From an uncultured Pelagibacteraceae bacterium (lineage in GTDB: Bacteria; Pseudomonadota; Alphaproteobacteria; Pelagibacterales; Pelagibacteraceae): a stretch of DNA of 45,025 bases. This document shows, in pieces, positions 1 through 45,025 of this stretch (position 1 is the first letter of the stretch; each line of letters begins with the position of its first letter). The stretch covers positions 1-45,025 of the forward strand of contig CACPCD010000005.1 of assembly GCA_902632315.1 (NCBI GenBank). The letters run 5' to 3'. The notes below the pieces were generated by a model that was given only the letters and a program-made list of their open reading frames with translations, searched no databases and had not been told where the DNA came from. The translations under genes and the position numbers were made by a program.

Positions 1-1
1 A

Positions 2-1360
2 TTCTTAAAAGACCAAATAATTTCAAAAAAAAATAAAATTAGACAATTTCAATTTCAAAATAAGGAAAATAAGGAAGTGTGGTCTACGTTAAAAATTCTA
101 GCTAATGAACCTAGTGAATGTTTAGGCGCCTATGTAATTTCAATGACAACATCGGCTTCTGATATATTATCTGTCCTTTTTTTACAGAAAGAAGCAAATA
201 TTAAGAATAAGTTGAGAGTTGTTCCATTATTTGAAACTCTTGATGATTTAATTAAAGCAAAAGAGATTATGGAAAAGCTTTTTTCACAATCATGGTACAG
301 AAAAATTATTAAAAATAATCAAGAAGTAATGATCGGATATTCTGACTCAAGTAAAGATGCAGGTAAAATTTGCTCTAGCTGGCATCAGTATAAAGCACAA
401 GAAGAGATAATAAAATTGGGAAAAAAGTTTAAAATTAATGTAACTTTTTTTCATGGCAGGGGTGGTTCTGCAGGAAGAGGTGGTGGTCCAATTCAAGCCA
501 CATTAAGATCACAACCTCCAAACTCAGTAAACGGTAAAATTAGGATAACTGACCAAGGTGAGGTTATTCAACAAAAATATGGCTATGAGCCTTTAGCAGA
601 GTATAATTTGTGTAGCTATATTGGAGCTGTTGCTGAAGCAACTTTAAATCCTCCACCACTACCTAAAAAAAATTGGAGATCTTTAATTGAAAAAATGTCT
701 GAAATATCAAAAAATTCTTATAGAAAAAATATTAATCAAAATTTTGATTTTATAAAATATTTTAAAACGGTTACACCACATAAGGCTTTGGGAAAACTTT
801 CTATAGGATCTAGGCCATCAAAAAGAAAAAATGTTGATAATATAAAAAGTTTAAGAGCAATACCCTGGGTTTTTGCATGGACTCAAATAAGGCTTATGCT
901 TCCTGCATGGCTTGGAAGCGCAGAAGCTTTAAGGTATTCATATATGAGCCAATTTAGAAAAACATTATTTGATATGGAGAGAAATTGGCCTTTTTTTAAC
1001 TCGATGCTTGATATGTTGGATATGGTTATTTCAAAGGCCGATCCTGAAATATCAAAAATTTATGAAGAAAATCTTGCTGATAAAAGTTTAAAAAGAGTTG
1101 GAAAAAAATTAAGATTTCAATTCGACGTTATAAAAAAATTAAATAAGAAAATTACACCTAAAGAAATAATTTTTTCAAGAAAACAATTTAGAGCATCCGT
1201 TATAATAAGAAATATATATTCAGAAGTTTTAAATATTATCCAACCAATAGTTATCAAGAAATTAAAAAAAAGTAAAAAAATAGAGGACAAGGAATATTTA
1301 AATGATGCTTTACTAACCTCTATTGCAGGAATTTCTGCTGCGATGAAAAATACTGGCTAA
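2..1360 (+). CDS. ppc: Phosphoenolpyruvate carboxylase, C-terminal part (5' end outside window)
   Basis: Carboxylates phosphoenolpyruvate with bicarbonate to give oxaloacetate, an anaplerotic feed into the TCA cycle; cytosolic. The reading frame is open to the left edge, so the gene starts upstream and about 450 C-terminal residues are visible. Seen directly: the conserved segments VVPLFETL, MIGYSDSSKDAG and the glycine-rich catalytic loop FFHGRGGSAGRGGGP, then TDQGEVIQQKYG and the C-terminal end NTG typical of the family. The N-terminal catalytic His region is not in the window. The stop codon overlaps the start of the next gene (TAATG), so the two are probably cotranscribed. Identity is certain; an internal GTG at 77 is not the real start because the frame continues upstream. 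Confidence 0.97.
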   Translation, partial: FLKDQIISKKNKIRQFQFQNKENKEVWSTLKILANEPSECLGAYVISMTTSASDILSVLFLQKEANIKNKLRVVPLFETLDDLIKAKEIMEKLFSQSWYRKIIKNNQEVMIGYSDSSKDAGKICSSWHQYKAQEEIIKLGKKFKINVTFFHGRGGSAGRGGGPIQATLRSQPPNSVNGKIRITDQGEVIQQKYGYEPLAEYNLCSYIGAVAEATLNPPPLPKKNWRSLIEKMSEISKNSYRKNINQNFDFIKYFKTVTPHKALGKLSIGSRPSKRKNVDNIKSLRAIPWVFAWTQIRLMLPAWLGSAEALRYSYMSQFRKTLFDMERNWPFFNSMLDMLDMVISKADPEISKIYEENLADKSLKRVGKKLRFQFDVIKKLNKKITPKEIIFSRKQFRASVIIRNIYSEVLNIIQPIVIKKLKKSKKIEDKEYLNDALLTSIAGISAAMKNTG

Positions 1361-2553
1361 TGTTAAAAAAAGTTTTTGTTTTATTTATTTTTGTATTATT
1401 TAGCACCCCTTCGTTTTCAAACTTTAAAAAAATTAAAAAGAAAGCAAAAATTACAAAACCTGAAATTATTTTTCCAGTCCAAACTAATAAAAAAAATTGT
1501 ATAAGAGATTTGTATATAAATCCTAATATAAATTACATAAAACCAATATTAAAAGTTGAGGCACCCTCTGGATATGGCCTTGACGATAGATTTGATAATG
1601 CTCTAAGTAAATTTGAAGATTTTAGTTTTCCTTGCAGTGGTGGGAATGTAGAGGCATGTGAAAATGTAAAAAGGGTAATTTTAGAATGGGCAAAGGCTAA
1701 TGCAGCAAAAAGAACAGGACCCTCTGATGGAGAAGGAAGACACTGGAACGATACTTTAACTGTTAATCTTTATATAGCATCACCAATGATGGCAGCATAT
1801 TCATTTGCAAAACAAGTTATAGATGTCTCTGAAACTGAAGATAAGATTATTAAGGATTGGTTTAAAAAGATTGTAAAAAAGAATGAACATTTAATGTACA
1901 GTTACTCAAACTATAAATCTGGATCAGGTGCTACAGGTACTCCTAAAAGAGCTCATAATCATGCCTTATCATCAGCGATGAGTCATATGCAATTAGGAAT
2001 ACTACTTAATGATAACAAGCTTTTTAAAACTGCATTTAGAAATTTTGAAGCAGCTATTAAATATCAAAGGAAAGATGGAAGTATGCCAATAGAAACAAGA
2101 AGAGGCGGAAGAGCTATGTTTTATCAAGCTAGAGCTATGAATGCTTTAGCTGTTATTGCTATCCTTGCAGAAAACCAAGGTTACGATATTTGGGAATATG
2201 AACATAAGGGAAAAAACTATCATAACATTGTTAAATTTTTTATAGATTTCACAGAAAATAACGAAATTGTTTTTAAATATGCAAAAAGCATGAAACACCC
2301 AGGTCCTGCAAAAAATTATAAAAAGCAAGATCTTAATAGCAGATCAAGTAGTAATTGGGGTTGGCTATATGCTTATGTTTCAAGATTTCCTGATCATGAA
2401 AATGTTAAAAGGTTAAAAGAATGGTCTAAAGATAAAAGTAATCTTAATAGTTATCAATGGGATTTAGTTCAACATTATTTAAACATTGGAAAAAGGCCTT
2501 TTGGTTCAGCTTCTTGGACTGTAGTTGAGCCTAATTGTCATTTTACTAAATAG
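1360..2553 (+). CDS. Secreted alginate-lyase-like (PL5/AlgL-like) protein
   Basis: A 397-residue protein with a signal peptide (hydrophobic residues 4-20, ending PSFS), so it is exported. The core from about residue 105 to 300 resembles the alpha/alpha-barrel alginate lyases (AlgL, PL5). An Asn-His pair at 200-201, the DGSMPIETRRGGRA stretch (239-252) and the following ALAVIAILAENQG helix line up with AlgL. In characterised PL5 enzymes the catalytic set is Asn-His, Arg and a Tyr seven residues after that Arg. Here the Arg is 251, but the residue seven later is Arg258, with a Tyr at 255, so activity may be altered. It starts inside the ppc stop codon and overlaps umuC tail to tail by 8 bp. Fold assignment is from remembered family sequences; true substrate unknown. 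Confidence 0.7.
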   Translation: MLKKVFVLFIFVLFSTPSFSNFKKIKKKAKITKPEIIFPVQTNKKNCIRDLYINPNINYIKPILKVEAPSGYGLDDRFDNALSKFEDFSFPCSGGNVEACENVKRVILEWAKANAAKRTGPSDGEGRHWNDTLTVNLYIASPMMAAYSFAKQVIDVSETEDKIIKDWFKKIVKKNEHLMYSYSNYKSGSGATGTPKRAHNHALSSAMSHMQLGILLNDNKLFKTAFRNFEAAIKYQRKDGSMPIETRRGGRAMFYQARAMNALAVIAILAENQGYDIWEYEHKGKNYHNIVKFFIDFTENNEIVFKYAKSMKHPGPAKNYKKQDLNSRSSSNWGWLYAYVSRFPDHENVKRLKEWSKDKSNLNSYQWDLVQHYLNIGKRPFGSASWTVVEPNCHFTK

Positions 2554-3826
2554 CTTTAATTTTTGGTAAACAATAAAAATCAGCAGTATCTATTTTAGAA
2601 GAATATTGTCTTCTCATATTCCATCTTTTGTGAACGCCAGCGCTTGCAAGACTTAAAGTTGATCTTCCATACCTGTAATTAGTATTATCAATTGATTGCA
2701 TTAAACTTTTTATCTTTTCATCTTTTTCAGATGAAAATAAATTCTTTCTTCCATCATCATTACGCAATCCTGTGAGCATCACACCTGCTTTTTGGTAACG
2801 ATATCCATTTTTGAAAATACTTTCTAAGATTGTAACTGCAGTTTTGACTATTTCTATACTATTATTTGTTGCAATAGGAAAATCAACTGTCTTAGCATTT
2901 GAATAATATCCAAAATCTCTTTGGAATGGGCTTGTTCTAACAAAAACAGTAATTGCTTTCGCAACTAAAGATTCTGATCTAATTTTCTCAGAAGCATTTA
3001 AACAATAGTTTGCAACAGCTTCTTTTAATTCTTGAAATTTTTCAATTCTTTTTCCAAATGACCTTGAGACCACACAACTCTTTCTTTTTGTTTGTGTAGT
3101 TTCTAAACTGATACAAGGAATTCCTCTAAGTTCCATTGCGGTTCTTGAACTTAAAACGTTAGAACACTTTTTAATCCAAGTGTTAGATTTATTCTTAAGT
3201 TGTTTTGCATTATAAATTCCATTTTTTTGGTAAAACTTTGTAAGTTGTTTGCCAACTCCCCATACATCATTAATTTCAATTTTCTCTAAAATTGGATCTA
3301 AATTTTCTATTCCAATTAAACTAACAACACCCGATTGTTTTTTCTTTGCGATATGATTTGCAACTTTGCTTAAAGTTTTAGTTTTAGCAATACCGATACT
3401 GGTTGGAATACCAGTCCACTGTAAAACTGTTTCTCTAATTTCTCTTCCAACCTTTTCAACTTCAGAGTCGGGGAAATTAGATAAATCTATAAATGCTTCA
3501 TCAATTGAGTACACCTCTATTTCTGTATTAAATCTTTTAAGAGTTCTCATCACTCTTCTAGATAAATCTCCATATAAAGAATAATTTGAGGAAAAAACTT
3601 CGACCTTATTTTTGATAATAATATCTTTTCCTTTAAAGTAAGGCTCACCCATTTTAATTCCTAAAGCTTTTGCTTCATTAGATCTAGATATAATACAACC
3701 GTCATTATTTGATAAAACAACAACTGGCTTTTTTCTTATTCTCGGATTAAATAATCTTTCACAAGAAACATAGAAAGAATTACAGTCAACTAAAGCTATT
3801 TTTTTAGTATGTGGAATGGATGACAT
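2546..3826 (-). CDS. umuC: DNA polymerase V catalytic subunit UmuC (Y-family translesion polymerase)
   Basis: Y-family DNA polymerase that, with processed UmuD, replicates across damaged bases at the cost of mutations. The 426-residue length matches UmuC. Seen: the first metal-binding motif LVDCNSFYVSCE with Asp14, the second catalytic motif SIDEAFIDLS with Asp109-Glu110, a helix-hairpin-helix region around 165-195 (NDVWGVGKQL), and a C-terminal little-finger domain. The start overlaps the end of umuD by 23 bp, so translation is coupled. The gene runs towards ppc and the lyase-like gene and overlaps the latter's end by 8 bp. Expression should follow the SOS-box promoter upstream of umuD. Confidence 0.96.
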   Translation of the reverse strand: MSSIPHTKKIALVDCNSFYVSCERLFNPRIRKKPVVVLSNNDGCIISRSNEAKALGIKMGEPYFKGKDIIIKNKVEVFSSNYSLYGDLSRRVMRTLKRFNTEIEVYSIDEAFIDLSNFPDSEVEKVGREIRETVLQWTGIPTSIGIAKTKTLSKVANHIAKKKQSGVVSLIGIENLDPILEKIEINDVWGVGKQLTKFYQKNGIYNAKQLKNKSNTWIKKCSNVLSSRTAMELRGIPCISLETTQTKRKSCVVSRSFGKRIEKFQELKEAVANYCLNASEKIRSESLVAKAITVFVRTSPFQRDFGYYSNAKTVDFPIATNNSIEIVKTAVTILESIFKNGYRYQKAGVMLTGLRNDDGRKNLFSSEKDEKIKSLMQSIDNTNYRYGRSTLSLASAGVHKRWNMRRQYSSKIDTADFYCLPKIKAI

Positions 3827-4199
3827 AAGTTACAACTCCCCAAATAAAAACATCTTCTTCTTCATTAAGTAAGATTCTATTAGAAAAATCTTTAGATCCA
3901 GACGTTAGAAATTTTTTGTCTCTTTCTTGAACTAAAGTTTTAACTACAAGCTCATCATGAACATTTGCTATAACTGTTGAAAAGTTTTTTGGTTTTAAAC
4001 TTTTATCGACAACCAATAAATCTCCATCATTAATTCCAACATCTACCATTGACTTTCCTTGTACTCTGATAATAAAAGTAGCTGGAACATTTTTGATTAA
4101 ATGCATGTTTAGATCTATGTCTTCCTCTATATAGTCAGTGGCAGGTGAGGGAAAACCAGCTCCAGCTTTATGTAGATAATAAGGGATGGTCAGTTTCAT
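3804..4199 (-). CDS. umuD: UmuD, self-cleaving mutagenesis protein (S24 family)
   Basis: Accessory subunit of polymerase V, activated by RecA-stimulated self-cleavage. At 131 residues it lacks the DNA-binding N-terminus of LexA, so it is UmuD and not the repressor. The cleavage region AGFPSPATDY places the scissile bond at Ala14-Gly15 (Cys-Gly in E. coli). The catalytic Ser50 (GKSMVD) and Lys87 (VVKTL) are 37 residues apart, the same spacing as the E. coli Ser60/Lys97 dyad. The N-terminal arm is about ten residues shorter than in E. coli. It is the first gene of a two-gene operon with umuC, and an SOS box ends directly at its start codon. Confidence 0.95.
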   Translation of the reverse strand: MKLTIPYYLHKAGAGFPSPATDYIEEDIDLNMHLIKNVPATFIIRVQGKSMVDVGINDGDLLVVDKSLKPKNFSTVIANVHDELVVKTLVQERDKKFLTSGSKDFSNRILLNEEEDVFIWGVVTYVIHSTY

Positions 4200-4214
4200 G
4201 TTCTTATTTTGTTC
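4200..4214 (-). promoter_or_regulatory. SOS (LexA) box of umuDC
   Basis: On the minus strand this reads GAAC, seven bases (AAAATAA), GAAC, a perfect match to the alphaproteobacterial LexA site GAAC-N7-GAAC (also written GTTC-N7-GTTC). It abuts the ATG of umuD and covers the expected transcription start, a position where a bound repressor would block initiation. The first eleven bases also match the recA upstream site at 6990. No lexA gene is in this window. Confidence 0.85.
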
Positions 4215-4217
4215 TCA

Positions 4218-4246
4218 TTTATAGCCCATTTATACAATGCACGCAA
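4218..4246 (-). promoter_or_regulatory. Predicted sigma70-type promoter of umuDC
   Basis: On the minus strand, a -35 element TTGCGT (4246-4241), a 17-bp spacer and a -10 element TATAAA (4223-4218). Transcription would start near 4211, inside the SOS box, giving a leader of only about ten bases with little room for a Shine-Dalgarno sequence. Predicted by pattern only. Confidence 0.6.
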
Positions 4247-4269
4247 GAGGTTGCATTTTGAGTCCGTAA

Positions 4270-4330
4270 TTGAATCAAAAGTGAATCAAAACGTGAACAT
4301 CAAAACTACATTTTGTATGCTTGTGGATAA
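4270..4330. other. Intergenic repeats and a consensus DnaA box between umuD and the GFA gene
   Basis: The 164-bp gap between the divergent genes contains TGAATCAAAA at 4271-4280 and 4282-4291, and a related TGAACATCAAAA at 4294-4305. At 4322-4330 it contains TGTGGATAA, the complement of the consensus DnaA box TTATCCACA. A weak inverted repeat AATGCA/TGCATT lies at 4236-4257. These may be regulatory; a single DnaA box is not enough to claim a replication origin. Confidence 0.4.
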
Positions 4331-4363
4331 CTTCAACCAAGGATAGTTTCATTTTATATTAAA

Positions 4364-4726
4364 ATGAAAAAACTTATTTGTCATTGTGGGGCCGTAGAAG
4401 CAGAGATTAATTTAGATGGAGATTTAGCTAAAGTGATAAAATGTAATTGTTCTATTTGTAAAAGAAAAGGAGCAATTATGTCGATGGTAAAAAATGAGGA
4501 TTTTAAAATTGTTAGAGGTGAAGATAAATTAAAACTTTATCAGTTTCATTCTAAAGTTGCTAAACATTACTTCTGTTCTGACTGTGGGATTTATACTCAT
4601 CACAATCCAAGAATAAATCCAACCATGACAGGATTTAATGTTGGATGTATTGACGAAATAAATACTTTTGATATGAAAGAAGTTCCAGTAAACGATGGTC
4701 AAAATCATCCCTTAGATAAAAAATAA
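4364..4726 (+). CDS. GFA/CENP-V domain zinc protein (glutathione-dependent formaldehyde-activating enzyme-like)
   Basis: A 120-residue cytosolic zinc protein of the GFA family, whose best-known member is S-(hydroxymethyl)glutathione synthase. The zinc ligands are visible in the expected order: Cys6 and Cys8 (CHCGAV), Cys27, Cys29 and Cys32 (KCNCSIC), and Cys71 and Cys74 (FCSDCGIYTHH). The single domain fills the whole protein. Many family members have no proven activity towards formaldehyde, so the exact reaction is open. It is four bases upstream of the kinase-like gene and probably cotranscribed with it. A TATATT element lies at 4355-4360, only a few bases before the ATG, so the transcript might be nearly leaderless. 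Confidence 0.8.
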   Translation: MKKLICHCGAVEAEINLDGDLAKVIKCNCSICKRKGAIMSMVKNEDFKIVRGEDKLKLYQFHSKVAKHYFCSDCGIYTHHNPRINPTMTGFNVGCIDEINTFDMKEVPVNDGQNHPLDKK

Positions 4727-4730
4727 TTTA

Positions 4731-5654
4731 ATGCAACAATTTAGTTTATGTTTTGGTAAGGTAAAAAAAGATTGTTTAAAATTTATTAAATCTCAAGAAA
4801 CAAAAGCAGATAAGTTTAAAAACAAAGAGAAAATGATTAAGTCTTTTTTAATTCCATTATGTTTTTGGATTAGTAAAAAAGCTGATAAAAAAAGACCTTA
4901 TTTTGTGGGTTTAGCAGGAGGCCAGGGAACCGGAAAAACCACAATCAGTTCCTTAATAAGAATTATTTTAACTAAATATTTCAAATTAAACGTATTTAGG
5001 ATTTCAATAGATGATTTCTATAAAACAAGAAAAGAACGAATAAGTTTATCGAAAAGAGTTCATCCTATGCTTATGACAAGAGGAGTACCAGGAACCCATG
5101 ATATTAATATGATGCTCAATTTCTTTAAAAAAACAAAAAGCAGAAAATTTAAAAGATTAAAATTACCTACATTCAATAAAGCAATTGATGATAGGTTTAC
5201 TAAAAAAAAATGGTATGACTTAAAAAAAAGACCAGATATAATTATTTTTGAAGGATGGTGTGTTGGTGCAAGATCAGAAAAAAATGTTACTTTGAAGAAA
5301 ACAATTAATTCAATGGAGAAAACTAAAGATCAAGAACAGATTTGGAGAAAATTTGTTAATCAACAGTTAAAGTCAAAATACAAAAACTTATATTCACAAT
5401 TAAATTGCTTAATTTATCTAAAGGCAAAAAATTTTAGCTTATTGCAAAAATGGAGATTAAAACAAGAGAGAAAACTTTGGGTTAACAGCAAAGTGAAATC
5501 AAAAATAATGAGCAGGGGAGATGTATTAAATTTTATGCAAACATATCAAAGAATTACACAAAACATGTTTAGATTTACTCCTAAATATGCATCAATTATA
5601 TTAAATTTAAATAGTAATCATCAAATCAAATCTGCAGTATATAAAAGAATATGA
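4731..5654 (+). CDS. D-glycerate 3-kinase-like P-loop kinase
   Basis: A 307-residue P-loop kinase related to plant-type D-glycerate 3-kinase (GLYK), which makes 3-phosphoglycerate from glycerate. The Walker A motif GGQGTGKTT is at residues 63-71. It is followed by ISIDDFYKT, then RGVPGTHD around residue 120, which is a hallmark of this kinase group, and IIIFEGWCVGAR (about 172-185). In a genome that also makes glyoxylate from allantoin, a glycerate kinase could return C2 carbon to central metabolism, but that link is inference. The TGA stop overlaps the tolC-family start (ATGA), suggesting translational coupling. Related uridine kinase and phosphoribulokinase folds are the main alternative; the RGVPGTHD motif argues for glycerate kinase. 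Confidence 0.8.
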   Translation: MQQFSLCFGKVKKDCLKFIKSQETKADKFKNKEKMIKSFLIPLCFWISKKADKKRPYFVGLAGGQGTGKTTISSLIRIILTKYFKLNVFRISIDDFYKTRKERISLSKRVHPMLMTRGVPGTHDINMMLNFFKKTKSRKFKRLKLPTFNKAIDDRFTKKKWYDLKKRPDIIIFEGWCVGARSEKNVTLKKTINSMEKTKDQEQIWRKFVNQQLKSKYKNLYSQLNCLIYLKAKNFSLLQKWRLKQERKLWVNSKVKSKIMSRGDVLNFMQTYQRITQNMFRFTPKYASIILNLNSNHQIKSAVYKRI

Positions 5655-6946
5655 AAAAAATTTTAATATTTCTGATAAGTTTTTTATTTTTACATAAAGG
5701 TGTTAACGCTGAAACTTTTACTACTGCACTTAAAAAGACATTTAAAAATAATCCAGAACTCAATGCAGAAAGAGAGAGTTTAAATATTTCTGAGCAAGAG
5801 CTTAAAATTTCTAAAGGCTCATATCTCCCATCAGTCACTTTAAGTGGAAGTAAAAGTAACGAAGATACTGATAAATTGACAAATAGAAACGGTTCTAGCG
5901 CATCAATTACAGATGTAAATCCATCAACACAATCAATTACAATTACACAAACCTTAATTGATTTTGGTAGAATTGCAGATATAAAAAAAAATAAGATTGG
6001 AGTTGAGATCGCAAAAGCTAAACTTTTAAAAAAAGAACAAGAAATTCTCTTCAAATCAATTCAAGCTTATACAGGTTTAGTTTCAGCAAACGAAAAGCTT
6101 AAAATAAATAGATCAAATGTTAATCTTTTAGATCGTCAAGTTGAAACAGATAGAATCAGACTTGAGAGAGGAAACATCTCTTTGTCAGATGTTGCACAAT
6201 CAGAGTCTTCTTTAGCAGGCGCTCAAGCTAAATTGATCCAAGCAGAAAATGATTTTTTAACAAGTAAGTTAAATTATGAAAATGTAATCGGAAAGTTAAA
6301 TGATCCAGAATCATTAGATAAATCATCTATATTTCAGGTTAGACTACCATTAGAATTAAATTCTGCGTTACAATTATCGGAAAAAAATAACCCAGATTTA
6401 ATTATTGCTAAACTAGAGTACGAGCAATCAAAAAAAGATACGATTGGAGCAAGATCTGATCTAGCGCCATCTGCTACTTTATCATTTGATAGAACTCAAA
6501 CTGACGATTTAAGCTCAACATATGACGAAAAAGATCAAGATACACTAAAAGCTACGGTGACATGGCCTTTTTTTTCTGGTGGAAAGAATTATGCTAATTT
6601 GAAAAAGTCTAAAAGTTTAGAATTGCAAAAAAATTTACTACTTGAAAACATGACAACCAAAAATTTGACTGATGTTGCAAGTGCTTGGTCTAATTATCAA
6701 TCAAGTCAAAGTTTATTAAATTCAGTTAGAGCACAAGTGAATGCTGCTGAAATTGCAAACGAGGGAATTGTTGCTGAATATAATAGTGGATCAGATAGGA
6801 CTACATTAGAAGTTATTCAATCCAATTCTTTATTACTCAACGCTCAAATTTCTCTAGCCGACTCAGAGAGAAATTTTGTTCTCTCACAATTTAATCTTTT
6901 AAAAGCCGTGGGGCTTCTAAACAGCGACTATCTTAAAATTAAGTAA
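5651..6946 (+). CDS. tolC: TolC-family outer membrane efflux channel
   Basis: Outer-membrane channel partner for type I secretion and multidrug efflux pumps. The 431-residue length fits the family. A signal peptide occupies residues 1-20 (hydrophobic run ending NAE). The two tandem halves expected for TolC are visible: helical coiled-coil stretches around 25-60 and 130-210, and again around 240-280 and 330-430. The typical segments ITQTLIDFGRI (about residue 97) and TVTWPFFSGG (about 300) precede the beta-strand hairpins. It overlaps the upstream kinase gene by 4 bp. No inner-membrane pump or adaptor gene is next to it, so it may serve pumps encoded elsewhere. The 107-bp gap after it leads to the SOS-controlled recA. 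Confidence 0.9.
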   Translation: MKKILIFLISFLFLHKGVNAETFTTALKKTFKNNPELNAERESLNISEQELKISKGSYLPSVTLSGSKSNEDTDKLTNRNGSSASITDVNPSTQSITITQTLIDFGRIADIKKNKIGVEIAKAKLLKKEQEILFKSIQAYTGLVSANEKLKINRSNVNLLDRQVETDRIRLERGNISLSDVAQSESSLAGAQAKLIQAENDFLTSKLNYENVIGKLNDPESLDKSSIFQVRLPLELNSALQLSEKNNPDLIIAKLEYEQSKKDTIGARSDLAPSATLSFDRTQTDDLSSTYDEKDQDTLKATVTWPFFSGGKNYANLKKSKSLELQKNLLLENMTTKNLTDVASAWSNYQSSQSLLNSVRAQVNAAEIANEGIVAEYNSGSDRTTLEVIQSNSLLLNAQISLADSERNFVLSQFNLLKAVGLLNSDYLKIK

Positions 6947-6989
6947 TATTTACCCTTTTTATTGTTAAATAAATAAATCTTGCTAATGA

Positions 6990-7004
6990 GAACAAAATGT
7001 GTAC
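6990..7004 (+). promoter_or_regulatory. SOS (LexA) box of recA
   Basis: Reads GAAC, seven bases (AAAATGT), GTAC: one mismatch to GAAC-N7-GAAC. It lies 50 bp before the recA start and just upstream of a TATATTAT -10-like stretch at 7008-7015. Eleven consecutive bases are identical to the umuD box, which supports a shared regulator. Confidence 0.7.
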
Positions 7005-7053
7005 ATTTATATTATGATTCGAGTGTTAAAAAAATTAATAAAAGAGGCTAAAA

Positions 7054-8202
7054 ATGACGAAAAATAACCTAAAAGTAGTTAAATCTACTAAAGATCAAGA
7101 AATGGATATTAAAGAAAAGAATAAGGCACTAGATGCTGCAATTAACCAAATAACTGATAATTTTGGAAAAGGCTCAGTTATGAAGCTGGGTGAAAAAAGA
7201 GCTATGGATATCGAGTCGATATCTACAGGATCTTTAAGTTTAGATTTAGCTTTAGGAATTGGTGGTTTACCTAAAGGAAGAATTATTGAAGTTTATGGAC
7301 CAGAGTCTTCTGGAAAAACAACGTTAGCATTACAAGTCGTTGCTGAAGCTCAAAAAGCTGGCGGAATTTGTGCGTTTGTTGATGCCGAACATGCTTTAGA
7401 TCCAGTCTATGCAAAAAAATTAGGAGTAAATACTGAGGAGCTTTTAATCTCTCAACCAGATGCTGGTGAGCAAGCTCTAGAAATAGCAGATACATTAGTA
7501 AAATCAGGGTCTATTTCAGTTATTGTAATTGACTCGGTTGCTGCTTTAACTCCAAAAGCTGAAATTGAAGGTGAGATGGGTGATCATCATGTGGGTCTTC
7601 AATCAAGATTAATGAGTCAGGCTTTAAGAAAATTAACTGGTTCAATTTCAAATACAAATACAATGATGATTTTCATTAACCAAATTAGAATGAAAATTGG
7701 AGTTATGTTTGGAAGTCCAGAAACAACATCAGGTGGTAACGCACTTAAGTTTTACTCTTCTGTTAGAATGGATATTAGAAGAATTGGTGCCATCAAAGAT
7801 AAAGATGAAATTATCGGTAACTCTACAAGAGTAAAAGTAGTTAAGAATAAAGTTGCACCACCATTTAAAGTTGTTGAGTTTGATTTAATGTATGGAAAAG
7901 GAATTAGCAAAATGGGTGAGCTAGTAGACTTAGGTGCTAAAGCCGATATTATTGAAAAATCAGGAGCTTGGTATGCATACAAGGGTGAAAAAATTGGACA
8001 AGGCAGAGAAAATGCTAAAGTTTATTTAGCTCAAAACCCACAAGTTGCTGCAGAGATTGAAATGGCAATTAGAGAAAAAGCTGGTGTGATTTCAAAAAAA
8101 ATTGAGGGAAATCCACTAAGTCCTGAAAAGATTGAAAAAGAGAAGAAAGTAGCTGAAAAAGAAGAAGCTAGCAAAGAAGCTGCTCCAGCTAAAAAGAACT
8201 AA
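7054..8202 (+). CDS. recA: Recombinase A
   Basis: ATP-dependent strand-exchange protein for homologous recombination, and coprotease that triggers cleavage of LexA and UmuD. The Walker A motif GPESSGKTT is at residues 82-90, Walker B is in [10 protein letters not shown] (about 155-164), the L1/L2 DNA loops are represented by [11 protein letters not shown] and [16 protein letters not shown], and [14 protein letters not shown] is intact. The 382 residues exceed E. coli RecA (353) mainly through a longer N-terminus and a charged Lys/Glu/Ala-rich tail. The start has an AGAGG Shine-Dalgarno eight bases upstream. It is a single-gene unit, with an SOS box before it and an intrinsic terminator after it, and alongside umuDC forms a small SOS set. 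Confidence 0.98.
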
Positions 8203-8226
8203 AATTAAAGGTCATCTTTAAATTAT

Positions 8227-8256
8227 AAAGGCGCTTATTATAAGCGCCTTTCCCCC
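8227..8256 (+). terminator. Intrinsic terminator of recA
   Basis: An 11-bp perfect stem, AAAGGCGCTTA (8227-8237) pairing with 8241-8251, with a three-base loop. The tract after it is TCCCCCTT, not a pure T-run, so termination strength is uncertain. Confidence 0.8.
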
Positions 8257-8301
8257 TTATCGTTATCTAGACATAGAATAAAAAAGCTGTATTTTAAAAA
8301 T

Positions 8302-10968
8302 ATGGCGGACAAATCATTAAATGAAATAAGAAGTACTTTTCTAAAATACTTCGAGAAAAACGACCATAAGATTGTTGAATCTAGCAATTTAGTCCCAAAT
8401 AATGATCCAACATTAATGTTTGCTAATTCAGGCATGGTTCAGTTTAAAAATGTATTTACTGGTTTAGAGAAAAGAGATTATCAAAGAGCAACTACTTCAC
8501 AAAAATGTGTCAGAGCTGGTGGTAAGCATAATGATTTAGAAAATGTTGGTTACACTCCAAGACATCATACTTTTTTTGAAATGTTGGGAAATTTTTCTTT
8601 TGGAGATTATTTTAAAGAGAGAGGAATTGAACTTGCATGGAATTTAATCACTAAAGATTTTGGCTTAGATAAAAATAGACTTTACGTGACCGTTTTTCAT
8701 GAAGATGATGAAGCATTCAATTTCTGGAAAAAAATAGCAGGTTTTAGTGATGATAGAATAATAAGAATTGCAACATCAGATAATTTTTGGTCGATGGGGG
8801 AGACAGGACCATGTGGACCTTGTTCAGAAATATTTTATGACCATGGTGATCATTTAAAAGGAGGATTGCCAGGGACCAAAGATCAGGATGGAGATCGCTT
8901 TATTGAAATTTGGAACTTAGTCTTTATGCAGTATGAGCAAGTTTCTAAAGATAAAAGAATAGATTTACCAAAACCCTCAGTTGATACAGGAATGGGATTA
9001 GAGAGAATTGCGGCTCTTTTACAAGGGACACATGATAATTATCAAACTGATCATTTTAAAAAATTGATAAGTTCAATATCTGACATTACAAAAGTAAAAC
9101 AAGTAGAGAACAATATCTCAAGCTTTAGAGTTATTGCCGACCATTTAAGAGCAAGTTCTTTTCTCTTAGCTGAAGGTGTTTTGCCCTCAAATGAAGGACG
9201 TGGATATGTTTTAAGAAGAATTATGAGAAGAGGGATGAGACATTCTCATTTACTTGGATCAAAGGATCCAATCTTCTATAAAATTTTTGACTCTTTAAAA
9301 AAAGAAATGTCAGATAATTACCCTGAACTTGAAAGATCCGAGACACTGATCAAAGAGACATTAAAAATGGAGGAAGAAAAATTCTTAGTTTTACTTGATA
9401 GAGGTATCAAAATTTTAAATGATGAAATCTCAAAAATAGATAAAGTTTTACCTGGCGATGTGGCTTTTAAATTATACGACACTTATGGTTTTCCATTAGA
9501 TCTTACAGAGGATATTTTGAAGAATAAATCACTAAAAGTTGATCACAAAAAATTTGATGAGCTGATGAAAAAAGGGAAAGAACTTGCAAAAAAAAATTGG
9601 AAAGGTTCTGGTGACAGCTCTGAGGAGGCAATATGGTTTTCGATTAAAGATAAAATTGGGCCAACAGAATTTTTAGGCTATGAGTTTAACCAATCTGAGG
9701 GTGTTATATTAAATTTGATCAAAAAAAATAAAGAAGTTAAGTCCTTATCTAGTGGTGATGAAGGTTTGATAATTACAAATCAAACCCCATTTTATGGAGA
9801 GTCAGGCGGGCAGCTAGGAGATAAAGGAACAATTGTTTCGGGAAATTCTACTTTTGAAGTTGAAGATACCCAAAAAAAACTTGGAGATTTATTCGTTCAT
9901 TATGGAACATTAAAAACTGGTGAACTGAAAATTAAAGATATTGTTGAAATGAAAATTGACGTGGAAAGAAGAGAAAATTTGAAAGCCTACCATTCCGCTA
10001 CTCATTTGCTCCACGAGTCTTTGAGAAGAACTTTAGGAAAACATGTAATGCAAAAAGGATCATTAGTTGCACCTGATCGTTTAAGATTTGATTTTAGCCA
10101 CATGAAACCAATAACTAATGAAGAATTAATAACCATCGATAAATTAGTAAATGAATATGTTAAGAATAGCACTGATGTAACAACAAGAATAATGACCCCA
10201 AAAGCAGCAATAGAAAAAGGTGCCCTAGCTTTTTTTGGTGAAAAATATGGAGAAGAAGTACGAGTAGTATCAATGGGCAAGGAAAAAGATAAATATTTTT
10301 CAACAGAGCTATGTGGTGGAACTCATGTAAAAAATACTGGTGACATTGGAAAATTTAAAACTGTTAGTCAATCATCAATAGCAGCAGGCGTTAGAAGAGT
10401 TGAAGCACTAAGAGATACACAACTCGATGATTTTATCAAAAATAAAGAAAAGCTTTCAACTTTATCTACTCAAAAAGATGAGGAAAATATTAAAGAGTTA
10501 TCTGCACAAATAATTAAATTAGGAGGCAAACCAAATGTTGATAACAAAGATCTAAAAGAAATTATAAAAAATCTTACAAGACAACTTGAACAATTAAATG
10601 TTAGTTCAGTTCTTCAAGATAAAACTAAGAATATTATTAATGATGAAATTATCAAGAATATAAAAGTTAGATTCCAGACAGTTAAAGATTTGCCTCCAAA
10701 AGATTTGAGAAAGTTAGTTGATAATGGTAAGAAAGAATTAGGTGAAGGAATTATTATTGTTTTTGCTAGCAGTGAGGATAAAGTTGGACTAGCTGTAGGT
10801 ATTACTGAAAAACTAATTGATAGATATGATGCTGTCAAATTTGCAAAATTAGGTTCTGAAATTATTGGTGGCAAAGGAGGGGGTGGAAGAAAAGATTTTG
10901 CCCAAGCTGGTGGTCAAGATAAAAATAAAATAAATGAAGCTTTTGAAAAAATTAAATCTCTAATTTAA
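8302..10968 (+). CDS. alaS: Alanyl-tRNA synthetase
   Basis: Charges tRNA-Ala with alanine and removes mischarged serine or glycine. All modules are present in 888 residues: the class II catalytic domain with motif 1 region ARVGGKHND-like [13 protein letters not shown] and motif 2 [17 protein letters not shown] (about residues 70-110), the tRNA-recognition domain, the editing domain with zinc ligands HSATHLLH (about 564) and CGGTH (about 670), and the C-Ala domain with the glycine-rich [16 protein letters not shown] near residue 858. It follows recA after the terminator, an order common in proteobacteria (usually with recX between; recX is absent here). It overlaps icd tail to tail by 9 bp. 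Confidence 0.98.
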
Positions 10969-12174
10969 TTTTTTTTTCAAATTTTTATCTAATACGTCTA
11001 AAAACTGATTTGTTGTAAGGTACTTACTTGATGGACCAATTAGTATTGCAAGATCTTTAGTCATATATCCACTTTCAACACATTCAATACAAACTTTTTC
11101 GATTGTATTGGAAAATTTAATCAATTCATCATTTGCATCTAATTTTCCTCTATGTGCCAATCCTCTAGTCCAAGCAAAAATTGAAGCAATAGGGTTAGTT
11201 GAGGTTTCTTGACCTTGTTGATGCATTCGATAATGCCTAGTGACTGTTCCGTGAGCAGCTTCTGCTTCCATTATTTTTCCATCGGGTGTTAACAAAGTAC
11301 TCGTCATCAAGCCAAGAGATCCATATCCCTGTGCCATGGTGTCAGACTGAACATCACCATCATAATTTTTACATGCCCATATGTATTTACCACTCCACTT
11401 CATTGCACAAGCGACCATGTCATCGATTAATCTATGCTCATAAGTGATTTTAGAGTCTTCGAATTTTTTCTTAAATTCTTTATTAAAAATATCCTCAAAT
11501 ATATCTTTAAATCTTCCATCATATTTCTTAAGTATAGTATTTTTTGTAGATAGGTAGACTGGCCACTTTTTTATTAAGCCATAGCTGAAGCAGGATCTTG
11601 CAAAGTCTTCTATAGATTTATCTAAATTATACATTGATAAAGCAACACCTGGTCCAGTAAAATTGAAAACTTCGTGTTTTATCTCGCTCTTACCATCTTC
11701 TGAAGTCCATTTTATTTCCATTTTACCTTTTCCAGGCACTTTAAAGTCTGTTGCTCTATATTGATCACCAAAAGCGTGTCTTCCAATGACTACAGAATCT
11801 TTCCATGAAGGAACTAACTTAGGAATATTAGAGCAAATAATTGGTTCTCTGAAAACTGTGCCCCCAATGATATTTCTTATAGTTCCATTTGGAGACCTCC
11901 ACATTTTTTTTAATTTGAATTCATCTACTCTTGCTTCATCTGGTGTAATTGTTGCACATTTTATACCAACTCCGAATTTTTTGATTGCATTTGCAGAGTC
12001 AATCGTAATTTGGTCATCTGTATTATCTCTACTTTTCATCCCTAAATCGTAATATTCAATTTTAAGATCAAGGTAAGGAAGGATTAATTTATTTTTGATA
12101 AAATCCCATATTATTCTGGTCATTTCATCACCATCTAACTCCACAACAGGGTTTTTTACGCTAATTTTGCTCAC
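10960..12174 (-). CDS. icd: Isocitrate dehydrogenase, NADP-dependent
   Basis: Oxidative decarboxylation of isocitrate to 2-oxoglutarate in the TCA cycle. The 404-residue length and motifs match the eukaryote-like homodimeric NADP enzyme also found in alphaproteobacteria, not the E. coli type. Seen: [15 protein letters not shown] at the N-terminus, SPNGTIRNI (substrate-binding Ser and Asn, about 95-103), [35 protein letters not shown] with metal-binding Asp residues, and [11 protein letters not shown] followed by [12 protein letters not shown] for NADP. Transcribed against alaS with a 9-bp overlap at the stops, and divergently from psd across a 74-bp AT-rich gap. With acnA near the right end of the window, it supplies two consecutive TCA steps. 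Confidence 0.97.
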
Positions 12175-12248
12175 TTATATTTATATGTTATTAATTGAAT
12201 TTCGCGATTTTATATACATATTAATGAAAAATTATCAAATAGAAGAAT

Positions 12249-12896
12249 ATGTTTAGTAAGATATTTCCAAAAATTCACGCTGAGGGATATAAATTTTTAA
12301 TAATCGCAGGAATTATAACTTTAGTGTTTTATAGTTTTAGTGATTTTCTAGGTTTAATTGGATTCGTTATAACTGTTTGGGTTTATTACTTCTTTAGAGA
12401 TCCTGAAAGGATTGTAATTGAAGATGACAACTTTCTTGTTAGTCCAGCAGATGGTGAGGTTATTAAGGTTGAAGAAGTAGATGGTCCAAAAGAATTAGGA
12501 TTAGAGAATAAAAGATTTAAAAAAATTAGTATTTTTATGAACGTTTTTGATTGTCACGTAAATAGAACTCCATGCGGAGGAAAAATTGAAGAAATTTTAT
12601 ATAAACCGGGAAAATTTTTTAATGCATCATTAGATAAGGCAAGTGAAGATAATGAGAGAAATTATTACAAAATTAAAGACAATCAGAACAATGATGTTGT
12701 TGTGGTTCAGATAGCAGGCCTTATAGCTAGAAGAATAGTTTGTGAGTCTAAAAAAGATCAAGAGTTAAAACAGGGTGATAGAATTGGAATGATAAGATTT
12801 GGAAGTCGAGCAGATGTTTATTATGAAAATTATCAACCTTTAGTTAAAATTGGTCAAAAAGCAATATCTGGAGAAACACTTTTAGCTAAAAAATAA
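12249..12896 (+). CDS. psd: Phosphatidylserine decarboxylase proenzyme
   Basis: Makes phosphatidylethanolamine from phosphatidylserine at the inner membrane. The 215-residue form is the short Psd type common in alphaproteobacteria. Two hydrophobic segments (about residues 15-32 and 35-49) anchor the N-terminus. The autocleavage site is Gly185-Ser186 in RFGSRADVY, where the Ser becomes the pyruvoyl group. FMNVFDCHVNR (97-107) contains the conserved His103. It is one base from pssA, which makes its substrate, so the two consecutive steps are encoded together. Identity is secure. Confidence 0.95.
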   Translation: MFSKIFPKIHAEGYKFLIIAGIITLVFYSFSDFLGLIGFVITVWVYYFFRDPERIVIEDDNFLVSPADGEVIKVEEVDGPKELGLENKRFKKISIFMNVFDCHVNRTPCGGKIEEILYKPGKFFNASLDKASEDNERNYYKIKDNQNNDVVVVQIAGLIARRIVCESKKDQELKQGDRIGMIRFGSRADVYYENYQPLVKIGQKAISGETLLAKK

Positions 12897-12897
12897 A

Positions 12898-13701
12898 ATG
12901 GAACCGAAAAAAAATAATCTTAAAATTGTTGCAGAAAAAAAAAATGCTAGAATGATTTTACCAAATATGTTGACACTTATTGGTGTTTGCATTGGTTTAT
13001 CTTCTATAAGGTTTGCACTTGATGGCAGATTTGATTACGCGATAATAGCAATAATTTTTGCAGCTTTGATAGATGGTCTTGATGGAAGAATAGCCAGACT
13101 AATTAAAGGTACTTCTAAAGTTGGAAAAGAATTAGACTCTCTTACTGACATGATAAGTTTTGGAGTTGCTCCAGCATTTATTATGTATTTTTGGAAATTA
13201 AATTCTTTAGAAAGATTTGGCTGGTTGTTATGTTTAATTTATGTAATTTGTGTAGCTTTAAGATTAGCTAGATTCAATATAAATTCTAATCAAGAAACAT
13301 CTTGGCGTGATAATTTTTTTGAGGGAGTTCCATCTCCAGCAGGTGGGATATTGGTATTAACACCTTTAATTATAAGTTTAAGTAGTTTCGATTATTTTCA
13401 AATTAATTACGAAATAGTTGTACCCATATTTTTTATGATAACTTCTTTTTTATTAATAAGTAAGTTTCCAACATATTCTTTTAAAAAAATAGTTATTCCA
13501 AGAAAAACAACTATTTTCTTACTATTTGGTATAGTTTTATTTTTTGGTTTATTATTAATTTATACCTTTAATGTAATCGCAGTAAGCACCATTATTTACT
13601 TAGTTTTATTACCAATAAGTTTCTTTCATTTTCAAAATATTAAAAAGCGACATGAAAAGGACAAAATTCAAGATGAAGATGAACTTGAAGACGAGCTTTG
13701 A
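12898..13701 (+). CDS. pssA: CDP-diacylglycerol-serine O-phosphatidyltransferase
   Basis: Integral membrane enzyme that joins serine to CDP-diacylglycerol to make phosphatidylserine, the step before Psd. The CDP-alcohol phosphotransferase signature is complete: Asp59, Asp62-Gly63, Ala66-Arg67, Gly76, Asp80 and Asp84 with standard spacing (DGLDGRIAR, then KELDSLTD). Hydrophobic segments around 20-40, 45-62, 88-122, 140-160 and three more to about 245 fit a six- to eight-helix protein of 267 residues. The end is acidic and charged (DEDELEDEL). The stop codon overlaps the next start (TGATG). The psd-pssA pairing is a standard arrangement. Confidence 0.95.
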   Translation: MEPKKNNLKIVAEKKNARMILPNMLTLIGVCIGLSSIRFALDGRFDYAIIAIIFAALIDGLDGRIARLIKGTSKVGKELDSLTDMISFGVAPAFIMYFWKLNSLERFGWLLCLIYVICVALRLARFNINSNQETSWRDNFFEGVPSPAGGILVLTPLIISLSSFDYFQINYEIVVPIFFMITSFLLISKFPTYSFKKIVIPRKTTIFLLFGIVLFFGLLLIYTFNVIAVSTIIYLVLLPISFFHFQNIKKRHEKDKIQDEDELEDEL

Positions 13702-14612
13702 TGAAAAAAAATGTTATTGTTTCATTAGCAGATGCTAATTACTTTCCATTATTAGAAGAACTTATAGATTCTATTAAAAGATTTAAAGAGAGTGAAAAAA
13801 TAGCAATTTGTATTTTAGATGCAGGATTAACAAAAGAACAAAAAGAAAAGATATCAAAGAATGTAGATGAAATTAAATCTGCAGAATGGGATATCAAAGT
13901 TCCAGAAAATAAGGTGCAAGGAAAAGATTGGCTTAAAAGTCAGGTTTCGAGAGCGTTTCTTCCAAATTATTTTCCTAATTATGAAAAGTACCTTTGGATT
14001 GATTGTGATGCTTGGGTAAATGATTGGAATTGTGTTGAGTTGTATTTTAAAGCCTGTGATAATGGAAAATTAGGTATCACCCAAACACTTGGTCCAGGAT
14101 ATAAAATTACTTCAAAAGTAAATTGGCTATTTGGAAAACTGGCAATTATTAAATCCCAAAACTTCAAACATGCGGTAAAATCAAATATTGGTTATAGAAA
14201 TGCTAGAAAATTAGCATTCGCTCCACATATCAATATTGGAGTTTTTTCATTAGAGAGAGACTCAAAGGGATGGAGTAGCTGGCAAAATAACTTATCGAAA
14301 ACTTTAAAAGCAGGAAATATTTTTGGATCAGAGGGATTAGCAATTAATATGTCAGTTTATATAGACAATATTGAAACTGAGTTTCTGCCACTAAATTGCA
14401 ATTGGATTACAAGCAATCTACTTCCAAAATACGATGATCAAAAAAATACCTTTGTAGAACCTTACTTACCAAATTATAAAATAGGTATAATGCACTTGGC
14501 TGCAGGAATTTGGAAAGACAATAAAGACATGAGAGTAGATAAAAGCGTACAAATTCAAATAGAGACTTTAGATAAAAAAAAAATACATAAAAGCTTAAGA
14601 TTTAGTAGTTGA
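13701..14612 (+). CDS. Putative GT8-like glycosyltransferase
   Basis: About 303 residues, soluble, without signal peptide. It begins with a short strand, NVIVSLADANYFP, then a helix, and has DCDAW at residues 101-104 after a hydrophobic strand (YLWI). This matches the metal-binding DxD of nucleotide-sugar transferases, and the layout resembles GT8 family members. LAFAPHINIGVFSLER (about 172-187) and LNCNWI (about 232) also fit GT8. Sugar donor and acceptor are unknown. The ATG at 13701 overlaps the pssA stop and is preferred over the TTG three bases earlier. Lying between pssA and rlmE, it may act on a lipid or envelope component, but only position suggests this. Confidence 0.6.
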   Translation: MKKNVIVSLADANYFPLLEELIDSIKRFKESEKIAICILDAGLTKEQKEKISKNVDEIKSAEWDIKVPENKVQGKDWLKSQVSRAFLPNYFPNYEKYLWIDCDAWVNDWNCVELYFKACDNGKLGITQTLGPGYKITSKVNWLFGKLAIIKSQNFKHAVKSNIGYRNARKLAFAPHINIGVFSLERDSKGWSSWQNNLSKTLKAGNIFGSEGLAINMSVYIDNIETEFLPLNCNWITSNLLPKYDDQKNTFVEPYLPNYKIGIMHLAAGIWKDNKDMRVDKSVQIQIETLDKKKIHKSLRFSS

Positions 14613-15224
14613 TTGAAAAAAAATAAAATTTCAAAAAATTGGGTAAATAAACAAAGAAGAGATACGTATGTTCGTCAATCTAAAGTTGATGGATATAGAG
14701 CGAGATCAGCTTATAAACTTATTGAAATTAATGAAAAATTCAAAATTTTTAAAAATGGTATGTGTGTAGTTGATATTGGTGCCGCTCCAGGAAGTTGGTC
14801 TCAATATGTCTCTAAGATTCTTAAAAATGGAAAGATCATATCAATTGATTTAAAAGAAATGATAAATATTGAAAACACCATTCAGATTAAAGGGGATTTT
14901 ACTGAAACTTTTACTAAAAATAAAATTAAAGAAAGTCTAAGTAAAAAACCAGACGTTGTTATCTCAGACATGGCAATCAATACAACAGGAATAAAAGACA
15001 TAGATTCTATTCAAACAGGAGAATTATGTAAAGAAGCAATGATTTTTGCAAAAGAGATAATAAATGAAAAAGGTTTTTTTATTTCAAAAATATTTATGGG
15101 TAGAACATTTAATGAAATTGTCGCACTAGCTAAAAAAAATTTTAAAGAAGTTAAGGTTTTCAAACCTAAATCTAGTCGGAAAGATTCTAAAGAGAGTTTT
15201 ATAATTTGTAAAAATTTAAGATAG
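14613..15224 (+). CDS. rlmE: 23S rRNA (uridine-2'-O-)methyltransferase RlmE (FtsJ/RrmJ)
   Basis: S-adenosylmethionine-dependent methylation of the 2'-OH of the 23S rRNA A-loop uridine (U2552 in E. coli), a late step of 50S assembly. The 203 residues hold the whole Rossmann domain: catalytic Lys35 in SAYKLIEI, the SAM-binding VDIGAAPGSWSQ (about 53-64), the catalytic Asp in VVISDMAINTTG (about 121), Lys in FFISKIFMG (about 157) and Glu in KESFIICKN near the end. The start is a TTG immediately following the stop of the previous gene, with no in-frame ATG before the conserved region; the Lys-rich N-terminus is typical. Confidence 0.93.
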   Translation: MKKNKISKNWVNKQRRDTYVRQSKVDGYRARSAYKLIEINEKFKIFKNGMCVVDIGAAPGSWSQYVSKILKNGKIISIDLKEMINIENTIQIKGDFTETFTKNKIKESLSKKPDVVISDMAINTTGIKDIDSIQTGELCKEAMIFAKEIINEKGFFISKIFMGRTFNEIVALAKKNFKEVKVFKPKSSRKDSKESFIICKNLR

Positions 15225-15261
15225 AGACTTTAAATTTAAAAGGAATCATATATAAAAGATT

Positions 15262-16338
15262 ATGGTTCCTATAAAAGAAGCACTTACCTTTGATGATGTA
15301 ACACTGATGCCAAAATACTCAGAAATATTACCTTCTGAGGTAGACACTAGTATAAAGCTATCAAAAACACTGAAACTTAAAATTCCACTTCTTTCCTCAG
15401 CAATGGATACTGTCACAGAAAGTAAAATGGCTATTGCAATAGCTAAAGCTGGTGGTTTAGGAATTATTCATCGAAATTTAGATATTAAAAAACAATTATT
15501 AGAAATAAAAAAAGTAAAAAAACAAAAACTTAAAGTTGGTGCAGCTGTTGGCGCTGGATTTAAAGAATTTAAAAGAGCTGAAGCGATACTCAGCGAACAA
15601 ATTGATATGATCGTAGTAGATACGGCGCATGGTCATACGAAAAAGGTATCAGAGATGATCAAATATATAAAAAAAATTAAAAATAAAGATACTGTATTGT
15701 GTGCAGGAAATATTGCAACGCCAGAGGCTGCCAAATTTTTACTTAAGTTAGGAGTGGATGTAATAAAAGTTGGTATTGGACCAGGATCAATTTGTACAAC
15801 ACGATTAGTGGCAGGTATAGGTGTACCTCAACTTAGTGCAATTTTGAATGTAAGAAATGGTATAAAAAAAAAAGATGTTAAAATAATTTCAGATGGAGGA
15901 ATTAAATATTCTGGCGATTTAGCAAAAGCATTTGCTGCTGGTGCTGATGCTGTAATGATTGGTTCCTTATTTGCAGGAACTGACGAAACACCCGGTAAAT
16001 TAGTAAAAAGGAATGGAAAATTGTATAAAAGTTTTAGAGGCATGGGTTCAGTAGGAGCTATGAATAAGGGGTCTGCTGACAGATATTTTCAATCAAAGCA
16101 AAAAGATCTCTCAAAATATGTACCTGAAGGTGTTGAGGGATTTGCAAAATATAAAGGTGACGTGGAAAGCATAATATTTAAATTAATTGGTGGTTTGAAA
16201 TCATCAATGGGCTATTTAGGATCTAGACAAATAAAATATTTAAGAGATAAACCTAAATTTGTTAAAATTACAAAAGCTGGTTTTTATGAGAGCATGGTTC
16301 ACAATGTTGATATAGTCAAGAGCGATAGTAAATACTAA
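15262..16338 (+). CDS. guaB: IMP dehydrogenase lacking the CBS (Bateman) module
   Basis: NAD-dependent oxidation of IMP to XMP, the committed step of guanine nucleotide synthesis. The TIM-barrel is complete: [10 protein letters not shown] at the start, SSAMDTVTE (45-53), [20 protein letters not shown] with catalytic Cys178, [11 protein letters not shown] and the flap region [10 protein letters not shown]. Standard IMPDHs are about 490 residues because two CBS domains are inserted between IHRN...VKK and the KVGAAVG strand. Here those elements are joined directly around residues 86-90, giving 358 residues. The insertion-free form would lack adenine/guanine nucleotide control through that module. 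The stop overlaps the next gene's start (TAATG). Confidence 0.95.
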
Positions 16339-16778
16339 TGAGAAAAATAATAAAACTAACTATAATTTTTTATCTTTTAATAAATGTTTTAAATATATCA
16401 AAGAGTAATGAAAACTTTTTTGATAAAGGCTTAAAACTTTATAATGCTGAAAAGTATGACGATGCGAAATTTATGTTTGAAAGAAGTTTAGTTTTTAACC
16501 CTAAAGACTCTAATTCTTATTTATATTTAGCTAAAATTTTTAATATTAAGGAAGACCAAAAAAAAGAAGAAAAAAATTTAGAATCTACACTTTTAATAGA
16601 GCCAGATAATGAAGAGGCAATATTAATGTCGATGAAGATAGCTCTAGAAAAATCTAATTATCAAAAAGTAAAAGATTTATCAAAAACATTTACAAAAGTT
16701 TGTAAAAAAATGTGCAACGAAAATGAAGAAATTTTAAAGACTCTTAAAAATATAGAACCTACAAATAATGAGTCTTGA
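16338..16778 (+). CDS. Small exported tetratricopeptide-repeat protein
   Basis: A 146-residue protein with a hydrophobic N-terminus (about 5-21) that looks like a signal peptide or anchor, then two to three TPR-like helical pairs. [20 protein letters not shown] (about 27-46) has the TPR pattern, followed by [20 protein letters not shown] and [19 protein letters not shown]. No catalytic motif is visible, so a protein-binding role is the most that can be said. It starts in the stop codon of guaB and overlaps guaA by 11 bp, so it is translated within the guanine operon. Whether the link is functional or only positional is unknown. Confidence 0.7.
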
Positions 16779-18330
16779 AAAAAACTTAAATAAAATATTA
16801 ATAATAGATTTTGGATCACAATTTACTCAACTCATTGCAAGAAGAATTAGAGAACTAGGTGTTTATTCAGAAATAATTAGTCATAAAAAAATTAAGAAAA
16901 ATGATATAAACCATTCTGTAAAGGGTTTAATTTTATCTGGCGGACCTTTAAATGTTTACCAATTAAACAAATATTCTTTCGATAAAAGAATACTGATCAA
17001 TGGATTACCAGTCTTGGGAATTTGTTTTGGTCACCAGATAATTTCAAAAATAAATGGTGGCAAGGTAAAACAATCGAAACATAGAGAGTTTGGATTAGCC
17101 AATATCTATAAAAAAAAAGAAAGTCTTTTAATAAAAGATTTTTTTAAAAAAAAAAAGATAGTCAAAGTTTGGATGAGTCATTCAGACCAAGTCTCAAAGT
17201 TGCCAAAAAACTTCAAAGTTATAGCGTCAAGTCAAAATTCAAAATTTACTATTGTTGAAAATAAATTAAAGAAATTATATGGAGTCCAATTTCATCCTGA
17301 AGTTACTCACACTGAAAATGGAAAAAAACTTATAAGTAATTTTATTTTTGAAATTTGCAGGATTAAAAAAAACTGGTCTTCAAAAGATCAAAAAATGAAA
17401 TTAATTAAAGATGTTCGTAATCAAGTGATGAATAATAAAGTTATTTGTGCGCTTTCAGGTGGAGTAGACAGTAGTGTTGTAGCCCAACTTTTAAATAAAG
17501 CAATTGGAAAAAATTTGCATTGTATTTTTGTAAATACTGGTCTCCTAAGGAAAAATGAAGAAAAACAAGTAGTATCAACGTTTAAAAAAAAATTAAAGAT
17601 GAATTTAATTTATGTTAATGCTGAAAAAGAATTTTTAACAAGTTTAAGGAATGTTGTTGATCCAGAAAAAAAAAGAAAAATAATTGGAAATTTGTTTATT
17701 AAAATTTTTGAACGCTACGCCAAAAAGATAAATAATGTAAAATTTTTAGCTCAAGGAACACTTTATCCTGATTTAATTGAAAGCAAATCTGTAACTGGTA
17801 GCCAAACTTCTAAAATAAAATCTCATCACAATGTTGGTGGTTTGCCAAAAAAAATGAAACTTAAACTGGTTGAGCCATTAAAGTTTTTATTTAAAGATGA
17901 GGTAAGAAAATTGGGTTTAGAATTAAAATTAAATAAAGACATCATTTCTAGACACCCTTTCCCAGGACCAGGTCTAGCAATTAGAATGCCAGGTATAATT
18001 ACAAAAGAAAAAATAGATATTTTAAAAGAAGCGGATCATTATTTTATACAAGCATTAAAAGAACATAATCTTTACCATAAAATTTGGCAGGCTTACGCTG
18101 CCTTACTTCCTGTTAAAACTGTTGGAGTAATGGGAGATAACAGAACATATGAATATTTATGTTTGCTAAGAGCTATTACTTCTGAAGATGGTATGACAGC
18201 TGATTTTTTTGAATTTAAAAAAACATTTATTCAAGAAATATCTAATAAAATTGTAAATAGCATTAGAGGGATTAATAGAGTAGTTTATGACATTACCTCA
18301 AAACCTCCTAGTACCATTGAGTTAGAGTAA
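16768..18330 (+). CDS. guaA: GMP synthase (glutamine-hydrolysing)
   Basis: Converts XMP to GMP using ATP and glutamine. The N-terminal class I amidotransferase has [17 protein letters not shown] and the nucleophile Cys86 in GICFGHQ, with the His/Glu pair in [11 protein letters not shown] (about residue 171). The ATP-pyrophosphatase domain has the P-loop [11 protein letters not shown] (about 228-238), and the C-terminal dimerisation domain contains [12 protein letters not shown] and ends KPPSTIELE. The 520-residue length is standard. It overlaps the small TPR gene by 11 bp and is followed one base later by panB. With guaB it completes IMP to GMP. Confidence 0.97.
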
Positions 18331-18331
18331 A

Positions 18332-19111
18332 ATGAATAAAAAGATAAAAAAAATTCTAAACAAAAAAAACAAATCAAAAATAATCTGTCTTACAGCTTAC
18401 TCAAAAAACGTAGCATCAATTTTAGATAATCATTGTGATTTAGTTTTGGTTGGCGACTCACTTGGCTCAGTTCTGTATAATTATAAATCAACAAAAGAAG
18501 TAACTTTAGAAACCATGATTAATCATTCCAAAAGTGTAAGATTAGGAATTAAGAAATCTTTGCTGGTAGTTGATATGCCTTATAAGACCTATCGAAATTC
18601 CAAGGAAGCTTTGAAAAATGCAAAATTAGTAATGAAAAAAACAAAATGTGATGCTGTTAAATTAGAAGGAGGAAAAAAAATAATTCCAATAGTTAAAAGT
18701 TTAGTAAAAAATAGAATACCTGTAATGGGTCATTTGGGAATTTTACCTCAAACAGACACAAAATTCACATTTAAAGGAAAAAAGTTGGCAGAAAGAAATA
18801 AAATTTTAAGAGATGCTAAATTATTGGAGAAGTCAGGAATTTTTTCAATTGTACTAGAATGTGTTGAAACAAAATTATCCAAACAAATTACTAAAGAATT
18901 AAAGATTCCAACAATTGGAATTGGTTCATCTGTAAATTGTGATGGCCAGGTTCTAGTAATCGATGATTTGATTGGACTAAGTAGAAGTAATTTAAAATTT
19001 GTAAAGAAATATGCTGATGTAAACAAAATAATTAATATAGCAGTGAAAAAATACAAATCAGAAGTGATTAAAAAACAATTTCCTAATACACAACACTCTT
19101 TTAAAAACTAA
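18332..19111 (+). CDS. panB: 3-methyl-2-oxobutanoate hydroxymethyltransferase (ketopantoate synthesis)
   Basis: First committed step of pantothenate and CoA synthesis: transfers a hydroxymethyl group from methylenetetrahydrofolate to 2-oxoisovalerate. Seen in 259 residues: ICLTAYSKNVASILD, the metal-binding LVLVGDSLGSVLYNY (about 37-52), VVDMPYKTY, AVKLEGG (about 109-115), MGHLGILPQT and IGIGSSVNCDGQVLVIDDLIGL (about 192-214). It follows guaA after one base on the same strand and ends 5 bp from the oppositely oriented aldehyde dehydrogenase gene. No panC or panD lies nearby. Confidence 0.93.
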   Translation: MNKKIKKILNKKNKSKIICLTAYSKNVASILDNHCDLVLVGDSLGSVLYNYKSTKEVTLETMINHSKSVRLGIKKSLLVVDMPYKTYRNSKEALKNAKLVMKKTKCDAVKLEGGKKIIPIVKSLVKNRIPVMGHLGILPQTDTKFTFKGKKLAERNKILRDAKLLEKSGIFSIVLECVETKLSKQITKELKIPTIGIGSSVNCDGQVLVIDDLIGLSRSNLKFVKKYADVNKIINIAVKKYKSEVIKKQFPNTQHSFKN

Positions 19112-19116
19112 AAAAA

Positions 19117-20598
19117 TTAACCCATTGTAAAAGGATCTGACATGGGTTTATCAGAAGAATTATACCATGTTGTTTTTATTCTTGTATACTCTTTGATTGA
19201 TTCAATCCCAGCCTCTTTGCCATAACCACTATCTTTTATTCCCCCAAAGGGTGCCATTGGAGAAATTAATCTATAAGTATTTATAAATACAATACCTGCT
19301 CTGATAGCTTTTGAAACTCTAATTCCCCTAGCAAAGTTTGAGGTATAAACTCCTGATGATAGACCATATTTGTTATCATTCATTTTTTTTATTACCTCAT
19401 CCTCTTTTTCAAATTTCATAACTGATAAAATTGGTCCAAATAACTCATTTTCTGCAACTGGCAAATTATGGTTTTTACATTCAATAATAGTTGCTGGAAA
19501 ATAATAACCTTTATTTGAAACTGAGGATCTTTTACCCCCACACCTGAGCTTTCCGCCTTGTTCAATAGTTGATTTAATATTTTTTTCTATGTTCTCAAGT
19601 TGTTTAAAACTATTTAGAGGCCCCATTTGAGTATCTTTTTCCATTGGCCCACCAAGTTTTATTTTTTCAGCTTTATCAATTAATTTTTTTAAAAATTGAT
19701 CATAAATTTTAGAATGAAGATATAATCTTGATCCTGCAATACAACTCTGTCCGCTTGCACCAAAGATTCCAGCAGTAATTCCATTTAGAGCATTTTCTTG
19801 ATCTGCATCATCAAAAACCACAACAGGACTTTTGCCGCCAAGCTCCAAACTAACTTGAGATAAATTTTCAGAGGAGTTTTTTACTATATGTCTTGCAGTC
19901 TCTGGCCCACCAGTAAAAGCAATCCTTTCCACAAGTTTGTGGGTCGTAAGAGCTTTACCGCAGGGTTCACCCAATCCAGTAATTATATTAATTACACCTT
20001 TCGGTATCCCAGTTTTTTCTATAAGTTTTCCAAATTCTAAAAGGGTGACTGGAGCAAGCTCTGATGCTTTGATTACAACTGTATTTCCCATAGCTAGAGC
20101 AGGTGCCAACTTTACTGCTGTTAAAAGCATTTGTGAATTCCAAGGAATTATTGCAGCTACAACTCCTATCGGAATTCTAGTTGTTGTAACTTGCATATCT
20201 GGTTTATCAATCGGCACAACAGTTCCTTCAACCTTATCTGCTAATCCTGCAAAATAATCATAATATTCAGCAATGTAGTTTGCTTGAGTTTTAGTTTCTC
20301 GATAAAGTTTTCCAGTATCTATTGTTTCAATTTTTCCAAGATGCTCTGCATTTGCTCTAAGCTGTTCTCCAATTAATTTTAAATATTGTGCTCTTTCTCT
20401 CGGATGTAATTTTGACCAATTATTTTCAAATGCACTTTGTGCAGACTGAACAGCTTTATCAACATCAGCTTCATTGGCCTCAGGAACTGTTGCCCATACT
20501 TCGTTATTTTCAGGATTTAATGATTCAATTTTTTTACCAGAGGATGAATCTACCCATTCACCATTAATATACATTTTAAAATCTTGAATTTTCGTCAT
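19117..20598 (-). CDS. NAD(P)-dependent aldehyde dehydrogenase (last gene of flavin-monooxygenase operon)
   Basis: Oxidises an aldehyde to a carboxylic acid in the cytosol. The 493 residues hold all ALDH signatures: IPWNSQ (about 151-156) with Asn154, FTGGPETA for the cofactor, the general base Glu252 in LELGGKSP and the catalytic Cys286 in GQSCIAGS. The C-terminus ends DPFTMG. It is the last gene of a gapless operon with a hydrolase, a PF06684 protein and a luciferase-like monooxygenase. This mirrors the set of activities in the trigonelline pathway of Acinetobacter (TgnB monooxygenase, TgnC ALDH, TgnD hydrolase). The aldehyde here is probably made by the upstream enzymes. Family is certain, substrate unknown. 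Confidence 0.93.
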   Translation of the reverse strand: MTKIQDFKMYINGEWVDSSSGKKIESLNPENNEVWATVPEANEADVDKAVQSAQSAFENNWSKLHPRERAQYLKLIGEQLRANAEHLGKIETIDTGKLYRETKTQANYIAEYYDYFAGLADKVEGTVVPIDKPDMQVTTTRIPIGVVAAIIPWNSQMLLTAVKLAPALAMGNTVVIKASELAPVTLLEFGKLIEKTGIPKGVINIITGLGEPCGKALTTHKLVERIAFTGGPETARHIVKNSSENLSQVSLELGGKSPVVVFDDADQENALNGITAGIFGASGQSCIAGSRLYLHSKIYDQFLKKLIDKAEKIKLGGPMEKDTQMGPLNSFKQLENIEKNIKSTIEQGGKLRCGGKRSSVSNKGYYFPATIIECKNHNLPVAENELFGPILSVMKFEKEDEVIKKMNDNKYGLSSGVYTSNFARGIRVSKAIRAGIVFINTYRLISPMAPFGGIKDSGYGKEAGIESIKEYTRIKTTWYNSSDKPMSDPFTMG

Positions 20599-21381
20599 CT
20601 AATTATTAATAAAATTTTTAATGTTCATATTAACATCATCTACACATTCTATACTACAAAGATGTTTTCCATTCTGAATTTCAATATAAGTAGAATTAAC
20701 AAGGTCTTTGACTAGTTCTTTAGACATTGCTGGAGTAGAGCCAACATCATCTGAGCCAGTCATTACTAAAGTTTTTATGTTTATTCTTTTTATGGCTTCA
20801 AAATCGTCATAATGATTAGCAAATAATTCATATGCTTTAAGAAAGTTTTTATGATCCTTTGGATCTTTGTTTAAGATCCTCATAAACAAATCATAAGTTT
20901 TTGGATTTTCTTTAAGATATTCGTCACTAAACCATCTTTTTAATGCTTGTTTAGATAAAGGCTTATTCAATTTTGCTTGATTATATCTGTCTAATACAAC
21001 AGATCTTTCTTCATCAGATCTTTTATAAGTTGTACCGATTAAAATGAGTTTATCCACTTTTTTTTGAAAATGAGAAGTAAAATTTAAAGCAATTAAAGAT
21101 CCTAAAGAAAAACCTATTAGATTGATTTTCTCTATTTCTAAATGTTCTAAAAGTTCTATAAGTTGATTAGAAAAATCTCTTAGACTGAGTTTATCTTTAT
21201 TACACGGTGTTTTTCCATGACCTAATAAATCATAAGTTAAAGTCGAAAATTCTTTGAAATAATCAACTTGTTTATTCCACATTTGATGGTCAAGACCAAC
21301 ACCGTGAATAAATACAAGTGGTACTGAATCTTTTTTATTTAAAAAATAATGATTTTGATTTGGATCAAAATTTTTAGACAT
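20599..21381 (-). CDS. Alpha/beta hydrolase of the monooxygenase operon
   Basis: A 260-residue cytosolic hydrolase of the 3-oxoadipate enol-lactonase/RutD-like type. The catalytic triad is visible: nucleophile Ser92 in GFSLGS, an acid at Asp211 or Asp212 (TGSDDVGS) and His240 (GKHLCSIE). The oxyanion-hole loop is FIHGVGLDHQMW (24-35), with the following YDLLGHGKT strand. No signal peptide is present. Its stop directly precedes the ALDH start with no gap, and three bases separate it from the PF06684 gene, so it belongs to the same pathway. It probably hydrolyses an ester, lactone or amide formed by ring opening; this is inference from context. Confidence 0.9.
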   Translation of the reverse strand: MSKNFDPNQNHYFLNKKDSVPLVFIHGVGLDHQMWNKQVDYFKEFSTLTYDLLGHGKTPCNKDKLSLRDFSNQLIELLEHLEIEKINLIGFSLGSLIALNFTSHFQKKVDKLILIGTTYKRSDEERSVVLDRYNQAKLNKPLSKQALKRWFSDEYLKENPKTYDLFMRILNKDPKDHKNFLKAYELFANHYDDFEAIKRINIKTLVMTGSDDVGSTPAMSKELVKDLVNSTYIEIQNGKHLCSIECVDDVNMNIKNFINN

Positions 21382-21384
21382 TTA

Positions 21385-21972
21385 TTACTTTGGATCTAAG
21401 CCCATTTCTTTCATGTCTTGATAACGATCCCCAGTTCTAGCATGTGCTCTACCACTTGAAGCTCCCCCAATCGCAATTACAATTTCATCATCAAATGGTG
21501 CATCATGAATAGTAAACTCGTGAGTAAGATAATAGGGTCTTAATCCAGAGTCTGTTTTATGCATCATTGGTATAGAAATTTTAGAACCTGCTGGTCCTCT
21601 TGTATTAGTAAAACTTAAATAAGAAGTACCACCAACAGCATCTCTAAATTTATTTCCAAATCTTAAAGTATGAATAAAGGCTGAGGCATGTTCTATTTCA
21701 CCGTTTAAACCTACAGTACCAGCTTTACCATAAGCTAAAATTTTTTCAGGCGATCCAATTTCTTTCACTAATTCTGGTACCAATATGTCACCAAGTTTTG
21801 GTGCTAAATCTAAAATTACTGGTTTTAAATCTTCAACAAATCCCTGTCCTGCCCAAGGGTTCTTAAAAACAGCTGCTACCGAAACCATTAAAACTGGTTC
21901 CTTAGCTTCCTTTCCACCCTCAATAAAAGTTTTATCTACAAATTTTGTAAACTTCCTCAATTTAAGTTTCAC
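21385..21972 (-). CDS. PF06684 (DUF1185, 'amino acid synthesis') family protein
   Basis: A 195-residue protein covering the full PF06684 domain. Recognisable segments are VAAVFKNPWAGQGFVEDLKP (about 32-51), ILAYGKAGTVGLNGEIEHASA (about 94-114) and the C-terminal IAIGGASSGRAHARTGDRY. Structures of family members show a variant of the Bacillus chorismate mutase fold; the reaction is not established. No signal peptide. The first base of its ATG is the last base of the LLM monooxygenase stop codon, and only three bases separate it from the hydrolase. It is therefore a core component of the four-gene unit, possibly a cyclase or amide-processing enzyme. Confidence 0.85.
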   Translation of the reverse strand: MKLKLRKFTKFVDKTFIEGGKEAKEPVLMVSVAAVFKNPWAGQGFVEDLKPVILDLAPKLGDILVPELVKEIGSPEKILAYGKAGTVGLNGEIEHASAFIHTLRFGNKFRDAVGGTSYLSFTNTRGPAGSKISIPMMHKTDSGLRPYYLTHEFTIHDAPFDDEIVIAIGGASSGRAHARTGDRYQDMKEMGLDPK

Positions 21973-23138
21973 TAACTTGCTTTCTCTATATCGTCGTTAT
22001 TAAAATTAATTTTGGGTATCACTTCATCATTAAACAGCTTAATACTTCTCATGCAGGCCTTGTGATCAATTCCTGGAAAGTTTGACCAAACTTGTAAGTT
22101 TTGTAGGTTTAATTCTGATTTTAATTCATTAATTTTATTAACCACATATTCAGGTGTACCAAATAATAAATTTCTTTTATGTAAGAAATCATAATTTAAA
22201 AGATCTAATTTATGTTTTGTCTCGGGCAATTCTTCACCTGGATCCATATGATTTCCCAAACCTCTCCAATGACAAACCCATCGCATATAATTTATTATGT
22301 GTTCACCAGCTAATTTTTCTGCCTCTTCCATAGTTTCAGCAACAAACATGTCTCTAACTAAAGAGATACCCTCTCCCAATGGTACATCTCTATCTTCGGC
22401 TTTTGATTTTGCATCCCTGTAGATTTCAAATCTTTTCTTTAAAGCTTTCACAGTAGGTATCCACATTATAGTATTTAAACCATTTTGAGCTGCCCATTCA
22501 ATTGATCTTGCTCCATCTACTACTTGCCAAATTGGAGGATGTGGACTTTGTTTAGGTTTTGGAACTACACTAATTTTTTTAATTTCATTTGTTTTTGTAT
22601 CTAAAAATTCTTTACTTGGAGGACTCATATCATGTTGCCATACAAAATTTGGTGAAGGATATGTATAAAATTCTCCCTTGTGGCTAAAAAATTTTTCAGT
22701 CCAAGCTTTTTTCATTATTGTTAATGTTTCATCAAATAATCTAAAGTTTTTGGCTTGATCTTTAAGGTCAGCTTCTTTATTCATATTTATAGCTTCACGT
22801 CCATAAATCCCTCTACCAATTCCAACTTCAACTCTTCCATTTGATAATTGATCTAACAAAGCAATGTCTTCTGCTAATCTTATTGGGTTATGGAAAGTAA
22901 TAACATTACAAGCTTGTCCTATTCTTATTTGTTTAGTTCTCGCAGCTGCATCGACACCCATCATTATCGGGTTAGTGCAAGACTCCATTCCTTCATGATT
23001 AAAGTGATGTTCAGTATACCAAATAGAGTCCCAATTATTTTTATCACAATAAGTAGTGATCTCTTTGGTTTCGTCTAGTAATTGCTGATATGGTTTATGA
23101 TCCCAGTTCGTGGTATTGCAAAAGTAACCAAATTTCAT
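21972..23138 (-). CDS. LLM-class (bacterial luciferase-like) flavin-dependent oxidoreductase
   Basis: A 388-residue TIM-barrel flavoprotein of the luciferase-like monooxygenase family, which uses reduced flavin supplied by a separate reductase. Seen: WDSIWYTEHHFN (about 36-47), IRIGQACNVITFHNPIRLAEDIALLDQLSNGRVEVGIGRG (72-111, the family core), and SPHPPIWQV (about 196). It is the first gene of the four-gene minus-strand operon and has an unusually good Shine-Dalgarno (AAGGAGG) for this genome. No flavin reductase is in the window, so the partner must be encoded elsewhere. Ring-cleaving or N-dealkylating oxidation of a nitrogenous substrate fits the neighbours, but the substrate is not known. 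Confidence 0.92.
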   Translation of the reverse strand: MKFGYFCNTTNWDHKPYQQLLDETKEITTYCDKNNWDSIWYTEHHFNHEGMESCTNPIMMGVDAAARTKQIRIGQACNVITFHNPIRLAEDIALLDQLSNGRVEVGIGRGIYGREAINMNKEADLKDQAKNFRLFDETLTIMKKAWTEKFFSHKGEFYTYPSPNFVWQHDMSPPSKEFLDTKTNEIKKISVVPKPKQSPHPPIWQVVDGARSIEWAAQNGLNTIMWIPTVKALKKRFEIYRDAKSKAEDRDVPLGEGISLVRDMFVAETMEEAEKLAGEHIINYMRWVCHWRGLGNHMDPGEELPETKHKLDLLNYDFLHKRNLLFGTPEYVVNKINELKSELNLQNLQVWSNFPGIDHKACMRSIKLFNDEVIPKINFNNDDIEKAS

Positions 23139-23140
23139 TC

Positions 23141-23150
23141 TAACCTCCTT
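23141..23150 (-). promoter_or_regulatory. Strong Shine-Dalgarno of the LLM oxidoreductase
   Basis: AAGGAGGTTA on the minus strand, two bases before the ATG at 23138. It is a near-complete anti-16S match and stronger than most starts in this window, including the divergent gene's. Confidence 0.75.
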
Positions 23151-23241
23151 AAATAATTAAATCTAAGACGATTGATCCCACTTTCGTATTTTGTAAATAT
23201 CGACGAGTTATGTATCGCTCAAAGATGACTGTAATTTAACT

Positions 23242-23274
23242 AGACTATTTAATCAATATATATTTAATCAGTCT
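23242..23274. repeat. Operator-like repeats between the divergent catabolic units
   Basis: ATTTAATCA occurs at 23247-23255 and again at 23262-23270. The pair is flanked by an inverted AGACT (23242-23246) and AGTCT (23270-23274). It lies within the 140-bp divergent intergenic region and ends 5 bp before the racemase-superfamily start, so it could be a regulator site. The DNA is AT-rich, so chance is possible. Confidence 0.4.
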
Positions 23275-23278
23275 TTGA

Positions 23279-24022
23279 ATGAAATTGACTAAGATAGAAC
23301 CAAAATATTTAAAAAAGCATAATCCTAGGATAGGGTTAATAACATTAGCTAGTGATTTTAGAATCGAAAAAGATTTTAATAATGTAATTTATGGTAAGGA
23401 TATAGATTTATACTGCAATAGAATAAAATGTTATAATCCTTTAACTAATGAAACCCTAAAAAAAATGGCAGATGATATCCCGAAAGTTACTGAGGATATA
23501 TTACCAGATCAAAATTTAGATTGTGTAGCTTATGGATGTACTTCAGGTACAATTGCTGCAGGGTATCAATCAATTCATGAGAAAGTTAATTTAGCAAAAC
23601 CAAATACAAAAGTTACGACACCAATAACATCAGCAATAAATGCACTGAAAAGTTTAAAAATAAAAAGATTGTCAATTTTTACCCCTTATACGGACGAAAT
23701 AAATCAATCAGTAATTAATTATTTTAAAAAAGAAAATATAGAAATTGATGAACTTTCTTATTTTGATATAGCCTCAGATTTAGATATTGGTAAAGTTGAT
23801 CCACAACATGTGTTTGATACTCTTACAAAAATAGATTTATCTAAGAGTGACGCTTTATTTGTTTCTTGCACAGCTTTGCCTGTAATGTCAATAATTGACG
23901 AATTAGAAAAAAAATTAAACAAAATAATTTTATCAAGTAATCAAACTTTGATTTGGGATACTCTAAAGGAAATCAATTACAAAAATAAAGTTGAAGGTTT
24001 TGGTCAACTATTTAATAATTAA
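23279..24022 (+). CDS. Asp/Glu racemase superfamily protein (EutA / arylmalonate decarboxylase / maleate isomerase-like)
   Basis: A 247-residue two-domain protein of the cofactor-independent Asp/Glu racemase superfamily. The two catalytic cysteines lie in the expected places: Cys87 in VAYGCTSGTIAAG and Cys197 in LFVSCTALPV. The N-terminal GLITLASDFRIEKDF also resembles the arylmalonate decarboxylase/EutA group. The next gene is DoeA-like, and EutA and DoeA/EutD sit together in ectoine-use clusters, so EutA is the closest guess. Maleate isomerase is another option, and would suit a ring-cleavage pathway. It faces the LLM oxidoreductase operon, is three bases from the M24 gene, and has no clear Shine-Dalgarno. 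Confidence 0.82.
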   Translation: MKLTKIEPKYLKKHNPRIGLITLASDFRIEKDFNNVIYGKDIDLYCNRIKCYNPLTNETLKKMADDIPKVTEDILPDQNLDCVAYGCTSGTIAAGYQSIHEKVNLAKPNTKVTTPITSAINALKSLKIKRLSIFTPYTDEINQSVINYFKKENIEIDELSYFDIASDLDIGKVDPQHVFDTLTKIDLSKSDALFVSCTALPVMSIIDELEKKLNKIILSSNQTLIWDTLKEINYKNKVEGFGQLFNN

Positions 24023-24025
24023 ACT

Positions 24026-25195
24026 ATGAATTTTACTAATGAGGAATACAAATCAAGATTAAAAAAAGTTCAATCTTCAATGCAGAAAAAAGGTATTGAA
24101 CTTTTAATATCACAAGACCCATCTAACATGAATTATTTGACTGGTTATGATGCTTGGTCATTTTATTATGCTCAATGTGTAATAGTACATATTAATTCTG
24201 ATGAGCCGATTTGTTTCGTTAGAAATCAAGATGCTGGTGGAGCGTATATAAAAACTTATTTGAAGGATGAAAATATAATCAAATATCATGAAAAATATAT
24301 TCATACTTGGCCACTACATCCTTATGATGCACTTGTAGATCTTATTAAAGAAAGAAAGTGGGATAAACTTTCTATAGGACTAGAAATGGATAGCCATTAT
24401 TTCACAGCTTATTGCTATGAAAAAATTAAGCAAGGTCTGCCTAACGCTAAAGTTTTAGATTGTGAAAGATTAGTCAATTGGGTGAGAGTTGTTAAATCAG
24501 ATACAGAAATAAAATTTATGAAAGCAGCAGCTCAAATTACTGAACTAGGAATGAAGAAAGCATTTGAAGTTATCAAACCAGGAGTAAGACAATGTGATGC
24601 TGTTTCAGAAATTTACACTACATTAATTAAAGGAACACCCGAATTTGGTGGGGACTATTCATCCATAGTTCCAATGATACCGACAGGAAAAGGCACCTCA
24701 GCTTCACATTTAACATGGTCTGAAGATAAATTTGTAAGGGGAGAAGCTACAATTATAGAATTATCAGGAGTAAATAAAAAATATCATTGTCCTATGGCTA
24801 GAACAGTTTTACTTGGTAAACCTGATCAAAAAAAAATTGATACTATGAAAAAAACAAATGAAGCTCTTCAAGCTGGTATTGATCTAGTTAAAGCTGGAAA
24901 TACCGCCGATGATGTTGCTCAAGCTTTTTGGAAAATTTTAGATAAATATGGAATAGAAAAAACTTCAAGAACTGGATATTCTATTGGCATTGGTTATCCA
25001 CCAGACTGGGGAGAACACACTTTAAATATATCAAAAGGGGACATGACAGTATTACAACCTAATGTTACTTTTCACATGATTGCAGTTATGCAATTTGGAA
25101 ATTGGGGAGTAGAGGCTTCTGAGGCAATCAGAGTTACAGATAAAGGATCTGAATTATTTTGTAATTTTTCCAAAGAACTTCATATTAAAAGCTAG
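24026..25195 (+). CDS. doeA: M24 (creatinase/Xaa-Pro) family hydrolase, DoeA (ectoine hydrolase)-like
   Basis: A 389-residue pita-bread-fold enzyme. It matches ectoine hydrolase DoeA/EutD along its length as I recall that family: DPSNMNYLTGYDAWSFY (about 31-47), LVNWVRVVKSDTEI, GGDYSSIVPMIPTGK, HLTWSEDKFVRGE, KKYHCPMARTVLLG, GYSIGIGYPPDWGEHTL and WGVEASEAIRV near the end. DoeA opens the ectoine ring to N-acetyl-diaminobutyrate. The rest of the known pathway (DoeB deacetylase, the EutB/EutC pair) is not in the window, so this copy could act on a related cyclic or amidine substrate. It is cotranscribed with the racemase-superfamily gene and precedes the ABC transporter. Confidence 0.75.
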   Translation: MNFTNEEYKSRLKKVQSSMQKKGIELLISQDPSNMNYLTGYDAWSFYYAQCVIVHINSDEPICFVRNQDAGGAYIKTYLKDENIIKYHEKYIHTWPLHPYDALVDLIKERKWDKLSIGLEMDSHYFTAYCYEKIKQGLPNAKVLDCERLVNWVRVVKSDTEIKFMKAAAQITELGMKKAFEVIKPGVRQCDAVSEIYTTLIKGTPEFGGDYSSIVPMIPTGKGTSASHLTWSEDKFVRGEATIIELSGVNKKYHCPMARTVLLGKPDQKKIDTMKKTNEALQAGIDLVKAGNTADDVAQAFWKILDKYGIEKTSRTGYSIGIGYPPDWGEHTLNISKGDMTVLQPNVTFHMIAVMQFGNWGVEASEAIRVTDKGSELFCNFSKELHIKS

Positions 25196-25247
25196 TTATT
25201 AATGGTTGATATTTTTTCAAACAAATGTTTTAAACATATCTAAAATT

Positions 25248-26333
25248 ATGGCCTTAAAAAAAGATTTCGTTAAATTTGATAAAGTTGACAAAAGCTATGA
25301 CGGAAAAGTTTTAGTTGTCAAAGATCTTCAACTAGATATTGAGGAAGGTGAGTTTGTTACTATGCTAGGCCCTTCTGGTTCTGGTAAGACAACATGCTTA
25401 ATGATGTTAGCAGGTTTTGAAACACCAACTAATGGTGAAATATATTTAGATGGTAAAGCTATTTCAAGTATTCCGCCTCATAAAAGAGGAATTGGAATGG
25501 TTTTCCAGAACTACGCATTATTTCCACACATGACAGTTTATGAAAATTTAGCATTTCCTTTAAGAGTAAGAAAAATTCCAAAAGATGAGGCAGATAAAAA
25601 AATCGATAAGGCACTCTCAATGGTTTCATTACAAGGTTTTGCACAAAGAATGCCAGGTCAGTTATCAGGTGGACAACAACAAAGGGTGGCAGTAGCGAGA
25701 TCATTAGTATTTGATCCACAATTAGTTCTGATGGACGAACCTTTAGGAGCTTTAGATAAAAATTTAAGAGAAAGTATGCAGTACGAAATCAAACATATTC
25801 ACGAAAGTATTGGAGTGACAGTAGTGTACGTAACCCATGACCAAAGTGAAGCTCTGACAATGTCTAATCGGATTGCTGTATTTAATGATGGTAAGGTTCA
25901 ACAACTTTCAAGTCCTGATGAACTTTACGAGAAGCCTGTTAACTCATTTGTTGCAGAATTTATTGGAGAGAACAATACTTTCGCAGGTGAAATATCTGAT
26001 GTCTCTGGTGGAAAATGTAAAGTAAAATTATCTAATGCCGAGATACTTGCCAATCCAATTTCCGTGAAAGGAAAGGGTGAAAGAACAACTGTTTCATTGA
26101 GACCTGAAAGAGCTTTGATTAATCCAAGTGATAAGATGGATAATATTCACACAGGAAAAATTGAAGAAGTGATTTATCATGGTGATCATACAAGGGTAAG
26201 AATTAATCTTTTAGGAAATCCTGAATTTATTTTAAAAGTTCCAAATAGCTCTGCGAACTTAGACATCAAGCTAGGAAATGATATTAAAATTGGTTGGAAT
26301 AGTGATGATGCAAGAGCTCTAGATCCAAAATAA
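25248..26333 (+). CDS. ABC transporter ATP-binding protein, PotA-like
   Basis: ATPase subunit of a polyamine/opine/iron-type importer. Walker A GPSGSGKTT is at residues 41-49, the signature LSGGQQQR starts at 139, Walker B VLMDEP is around 160-165 and the H-loop VTHDQ follows at about 197. The C-terminal 110 residues form the TOBE domain typical of PotA, with SLRPERA and VIYHGDHTRVRI. The ATG at 25248 is chosen (361 residues) over an in-frame TTG 42 bases upstream, because the extra residues do not resemble PotA. It is transcribed with the EutA-like and DoeA-like genes and precedes its binding protein and both permeases. Confidence 0.93.
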   Translation: MALKKDFVKFDKVDKSYDGKVLVVKDLQLDIEEGEFVTMLGPSGSGKTTCLMMLAGFETPTNGEIYLDGKAISSIPPHKRGIGMVFQNYALFPHMTVYENLAFPLRVRKIPKDEADKKIDKALSMVSLQGFAQRMPGQLSGGQQQRVAVARSLVFDPQLVLMDEPLGALDKNLRESMQYEIKHIHESIGVTVVYVTHDQSEALTMSNRIAVFNDGKVQQLSSPDELYEKPVNSFVAEFIGENNTFAGEISDVSGGKCKVKLSNAEILANPISVKGKGERTTVSLRPERALINPSDKMDNIHTGKIEEVIYHGDHTRVRINLLGNPEFILKVPNSSANLDIKLGNDIKIGWNSDDARALDPK

Positions 26334-26370
26334 TACTCTGAAAAACTCTTAAAAAGCACAAAACTAGCAG

Positions 26371-26399
26371 TTGACTCTCATTATCGATCTTGTTGTAAT
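26371..26399 (+). promoter_or_regulatory. Predicted promoter of the solute-binding protein gene
   Basis: TTGACT at 26371-26376 and TGTAAT at 26394-26399 with an exact 17-bp spacer, each one base from the sigma70 consensus. It sits in the 99-bp gap after the PotA-like gene, so the binding protein can be transcribed on its own. Confidence 0.65.
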
Positions 26400-26423
26400 T
26401 GGTTTTTATAAAAACGTTTAAAC

Positions 26424-26428
26424 GGAGG
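26424..26428 (+). promoter_or_regulatory. Shine-Dalgarno of the solute-binding protein
   Basis: GGAGG four bases before the ATG at 26433, stronger than most sites in this window; consistent with a highly translated transporter protein. Confidence 0.7.
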
Positions 26429-26432
26429 AAAA

Positions 26433-27560
26433 ATGAAGAAACTTAGTAAATTATTACTAGCCATTTCTTTTGGACTTTCTTTAGCTACTTCAGCATTCGC
26501 AACTACTGTTACAGCAGTGTCTTGGGGTGGGGCTTATACAGAGTCACAAAAGTTAGGGTATGGTGATCCTACTGCTAAAAAACTTGGCATTAACATTGCT
26601 TGGGTTGATTATTCAGGTGGATTATCAGAAATCAAAGCACAGAAAGAGGCTGGCAAAATTACGTGGGATATAATCGACGTATTTGCTATGGATACTATTA
26701 CTGGCTGTGATGAAGGTTTGTTTGTTGAATTTGATTTCGACAAAGACTTCCCACCAGCACCAGATGGAACTCCAGCAAGTAAAGATTTCTTTACTGCTAT
26801 GCCAAGTAAATGTGCTGTAGGAAATATTTTATATTCTTGGAACTATGCTTATAACACTAACAATGTTAAAGGCACTCCAAAGACTATCAAAGATTTCTTT
26901 AACACAAAAAAATTCCCTGGAAAAAGAGCTATCTACAAAAGCGCTTTAACTAACTTAGAGATCGCGCTAGCTGCAGATGGTATTAAACCAGGAAAAGGTG
27001 GAGCAAAAATCTACAAAGCTTTAAACACAGAAAAAGGTGTTGAAAGAGCTATGAACAAGATCAAAGAATTATGTACAGATCCAAAAGGTGGATGTGTATT
27101 TTGGTCTGCAGGTGCTCAACCACCAGAATTATTAGTTTCAGGTGAAGTTGTAATGGCTACAGGTTGGAATGGTAGATTCTTCAATGCAGAAATTGGAGAA
27201 GGTGCACCAATCAAACAAGTATGGGATGGACAAGGTCTTGACTACGAGTACTTCGTACAAGTTAAGGGTGGACCAAACGATGCTAATGGTATGGCCAAAA
27301 AAGCTTTAGCTATGATGACTAGTACAGAGATGTTAGCTGGAAGTGCAAAATACATTGCATATGCTCCTTGGAGAAAATCTTCAATTGGTATTATGGAAAA
27401 AGGTGAGCCTTGGTATAAAGATGGTAAGACTAATATGGTACCACAAATGCCAACTGCACCAGCAAACACTAAAAACTACTTCCTAGTAGATCCAATTTTC
27501 TGGGCTGATAACGGAACAGAGCTTGGTGAAAAATGGGAAGCTATGAAAGCTGGTCTATAA
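26433..27560 (+). CDS. Periplasmic solute-binding protein, PotD-like family
   Basis: A 375-residue periplasmic receptor for the ABC importer. The signal peptide is residues 1-23 (hydrophobic core ending SAFA). The mature protein begins VTAVSWGGAYTESQK, as in polyamine, thiamine or opine-type extracellular binding proteins (PotD/PF13416 group). Five or more Cys and many Trp/Tyr residues (for example VFWSAGAQPPELL and ATGWNGRFF) suggest a compact, aromatic binding pocket, but ligand cannot be read from sequence. It has its own promoter and strong Shine-Dalgarno, and two hairpins immediately after it. This would let the receptor be made in excess over the permeases. Confidence 0.92.
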   Translation: MKKLSKLLLAISFGLSLATSAFATTVTAVSWGGAYTESQKLGYGDPTAKKLGINIAWVDYSGGLSEIKAQKEAGKITWDIIDVFAMDTITGCDEGLFVEFDFDKDFPPAPDGTPASKDFFTAMPSKCAVGNILYSWNYAYNTNNVKGTPKTIKDFFNTKKFPGKRAIYKSALTNLEIALAADGIKPGKGGAKIYKALNTEKGVERAMNKIKELCTDPKGGCVFWSAGAQPPELLVSGEVVMATGWNGRFFNAEIGEGAPIKQVWDGQGLDYEYFVQVKGGPNDANGMAKKALAMMTSTEMLAGSAKYIAYAPWRKSSIGIMEKGEPWYKDGKTNMVPQMPTAPANTKNYFLVDPIFWADNGTELGEKWEAMKAGL

Positions 27561-27561
27561 T

Positions 27562-27581
27562 TTAAGTTTTCATAAACTTAA
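27562..27581 (+). other. AT-rich stem-loop directly after the binding-protein stop
   Basis: TTAAGTTT (27562-27569) pairs with AAACTTAA (27574-27581) around a four-base loop. It is not followed by a T-run. It may protect the 3' end of the mRNA or form a tandem structure with the terminator hairpin 18 bp later. Confidence 0.5.
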
Positions 27582-27599
27582 TTATATATTATAATTTAA

Positions 27600-27630
27600 G
27601 GGCGGTTATTTATAACCGCCCTTTTTATTT
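27600..27630 (+). terminator. Terminator/attenuator between binding protein and permease genes
   Basis: GGGCGGTTAT (27600-27609) pairs with ATAACCGCCC (27612-27621), followed by TTTTTATTT. A strong intrinsic terminator inside the transporter operon, ending at the permease start codon. Read-through would set the ratio of binding protein to permease. Confidence 0.88.
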
Positions 27631-28884
27631 ATGAGCTCAGAAACAAAACAGATTTTAACAACAGATGGAATACCTTTAGAGGTAAGTCTTAAAAAAGCTG
27701 AGAAAAAAAATAAGATTAAAGCTTTCTTGCTAGTTGCTCCTTTATTATTTTTCTTGATTATTACTTATGTCTTTCCAATAGGAGACATGTTGTTTAGAAG
27801 TGTTGACGACAAGATGGTAACTCAGATGCTTCCAAAAACTTTTAAAGCAATGGAAAATTGGGATGGACAAGAGTTGCCAGATGAGGAAGTTTTCGCAGCT
27901 TTTCATGAGGACTTTATAAAACTAGTTGAAGAAAAACGAGAAGGTAAACTATCTACTCAATTAAATTACACAAAGAATGGATTTAAAAGTATTATTAAAA
28001 AATTAAGAAGAGCATCTAAAAAATTTGAAGAGGGAAATTATAAAGAACAAATAATGTCAGTGCATAAAAGATGGGCTGATGTTGAGTATTGGAGAGCAAT
28101 TCAAAGAAGGGCCCCTGAATTTACAGGTCAAAAATATCTAAAAGGAATGGATATGTATGTAAATGAGGAAGGGAAAATAGTAAGTGTTGAGGAAGATAGA
28201 CGAATTCATAGAGTGTTGTGGTTAAGAACTTTGGAGATTGCATTCTTTGTAACAGTCTTTTGTTTTTTGATGGCTTATCCGATTGCCCATCTATTAGCTA
28301 CTCTACCTATGAAGTATAGTAACTTATTAATGATATGCGTACTGTTGCCGTTCTGGACTTCATTACTTGTAAGAACTGCTAGCTGGATGATTTTGTTACA
28401 ACAACAAGGTATCGTTAATGATTTCTTTGTTGGAATAGGATTGGTGGCTGATGATAACAGACCTGAAATGATGTATAATAAGACAGGAAGTTATGTAGCA
28501 ATGACACAAATACTGTTGCCGTTTATGGTCCTACCACTTTATAGTGTAATGAAAACCATTTCACCAAGCTTAATGAGAGCTGGAAAATCCCTGGGTGGAA
28601 CGCCATTTATAGCATTTTGGAAAGTTTATTTCCCATTAACAATACCTGGAATAGGCGCAGGTTGTTTATTAGTATTTATTTTAGCAATTGGTTATTATAT
28701 TACTCCAGCTCTAGTTGGTGGTGCATCTGGAACTTTAATAAGTAACCAAATTGCTTTTCATATGAAAAGTACACTAGATTGGAGCTTTGCTTCTGCAATG
28801 GGATTAATGTTGTTGAGTGGAGTACTAGTTATTTATTGGCTTTATAACAAAATTGTTGGAATAGATAATATTAAATTAGGATAA
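27631..28884 (+). CDS. ABC transporter permease, PotB-like, with large inter-helix insert
   Basis: Inner-membrane permease of the importer. At 417 residues it is over 100 longer than E. coli PotB (about 275-285). The first membrane segment is about 31-51 (AFLLVAPLLFFLIITYVFP). A charged, helical, non-membrane stretch of roughly 145 residues (about 58-200) follows before the second segment (LEIAFFVTVFCFLMAYPIAH). The remaining helices and the ATPase-coupling loop SLGGTPFIAFWKVYFPLTIPG (about 318-338) are normal. By topology the insert would face the periplasm, where it may contact the binding protein. Starts right after the terminator tract and is five bases from the second permease. Confidence 0.9.
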   Translation: MSSETKQILTTDGIPLEVSLKKAEKKNKIKAFLLVAPLLFFLIITYVFPIGDMLFRSVDDKMVTQMLPKTFKAMENWDGQELPDEEVFAAFHEDFIKLVEEKREGKLSTQLNYTKNGFKSIIKKLRRASKKFEEGNYKEQIMSVHKRWADVEYWRAIQRRAPEFTGQKYLKGMDMYVNEEGKIVSVEEDRRIHRVLWLRTLEIAFFVTVFCFLMAYPIAHLLATLPMKYSNLLMICVLLPFWTSLLVRTASWMILLQQQGIVNDFFVGIGLVADDNRPEMMYNKTGSYVAMTQILLPFMVLPLYSVMKTISPSLMRAGKSLGGTPFIAFWKVYFPLTIPGIGAGCLLVFILAIGYYITPALVGGASGTLISNQIAFHMKSTLDWSFASAMGLMLLSGVLVIYWLYNKIVGIDNIKLG

Positions 28885-28889
28885 TTAAG

Positions 28890-29744
28890 ATGGCTTTACC
28901 AAAATATACTGAACCGCATTACAGAATTTGGCATTATATTTACTTAACAATTTGTGGAGCAGTTTTCTTTTTTCTTATAGCACCTTTGTTCGTAATCTTT
29001 CCATTATCATTTAATGCAGAAGAATTTTTAAGTTTTTCTGATGGAATGAAGAGATTAGACCCAGACGCTTTTTCATTAAGATGGTATAAAGACATGATTT
29101 ATGGAACTAAAAATCCATGGGGGCTGGCTGCTAAGAATAGTTTTATAATTGCTATATTTGCAACAATAGGGTCAGTGATACTTGGAACAGTTGCTGCTCT
29201 TGGATTGAGTAGCAGACATATGCCTTACAAAGGTTTAATAATGGCTGTTTTAATCTCACCAATGATCGTACCTTTAATTATTTCAGGTGTTGCCATATTT
29301 TTCTTTATGGCAAAAGCTGGTTTAGCAGCGACACATACTGGTATTGTTCTTGCTCATATTATTTTAGGAACACCTTTTGTGGTGATTACAGTCACAGCTA
29401 CTTTATCAGGATTCGATCATAGCGTCACAAGAGCTGCAGCAAGTTTGGGAAGTGATCCGGTAAATACATTTATGAAAATTACTTTACCACTAATTTTACC
29501 AGGAGTTATATCAGGAGGATTATTTGCTTTTGTAACCTCATTCGATGAAGTCGTTGTAGTTTTATTTTTGGCTGGATTAGAAAATACAACAATCCCGATT
29601 CAAATGTGGACAGGTTTAAGAGAACAATTGAGTCCAACTATTCTAGCTGTTGCAACTTGTTTGATTATTTTGTCAACATTAATCTTAGTAACTGCTGAAC
29701 TTTTAAGAAGAAGATCTGAGAGACTCAGAGGAATAAATCGATAA
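28890..29744 (+). CDS. ABC transporter permease, PotC-like
   Basis: Second inner-membrane permease, 284 residues with six predicted membrane helices beginning at about 16-36 (YIYLTICGAVFFFLIAPLFV). The ATPase-coupling EAA-like loop is AAASLGSDPVNTFMKITLPLILPG (about 183-206). SFNAEEFLSF after the first helix and FDEVVVVLFLAG near the end are typical of PotC/PotI. It pairs with the preceding PotB-like protein and the PotA-like ATPase. The next gene begins 13 bp downstream, probably in the same transcript. Confidence 0.92.
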   Translation: MALPKYTEPHYRIWHYIYLTICGAVFFFLIAPLFVIFPLSFNAEEFLSFSDGMKRLDPDAFSLRWYKDMIYGTKNPWGLAAKNSFIIAIFATIGSVILGTVAALGLSSRHMPYKGLIMAVLISPMIVPLIISGVAIFFFMAKAGLAATHTGIVLAHIILGTPFVVITVTATLSGFDHSVTRAAASLGSDPVNTFMKITLPLILPGVISGGLFAFVTSFDEVVVVLFLAGLENTTIPIQMWTGLREQLSPTILAVATCLIILSTLILVTAELLRRRSERLRGINR

Positions 29745-29757
29745 TTAAAGTTTATCC

Positions 29758-31980
29758 ATGAAAATTAAGAATGTAGTAGTGATTGGCTCAGGAACAATGG
29801 GCAGTGGTATTGCTGCACATTTATGTAATGCAAACATTCCTGTCACATTATTAGATTTAAAAACCGAGATTAGTGAAAAAGCTAGAGAAAGAATTCATAA
29901 ATCAAGACCACCTTTATTAATAGATAGATCAAAAATTGATAATATCAAAGTTGGAAACATTTCTGACAACTTTGATGTAGTTAAAGATGCAGACTGGATT
30001 GTTGAGGCGGTAGTGGAGAGAATTGATATTAAACATCAAATTTATGAAAAGATATTTAAAGAGAGAAAAGATGGTGCAATAGTTTCTTCCAACACGTCTT
30101 CGATACCAATTAAAATTTTATCAGAGCATTTGTCAGATGTAGAAAAAAAAGATTTCTGTATTACACACTTTTTCAATCCTGTTAGGTATATGGGATTATT
30201 GGAAATTGTAAAAAATGAAAATAATGATCTAAATAAAATAAATCAATTAAAAGAATTTTGTGAAGTTGAATTAGGTAAAGGAGCAATTATTTGTAACGAC
30301 ACACCAGGATTTCTAGGAAATAGAGTTGGTGTTTACGCAATGCAAGTTGCAATGACAGAAGCTTTTAAAATGAAACTTTCAGTAGAGGAGGCTGATGCAA
30401 TATTTGGTAGACCTATGGGAATACCAAAAACAGGTGTGTTTGGTTTATACGATTTAATTGGAATCGATTTAATGGCTGATGTACTAAAGAGTTTTATAAA
30501 AGAACTGCCAAAGACTGATGAATTTCATGATGTTGCAAAAGAAATACCACTAGTAAAAAAATTAATTGAAACAGGTTATACAGGAAGAAAAGGTAAAGGT
30601 GGTTTTTATAGAATTAATAAATCTGGAACCTCTAAAGTAATGGAAGCTATAAACCTTGAGTCAGGTGATTACTCGGAAAGTAAAAAAATTGATTTAAAAT
30701 CAGATAAGGTTGATCTTAAAGGTTTAATAAGTAGAAAAGATAAATATGGAGAGTATGCATGGTCAGTTATATCAAAAATAATTAAATATGCTTCATCATT
30801 AGTCCCAGGAATTACAAAAGAATTTAATGATATTGATGAGGCAATGAGACTAGGTTTTAACTGGGCCAAAGGACCATTTGAGATGCTTGAAGATATTGGT
30901 GTAAAAAACTTTTTTGATAAAGTTGATGATTTTTCAGGAAATAATTTTCTTGAAAATTTGTCAAAGACTAAAAATGAAAAATTTTATGGAGAAAGACAAA
31001 AGTACACAAACATAGAAACTCTTGGTAAAGTAAAAAAGACAGCTTCAAATATTGATGGAAATGATTCAGCAAAAATATATAGGTTTAATGATTATAATAT
31101 TGTTGAGTTTACCACAAAAGCAAATGCTCTAGATTATAATTCAATGGATGCACTTAAGAAGGCTACAGATAAGCCTTTAATAATAATTAATGAAAGCATG
31201 CAATTTTCTGCGGGTGTAAACCTTACATATACAATGCAGTTTGCAGATAACAAAGATTTTAAATCAATTGAAAAATTTATTAAATATTTCCAAGAAACTT
31301 GTAAGCACTTAAAATATTCAAAATTTCCTGTAATTTCTGCACCATCAGGGTTAACTTTAGGAGGAGGTTTTGAAGTTATGGTTCAAAGTAATTTTGTTGC
31401 TTCACACACAAATATTGTAGTTGGATTAGTTGAAACTATTGTGGGTTTAATACCTGCAGGTGGTGGATGTAAAGAAATGTTAGCAAGATGGTTAGATACA
31501 GAGGAAGCTAAATCAGATCCTAATTATGCCCCATTAAAAGTTTTTGACATAATTGGTTATGGAAAAACTGCTACTTCGCCAGTTGAGGCAGAACCGATGA
31601 AATATTTAAGACCAGGAGATAAAAAAATAATGAATAGAAATAGCTTGTTGGAAGTTTCAAAAAAAATAATTAGAGAAAATAAAGATTTTAAAGCACCAGA
31701 TGAATTGAAATTTAAACTTCCTGGAAAAGCAGTAAGAGGTGAAATGGATAAAATTTTAGAAAAACTCTACAATCAAAAGATAATACTAGATCATGGTGTA
31801 GAGGTTGCAAAAGAATTAGCTCATGTTTTAAGTGGAGGAGACACCACAATAGATAAAACTTTATCAGAGGATGATATATTTCAATTGGAGCTTAACGCTT
31901 TTATGAAATTAATTGAAATGCAAAAAACTCAGGACAGAATTAAACATACACTTGCTACTGGTAAACCGTTAGTTAACTAA
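29758..31980 (+). CDS. Bifunctional 3-hydroxyacyl-CoA dehydrogenase / enoyl-CoA hydratase, FadN-like
   Basis: Beta-oxidation enzyme of 740 residues with the dehydrogenase first and the hydratase-like half last, the reverse of E. coli FadB and the order of FadN-type proteins. The Rossmann motif GSGTMGSGIAAH is at 10-21, NTSSIPI and ITHFFNPVRYM (about 112-145) are in the catalytic region, and GFLGNRVGVYAMQ begins the second dehydrogenase domain. The crotonase-like part (about 440-620) has SAPSGLTLGGGFEVM and GLIPAGGG. Its place 13 bp after the transporter permease suggests it handles an acyl-CoA derived from the imported compound. Stops overlap the convergent cyclophilin gene by 12 bp. Confidence 0.92.
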   Translation: MKIKNVVVIGSGTMGSGIAAHLCNANIPVTLLDLKTEISEKARERIHKSRPPLLIDRSKIDNIKVGNISDNFDVVKDADWIVEAVVERIDIKHQIYEKIFKERKDGAIVSSNTSSIPIKILSEHLSDVEKKDFCITHFFNPVRYMGLLEIVKNENNDLNKINQLKEFCEVELGKGAIICNDTPGFLGNRVGVYAMQVAMTEAFKMKLSVEEADAIFGRPMGIPKTGVFGLYDLIGIDLMADVLKSFIKELPKTDEFHDVAKEIPLVKKLIETGYTGRKGKGGFYRINKSGTSKVMEAINLESGDYSESKKIDLKSDKVDLKGLISRKDKYGEYAWSVISKIIKYASSLVPGITKEFNDIDEAMRLGFNWAKGPFEMLEDIGVKNFFDKVDDFSGNNFLENLSKTKNEKFYGERQKYTNIETLGKVKKTASNIDGNDSAKIYRFNDYNIVEFTTKANALDYNSMDALKKATDKPLIIINESMQFSAGVNLTYTMQFADNKDFKSIEKFIKYFQETCKHLKYSKFPVISAPSGLTLGGGFEVMVQSNFVASHTNIVVGLVETIVGLIPAGGGCKEMLARWLDTEEAKSDPNYAPLKVFDIIGYGKTATSPVEAEPMKYLRPGDKKIMNRNSLLEVSKKIIRENKDFKAPDELKFKLPGKAVRGEMDKILEKLYNQKIILDHGVEVAKELAHVLSGGDTTIDKTLSEDDIFQLELNAFMKLIEMQKTQDRIKHTLATGKPLVN

Positions 31981-32616
31981 CATTCTTAAAGAAATTATAA
32001 AGTCAGGTCTTAAAACATATTGGGATTTATTTAAGTATTTTATTTTTTCTAGTGCATCTATACCATAAATTACTTTTCCAATTGGTGTAAATTCTGTTTC
32101 ATACAATGGTTCATCTTTTAGAATTATGAAAAATTGACTATCTTCAGTATTAAGTTTTTGTGTTCTTGCTAAACCAACACTCCCTCTTACAAAATTAAAT
32201 GGTGCATCTATTTCAGAATTAATAGTTCCTAATCCAGATTTCCCTGTTCCTATTTTTCCGTAATCTAAATTTCCTTTTTTTCCGAATTCAAGATCACCTG
32301 CTTGAACAAGTGAATCTTTTATCACTCTGTGGAACGCAATATCGTCATAAGCTCTAGAAGAGACTAAAGTCTTAAATCTTGTAACTGCTTTTGGAGAGAT
32401 ATCTGGGTAAAGTTCTATAATCACATTTCCACATTCTACATTAAGTATTGCAATATTCTTGGGATCATCAAAAGAAATCTTTTGAGGATCATAGTTCTTA
32501 ACAAATAAACATTTATTTTTAATCAAAAAAAAAGAACCTAATGAGAAAATCGCAAGTGAAATTAAAAAAATAAAAATTATTTTCTCTGATTTTGATGCTT
32601 TAATTTTCTTTATCAT
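31969..32616 (-). CDS. Membrane-anchored cyclophilin-type peptidyl-prolyl isomerase
   Basis: A 215-residue protein with a single N-terminal membrane segment (about 13-33, IIFIFLISLAIFSLGSFFLI) preceded by lysines, so the catalytic domain should face the periplasm. The cyclophilin domain starts around 52: VIELYPDISPKAVTRFKTLV, then the active-site-like YDDIAFHRVIKDSLVQAGDL, RGSVGLARTQKLNTEDSQFFIIL and YETEFTPIGKVI. It catalyses proline cis-trans isomerisation in protein folding. Its start overlaps the stop of the upstream metallopeptidase gene by 4 bp, so the two envelope proteins are cotranscribed. Unrelated to the adjacent catabolic genes on the other strand. Confidence 0.9.
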   Translation of the reverse strand: MIKKIKASKSEKIIFIFLISLAIFSLGSFFLIKNKCLFVKNYDPQKISFDDPKNIAILNVECGNVIIELYPDISPKAVTRFKTLVSSRAYDDIAFHRVIKDSLVQAGDLEFGKKGNLDYGKIGTGKSGLGTINSEIDAPFNFVRGSVGLARTQKLNTEDSQFFIILKDEPLYETEFTPIGKVIYGIDALEKIKYLNKSQYVLRPDFIISLRMLVN

Positions 32617-33335
32617 AATAGAAAGTTTTTATCAATTTTAAGTAAATTCGACTTAATAAAGTTAATCTTTTTTTCCAGGATAGGATCAACATTTTCTGGA
32701 AAACCTCCGTACATCAGGTGTGAAAAAACTTCAGCCATATCTTCCGATGCAGTTGATTGAGAGTACTCTGTTATGAAACCATTTGGATTTAAGTTGGTAT
32801 CTAAACCAACTTTTTTTGTACAAGTGGAACATTCTGCATATTTAAATGCTTCAATATTAAATTTTGACCAAACTTTTTCATCAAAAATATCTTTATAACT
32901 GTCATGTATAATATGGAATACTTCATGGTGGATTACTCTTTCAAAATACTTTTGATTAAATTTGATATCTAAAATTAAAGTTTTCATTATATTATCTGGT
33001 ATTCCCGCCGTATTAATACCTGATATTGATAAATCCTCACAAAGAACAATGTATTTTAAATTTATTTTTTTTAAAAAATTCTGGGAATATCTATTCAAAT
33101 TCTTTTCAATTATTAAATATTTCTCATCTAAATCTTTTTTCAATGATTTAAAACAATTTATATTATTATCTACACCGATAGTGAATGGTTGCTTTGCATA
33201 AAGATACCTTAACTTATTTTTTGTTTCTAAATTATATATTTCTAAGTTTGGAATTTTAATAAGGTCGTAAATTGTATTTGCTTGAGTTTGAGAAAATATT
33301 AATAAAGATGATAAGATTAATTTAATTAATTTCAT
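32613..33335 (-). CDS. Predicted secreted zinc metallopeptidase-like protein (HExxH)
   Basis: I do not recognise a named family. A 240-residue protein with a signal peptide (about 1-19, ending QTQAN). The motif HHEVFHIIH gives His137, Glu138 and His141 in an HExxH arrangement. Glu198-Asp199 and Glu202 in TASEDMAEVF, about 60 residues later, could supply the third zinc ligand, as in gluzincin-like or lethal-factor-like peptidases. Four Cys residues include a CSTC pair (169-172). It is the first gene of a two-gene unit with the anchored cyclophilin, both likely periplasmic. Only 37 bp separate it from the divergent ureohydrolase start. Peptidase activity is inferred from motifs alone. Confidence 0.65.
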   Translation of the reverse strand: MKLIKLILSSLLIFSQTQANTIYDLIKIPNLEIYNLETKNKLRYLYAKQPFTIGVDNNINCFKSLKKDLDEKYLIIEKNLNRYSQNFLKKINLKYIVLCEDLSISGINTAGIPDNIMKTLILDIKFNQKYFERVIHHEVFHIIHDSYKDIFDEKVWSKFNIEAFKYAECSTCTKKVGLDTNLNPNGFITEYSQSTASEDMAEVFSHLMYGGFPENVDPILEKKINFIKSNLLKIDKNFLL

Positions 33336-33372
33336 AAATTCACATATAGAAGATATTCCAATTTAAAAGAAT

Positions 33373-34347
33373 GTGATACAGTTTCCTGTGAAAAAAAAAA
33401 GAAATAAAGATCCAATCCAACCTATAAGTGGAACTGTAGTACCTAGATTTGCTGGCCCATCTACATTTGCTAGATTGCCAGAGTTAAGAGATGTAGAGAG
33501 TTGTGATGTTGCAATAGTCGGAATTCCTTTTGATGCAGGTACAAGTTATAGGCCAGGTGCAAGATTTGGCCCCCAAAGTATTAGACAAGCCTCTAGACAT
33601 TTAAGAACAAACTATCATCCGAATTATGATGTTGAGCCTTTTAAAGTTCAGCAGGTTGCTGATGCAGGAGATATTACATGTAATCCATTTAATATAGACG
33701 AAGCAATAAAACAAATAGAGCAAGGTGCTATTGAATTATTAAATAAAACTGGAGGAATAATAAGTTTAGGGGGTGATCACACAATTGCATTCCCCTTATT
33801 GAAAGCAGTCAATAAAATAAATAATGGACCAGTTGCACTCGTACATTTTGATGCTCATTTAGATACTTGGGATACGTATTTTGGTGCACCTTATACGCAT
33901 GGCACACCTTTTAGACGTGCAAGAGAAGAGAATCTTTTTTTAGATGATGCCTCTATGCATGTTGGTATCAGAGGACCTCTTTACAGCAGAAATGATTTAA
34001 AAAATGATGAAAGTTTTGGTTTTAAAATAATTCATTGTGATGAATTCCAATCCCAAGGAACTGAAAAGATAGTTGATAGAATAAGAAAAAGAGTAGGTGA
34101 TAACCCTCTATATCTATCTATTGATATAGATGTATTAGACCCAGCATTTGCACCAGGTACAGGTACTCCTGAGATAGCTGGAATGACTTCGAGAGAAATG
34201 GTTAATGTGATAAGAGGTTTATCAGGAATGAATTTAATTTCCGCAGATGTTGTGGAAGTTTCACCAGCGTATGATCACGCTGAAGTAACTTCGCTTGCCG
34301 CTGCAACTATTGTTTACGAATTAACTAATTTGTTTGCAAAAAAGTAA
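33373..34347 (+). CDS. Agmatinase-family ureohydrolase
   Basis: Hydrolyses a guanidino compound to an amine and urea, using a dinuclear metal centre. The metal ligands are all present: His136 in GGDHT, Asp160, His162 and Asp164 in FDAHLDT, and Asp251 and Asp253 in SIDIDVLDPAFAPGTGTPE. The 324 residues and the N-terminal PRFAGPSTFARLP resemble agmatinases and guanidinobutyrase/guanidinopropionase enzymes more than arginase. Agmatine, guanidinobutyrate, guanidinopropionate or guanidine are possible substrates. The start is a GTG (33373), with a second in-frame GTG at 33388. An aldehyde dehydrogenase and an NCS1 permease follow, so it probably belongs to a nitrogen-scavenging unit. Confidence 0.88.
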   Translation: MIQFPVKKKRNKDPIQPISGTVVPRFAGPSTFARLPELRDVESCDVAIVGIPFDAGTSYRPGARFGPQSIRQASRHLRTNYHPNYDVEPFKVQQVADAGDITCNPFNIDEAIKQIEQGAIELLNKTGGIISLGGDHTIAFPLLKAVNKINNGPVALVHFDAHLDTWDTYFGAPYTHGTPFRRAREENLFLDDASMHVGIRGPLYSRNDLKNDESFGFKIIHCDEFQSQGTEKIVDRIRKRVGDNPLYLSIDIDVLDPAFAPGTGTPEIAGMTSREMVNVIRGLSGMNLISADVVEVSPAYDHAEVTSLAAATIVYELTNLFAKK

Positions 34348-34367
34348 AGAAAGTATAATTTTTTGTG

Positions 34368-35804
34368 ATGGAAAATAAAAAAAAATTTTATATCAATGGA
34401 CAGTGGGTTGATCCAAAAAGCAAAGAAATAATTAATGTAGTAAATCCAGCCACAGAGGAAAATTGTGCAGTAATCTCTTTAGGAAACCAGGATGATGTTA
34501 ATGAAGCAGTTAGTGCCGCTAAGAAAGCCTATAGCACATGGGCATTTTCAACAAAAGATGAAAGAGTAAAATTATTAGAAAAACTTTATGAAAATTATAA
34601 AAAAAGATGGGCTGATATCGCAGATGCAATCACTACTGAGATGGGTGCACCAAAGGATTTTGCAACAAAACTTCAGGCAGGAACAGGTGCTGCACATTTA
34701 AAGTCTTTTATAAGATATCTTAAAAATTTTGAATTTGAGAAACCATTAGGAGATCATGCTCCAAATCAAAGACTAATTTATGAGCCAAAAGGAATTTGTG
34801 CATTAATTACTCCATGGAATTGGCCAATGAATCAAGTTTGTTTAAAGGTTATGCCAGCAATAGCATCTGGATGTACAATGGTATTAAAACCTTCAGAGCT
34901 TGCTCCTTTGTCTTCAATAATTTTAGCTGAACTTATTGATGAAACAAAGTTTCCAGCTGGTGTTTTTAATTTAGTTAATGGAGACGGTGCTACTACTGGA
35001 GATGCTTTAACAAGCCATCCCGATATTAATATGATCTCATTTACTGGCTCAACTAGAGCTGGAGCTTTAATTTCACAAAATGCTGCCAAAGATTTTAAAA
35101 GAGTAAGCTTAGAATTAGGTGGTAAAGGTGCTAATATAATCTTTAAAGATGCTGATCCAGATGCGATAGAAAGAGGAGCATTGAGATGTTTTAGAAACTC
35201 AGGTCAATCTTGTAACGCACCAACAAGAATGCTTGTTGAAAAGTCTATGTATAGCGAGGCAATTGAAAGACTAAAAAAATATACAGAAAACTTTGAAGTT
35301 GGTGATCCTAAAAAAGAGGGAGAGCATATTGGCCCAGTAATTTCAGAAACTCAATACAACAAAATACAAACTTTAATTAAAAAAGGTATGGATGAGGGAG
35401 CAAAATTAGTTGCGGGTGGTCCTGGAAAGCCTGAAGGTTTAGAAAAAGGTTATTTTGTTAAGCCAACAGTTTTTGCAGATGTGAATAATGACATGGAAAT
35501 TGCACGTACAGAAATATTTGGACCTGTTTTGTCTGTAATGCCTTTTGATTCCGAAGAGGAAGCAATTAAAATTGCTAATGATACTCCTTATGGTTTAACA
35601 AATTACATTCAAACGCAAGATAAAGAAAAAGTTAAAAGAGTTGCAAGAAAGTTAAGATCAGGAATGGTAGATGTTAATGGAGCAGGTATTGCTGTTGATG
35701 CACCATTTGGTGGTTTCAAACATTCTGGTATAGGTCGAGAAGCTGGCGAACATGGTCTTGAGGAGTTCTTAGAAGTCAAATCAGTAGGTGGCTGGAATAA
35801 TTAA
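34368..35804 (+). CDS. Aldehyde dehydrogenase (ureohydrolase-linked)
   Basis: A second aldehyde dehydrogenase of about 478 residues, distinct from the one at 19117. Asn151 in TPWNWP, Glu249 in LELGGKG and catalytic Cys282 in GQSCNAP are present, with FTGSTRAG for NAD binding and PFGGFKHSGIGREAG near the end. The ATG at 34368 is preferred over the GTG three bases earlier. It lies 20 bp after the ureohydrolase. In polyamine or guanidino-acid breakdown, a ureohydrolase, a transaminase and an ALDH act in sequence, so aminobutyraldehyde-like substrates are plausible; no transaminase is nearby. Family certain, substrate unknown. Confidence 0.92.
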   Translation: MENKKKFYINGQWVDPKSKEIINVVNPATEENCAVISLGNQDDVNEAVSAAKKAYSTWAFSTKDERVKLLEKLYENYKKRWADIADAITTEMGAPKDFATKLQAGTGAAHLKSFIRYLKNFEFEKPLGDHAPNQRLIYEPKGICALITPWNWPMNQVCLKVMPAIASGCTMVLKPSELAPLSSIILAELIDETKFPAGVFNLVNGDGATTGDALTSHPDINMISFTGSTRAGALISQNAAKDFKRVSLELGGKGANIIFKDADPDAIERGALRCFRNSGQSCNAPTRMLVEKSMYSEAIERLKKYTENFEVGDPKKEGEHIGPVISETQYNKIQTLIKKGMDEGAKLVAGGPGKPEGLEKGYFVKPTVFADVNNDMEIARTEIFGPVLSVMPFDSEEEAIKIANDTPYGLTNYIQTQDKEKVKRVARKLRSGMVDVNGAGIAVDAPFGGFKHSGIGREAGEHGLEEFLEVKSVGGWNN

Positions 35805-35991
35805 GTGCGAATATTCAGATATGTTCATTTTAGGTCATGCTTAAATAGTTAGTGATAATATTAAGTTCTAGCTCCCCGTAAAAAAAATATTAATTTGTAT
35901 TTACTTATTAAATAGTTAGTTTTCTCCAAGAGACACATAATGTTGCAATGTTTTTTTTAGTTATGACTTGTAACGAATATAGGAGGAAAAA
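35805..35991 (+). promoter_or_regulatory. 187-bp leader with 13-bp direct repeats upstream of the NCS1 permease
   Basis: The longest intergenic stretch in the window. TTAAATAGTTAGT is repeated exactly at 35841-35853 and 35908-35920, a 67-bp period. Between them lies CTAGCTCCCCG, the only GC-rich patch, next to an A-run. A strong AGGAGG Shine-Dalgarno is at 35981-35986. I could not match it to a known purine, guanidine or other riboswitch. It could hold operators or an unrecognised RNA element. Confidence 0.45.
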
Positions 35992-37446
35992 ATGAGTAGA
36001 TCAAAATCGCTCTACAATGCAGATTTAGCACCAACTCCAACAAATAAAAAAAATTGGGGATGGTTCGAAATCTTTAACGTATGGGCAAATGATGTTCAAA
36101 GTTTATTTGGATATACTTTGGCAGCATCATTATTTATAGCCTCAGGGTTAAATGGTTGGGCAGTATTTTTAGCTTTAATACTTGCTGGCTTTTTTATCAT
36201 GTGGTTAGTAAACCTATCAGGTAAACCAAGTGTTAAACATGGTATTCCTTATCCAGTATTTGCCCGAGTAAGTATGGGTGTATTTGGTGCAAACTTTCCT
36301 GCGATGGCAAGAGGGCTTGTAGCTATGTTCTGGTATGGAGCACAAACTTATGCAGCATCAACTGCCGTTGCACTTCTAATTTCAGCTGTTACTGGCAATC
36401 CTGGTTCAGAGATGTTTTTAGGGATGACAGGAGTGATGTGGGTATCATTTATCTTTGTATCATTATTCCAAGTTTACTTATTCTGGCAAGGTATAGATCT
36501 TGTAAAAAAATTCTTAAACTTTGCAGGACCAGCAGTTTATGTTGTGATGGTTCTATTGATGCTAGTAATTTGGTTTAAAGCTGGAGGAAGCCTTTTATCA
36601 GAAGTTGGTGAAATATTTTCTGGTGGAACACGTTCAGGTGGATTTGAAGGTTTAGGTACATTTGGTGCGTTCCTAGCAGTATTTTCAATTATGGTTGGAT
36701 ATTTTGCTGCTGTAGTAATTAACTTCGGTGACTTTGCTAGATTTGTTAAAAATGAAGATGAGATGAAAAAAGGTAACTTATGGGGACTAGTAGGCAACGT
36801 AGTTTTCTTCTCATTCATTACTTTAATGATTACTGGTGGAACGATTGCTATCTTTGGAGAGTATGTAGCAAGTCCGACAGATATGGTAGCTAAAGTAGAT
36901 AATATTGTATTAACTATTGTTGCAGCATTTGCATTTTTTGCAGCAACAGTTGGTATTAATATGGTGGCTAATTTTATACCACCTGCTTATGACCTTGCAA
37001 ACTTAATGCCAAGCAAAATTAATTTTAGAATTGGTGGTTTAATAACTGCTGGTTTTGGTTTTGTTATTGGTGGTATGTGGGTTGCAGTAATCACTCAAAT
37101 GGGAATGTTTCCATTTGTAAACACTTTAGGTGCAATTTTAGCTCCTGTGTTTGGTATAATGATTACTGACTATTATATAATCAAAAAACAAAGATTAGAT
37201 GTTGATGACTTGTTCAGTAACTCACCTAATGGCAAATATCATTACAACGGAGGTTTTAATGGTAAAGGAATGTTAGCTTGGGCGCTATCAGGATACATTG
37301 CTGTTGGTACTGTTTGGCCAAACATCTTATTCTTAGGATTGGATGATTTCTTTGCCAACTTAGGTGGTGGAGGAGGATATGCTTGGATAATTGGAGCAGC
37401 ATTAGGTGCTTTAATTCACTTAGCAATATCATCATCTAGAAAATAA
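35992..37446 (+). CDS. NCS1-family permease (purine/allantoin/cytosine type)
   Basis: A 484-residue inner-membrane transporter with about twelve hydrophobic segments, of the nucleobase:cation symporter-1 family (Mhp1, PucI, cytosine permeases). Seen: NVWANDVQSLFGYTLAASLF in the first helix region, GIPYPVFARVSMGVFGANFPAMARGLVAMFWYGAQTY (about 84-120), a hallmark of the family, and VINFGDFARF (about 241). NCS1 substrates include allantoin, hydantoins, uracil, cytosine and purines. It faces the allantoin-degradation operon across a bidirectional terminator, so allantoin or a purine is the most reasonable guess. A strong Shine-Dalgarno suggests high expression. Confidence 0.92.
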   Translation: MSRSKSLYNADLAPTPTNKKNWGWFEIFNVWANDVQSLFGYTLAASLFIASGLNGWAVFLALILAGFFIMWLVNLSGKPSVKHGIPYPVFARVSMGVFGANFPAMARGLVAMFWYGAQTYAASTAVALLISAVTGNPGSEMFLGMTGVMWVSFIFVSLFQVYLFWQGIDLVKKFLNFAGPAVYVVMVLLMLVIWFKAGGSLLSEVGEIFSGGTRSGGFEGLGTFGAFLAVFSIMVGYFAAVVINFGDFARFVKNEDEMKKGNLWGLVGNVVFFSFITLMITGGTIAIFGEYVASPTDMVAKVDNIVLTIVAAFAFFAATVGINMVANFIPPAYDLANLMPSKINFRIGGLITAGFGFVIGGMWVAVITQMGMFPFVNTLGAILAPVFGIMITDYYIIKKQRLDVDDLFSNSPNGKYHYNGGFNGKGMLAWALSGYIAVGTVWPNILFLGLDDFFANLGGGGGYAWIIGAALGALIHLAISSSRK

Positions 37447-37460
37447 ATAAGTTTTAAATT

Positions 37461-37497
37461 AAAGCCCATCAATTTTAATTGATGGGCTTTTTTTTAT
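37461..37497. terminator. Bidirectional terminator between the NCS1 permease and allA
   Basis: A perfect 14-bp inverted repeat (37461-37474 with 37477-37490; AAAGCCCATCAATT on the left arm) followed by TTTTTTT on the plus strand. The minus strand has a weaker T-rich tail, so it probably serves both convergent genes. Confidence 0.88.
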
Positions 37498-37499
37498 AA

Positions 37500-37997
37500 T
37501 TAAAATTCTAAAGTAATATTTTCTTTGTTTAGATCATGAAGAACTAAATTTTCTCCATCACCCAATCTGTCTACAACTAAAAAATTCATATCTTCAGTTG
37601 AGATTAATGGAAAATGCCAAATACCTGGATTATAATTTATTCCAATTCCTTTCGGTATTATGAAGGACTCAATTTTATTTATGTCTGGTTTGTCTCCCTC
37701 AGGAGCAACAAAAGCTAAAAAAGTAGTTTCTTTCATTGGAATAAATGCTTGGCTTCCAAGTGGATGCTTTTCCATCATATCAATCTTCATTGGAAAGGAT
37801 CTTTTTAGAGCTGAAAAAATACTAATAGTAGACTCGCCATTATCTTTTTTAGTATTTAAATTTGCAATACCATCATATCTTTTTGCATAACCATTATTAA
37901 TTTCAATTGGCTTGATGTCTGCAGTTGTTATCATATCCCCAAATTTTTTGAAATTTTCTTTAGTTATTGGTTTAGGTTTAAATATAAAATTTTTCAT
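37500..37997 (-). CDS. allA: Ureidoglycolate lyase
   Basis: Splits ureidoglycolate to glyoxylate and urea, the final step of allantoin breakdown. A 165-residue cupin-fold protein. Seen: KPITKENFKKFGDMI at the start, SIFSALKRSFPMKIDMMEKHPLGSQAFIPM (about 59-88) and GIGINYNPGIWHFPLI (about 117-132), which correspond to the conserved core of the AllA family. It is the last gene of the minus-strand operon after the allantoinase, allantoicase and a small membrane protein. Ends in the shared terminator with the NCS1 permease. Ureidoglycolate amidohydrolase would be a different, M20-type protein. Confidence 0.92.
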   Translation of the reverse strand: MKNFIFKPKPITKENFKKFGDMITTADIKPIEINNGYAKRYDGIANLNTKKDNGESTISIFSALKRSFPMKIDMMEKHPLGSQAFIPMKETTFLAFVAPEGDKPDINKIESFIIPKGIGINYNPGIWHFPLISTEDMNFLVVDRLGDGENLVLHDLNKENITLEF

Positions 37998-38023
37998 ATT
38001 TTATTATTTTCTATCACTAGGCG

Positions 38024-38227
38024 CTACTTACACATTCTTCTAGCGCGCATTGCTGCCCTTGCCTCGGAATTACCTTTCTTTATATAATCTTTATAAACTT
38101 TTTTATAACAATGATCTTTTGAGGAACTATAATTGTCATTAAAAGTTACAAAAATAATCGTGGCAATAATAATTGACCCACCAATTATTAGTTCCTTCAT
38201 ATGTTTATTAAAAAAGTCTTTATTCAT
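38024..38227 (-). CDS. Small single-pass membrane protein within the allantoin operon
   Basis: I do not recognise this 67-residue protein. It has one hydrophobic segment (about 12-29) after a short charged N-terminus, then a soluble tail with Cys40 and Cys66, which could form a disulfide if the tail is periplasmic. The tail is basic and helical (EARAAMRARRMC). Its start overlaps the allantoicase stop (ATGA, 4 bp), and 26 bp separate it from allA, so it is translated as part of the operon. Coding is supported by this coupling and by the clear membrane-plus-tail design; function is unknown. Confidence 0.65.
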   Translation of the reverse strand: MNKDFFNKHMKELIIGGSIIIATIIFVTFNDNYSSSKDHCYKKVYKDYIKKGNSEARAAMRARRMCK

Positions 38228-39207
38228 ATTTTTTTTCCAAAAATTCTAAATCTTGAAATACCACCGTCAGGAAAAATATTAATTTTTATATGATTAATTT
38301 TATTTTTTTTCATTAAAGAATTTTTAAATATATGAGTTTTATTAGCCGATAATTTTGTGTTCTTTAATAAATACTTCCATTTACCTGAAGAATTTACAAT
38401 TTGTTTGGAACTTTTAGGTGGTAAGTATGTAGCTTGTAATGAACAATAGCTGGGATAATTTCCTTTAAAATGATGAGTTGAAATTTCAATTTTATCAATA
38501 GAGTTTCCATCAATAGAATTTAGAATTAGCCAGTCATTTCCTTTACCCCTTCTTCTTCTGGTTTCCCAACCATCACCCATATTTTTTGCTTTGCCAGGAG
38601 CTAGAATATTTTCAGCTTTTCCGAAGTGCTCATTATTGCAAGCGATTACTGATGCCCCATCTAGTAATGAGGCAAGATTTATCTTTTTATTTTTGAATTT
38701 TTTTGATTTTGCAATTGATCCATATAATCTTAATCTAGCAACACCACCATCAGGAAAAATGTTAAATTTAATATGTGTAAATACTTTATTATTTTTGACT
38801 GAAAAAAAATGATGTGAATTAGCTTTAACCTTTTTTTTTGAAAGAATTGAAGTCCATTTAAATTGTTTGATATTATTTGTTTTAGAACTCGCTCCCTCAA
38901 TTGAGACCATTGAAGGTTGGTTACCATTAAAATGAGATGTATCTACATCAATCTTAGAAATTTTTCCTGGTTTACCCAATTTTAAAATAATGTAATCATG
39001 TCCAGAAGTTCTTTTTCTTCTAGACTCCCATCCATCCATCCATTTTCCATGTTTATCAAATACACCATCTTTGAACACGGGAATAGTTGGACTAATAATT
39101 CTATTAGCAGATGCAAAGAAATCGTCAGTTTTATAAATAACTTTGGTACCCAATCTTGGTTGAGCTAAATCAATCAATCCGTTAGTAAATATTATTTTTT
39201 CTTTCAT
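38224..39207 (-). CDS. alc: Allantoicase
   Basis: Hydrolyses allantoate to ureidoglycolate and urea. The 327 residues form two homologous jelly-roll repeats, as expected. The first has ISPTIPVF, DGWESRRKRTSGHDYIILKLG and DVDTSHFNGNQPSMVSIEGA (about 38-125). The second repeats the pattern with ILAPGKAKNMGDGWETRRRRGKG and ISTHHFKGNYPSYCSL (about 200-260). The closing INIFPDGGISRFRIFG also has a counterpart in the first half. It is one base downstream of the allantoinase gene and overlaps the small membrane protein gene. Together with PuuE and AllA it completes the route from allantoin to glyoxylate. Confidence 0.95.
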   Translation of the reverse strand: MKEKIIFTNGLIDLAQPRLGTKVIYKTDDFFASANRIISPTIPVFKDGVFDKHGKWMDGWESRRKRTSGHDYIILKLGKPGKISKIDVDTSHFNGNQPSMVSIEGASSKTNNIKQFKWTSILSKKKVKANSHHFFSVKNNKVFTHIKFNIFPDGGVARLRLYGSIAKSKKFKNKKINLASLLDGASVIACNNEHFGKAENILAPGKAKNMGDGWETRRRRGKGNDWLILNSIDGNSIDKIEISTHHFKGNYPSYCSLQATYLPPKSSKQIVNSSGKWKYLLKNTKLSANKTHIFKNSLMKKNKINHIKINIFPDGGISRFRIFGKKI

Positions 39208-39208
39208 G

Positions 39209-40108
39209 TTATGAGTAATTCTTAATCCAATGCTTAGCTATATCAATTCTTTTACAAATCCATACATCCTCAAATTTAAGAACATAGTCTAAAAATTTCT
39301 TTAACGACTGGATTCTACCAGGCCTACCTATTAATCTACAATGCAATCCAACTGACATCATTTTAGGATTTGTCTCTCCCTCTTCATATAAAGCATCAAA
39401 GCTATCTTTTAAATAATTATAAAAATGATCTCCAGTATTAAATCCTTGATTTGTAGCAAACCTCATATCATTATTGTCTAAAGTATATGGAATGATGAGT
39501 TGTTTTTTTTTATTCCTGTATACCCAATATGGCAAGTCATCACTATAGCTGTCACTATCATATAAAAAACCACCATCATCAAAAACTAAATCCCTAGTGT
39601 TTGGACTACATCGACCCGTGTACCAGCCCAATGGTCTTGAACCAAAAATTTCCTTAATTATCTTAATTGCTTGAGACATATGTTTTTTCTCAACTGATTT
39701 TTTAACATTTTGGTAATCAATCCACCTGTAACCATGAGCTGCTATTTCATAATCTCCATTTCTAATAGCTTCACAAACCTCAGGATTTTGTTTTAAAGCA
39801 AGACCAACTCCAAAAATTGTTATTGGTATTTTTTTTTCCTTAAATAATTTATCCAATCTCCAGAAACCTGCCTTAGATCCATACTCATAGATACTCTCCA
39901 TACTAATATGTCTTCCTTTGATTGCCTTAGCACCTATAATTTCAGATAAAAATGTCTCAGAATATTTATCACCGTTAAGAACACAATTTTCACCACCTTC
40001 TTCATAATTCAAAACAATTTGAAGTGCTAAACGAGCATTATTAGGCCAAGAAATTTTTTTTCCTTTTGCTCCATAACCTATAAGGTCTCTAGAATTTTTT
40101 TTTGGCAT
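39209..40108 (-). CDS. puuE: Allantoinase, PuuE (polysaccharide-deacetylase fold) type
   Basis: Opens the hydantoin ring of allantoin to give allantoate. The protein is a 299-residue NodB/polysaccharide-deacetylase homologue of the PuuE kind, unrelated to the metal-dependent amidohydrolase AllB. Seen: RDLIGYGAKGKKISWPNNARLALQIVLNYEEGGE (about 5-38), ESIYEYGSKAGFWRL (about 67-81), DYEIAAHGYRWIDYQ and GWYTGRCSPNTRDLV (about 162-176). The PuuE enzyme of Pseudomonas is described as metal-independent. The full uric-acid branch (PuuD, uricase, OHCU decarboxylase) is not in the window, so allantoin could be imported or produced elsewhere. First gene of the allantoin operon, 38 bp after the deacetylase. 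Confidence 0.94.
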   Translation of the reverse strand: MPKKNSRDLIGYGAKGKKISWPNNARLALQIVLNYEEGGENCVLNGDKYSETFLSEIIGAKAIKGRHISMESIYEYGSKAGFWRLDKLFKEKKIPITIFGVGLALKQNPEVCEAIRNGDYEIAAHGYRWIDYQNVKKSVEKKHMSQAIKIIKEIFGSRPLGWYTGRCSPNTRDLVFDDGGFLYDSDSYSDDLPYWVYRNKKKQLIIPYTLDNNDMRFATNQGFNTGDHFYNYLKDSFDALYEEGETNPKMMSVGLHCRLIGRPGRIQSLKKFLDYVLKFEDVWICKRIDIAKHWIKNYS

Positions 40109-40146
40109 GTATATTTATAAATTAATTTAGATTTCTTAACAATTTA

Positions 40147-41337
40147 TTAATTTGATGAGGATATTGACCTTATACCATTTAAAAAATTTATACATTTTTT
40201 TAATTCACTTAGTTCAATAAATTCATCTACTTTATGCGCCTGTTCTATTGATCCAGGACCGCAAACAACAGTACTTATTCCAATTTCCTGAAATAAACCT
40301 GCTTCAGTTCCAAATGAAACTACTTCTCTAGAATTATCACCAGTTAAACTAGCAACTAGTTCACATGCCTCTGATTTTTTTACACGATCAAAACCTGTTA
40401 CTTCACCAATTATTTCTTTACGTATACTTGATTTTGAGAATACTTTTTTCATTTCTGGTAAAAGAATCTCATTAGCATACTTATCTATCTCTTGATTTAA
40501 AAATATTCCATCTTCTTTTACAACTGGTCTTGTCTCCCAATTTATATGACACTTATCCGCAATAACATTATGGGCTATTCCACCAAAAATGCCCCCAACT
40601 TGCAATGTCGAAAAAGGGGGGTCAAAAATAGAATCTTTCGAAACTCTTTTTTTTAACTCCTCCCTCAATTCAATTAGTTTATTTGCATATCGTGCAGCAA
40701 ATTCTACAGCACTTACGCCTTTATGTGGAGCAGAACTATGACCTGCTAGGCCTTCAAAGTAAGTTGTATATTCATAACAGCCCTTGTGAGCATCAATAAT
40801 TTTCATCTTAGTTGGTTCACCAATTATACAAATACCATCTTGAATATTTCTTTTTTTAAGTTCTTTTATTAAGATCGGAGCACCTAAGCATGCAGTTTCT
40901 TCATCGAAAGTAAAAGAAAAGTGAATGTCTCTATTTAAATTAGCGTTAGCATAAACTGGAGCAAAAGCTAATGCGCAAGCTATGAAACCTTTCATATCAC
41001 AGGCACCTCTTCCAAAAAGCTTATCACCTTTGATAGTAGCTTTGAATGGATCTGAGCTCCAACTTTTTGATACAGGTACAGTATCCGTGTGTCCAGACAG
41101 AATAATTGGTTTTACACCATTAGTTTTTTTGGCTTTAATAGTTGCAAAAAGATTTACTCTTTTTTTCTCTTTATCAAACGTTTTGAATGAAGTTGCTCCA
41201 AGTTTTTGTAATAAATCATCACAGTAATTTATTAAAGCGTTATTGTCCTCTCCTGAAATTGTTCTAAAACTTATTAGATCAGTTAATATTTTGACTGAAT
41301 CAGCATATAATTTATCTAAATTAATTTCTGTACTCAT
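40147..41337 (-). CDS. argE: ArgE/M20-family deacetylase (acetylornithine deacetylase-like)
   Basis: A zinc-dependent amidohydrolase of about 396 residues. Metal-site motifs are present: LSGHTDTVPV with the first His and Asp, GRGACDMKGFIA with the bridging Asp, FTFDEETACLGA with the catalytic Glu pair, and CGPGSIEQAHKVDEF near the end with the last His. The dimerisation domain lies between (about 180-290, with GLAGHSSAPHKGVSA). ArgE releases ornithine from acetylornithine, but other N-acyl amino acids are cleaved by close relatives. It is upstream of the allantoin operon on the same strand; an AllC-like role is less likely given the ArgE-like sequence. ATG at 41337 preferred over GTG three bases earlier. 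Confidence 0.85.
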   Translation of the reverse strand: MSTEINLDKLYADSVKILTDLISFRTISGEDNNALINYCDDLLQKLGATSFKTFDKEKKRVNLFATIKAKKTNGVKPIILSGHTDTVPVSKSWSSDPFKATIKGDKLFGRGACDMKGFIACALAFAPVYANANLNRDIHFSFTFDEETACLGAPILIKELKKRNIQDGICIIGEPTKMKIIDAHKGCYEYTTYFEGLAGHSSAPHKGVSAVEFAARYANKLIELREELKKRVSKDSIFDPPFSTLQVGGIFGGIAHNVIADKCHINWETRPVVKEDGIFLNQEIDKYANEILLPEMKKVFSKSSIRKEIIGEVTGFDRVKKSEACELVASLTGDNSREVVSFGTEAGLFQEIGISTVVCGPGSIEQAHKVDEFIELSELKKCINFLNGIRSISSSN

Positions 41338-41366
41338 CACTAATAATTAATATAAATATTGCATTT

Positions 41367-41708
41367 ATGAAAGAACAAATAACTTACGATATTTTTGACA
41401 AAGTTGATATTAGAGTTGGAACTGTAATTTCTGTTAAAAAAAACGAAAAAGCAAGAAAACCCTCTCTTGTAGTAGAGGTCGATTTTGGAAGAGAAATAGG
41501 AATTAAACAATCATCTGCGCAAATCACTCACTATTATAATGAGGAAAACTTAAAAGGAAAACAAGTAATAGGAGTTTGTAATTTTGCTGAAAAAAATATT
41601 GCTGGAGTAGTTTCTCAAGTTTTAATTTTAGGCTCAATTGATAAAGAAGGAAAAGTAATTTTAGTACATCCGTCCCAAAAATCAGAAAATGGACTACCAG
41701 TAGCATAG
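41367..41708 (+). CDS. csaA: CsaA-like tRNA-binding domain protein
   Basis: A 113-residue OB-fold protein made only of a tRNA-binding domain like that at the end of bacterial MetRS and in CsaA. Seen: FDKVDIRVGTVISVKKNEKARKPSLVVEVDFG (about 10-41), GIKQSSAQITHYY and LKGKQVIGVCNF, ending LGSIDKEGKVILVHP and NGLPVA, all family hallmarks. CsaA was described as a secretion-related chaperone, and a role in tRNA binding is also possible. Divergent from the deacetylase across fewer than 30 bp, and two bases from the LysE-family gene, so probably cotranscribed with it. Confidence 0.9.
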   Translation: MKEQITYDIFDKVDIRVGTVISVKKNEKARKPSLVVEVDFGREIGIKQSSAQITHYYNEENLKGKQVIGVCNFAEKNIAGVVSQVLILGSIDKEGKVILVHPSQKSENGLPVA

Positions 41709-41710
41709 CA

Positions 41711-42301
41711 ATGCATCCTGAAATACTATCTATTTCTTTATTTTGGTTTGTTACGGCTTACACTCCCGGTCCAAATAATGTAGTTGCTTCATATTCAGGT
41801 TTTAATTTTGGGATTACAAAAACCATTCCACATATTCTTGGGGTAACTTTAGGTTTTACTTCTTTAGTTATTTTTTTAAGTATCGGTTTAGTAAATATTT
41901 TTAAAATATTTCCAATAATTCAAACAGTTATTAAATATCTTGGTACATTATTTCTTATCTATTTGGCTTACAAGATCGCTTCATCAACTGCTTCTTCTGA
42001 AACTAAAAAAGAAAATCCAGTAAAATTTATTGAAACTTTTTTATTCCAATATTTAAACCCTAAAGGAGTGATGGTAGCAATTATAGTTGTTTCTACATAT
42101 GTAGAGCTAGGGGAAAATTATTTGAGTTATGCGACTCAGGTAGTTCTTCTTGCTTTCCTATTTTCTTTAACAAGTATTACGTTATGGACCTTTATAGGTA
42201 AATTTTTGAGGAAATTTGCGACAAATGATAAATTTATTAAGTATTTTAATTATGCTATGTCAGGGCTTCTTCTTTTGAGCATAATTACATTTTATATATA
42301 A
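41711..42301 (+). CDS. LysE/RhtB-family amino-acid exporter
   Basis: A 196-residue inner-membrane protein with about six hydrophobic segments. The N-terminal WFVTAYTPGPNNVVASYSGFNFG (about 12-34) is the hallmark of the LysE/RhtB family, which exports amino acids such as lysine, homoserine or threonine. Further helices lie at 38-64, 70-88, 108-124, 135-160 and 175-195. The actual substrate cannot be deduced. It is two bases after the CsaA-like gene and four bases before acnA, so the three form one transcript. Confidence 0.9.
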   Translation: MHPEILSISLFWFVTAYTPGPNNVVASYSGFNFGITKTIPHILGVTLGFTSLVIFLSIGLVNIFKIFPIIQTVIKYLGTLFLIYLAYKIASSTASSETKKENPVKFIETFLFQYLNPKGVMVAIIVVSTYVELGENYLSYATQVVLLAFLFSLTSITLWTFIGKFLRKFATNDKFIKYFNYAMSGLLLLSIITFYI

Positions 42302-42304
42302 ACT

Positions 42305-44974
42305 ATGAAACCAGGTAACAAAAATTCTTATAAATCACTCTCAGAAATGAGGATTAATAATAAAAATTTTAAGATATTTTCTCTATCTGAGGCAGAAAAA
42401 AATGGTTTGACTGGGATTTCTAAGTTACCAAAATCTCTAAAGGTTTTGTTAGAAAATCTTTTAAGATACGAGGACGATTTATCAGTAACTAAAAATCAAA
42501 TTGTGTCGATTAAAAATTGGCTTAAGAATAGAACTTCAAAAACAGAAATAGCTTACAGGCCTGCAAGAGTTTTGCTACAAGATTATACAGGAATTCCTGC
42601 AGTTGCTGATTTGGCAGCAATGCGTGAGGCTGTTAAAGAAAAGAATAAAGATCCAAAAACTATTAATCCATTATCTGCAGTAGACCTTGTTATCGATCAT
42701 TCTGTTCAAGTTGATCAATCAGCTAAAGCGGACTCTTTTGATAAAAATGTAGAGATAGAATTTGATAGAAATAGTGAGAGATACTCTTTTTTAAAGTGGG
42801 GTCAGCAAGCTTTTGATAATTTTAGAATTGTGCCTCCAGGCACAGGAATTTGTCATCAAGTTAATTTAGAATATCTTTCAAAAGTCGTTTGGAGTGAGGA
42901 TTTTAAAGGAGAAACATATCTTTTCCCTGATACATTAGTTGGAACTGATAGTCATACAACAATGGTTAACGGACTTTCAGTTTTGGGTTGGGGAGTTGGT
43001 GGAATTGAGGCGGAAGCAGGAATGTTAGGCCAACCTATTTCAATGTTAGTTCCAGAGGTTATTGGCTTTGAAGTAAAAAACAAAATGCCAGAGGGCACAA
43101 CAGCAACTGATCTAGTTTTGACTGTTGTTAAAATGTTGAGAGATAAAGGAGTGGTTGGTAAGTTTGTTGAATTTTTTGGTGAGGGTTTAAAAAATTTAAC
43201 TTTAGCTGATCGAGCAACAATTGCAAATATGGCTCCAGAATATGGAGCAACTTGCGGCTTTTTTCCAATAGATGAAGAAACTCTTAAGTATCTTAAATTT
43301 TCTGGAAGAGACCAACTAACGGTAAAGATTGTAGAAGAATATGCAAAAAAACAAGGTCTTTGGGCAAGTGAAGATATTATTTTTACAGATACTTTAACTT
43401 TAGATATGTCAACAATAGTGCCAACTATTTCTGGACCAAAGAGACCACAAGATAAAGTATTATTGACCAATGCCTCAAAAAACTTTCGAAAAAGTTTTGA
43501 AGAAATTACAAATAAAAAAAATTATTCAATCTCTAAGGTACCAAATTCAGATTTTGAAATAAAAGATGGTTCAATTTTAATCGCAGCAATTACTTCTTGT
43601 ACTAACACCTCAAATCCAAATGTTTTAATTGGAGCAGGTTTATTAGCTAAAAAAGCAGTTGAATTAGGTCTCGAGGTAAAACCTTGGGTAAAAACATCTC
43701 TTGCACCTGGCTCTCAAGTTGTAACAGATTATCTAGAGAAAGCAGGATTAAATATTTATTTGGATAAGCTTGGATTTAATTTGGTTGGCTATGGTTGTAC
43801 TACTTGTATTGGAAATTCTGGACCTTTAGCACCAAACATTGTCGATGCAATTCAAAAAGAGAATATTTATGCAGTATCGGTATTATCTGGAAACAGAAAT
43901 TTTGAAGGAAGAATTTCACCTCATATAAAAGCAAATTACTTAGCATCCCCACCTCTTGTTGTAGCATATGCACTGGCTGGTCATATGGGCTTTGATTTAT
44001 ACAAGGACTCACTTGGAAAAGATAAAAATGGTAATGAAATTTTTATGAAAGATATTTGGCCAAGCAACCAAGAGATAGAAGAAACTTTAAAATCATCTTT
44101 AAATGCCGATATGTTCGTAAAAAGATACTCAAATGTTTCCCAAGGACCAAAGCAATGGCAACAAATAAAGACTGAAAAAAGTAGTATTTATAATTGGGAA
44201 GAGAATTCTACTTACGTTAAAAAACCACCTTTCTTTGAAAATCTTCCAGATGAGCCAGAGGGTTTTAAGAAGATTAAAAATGCAAGACCATTACTTATTC
44301 TTGGTGATATGGTTACCACTGATCATATATCTCCAGCTGGAAATATTCAAAAAGAGAGTCCAACAGGTGAGTATTTTATGAAATATCAAGTTTTACCCAA
44401 AGATTATAATTCTTATGGAGCACGAAGAGGAAACCATGAGGTAATGATGAGAGGAACTTTTGCTAACATTAGAATAAGAAATGAGATGGCACCTGGAACT
44501 GAAGGAGGTTTTACAAAAATATATCCCGAGGAAAAAGTAATGCCTATTTACGATGCTGTTGTTGAATATAAAAAGAGGGGAACAGATTTGGTGGTAATCG
44601 GGGGAAAAGAGTATGGCACTGGGTCTTCCAGAGATTGGGCAGCTAAGGGAACAAAATTACTAGGTGTTAAAGCAGTTATTGCTGAAAGTTTTGAAAGAAT
44701 CCATAGGTCTAATTTAATTGGAATGGGTATATTGCCTTTACAATTTACAAATAACGTTAATAGAAAAAATCTTAATTTAGTTGGGTCAGAATTAATTAGT
44801 GTCAATGAAATAGAGAAAGGGTTTAAACCCTCTGATAAAGTTGAACTGGAGATCAAATATTCTACAGGAGAAATTAAGAAAATAGAAACTCTATGTAGGA
44901 TAGATACAAAAAATGAGTTAGAGTATTATAAAAATGGAGGCATTCTTCAATACGTTTTAAGGAATATGATTTAA
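42305..44974 (+). CDS. acnA: Aconitate hydratase A
   Basis: Interconverts citrate and isocitrate in the TCA cycle with a [4Fe-4S] cluster. The 889 residues match the AcnA/IRP1 type. Cluster ligands are Cys432 (TSCTNTSNP), Cys498 and Cys501 (YGCTTCIGNSGP), the same 66- and 3-residue spacings as in IRP1. Also seen: VQVDQSAKADSF-type motif after VIDHS (about 135), TDSHTTMVNGLSVLGWGVGGIEAEAGMLG (about 214-242), and the C-terminal swivel domain with MRGTFANIRIRN and GTGSSRDWAAKGT. It supplies isocitrate to the Icd encoded about 30 kb away. Four bases follow the LysE-family gene. Confidence 0.98.
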   Translation: MKPGNKNSYKSLSEMRINNKNFKIFSLSEAEKNGLTGISKLPKSLKVLLENLLRYEDDLSVTKNQIVSIKNWLKNRTSKTEIAYRPARVLLQDYTGIPAVADLAAMREAVKEKNKDPKTINPLSAVDLVIDHSVQVDQSAKADSFDKNVEIEFDRNSERYSFLKWGQQAFDNFRIVPPGTGICHQVNLEYLSKVVWSEDFKGETYLFPDTLVGTDSHTTMVNGLSVLGWGVGGIEAEAGMLGQPISMLVPEVIGFEVKNKMPEGTTATDLVLTVVKMLRDKGVVGKFVEFFGEGLKNLTLADRATIANMAPEYGATCGFFPIDEETLKYLKFSGRDQLTVKIVEEYAKKQGLWASEDIIFTDTLTLDMSTIVPTISGPKRPQDKVLLTNASKNFRKSFEEITNKKNYSISKVPNSDFEIKDGSILIAAITSCTNTSNPNVLIGAGLLAKKAVELGLEVKPWVKTSLAPGSQVVTDYLEKAGLNIYLDKLGFNLVGYGCTTCIGNSGPLAPNIVDAIQKENIYAVSVLSGNRNFEGRISPHIKANYLASPPLVVAYALAGHMGFDLYKDSLGKDKNGNEIFMKDIWPSNQEIEETLKSSLNADMFVKRYSNVSQGPKQWQQIKTEKSSIYNWEENSTYVKKPPFFENLPDEPEGFKKIKNARPLLILGDMVTTDHISPAGNIQKESPTGEYFMKYQVLPKDYNSYGARRGNHEVMMRGTFANIRIRNEMAPGTEGGFTKIYPEEKVMPIYDAVVEYKKRGTDLVVIGGKEYGTGSSRDWAAKGTKLLGVKAVIAESFERIHRSNLIGMGILPLQFTNNVNRKNLNLVGSELISVNEIEKGFKPSDKVELEIKYSTGEIKKIETLCRIDTKNELEYYKNGGILQYVLRNMI

Positions 44975-44976
44975 TC

Positions 44977-45025
44977 ATGGATGAAGACTTATCAATTATA
45001 AATACAAAAACTAGAAATGAAAAAA
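44977..45025 (+). CDS. Start of an unidentified gene, cut by the right edge
   Basis: An ATG two bases after the acnA stop opens a frame that runs to the end of the window (MDEDLSIINTKTRNEK...). Only sixteen residues are visible and no motif can be judged. The tight spacing suggests it is cotranscribed with acnA. A TPR-type membrane protein begins this way in some relatives, from memory, but that is not supported here. Confidence 0.5.
   Translation, partial: MDEDLSIINTKTRNEK

Follow-up and report, generated by a model that had tools for sequence, protein, structure and literature searches.

On balance, four adjacent genes of this SAR11 bacterium appear to encode a variant form of the catabolic module that opens rings of the trigonelline type (tgn). 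Their aldehyde dehydrogenase (ALDH) and PF06684 protein match those of the tgn cluster but the oxygenase, judged by its sequence, is not TgnB, hence the reading as a SAR11 variant with a different oxygenase. The bacterium probably uses a compound related to trigonelline, which itself occurs in plants and algae. The whole stretch of DNA analysed (45,025 nt, hereafter the window) carries the following features.

21972..23138, minus strand: LLM (luciferase-like) flavin monooxygenase, 388 aa (Pfam Bac_luciferase, 154.9 bits)
21972..21972, minus strand: 1-nt stop/start overlap of LLM and PF06684, TAGTG, the last base of TAG being the first of GTG
21385..21972, minus strand: PF06684 (DUF1185, AA_synth) protein, predicted TgnF-type, 195 aa, GTG start (218.5 bits against a Pfam gathering score of 27)
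20599..21381, minus strand: alpha/beta hydrolase, TgnD-like by position, 260 aa (Pfam Abhydrolase_1, 84.7 bits)
19117..20598, minus strand: aldehyde dehydrogenase, TgnC-type, 493 aa (Pfam Aldedh, 543 bits)

The order on the minus strand is LLM, PF06684, hydrolase, ALDH, with gaps of -1, 3 (bases 21382-21384) and 0 nt, the hydrolase ending at 20599 and the ALDH beginning at 20598. Coordinates and Pfam matches bear out the genes and junctions given in the initial annotation. Its reading of the tight spacing as a sign of fixed stoichiometry or consecutive steps is not supported. Using mechanically assigned gene starts, a spacing of -11 to +5 nt was found in 19 of the 31 same-strand neighbour pairs in the window (median 3), and in 16 of 28 when the cluster's own three junctions are left out. 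Because such spacing is ordinary in the window it carries little information, and the real signal is gene order and content. The same figure is what speaks for the genes being neighbours merely through the compactness of SAR11 genomes, with no shared pathway. This is highly improbable, as the 12 LLM-positive genomes among 41 (the window's own and 40 relatives) all carry PF06684, hydrolase and ALDH genes with the LLM, in differing surroundings, and the same families co-occur in other, distant bacteria. PF06684 itself was found in 14 of the 41; in G006 the cluster genes are spread over two contigs, at contig ends. Two weak or partial places, in G085 and G104, are not among the stretches retrieved.

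The company kept by PF06684 genes was then counted more widely. The family divides into two groups, and only that of the window associates with the hydrolase, the TgnC-type ALDH and the LLM. In a class-wide sample, from which locus L093 is left out, the window's group (18 loci) had an alpha/beta hydrolase at 16, a TgnC-type ALDH at 12 and an LLM at 11, whereas the other group (59 loci) had none of the three at any locus. Within seven ORFs of 20 further PF06684 genes in a phylum sample, the LLM was present at 16, the hydrolase at 19 and the ALDH at 19; at L153, L156 and L157 the PF06684-hydrolase-ALDH set was kept and an LLM was not detected. Of the 80 loci kept from a genome scan, 57 are of SAR11 type and 23 are named non-SAR11 loci. 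Loci L269-L273, and L277, which bears no annotation, do not enter the counts. The SAR11-type loci had the hydrolase in 57/57, the ALDH in 55/57 and the LLM in 52/57, and in the five without an LLM the PF06684 gene lies no more than about 1.5 kb from the end of the retrieved stretch; since some stretches stop near this gene, a missing neighbour there is weak evidence. The company is less strict at the non-SAR11 loci, which had, within 6 kb, a hydrolase at 17, an ALDH at 12, a flavin reductase at 10 and an LLM at 8, counts in which gene calling in high-GC DNA may have overlooked some genes. No common oxygenase was found near those PF06684 loci without an LLM at which a shared one was sought. The neighbours of some LLM-less loci include TctC, BCCT, MatE and 3HCDH. 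The association proposed in the initial annotation thus extends well beyond SAR11, and the alternative outcome it had named, no association with LLM enzymes outside this lineage, did not occur; it holds, however, for one PF06684 group only. The functional link it proposed among the genes is borne out by their company in distant bacteria.

The trigonelline degradation cluster tgnABCDEF was reportedly described in Acinetobacter by Perchat in 2018. On plasmid NZ_CP094644.1 of Acinetobacter sp. PK01 the order is PF06684, alpha/beta hydrolase, tgnA, tgnB and tgnC, followed by a permease, a hypothetical protein and an SSADH, and the first five families recur in identical order on a Leisingera plasmid. 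As in the window, PF06684 stands beside an alpha/beta hydrolase and in one cluster with a TgnC-type ALDH and an LLM-class oxygenase. The window's PF06684 protein is 55.5% identical to that of the annotated PK01 cluster and is, by homology, a TgnF-type accessory protein. The ALDH is 50.6% identical to annotated TgnC compared to 33% for the SSADH of the same cluster, has the ALDH Glu and Cys motifs, and falls inside the cluster-ALDH clade with support of 99/97 in a tree whose outgroup branches are long. The hydrolase is only 27% identical (over 97%) to its counterpart; its Ser92 lies within a GxSxG motif (GFSLG), and the Ser, Asp and His columns and an RWF motif are present in all seven aligned sequences.

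The window cluster differs from tgn in gene order, in drawing its oxygenase from a non-TgnB LLM clade, in having no adjacent tgnA-type flavin reductase, and in the absence of SSADH (TgnE) from the four-gene set. An SSADH-like gene lies elsewhere in the genome (39% identity to the PK01 SSADH). Such genes (38-41%) were found in eight of the nine genomes tested, and as these include cluster-negative ones there is no sign of linkage to the cluster. At 28 of the 57 SAR11-type loci the gene ahead of PF06684 encodes a TPP enzyme, and a HAAT-type binding protein occurs at 46 of the 57; neither is at the window's cluster, and the TPP enzyme has no counterpart in the PK01 tgn cluster. The Rut uracil pathway also combines an LLM oxygenase (RutA) with an alpha/beta hydrolase (RutD), but to our knowledge has no PF06684 and no TgnC-type ALDH, and the window hydrolase gives 76 against 238.5 bits with the RutD model.

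The LLM is 30% identical to annotated TgnB over 41%, falls in a separate clade of the LLM tree, and is 56% identical to the LLM of locus L085; its predicted model is poor (pLDDT 60.5). Among plasmids, 326 records had a TgnB-type LLM (E<=1e-60) and 331 had a PF06684 protein like that of the window (E<=1e-40), with nearly equal genus counts. The window LLM itself matched 8 records at E<=1e-30, all below 34% identity, and in the one examined, from Sulfitobacter, PF06684 is not annotated near the match. A mobile TgnB would probably have been available, and its replacement suggests another substrate. For this reason, and because the window LLM is so far from TgnB, it is distinctly unlikely that SAR11 has the complete trigonelline pathway, with trigonelline itself as substrate, an LLM from a different clade in the place of TgnB, and reduced flavin from another reductase. 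In favour of such a pathway, the genes for its lower part resemble those of TgnC- and TgnF-type proteins, and marine particles contained trigonelline at 1-300 pM according to PMC8269262.

It is also unlikely, though slightly less so, that the LLM is a Baeyer-Villiger-type enzyme, or one cleaving sulfonates or other C-X bonds, with no N-heterocycle involved and the tgn-type lower genes taken over to process an ester, a lactone or an aldehyde. LLM enzymes do include 3,6-diketocamphane 1,6-monooxygenase (4uwm), which matches the window protein at 62 bits, and the SAR11 TPP enzyme has sulfoacetaldehyde acetyltransferase as its top model, below cut-off (415 against 620 bits). However, the similarity to 4uwm is that of the superfamily, with bacterial luciferase chains scoring higher, and the ALDH and PF06684 proteins are close to TgnC-type (the annotated product name) and TgnF-type proteins, whose substrates are N-methylpyridinium intermediates with an opened ring.

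The initial annotation gave PF06684 a chorismate-mutase-like fold, which was right. The AlphaFold model (pLDDT 86) superimposes on 3byq with Z 24.2 (2.5 Å over 182 residues, 29% identity) and on 2qtp with Z 20.8 (36% identity), so that the window protein is predicted to have the BCM-like fold of these two solved PF06684 proteins, BB2672 and SPO0826 respectively. The histidines pointed out in PMC2954203 have counterparts in it. Matches to Rid/YjgF, PurM and OmpA-like structures (Z 5-7) reflect a common arrangement only and were set aside. The accompanying statement that the family had no proven reaction, and that this operon offered a way to one, is not supported, as an effect of a homologue has already been reported: according to PMC7913881, TgnF stimulates TgnE-dependent succinate-semialdehyde oxidation in trigonelline catabolism. 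For HcdD, the PF06684 protein of a coumarin pathway, the same text states that an effect could not be demonstrated, and its authors liken this protein, from the hcdDEFG operon of Pseudomonas mandelii 7HK4, to TgnF. That operon resembles the window in placing a PF06684 protein inside a catabolic gene set; the partners named there, which include an alcohol dehydrogenase, a cupin and an FMN reductase, differ from those of the window.

PF06684 had been proposed to process what the LLM makes, ahead of the hydrolase step. The overlap with the LLM gene is consistent with this, and where the LLM directly touches PF06684 in SAR11-type loci (27 of 57) the gap is likewise -1 nt in 18 of 27. The proposal is nevertheless probably wrong, and we consider it improbable. 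The TPP gene often intervenes ahead of PF06684, different LLM clades accompany the same PF06684, hydrolase and ALDH partners so that the oxygenase is exchanged between lineages while the others stay, and three loci keep these partners where no LLM was found. The TgnF effect reported in PMC7913881 concerns semialdehyde oxidation. PF06684 has the hydrolase and the TgnC-type ALDH as its steadiest neighbours, and a role near the hydrolase and the semialdehyde is more likely for it than one at a step linking the oxygenase to the hydrolase.

For the SAR11 variant of the tgn module favoured here, a sequence of steps can be suggested by analogy with the trigonelline pathway, from which the order would be taken over. 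The LLM oxygenase would attack a small, probably N-containing ring or a quaternary N compound. The TgnC-type ALDH would oxidise the resulting aldehyde or hydroxylactone, and the hydrolase would cleave the resulting enamide to release a semialdehyde. The PF06684 protein, as TgnF counterpart, may help at the last end, where the semialdehyde would be made or passed on in a form that a dehydrogenase can use. As the LLM sets the substrate and is not TgnB, the first step may differ in chemistry. More specifically, and as a rather doubtful proposition, this could be an undescribed SAR11 pathway that opens the ring of some N-compound abundant in the sea, with a non-TgnB LLM, a non-PF01613 reductase, and PF06684 as a tautomerase or decarboxylase that takes the enol or formyl acid released by the hydrolase and converts it to the semialdehyde. 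Such an enzyme would explain both the 'stimulation' of the dehydrogenase and the frequent travel of PF06684 with the hydrolase.

Reduced flavin would be supplied by an unlinked reductase. There is no linked flavin reductase beside the window's cluster, and a PF01613 flavin reductase was found in none of 25 genus genomes, mostly incomplete and including the window's own (82.6% complete). PF03358 proteins were rejected as the linked reductase, being general (9/9 genomes, including cluster-negative G215 and G291). The divergent EutA/EutD-like genes were rejected as pathway members, since EutD occurs in 37 of the 41 genomes with or without the cluster and is therefore a core neighbour. A methylamine link through TIGR03105 (over cut-off) was also dropped, as it showed no association (8/12 LLM-positive, 19/29 LLM-negative genomes).

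Among titles and abstract openings on PF06684/DUF1185, Tgn, homarine or trigonelline, and SAR11 with LLM, including few subscription papers, we recognised no description of the SAR11 cluster. The homarine pathway (Ferrer-Gonzalez 2026) is reported in PMC13390433 to involve Mgd. The SAR11 cluster is easily missed, because one of its genes is labelled 'amino acid synthesis'. For the PF06684 family, the function is narrowed in that one group accompanies a hydrolase and a TgnC-type dehydrogenase and the other does not. Few cells in the sea are as common as those of SAR11, and the small molecules they consume have a bearing on marine carbon and nitrogen cycling; the presence of this cluster in many of their genomes points to the use of a trigonelline-related compound.

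The window holds genes for an LLM flavin monooxygenase, a PF06684 protein, an alpha/beta hydrolase and an aldehyde dehydrogenase (ALDH), whose closest named relatives are in Pelagibacteraceae and Pelagibacterales records, placing the window in a genome of SAR11 type.

23138-21972, minus strand: LLM monooxygenase; Pfam agrees
21972-21385, minus strand: PF06684 protein, GTG start; Pfam agrees
21381-20599, minus strand: alpha/beta hydrolase; Pfam agrees, catalytic motifs present
20598-19117, minus strand: ALDH; Pfam agrees, catalytic motifs present

The genes and their junctions (-1 nt for LLM/PF06684, 3 nt for PF06684/hydrolase and 0 nt for hydrolase/ALDH) were confirmed from the sequence as first described, with Pfam consistent for all four. 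The initial annotation had read this spacing as implying fixed stoichiometry or consecutive steps. The argument is weak because gaps of -11 to +5 nt are common in the window; with start codons assigned mechanically, 19 of 31 same-strand neighbours are this close (median 3), and 16 of 28 pairs still are when the cluster's own junctions are removed. The weight rests on the genes remaining together amid changing surroundings.

A PF06684 gene within a cluster of the trigonelline degradation (tgn) type is already known. On the Acinetobacter sp. PK01 plasmid (NZ_CP094644.1) the annotated order is 'amino acid synthesis family protein' (PF06684), alpha/beta hydrolase, tgnA, tgnB and tgnC, then a permease, a hypothetical protein and succinate-semialdehyde dehydrogenase (SSADH); a Leisingera methylohalidivorans plasmid has the first five families in identical order. 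The window and PK01 PF06684 proteins share 55.5% identity, and the window ALDH is 50.6% identical to PK01 TgnC, the tgn ALDH, compared to 33% for the PK01 SSADH. The hydrolases share 27% identity over 97%, and the LLM is just 30% identical to PK01 TgnB, the tgn LLM, over 41% of its length.

The trees agree with these identities. The window ALDH falls within the cluster-ALDH clade (99/97), in a tree with long outgroup branches, next to the ALDHs of three further alphaproteobacterial clusters (96/93); a TPP enzyme gene is present in two of these clusters. In the PF06684 tree, midpoint-rooted and containing group A only, the window groups with SAR11 and L085, a stretch from another genome (86/85). 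In the LLM tree the window falls in a clade (94/94) shared with SAR11 and its wider order, Acidimicrobiaceae and a single further alphaproteobacterium, far from the 25 TgnB-side rows; one outgroup branch is very long. Among plasmids, a TgnB-type LLM occurs in 326 records and a window-like PF06684 in 331, with nearly equal genus counts, and the window LLM has only 8 matches, all distant. The comparisons indicate that the lower module (PF06684, hydrolase and TgnC-type ALDH) has been retained and the oxygenase swapped. The substrate is set by the oxygenase, which here is not TgnB.

In the trigonelline pathway, as described by Perchat in 2018, the LLM reportedly opens the ring and TgnC then oxidises the product, after which the hydrolase is said to release methylamine, formate, CO2 and succinate semialdehyde; SSADH reportedly performs the final step, helped by a conserved hypothetical protein. 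By homology, the window ALDH would act ahead of the hydrolase and PF06684 would assist downstream of it, which reverses the order initially proposed, with PF06684 processing the LLM product ahead of the hydrolase. According to PMC7913881, the PF06684-type protein HcdD has a homologue, TgnF, that stimulates TgnE-dependent oxidation of succinate semialdehyde; such stimulation could not be demonstrated for HcdD itself.

The association of PF06684 with LLM, ALDH and hydrolase was found beyond SAR11, in both class- and phylum-wide samples. PF06684 was present in 64 of 289 genomes of the class, 63 above cut-off. From these 78 stretches were taken, 77 were scored with a SAR11 PF06684 profile, and partners were counted within 6 kb. 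Two score groups resulted: 18 loci reach at least 213 bits, and the other 59 score no higher than 105. The first group has hydrolase in 16/18 loci (the adjoining gene in 14/18), TgnC-type ALDH in 12/18, LLM in 11/18 and flavin reductase in 9/18; the corresponding counts in the second are 0/59, 0/59, 0/59 and 1/59. An additional PF06684 gene forms a close pair in 11/59 second-group loci, and these pairs are a different system. The pairs occur at L047, L048, L058, L069, L105 and other loci, several of them near ORFs of about 915 codons. The score gap was repeated phylum-wide (E<=1e-30), with 34 places, the window included, at 283 bits or more and the others at 166 or less; in a set of 20 of these 34, an LLM lies within seven ORFs at 16 places, a hydrolase at 19 and a TgnC-type ALDH at 19. 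The association is real, it is confined to one PF06684 group, and hydrolase is the most constant partner. In two stretches, L177 and L250, a group-A PF06684 gene is next to hydrolase and no LLM was detected; L177 has a 3-hydroxyacyl-CoA-dehydrogenase-like gene, and L250 a BCCT betaine transporter at a distance of roughly 3 kb. The pair may also serve other pathways there.

Within SAR11, the window's own genome and 40 relatives were compared: PF06684 matches 14 of these 41 and LLM 12, all among the 14; in the two LLM-negative genomes the PF06684 gene is at or near a contig end. A genome scan confirmed at least 575 relatives and kept 80 loci among the matches listed, 57 of them SAR11-type by score. 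Among these listed matches the SAR11-type loci have hydrolase (57/57), ALDH (55/57), LLM (52/57), a HAAT-type binding protein (46/57) and the TPP enzyme (28/57). LLM immediately precedes PF06684 in 27/57, with a 1-nt overlap in 18 of these 27, and PF06684 follows a TPP gene in 28/57. Neither TPP gene nor HAAT-type binding protein is beside the window's own cluster. Company is looser at the 23 named non-SAR11 loci among the matches listed, where hydrolase was found within 6 kb in 17, ALDH in 12, flavin reductase in 10 and LLM in 8. The TPP enzyme is represented by a gene in L028, one of the SAR11 relatives surveyed.

L028:8633-10333: TPP enzyme of the SAR11 cluster, related to sulfoacetaldehyde acetyltransferase

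Its nearest models are sulfoacetaldehyde acetyltransferase and acetolactate synthase, every model shown being under cut-off, and it occurs in some other alphaproteobacteria (L117, L118, L160) at 879-885 bits against the SAR11 profile. A SAM methyltransferase-like gene (L028:10334-10963) sits between TPP enzyme and PF06684. In L153, L156 and L157 no LLM was found and PF06684 is still with hydrolase. That PF06684 remains with hydrolase despite a changed oxygenase, an intervening TPP gene or no LLM found fits a post-hydrolase role.

For the window PF06684 protein, a predicted structure (pLDDT 86, pTM 0.83) aligns with 3byq at 2.5 A over 182 residues (Z 24.2) and with 2qtp at 1.4 A over 146 residues (Z 20.8), and the search gave no other match above Z 7. 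Section 3.3 of PMC2954203 describes a conserved histidine cluster near a dimer-interface cavity in solved PF06684 proteins; in the window protein, His95, His101 and His177 are kept across four aligned proteins.

PF01613 flavin reductase was found in 0/25 genomes of the genus (mostly incomplete, one complete and single-contig), in 15/16 of another family in the order and in 13/14 controls. PF03358 proteins, general in occurrence, could substitute. The distribution of the methylamine marker TIGR03105 does not track the cluster. An SSADH-like gene (38-41% to PK01 SSADH) is present in 8/9 genomes checked, cluster-negative ones among them, so it is available, yet gives no evidence for linkage. Homarine, an isomer, is reported in PMC8269262 to be more abundant in marine particles, although a correction lowers its values; according to PMC13390433, Mgd participates in homarine catabolism.

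Other genes in the window are as follows.

23279-25195, plus strand: EutA-like and EutD/DoeA-like genes, divergent from the cluster
33373-40108: agmatinase-family gene (above cut-off), ALDH and NCS1 permease (both under cut-offs)

Both divergent genes fall short of the ectoine cut-offs, the EutA-like one scoring 189 of 318 bits and the EutD/DoeA-like one 477 of 613; the EutD-like gene is near-universal in relatives (37/41 genomes) and adjoins what resembles a polyamine-type ABC transporter gene set. After the agmatinase set come genes that look, from their translations, like allantoin degradation.

Within the literature searched, the novelty lies in a SAR11 form of the cluster that uses another oxygenase, for which no PF01613 reductase was found, and roughly half of whose copies include a TPP enzyme. 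Also new is that PF06684 divides cleanly, in the class sample, between a tgn-type group and all other members.
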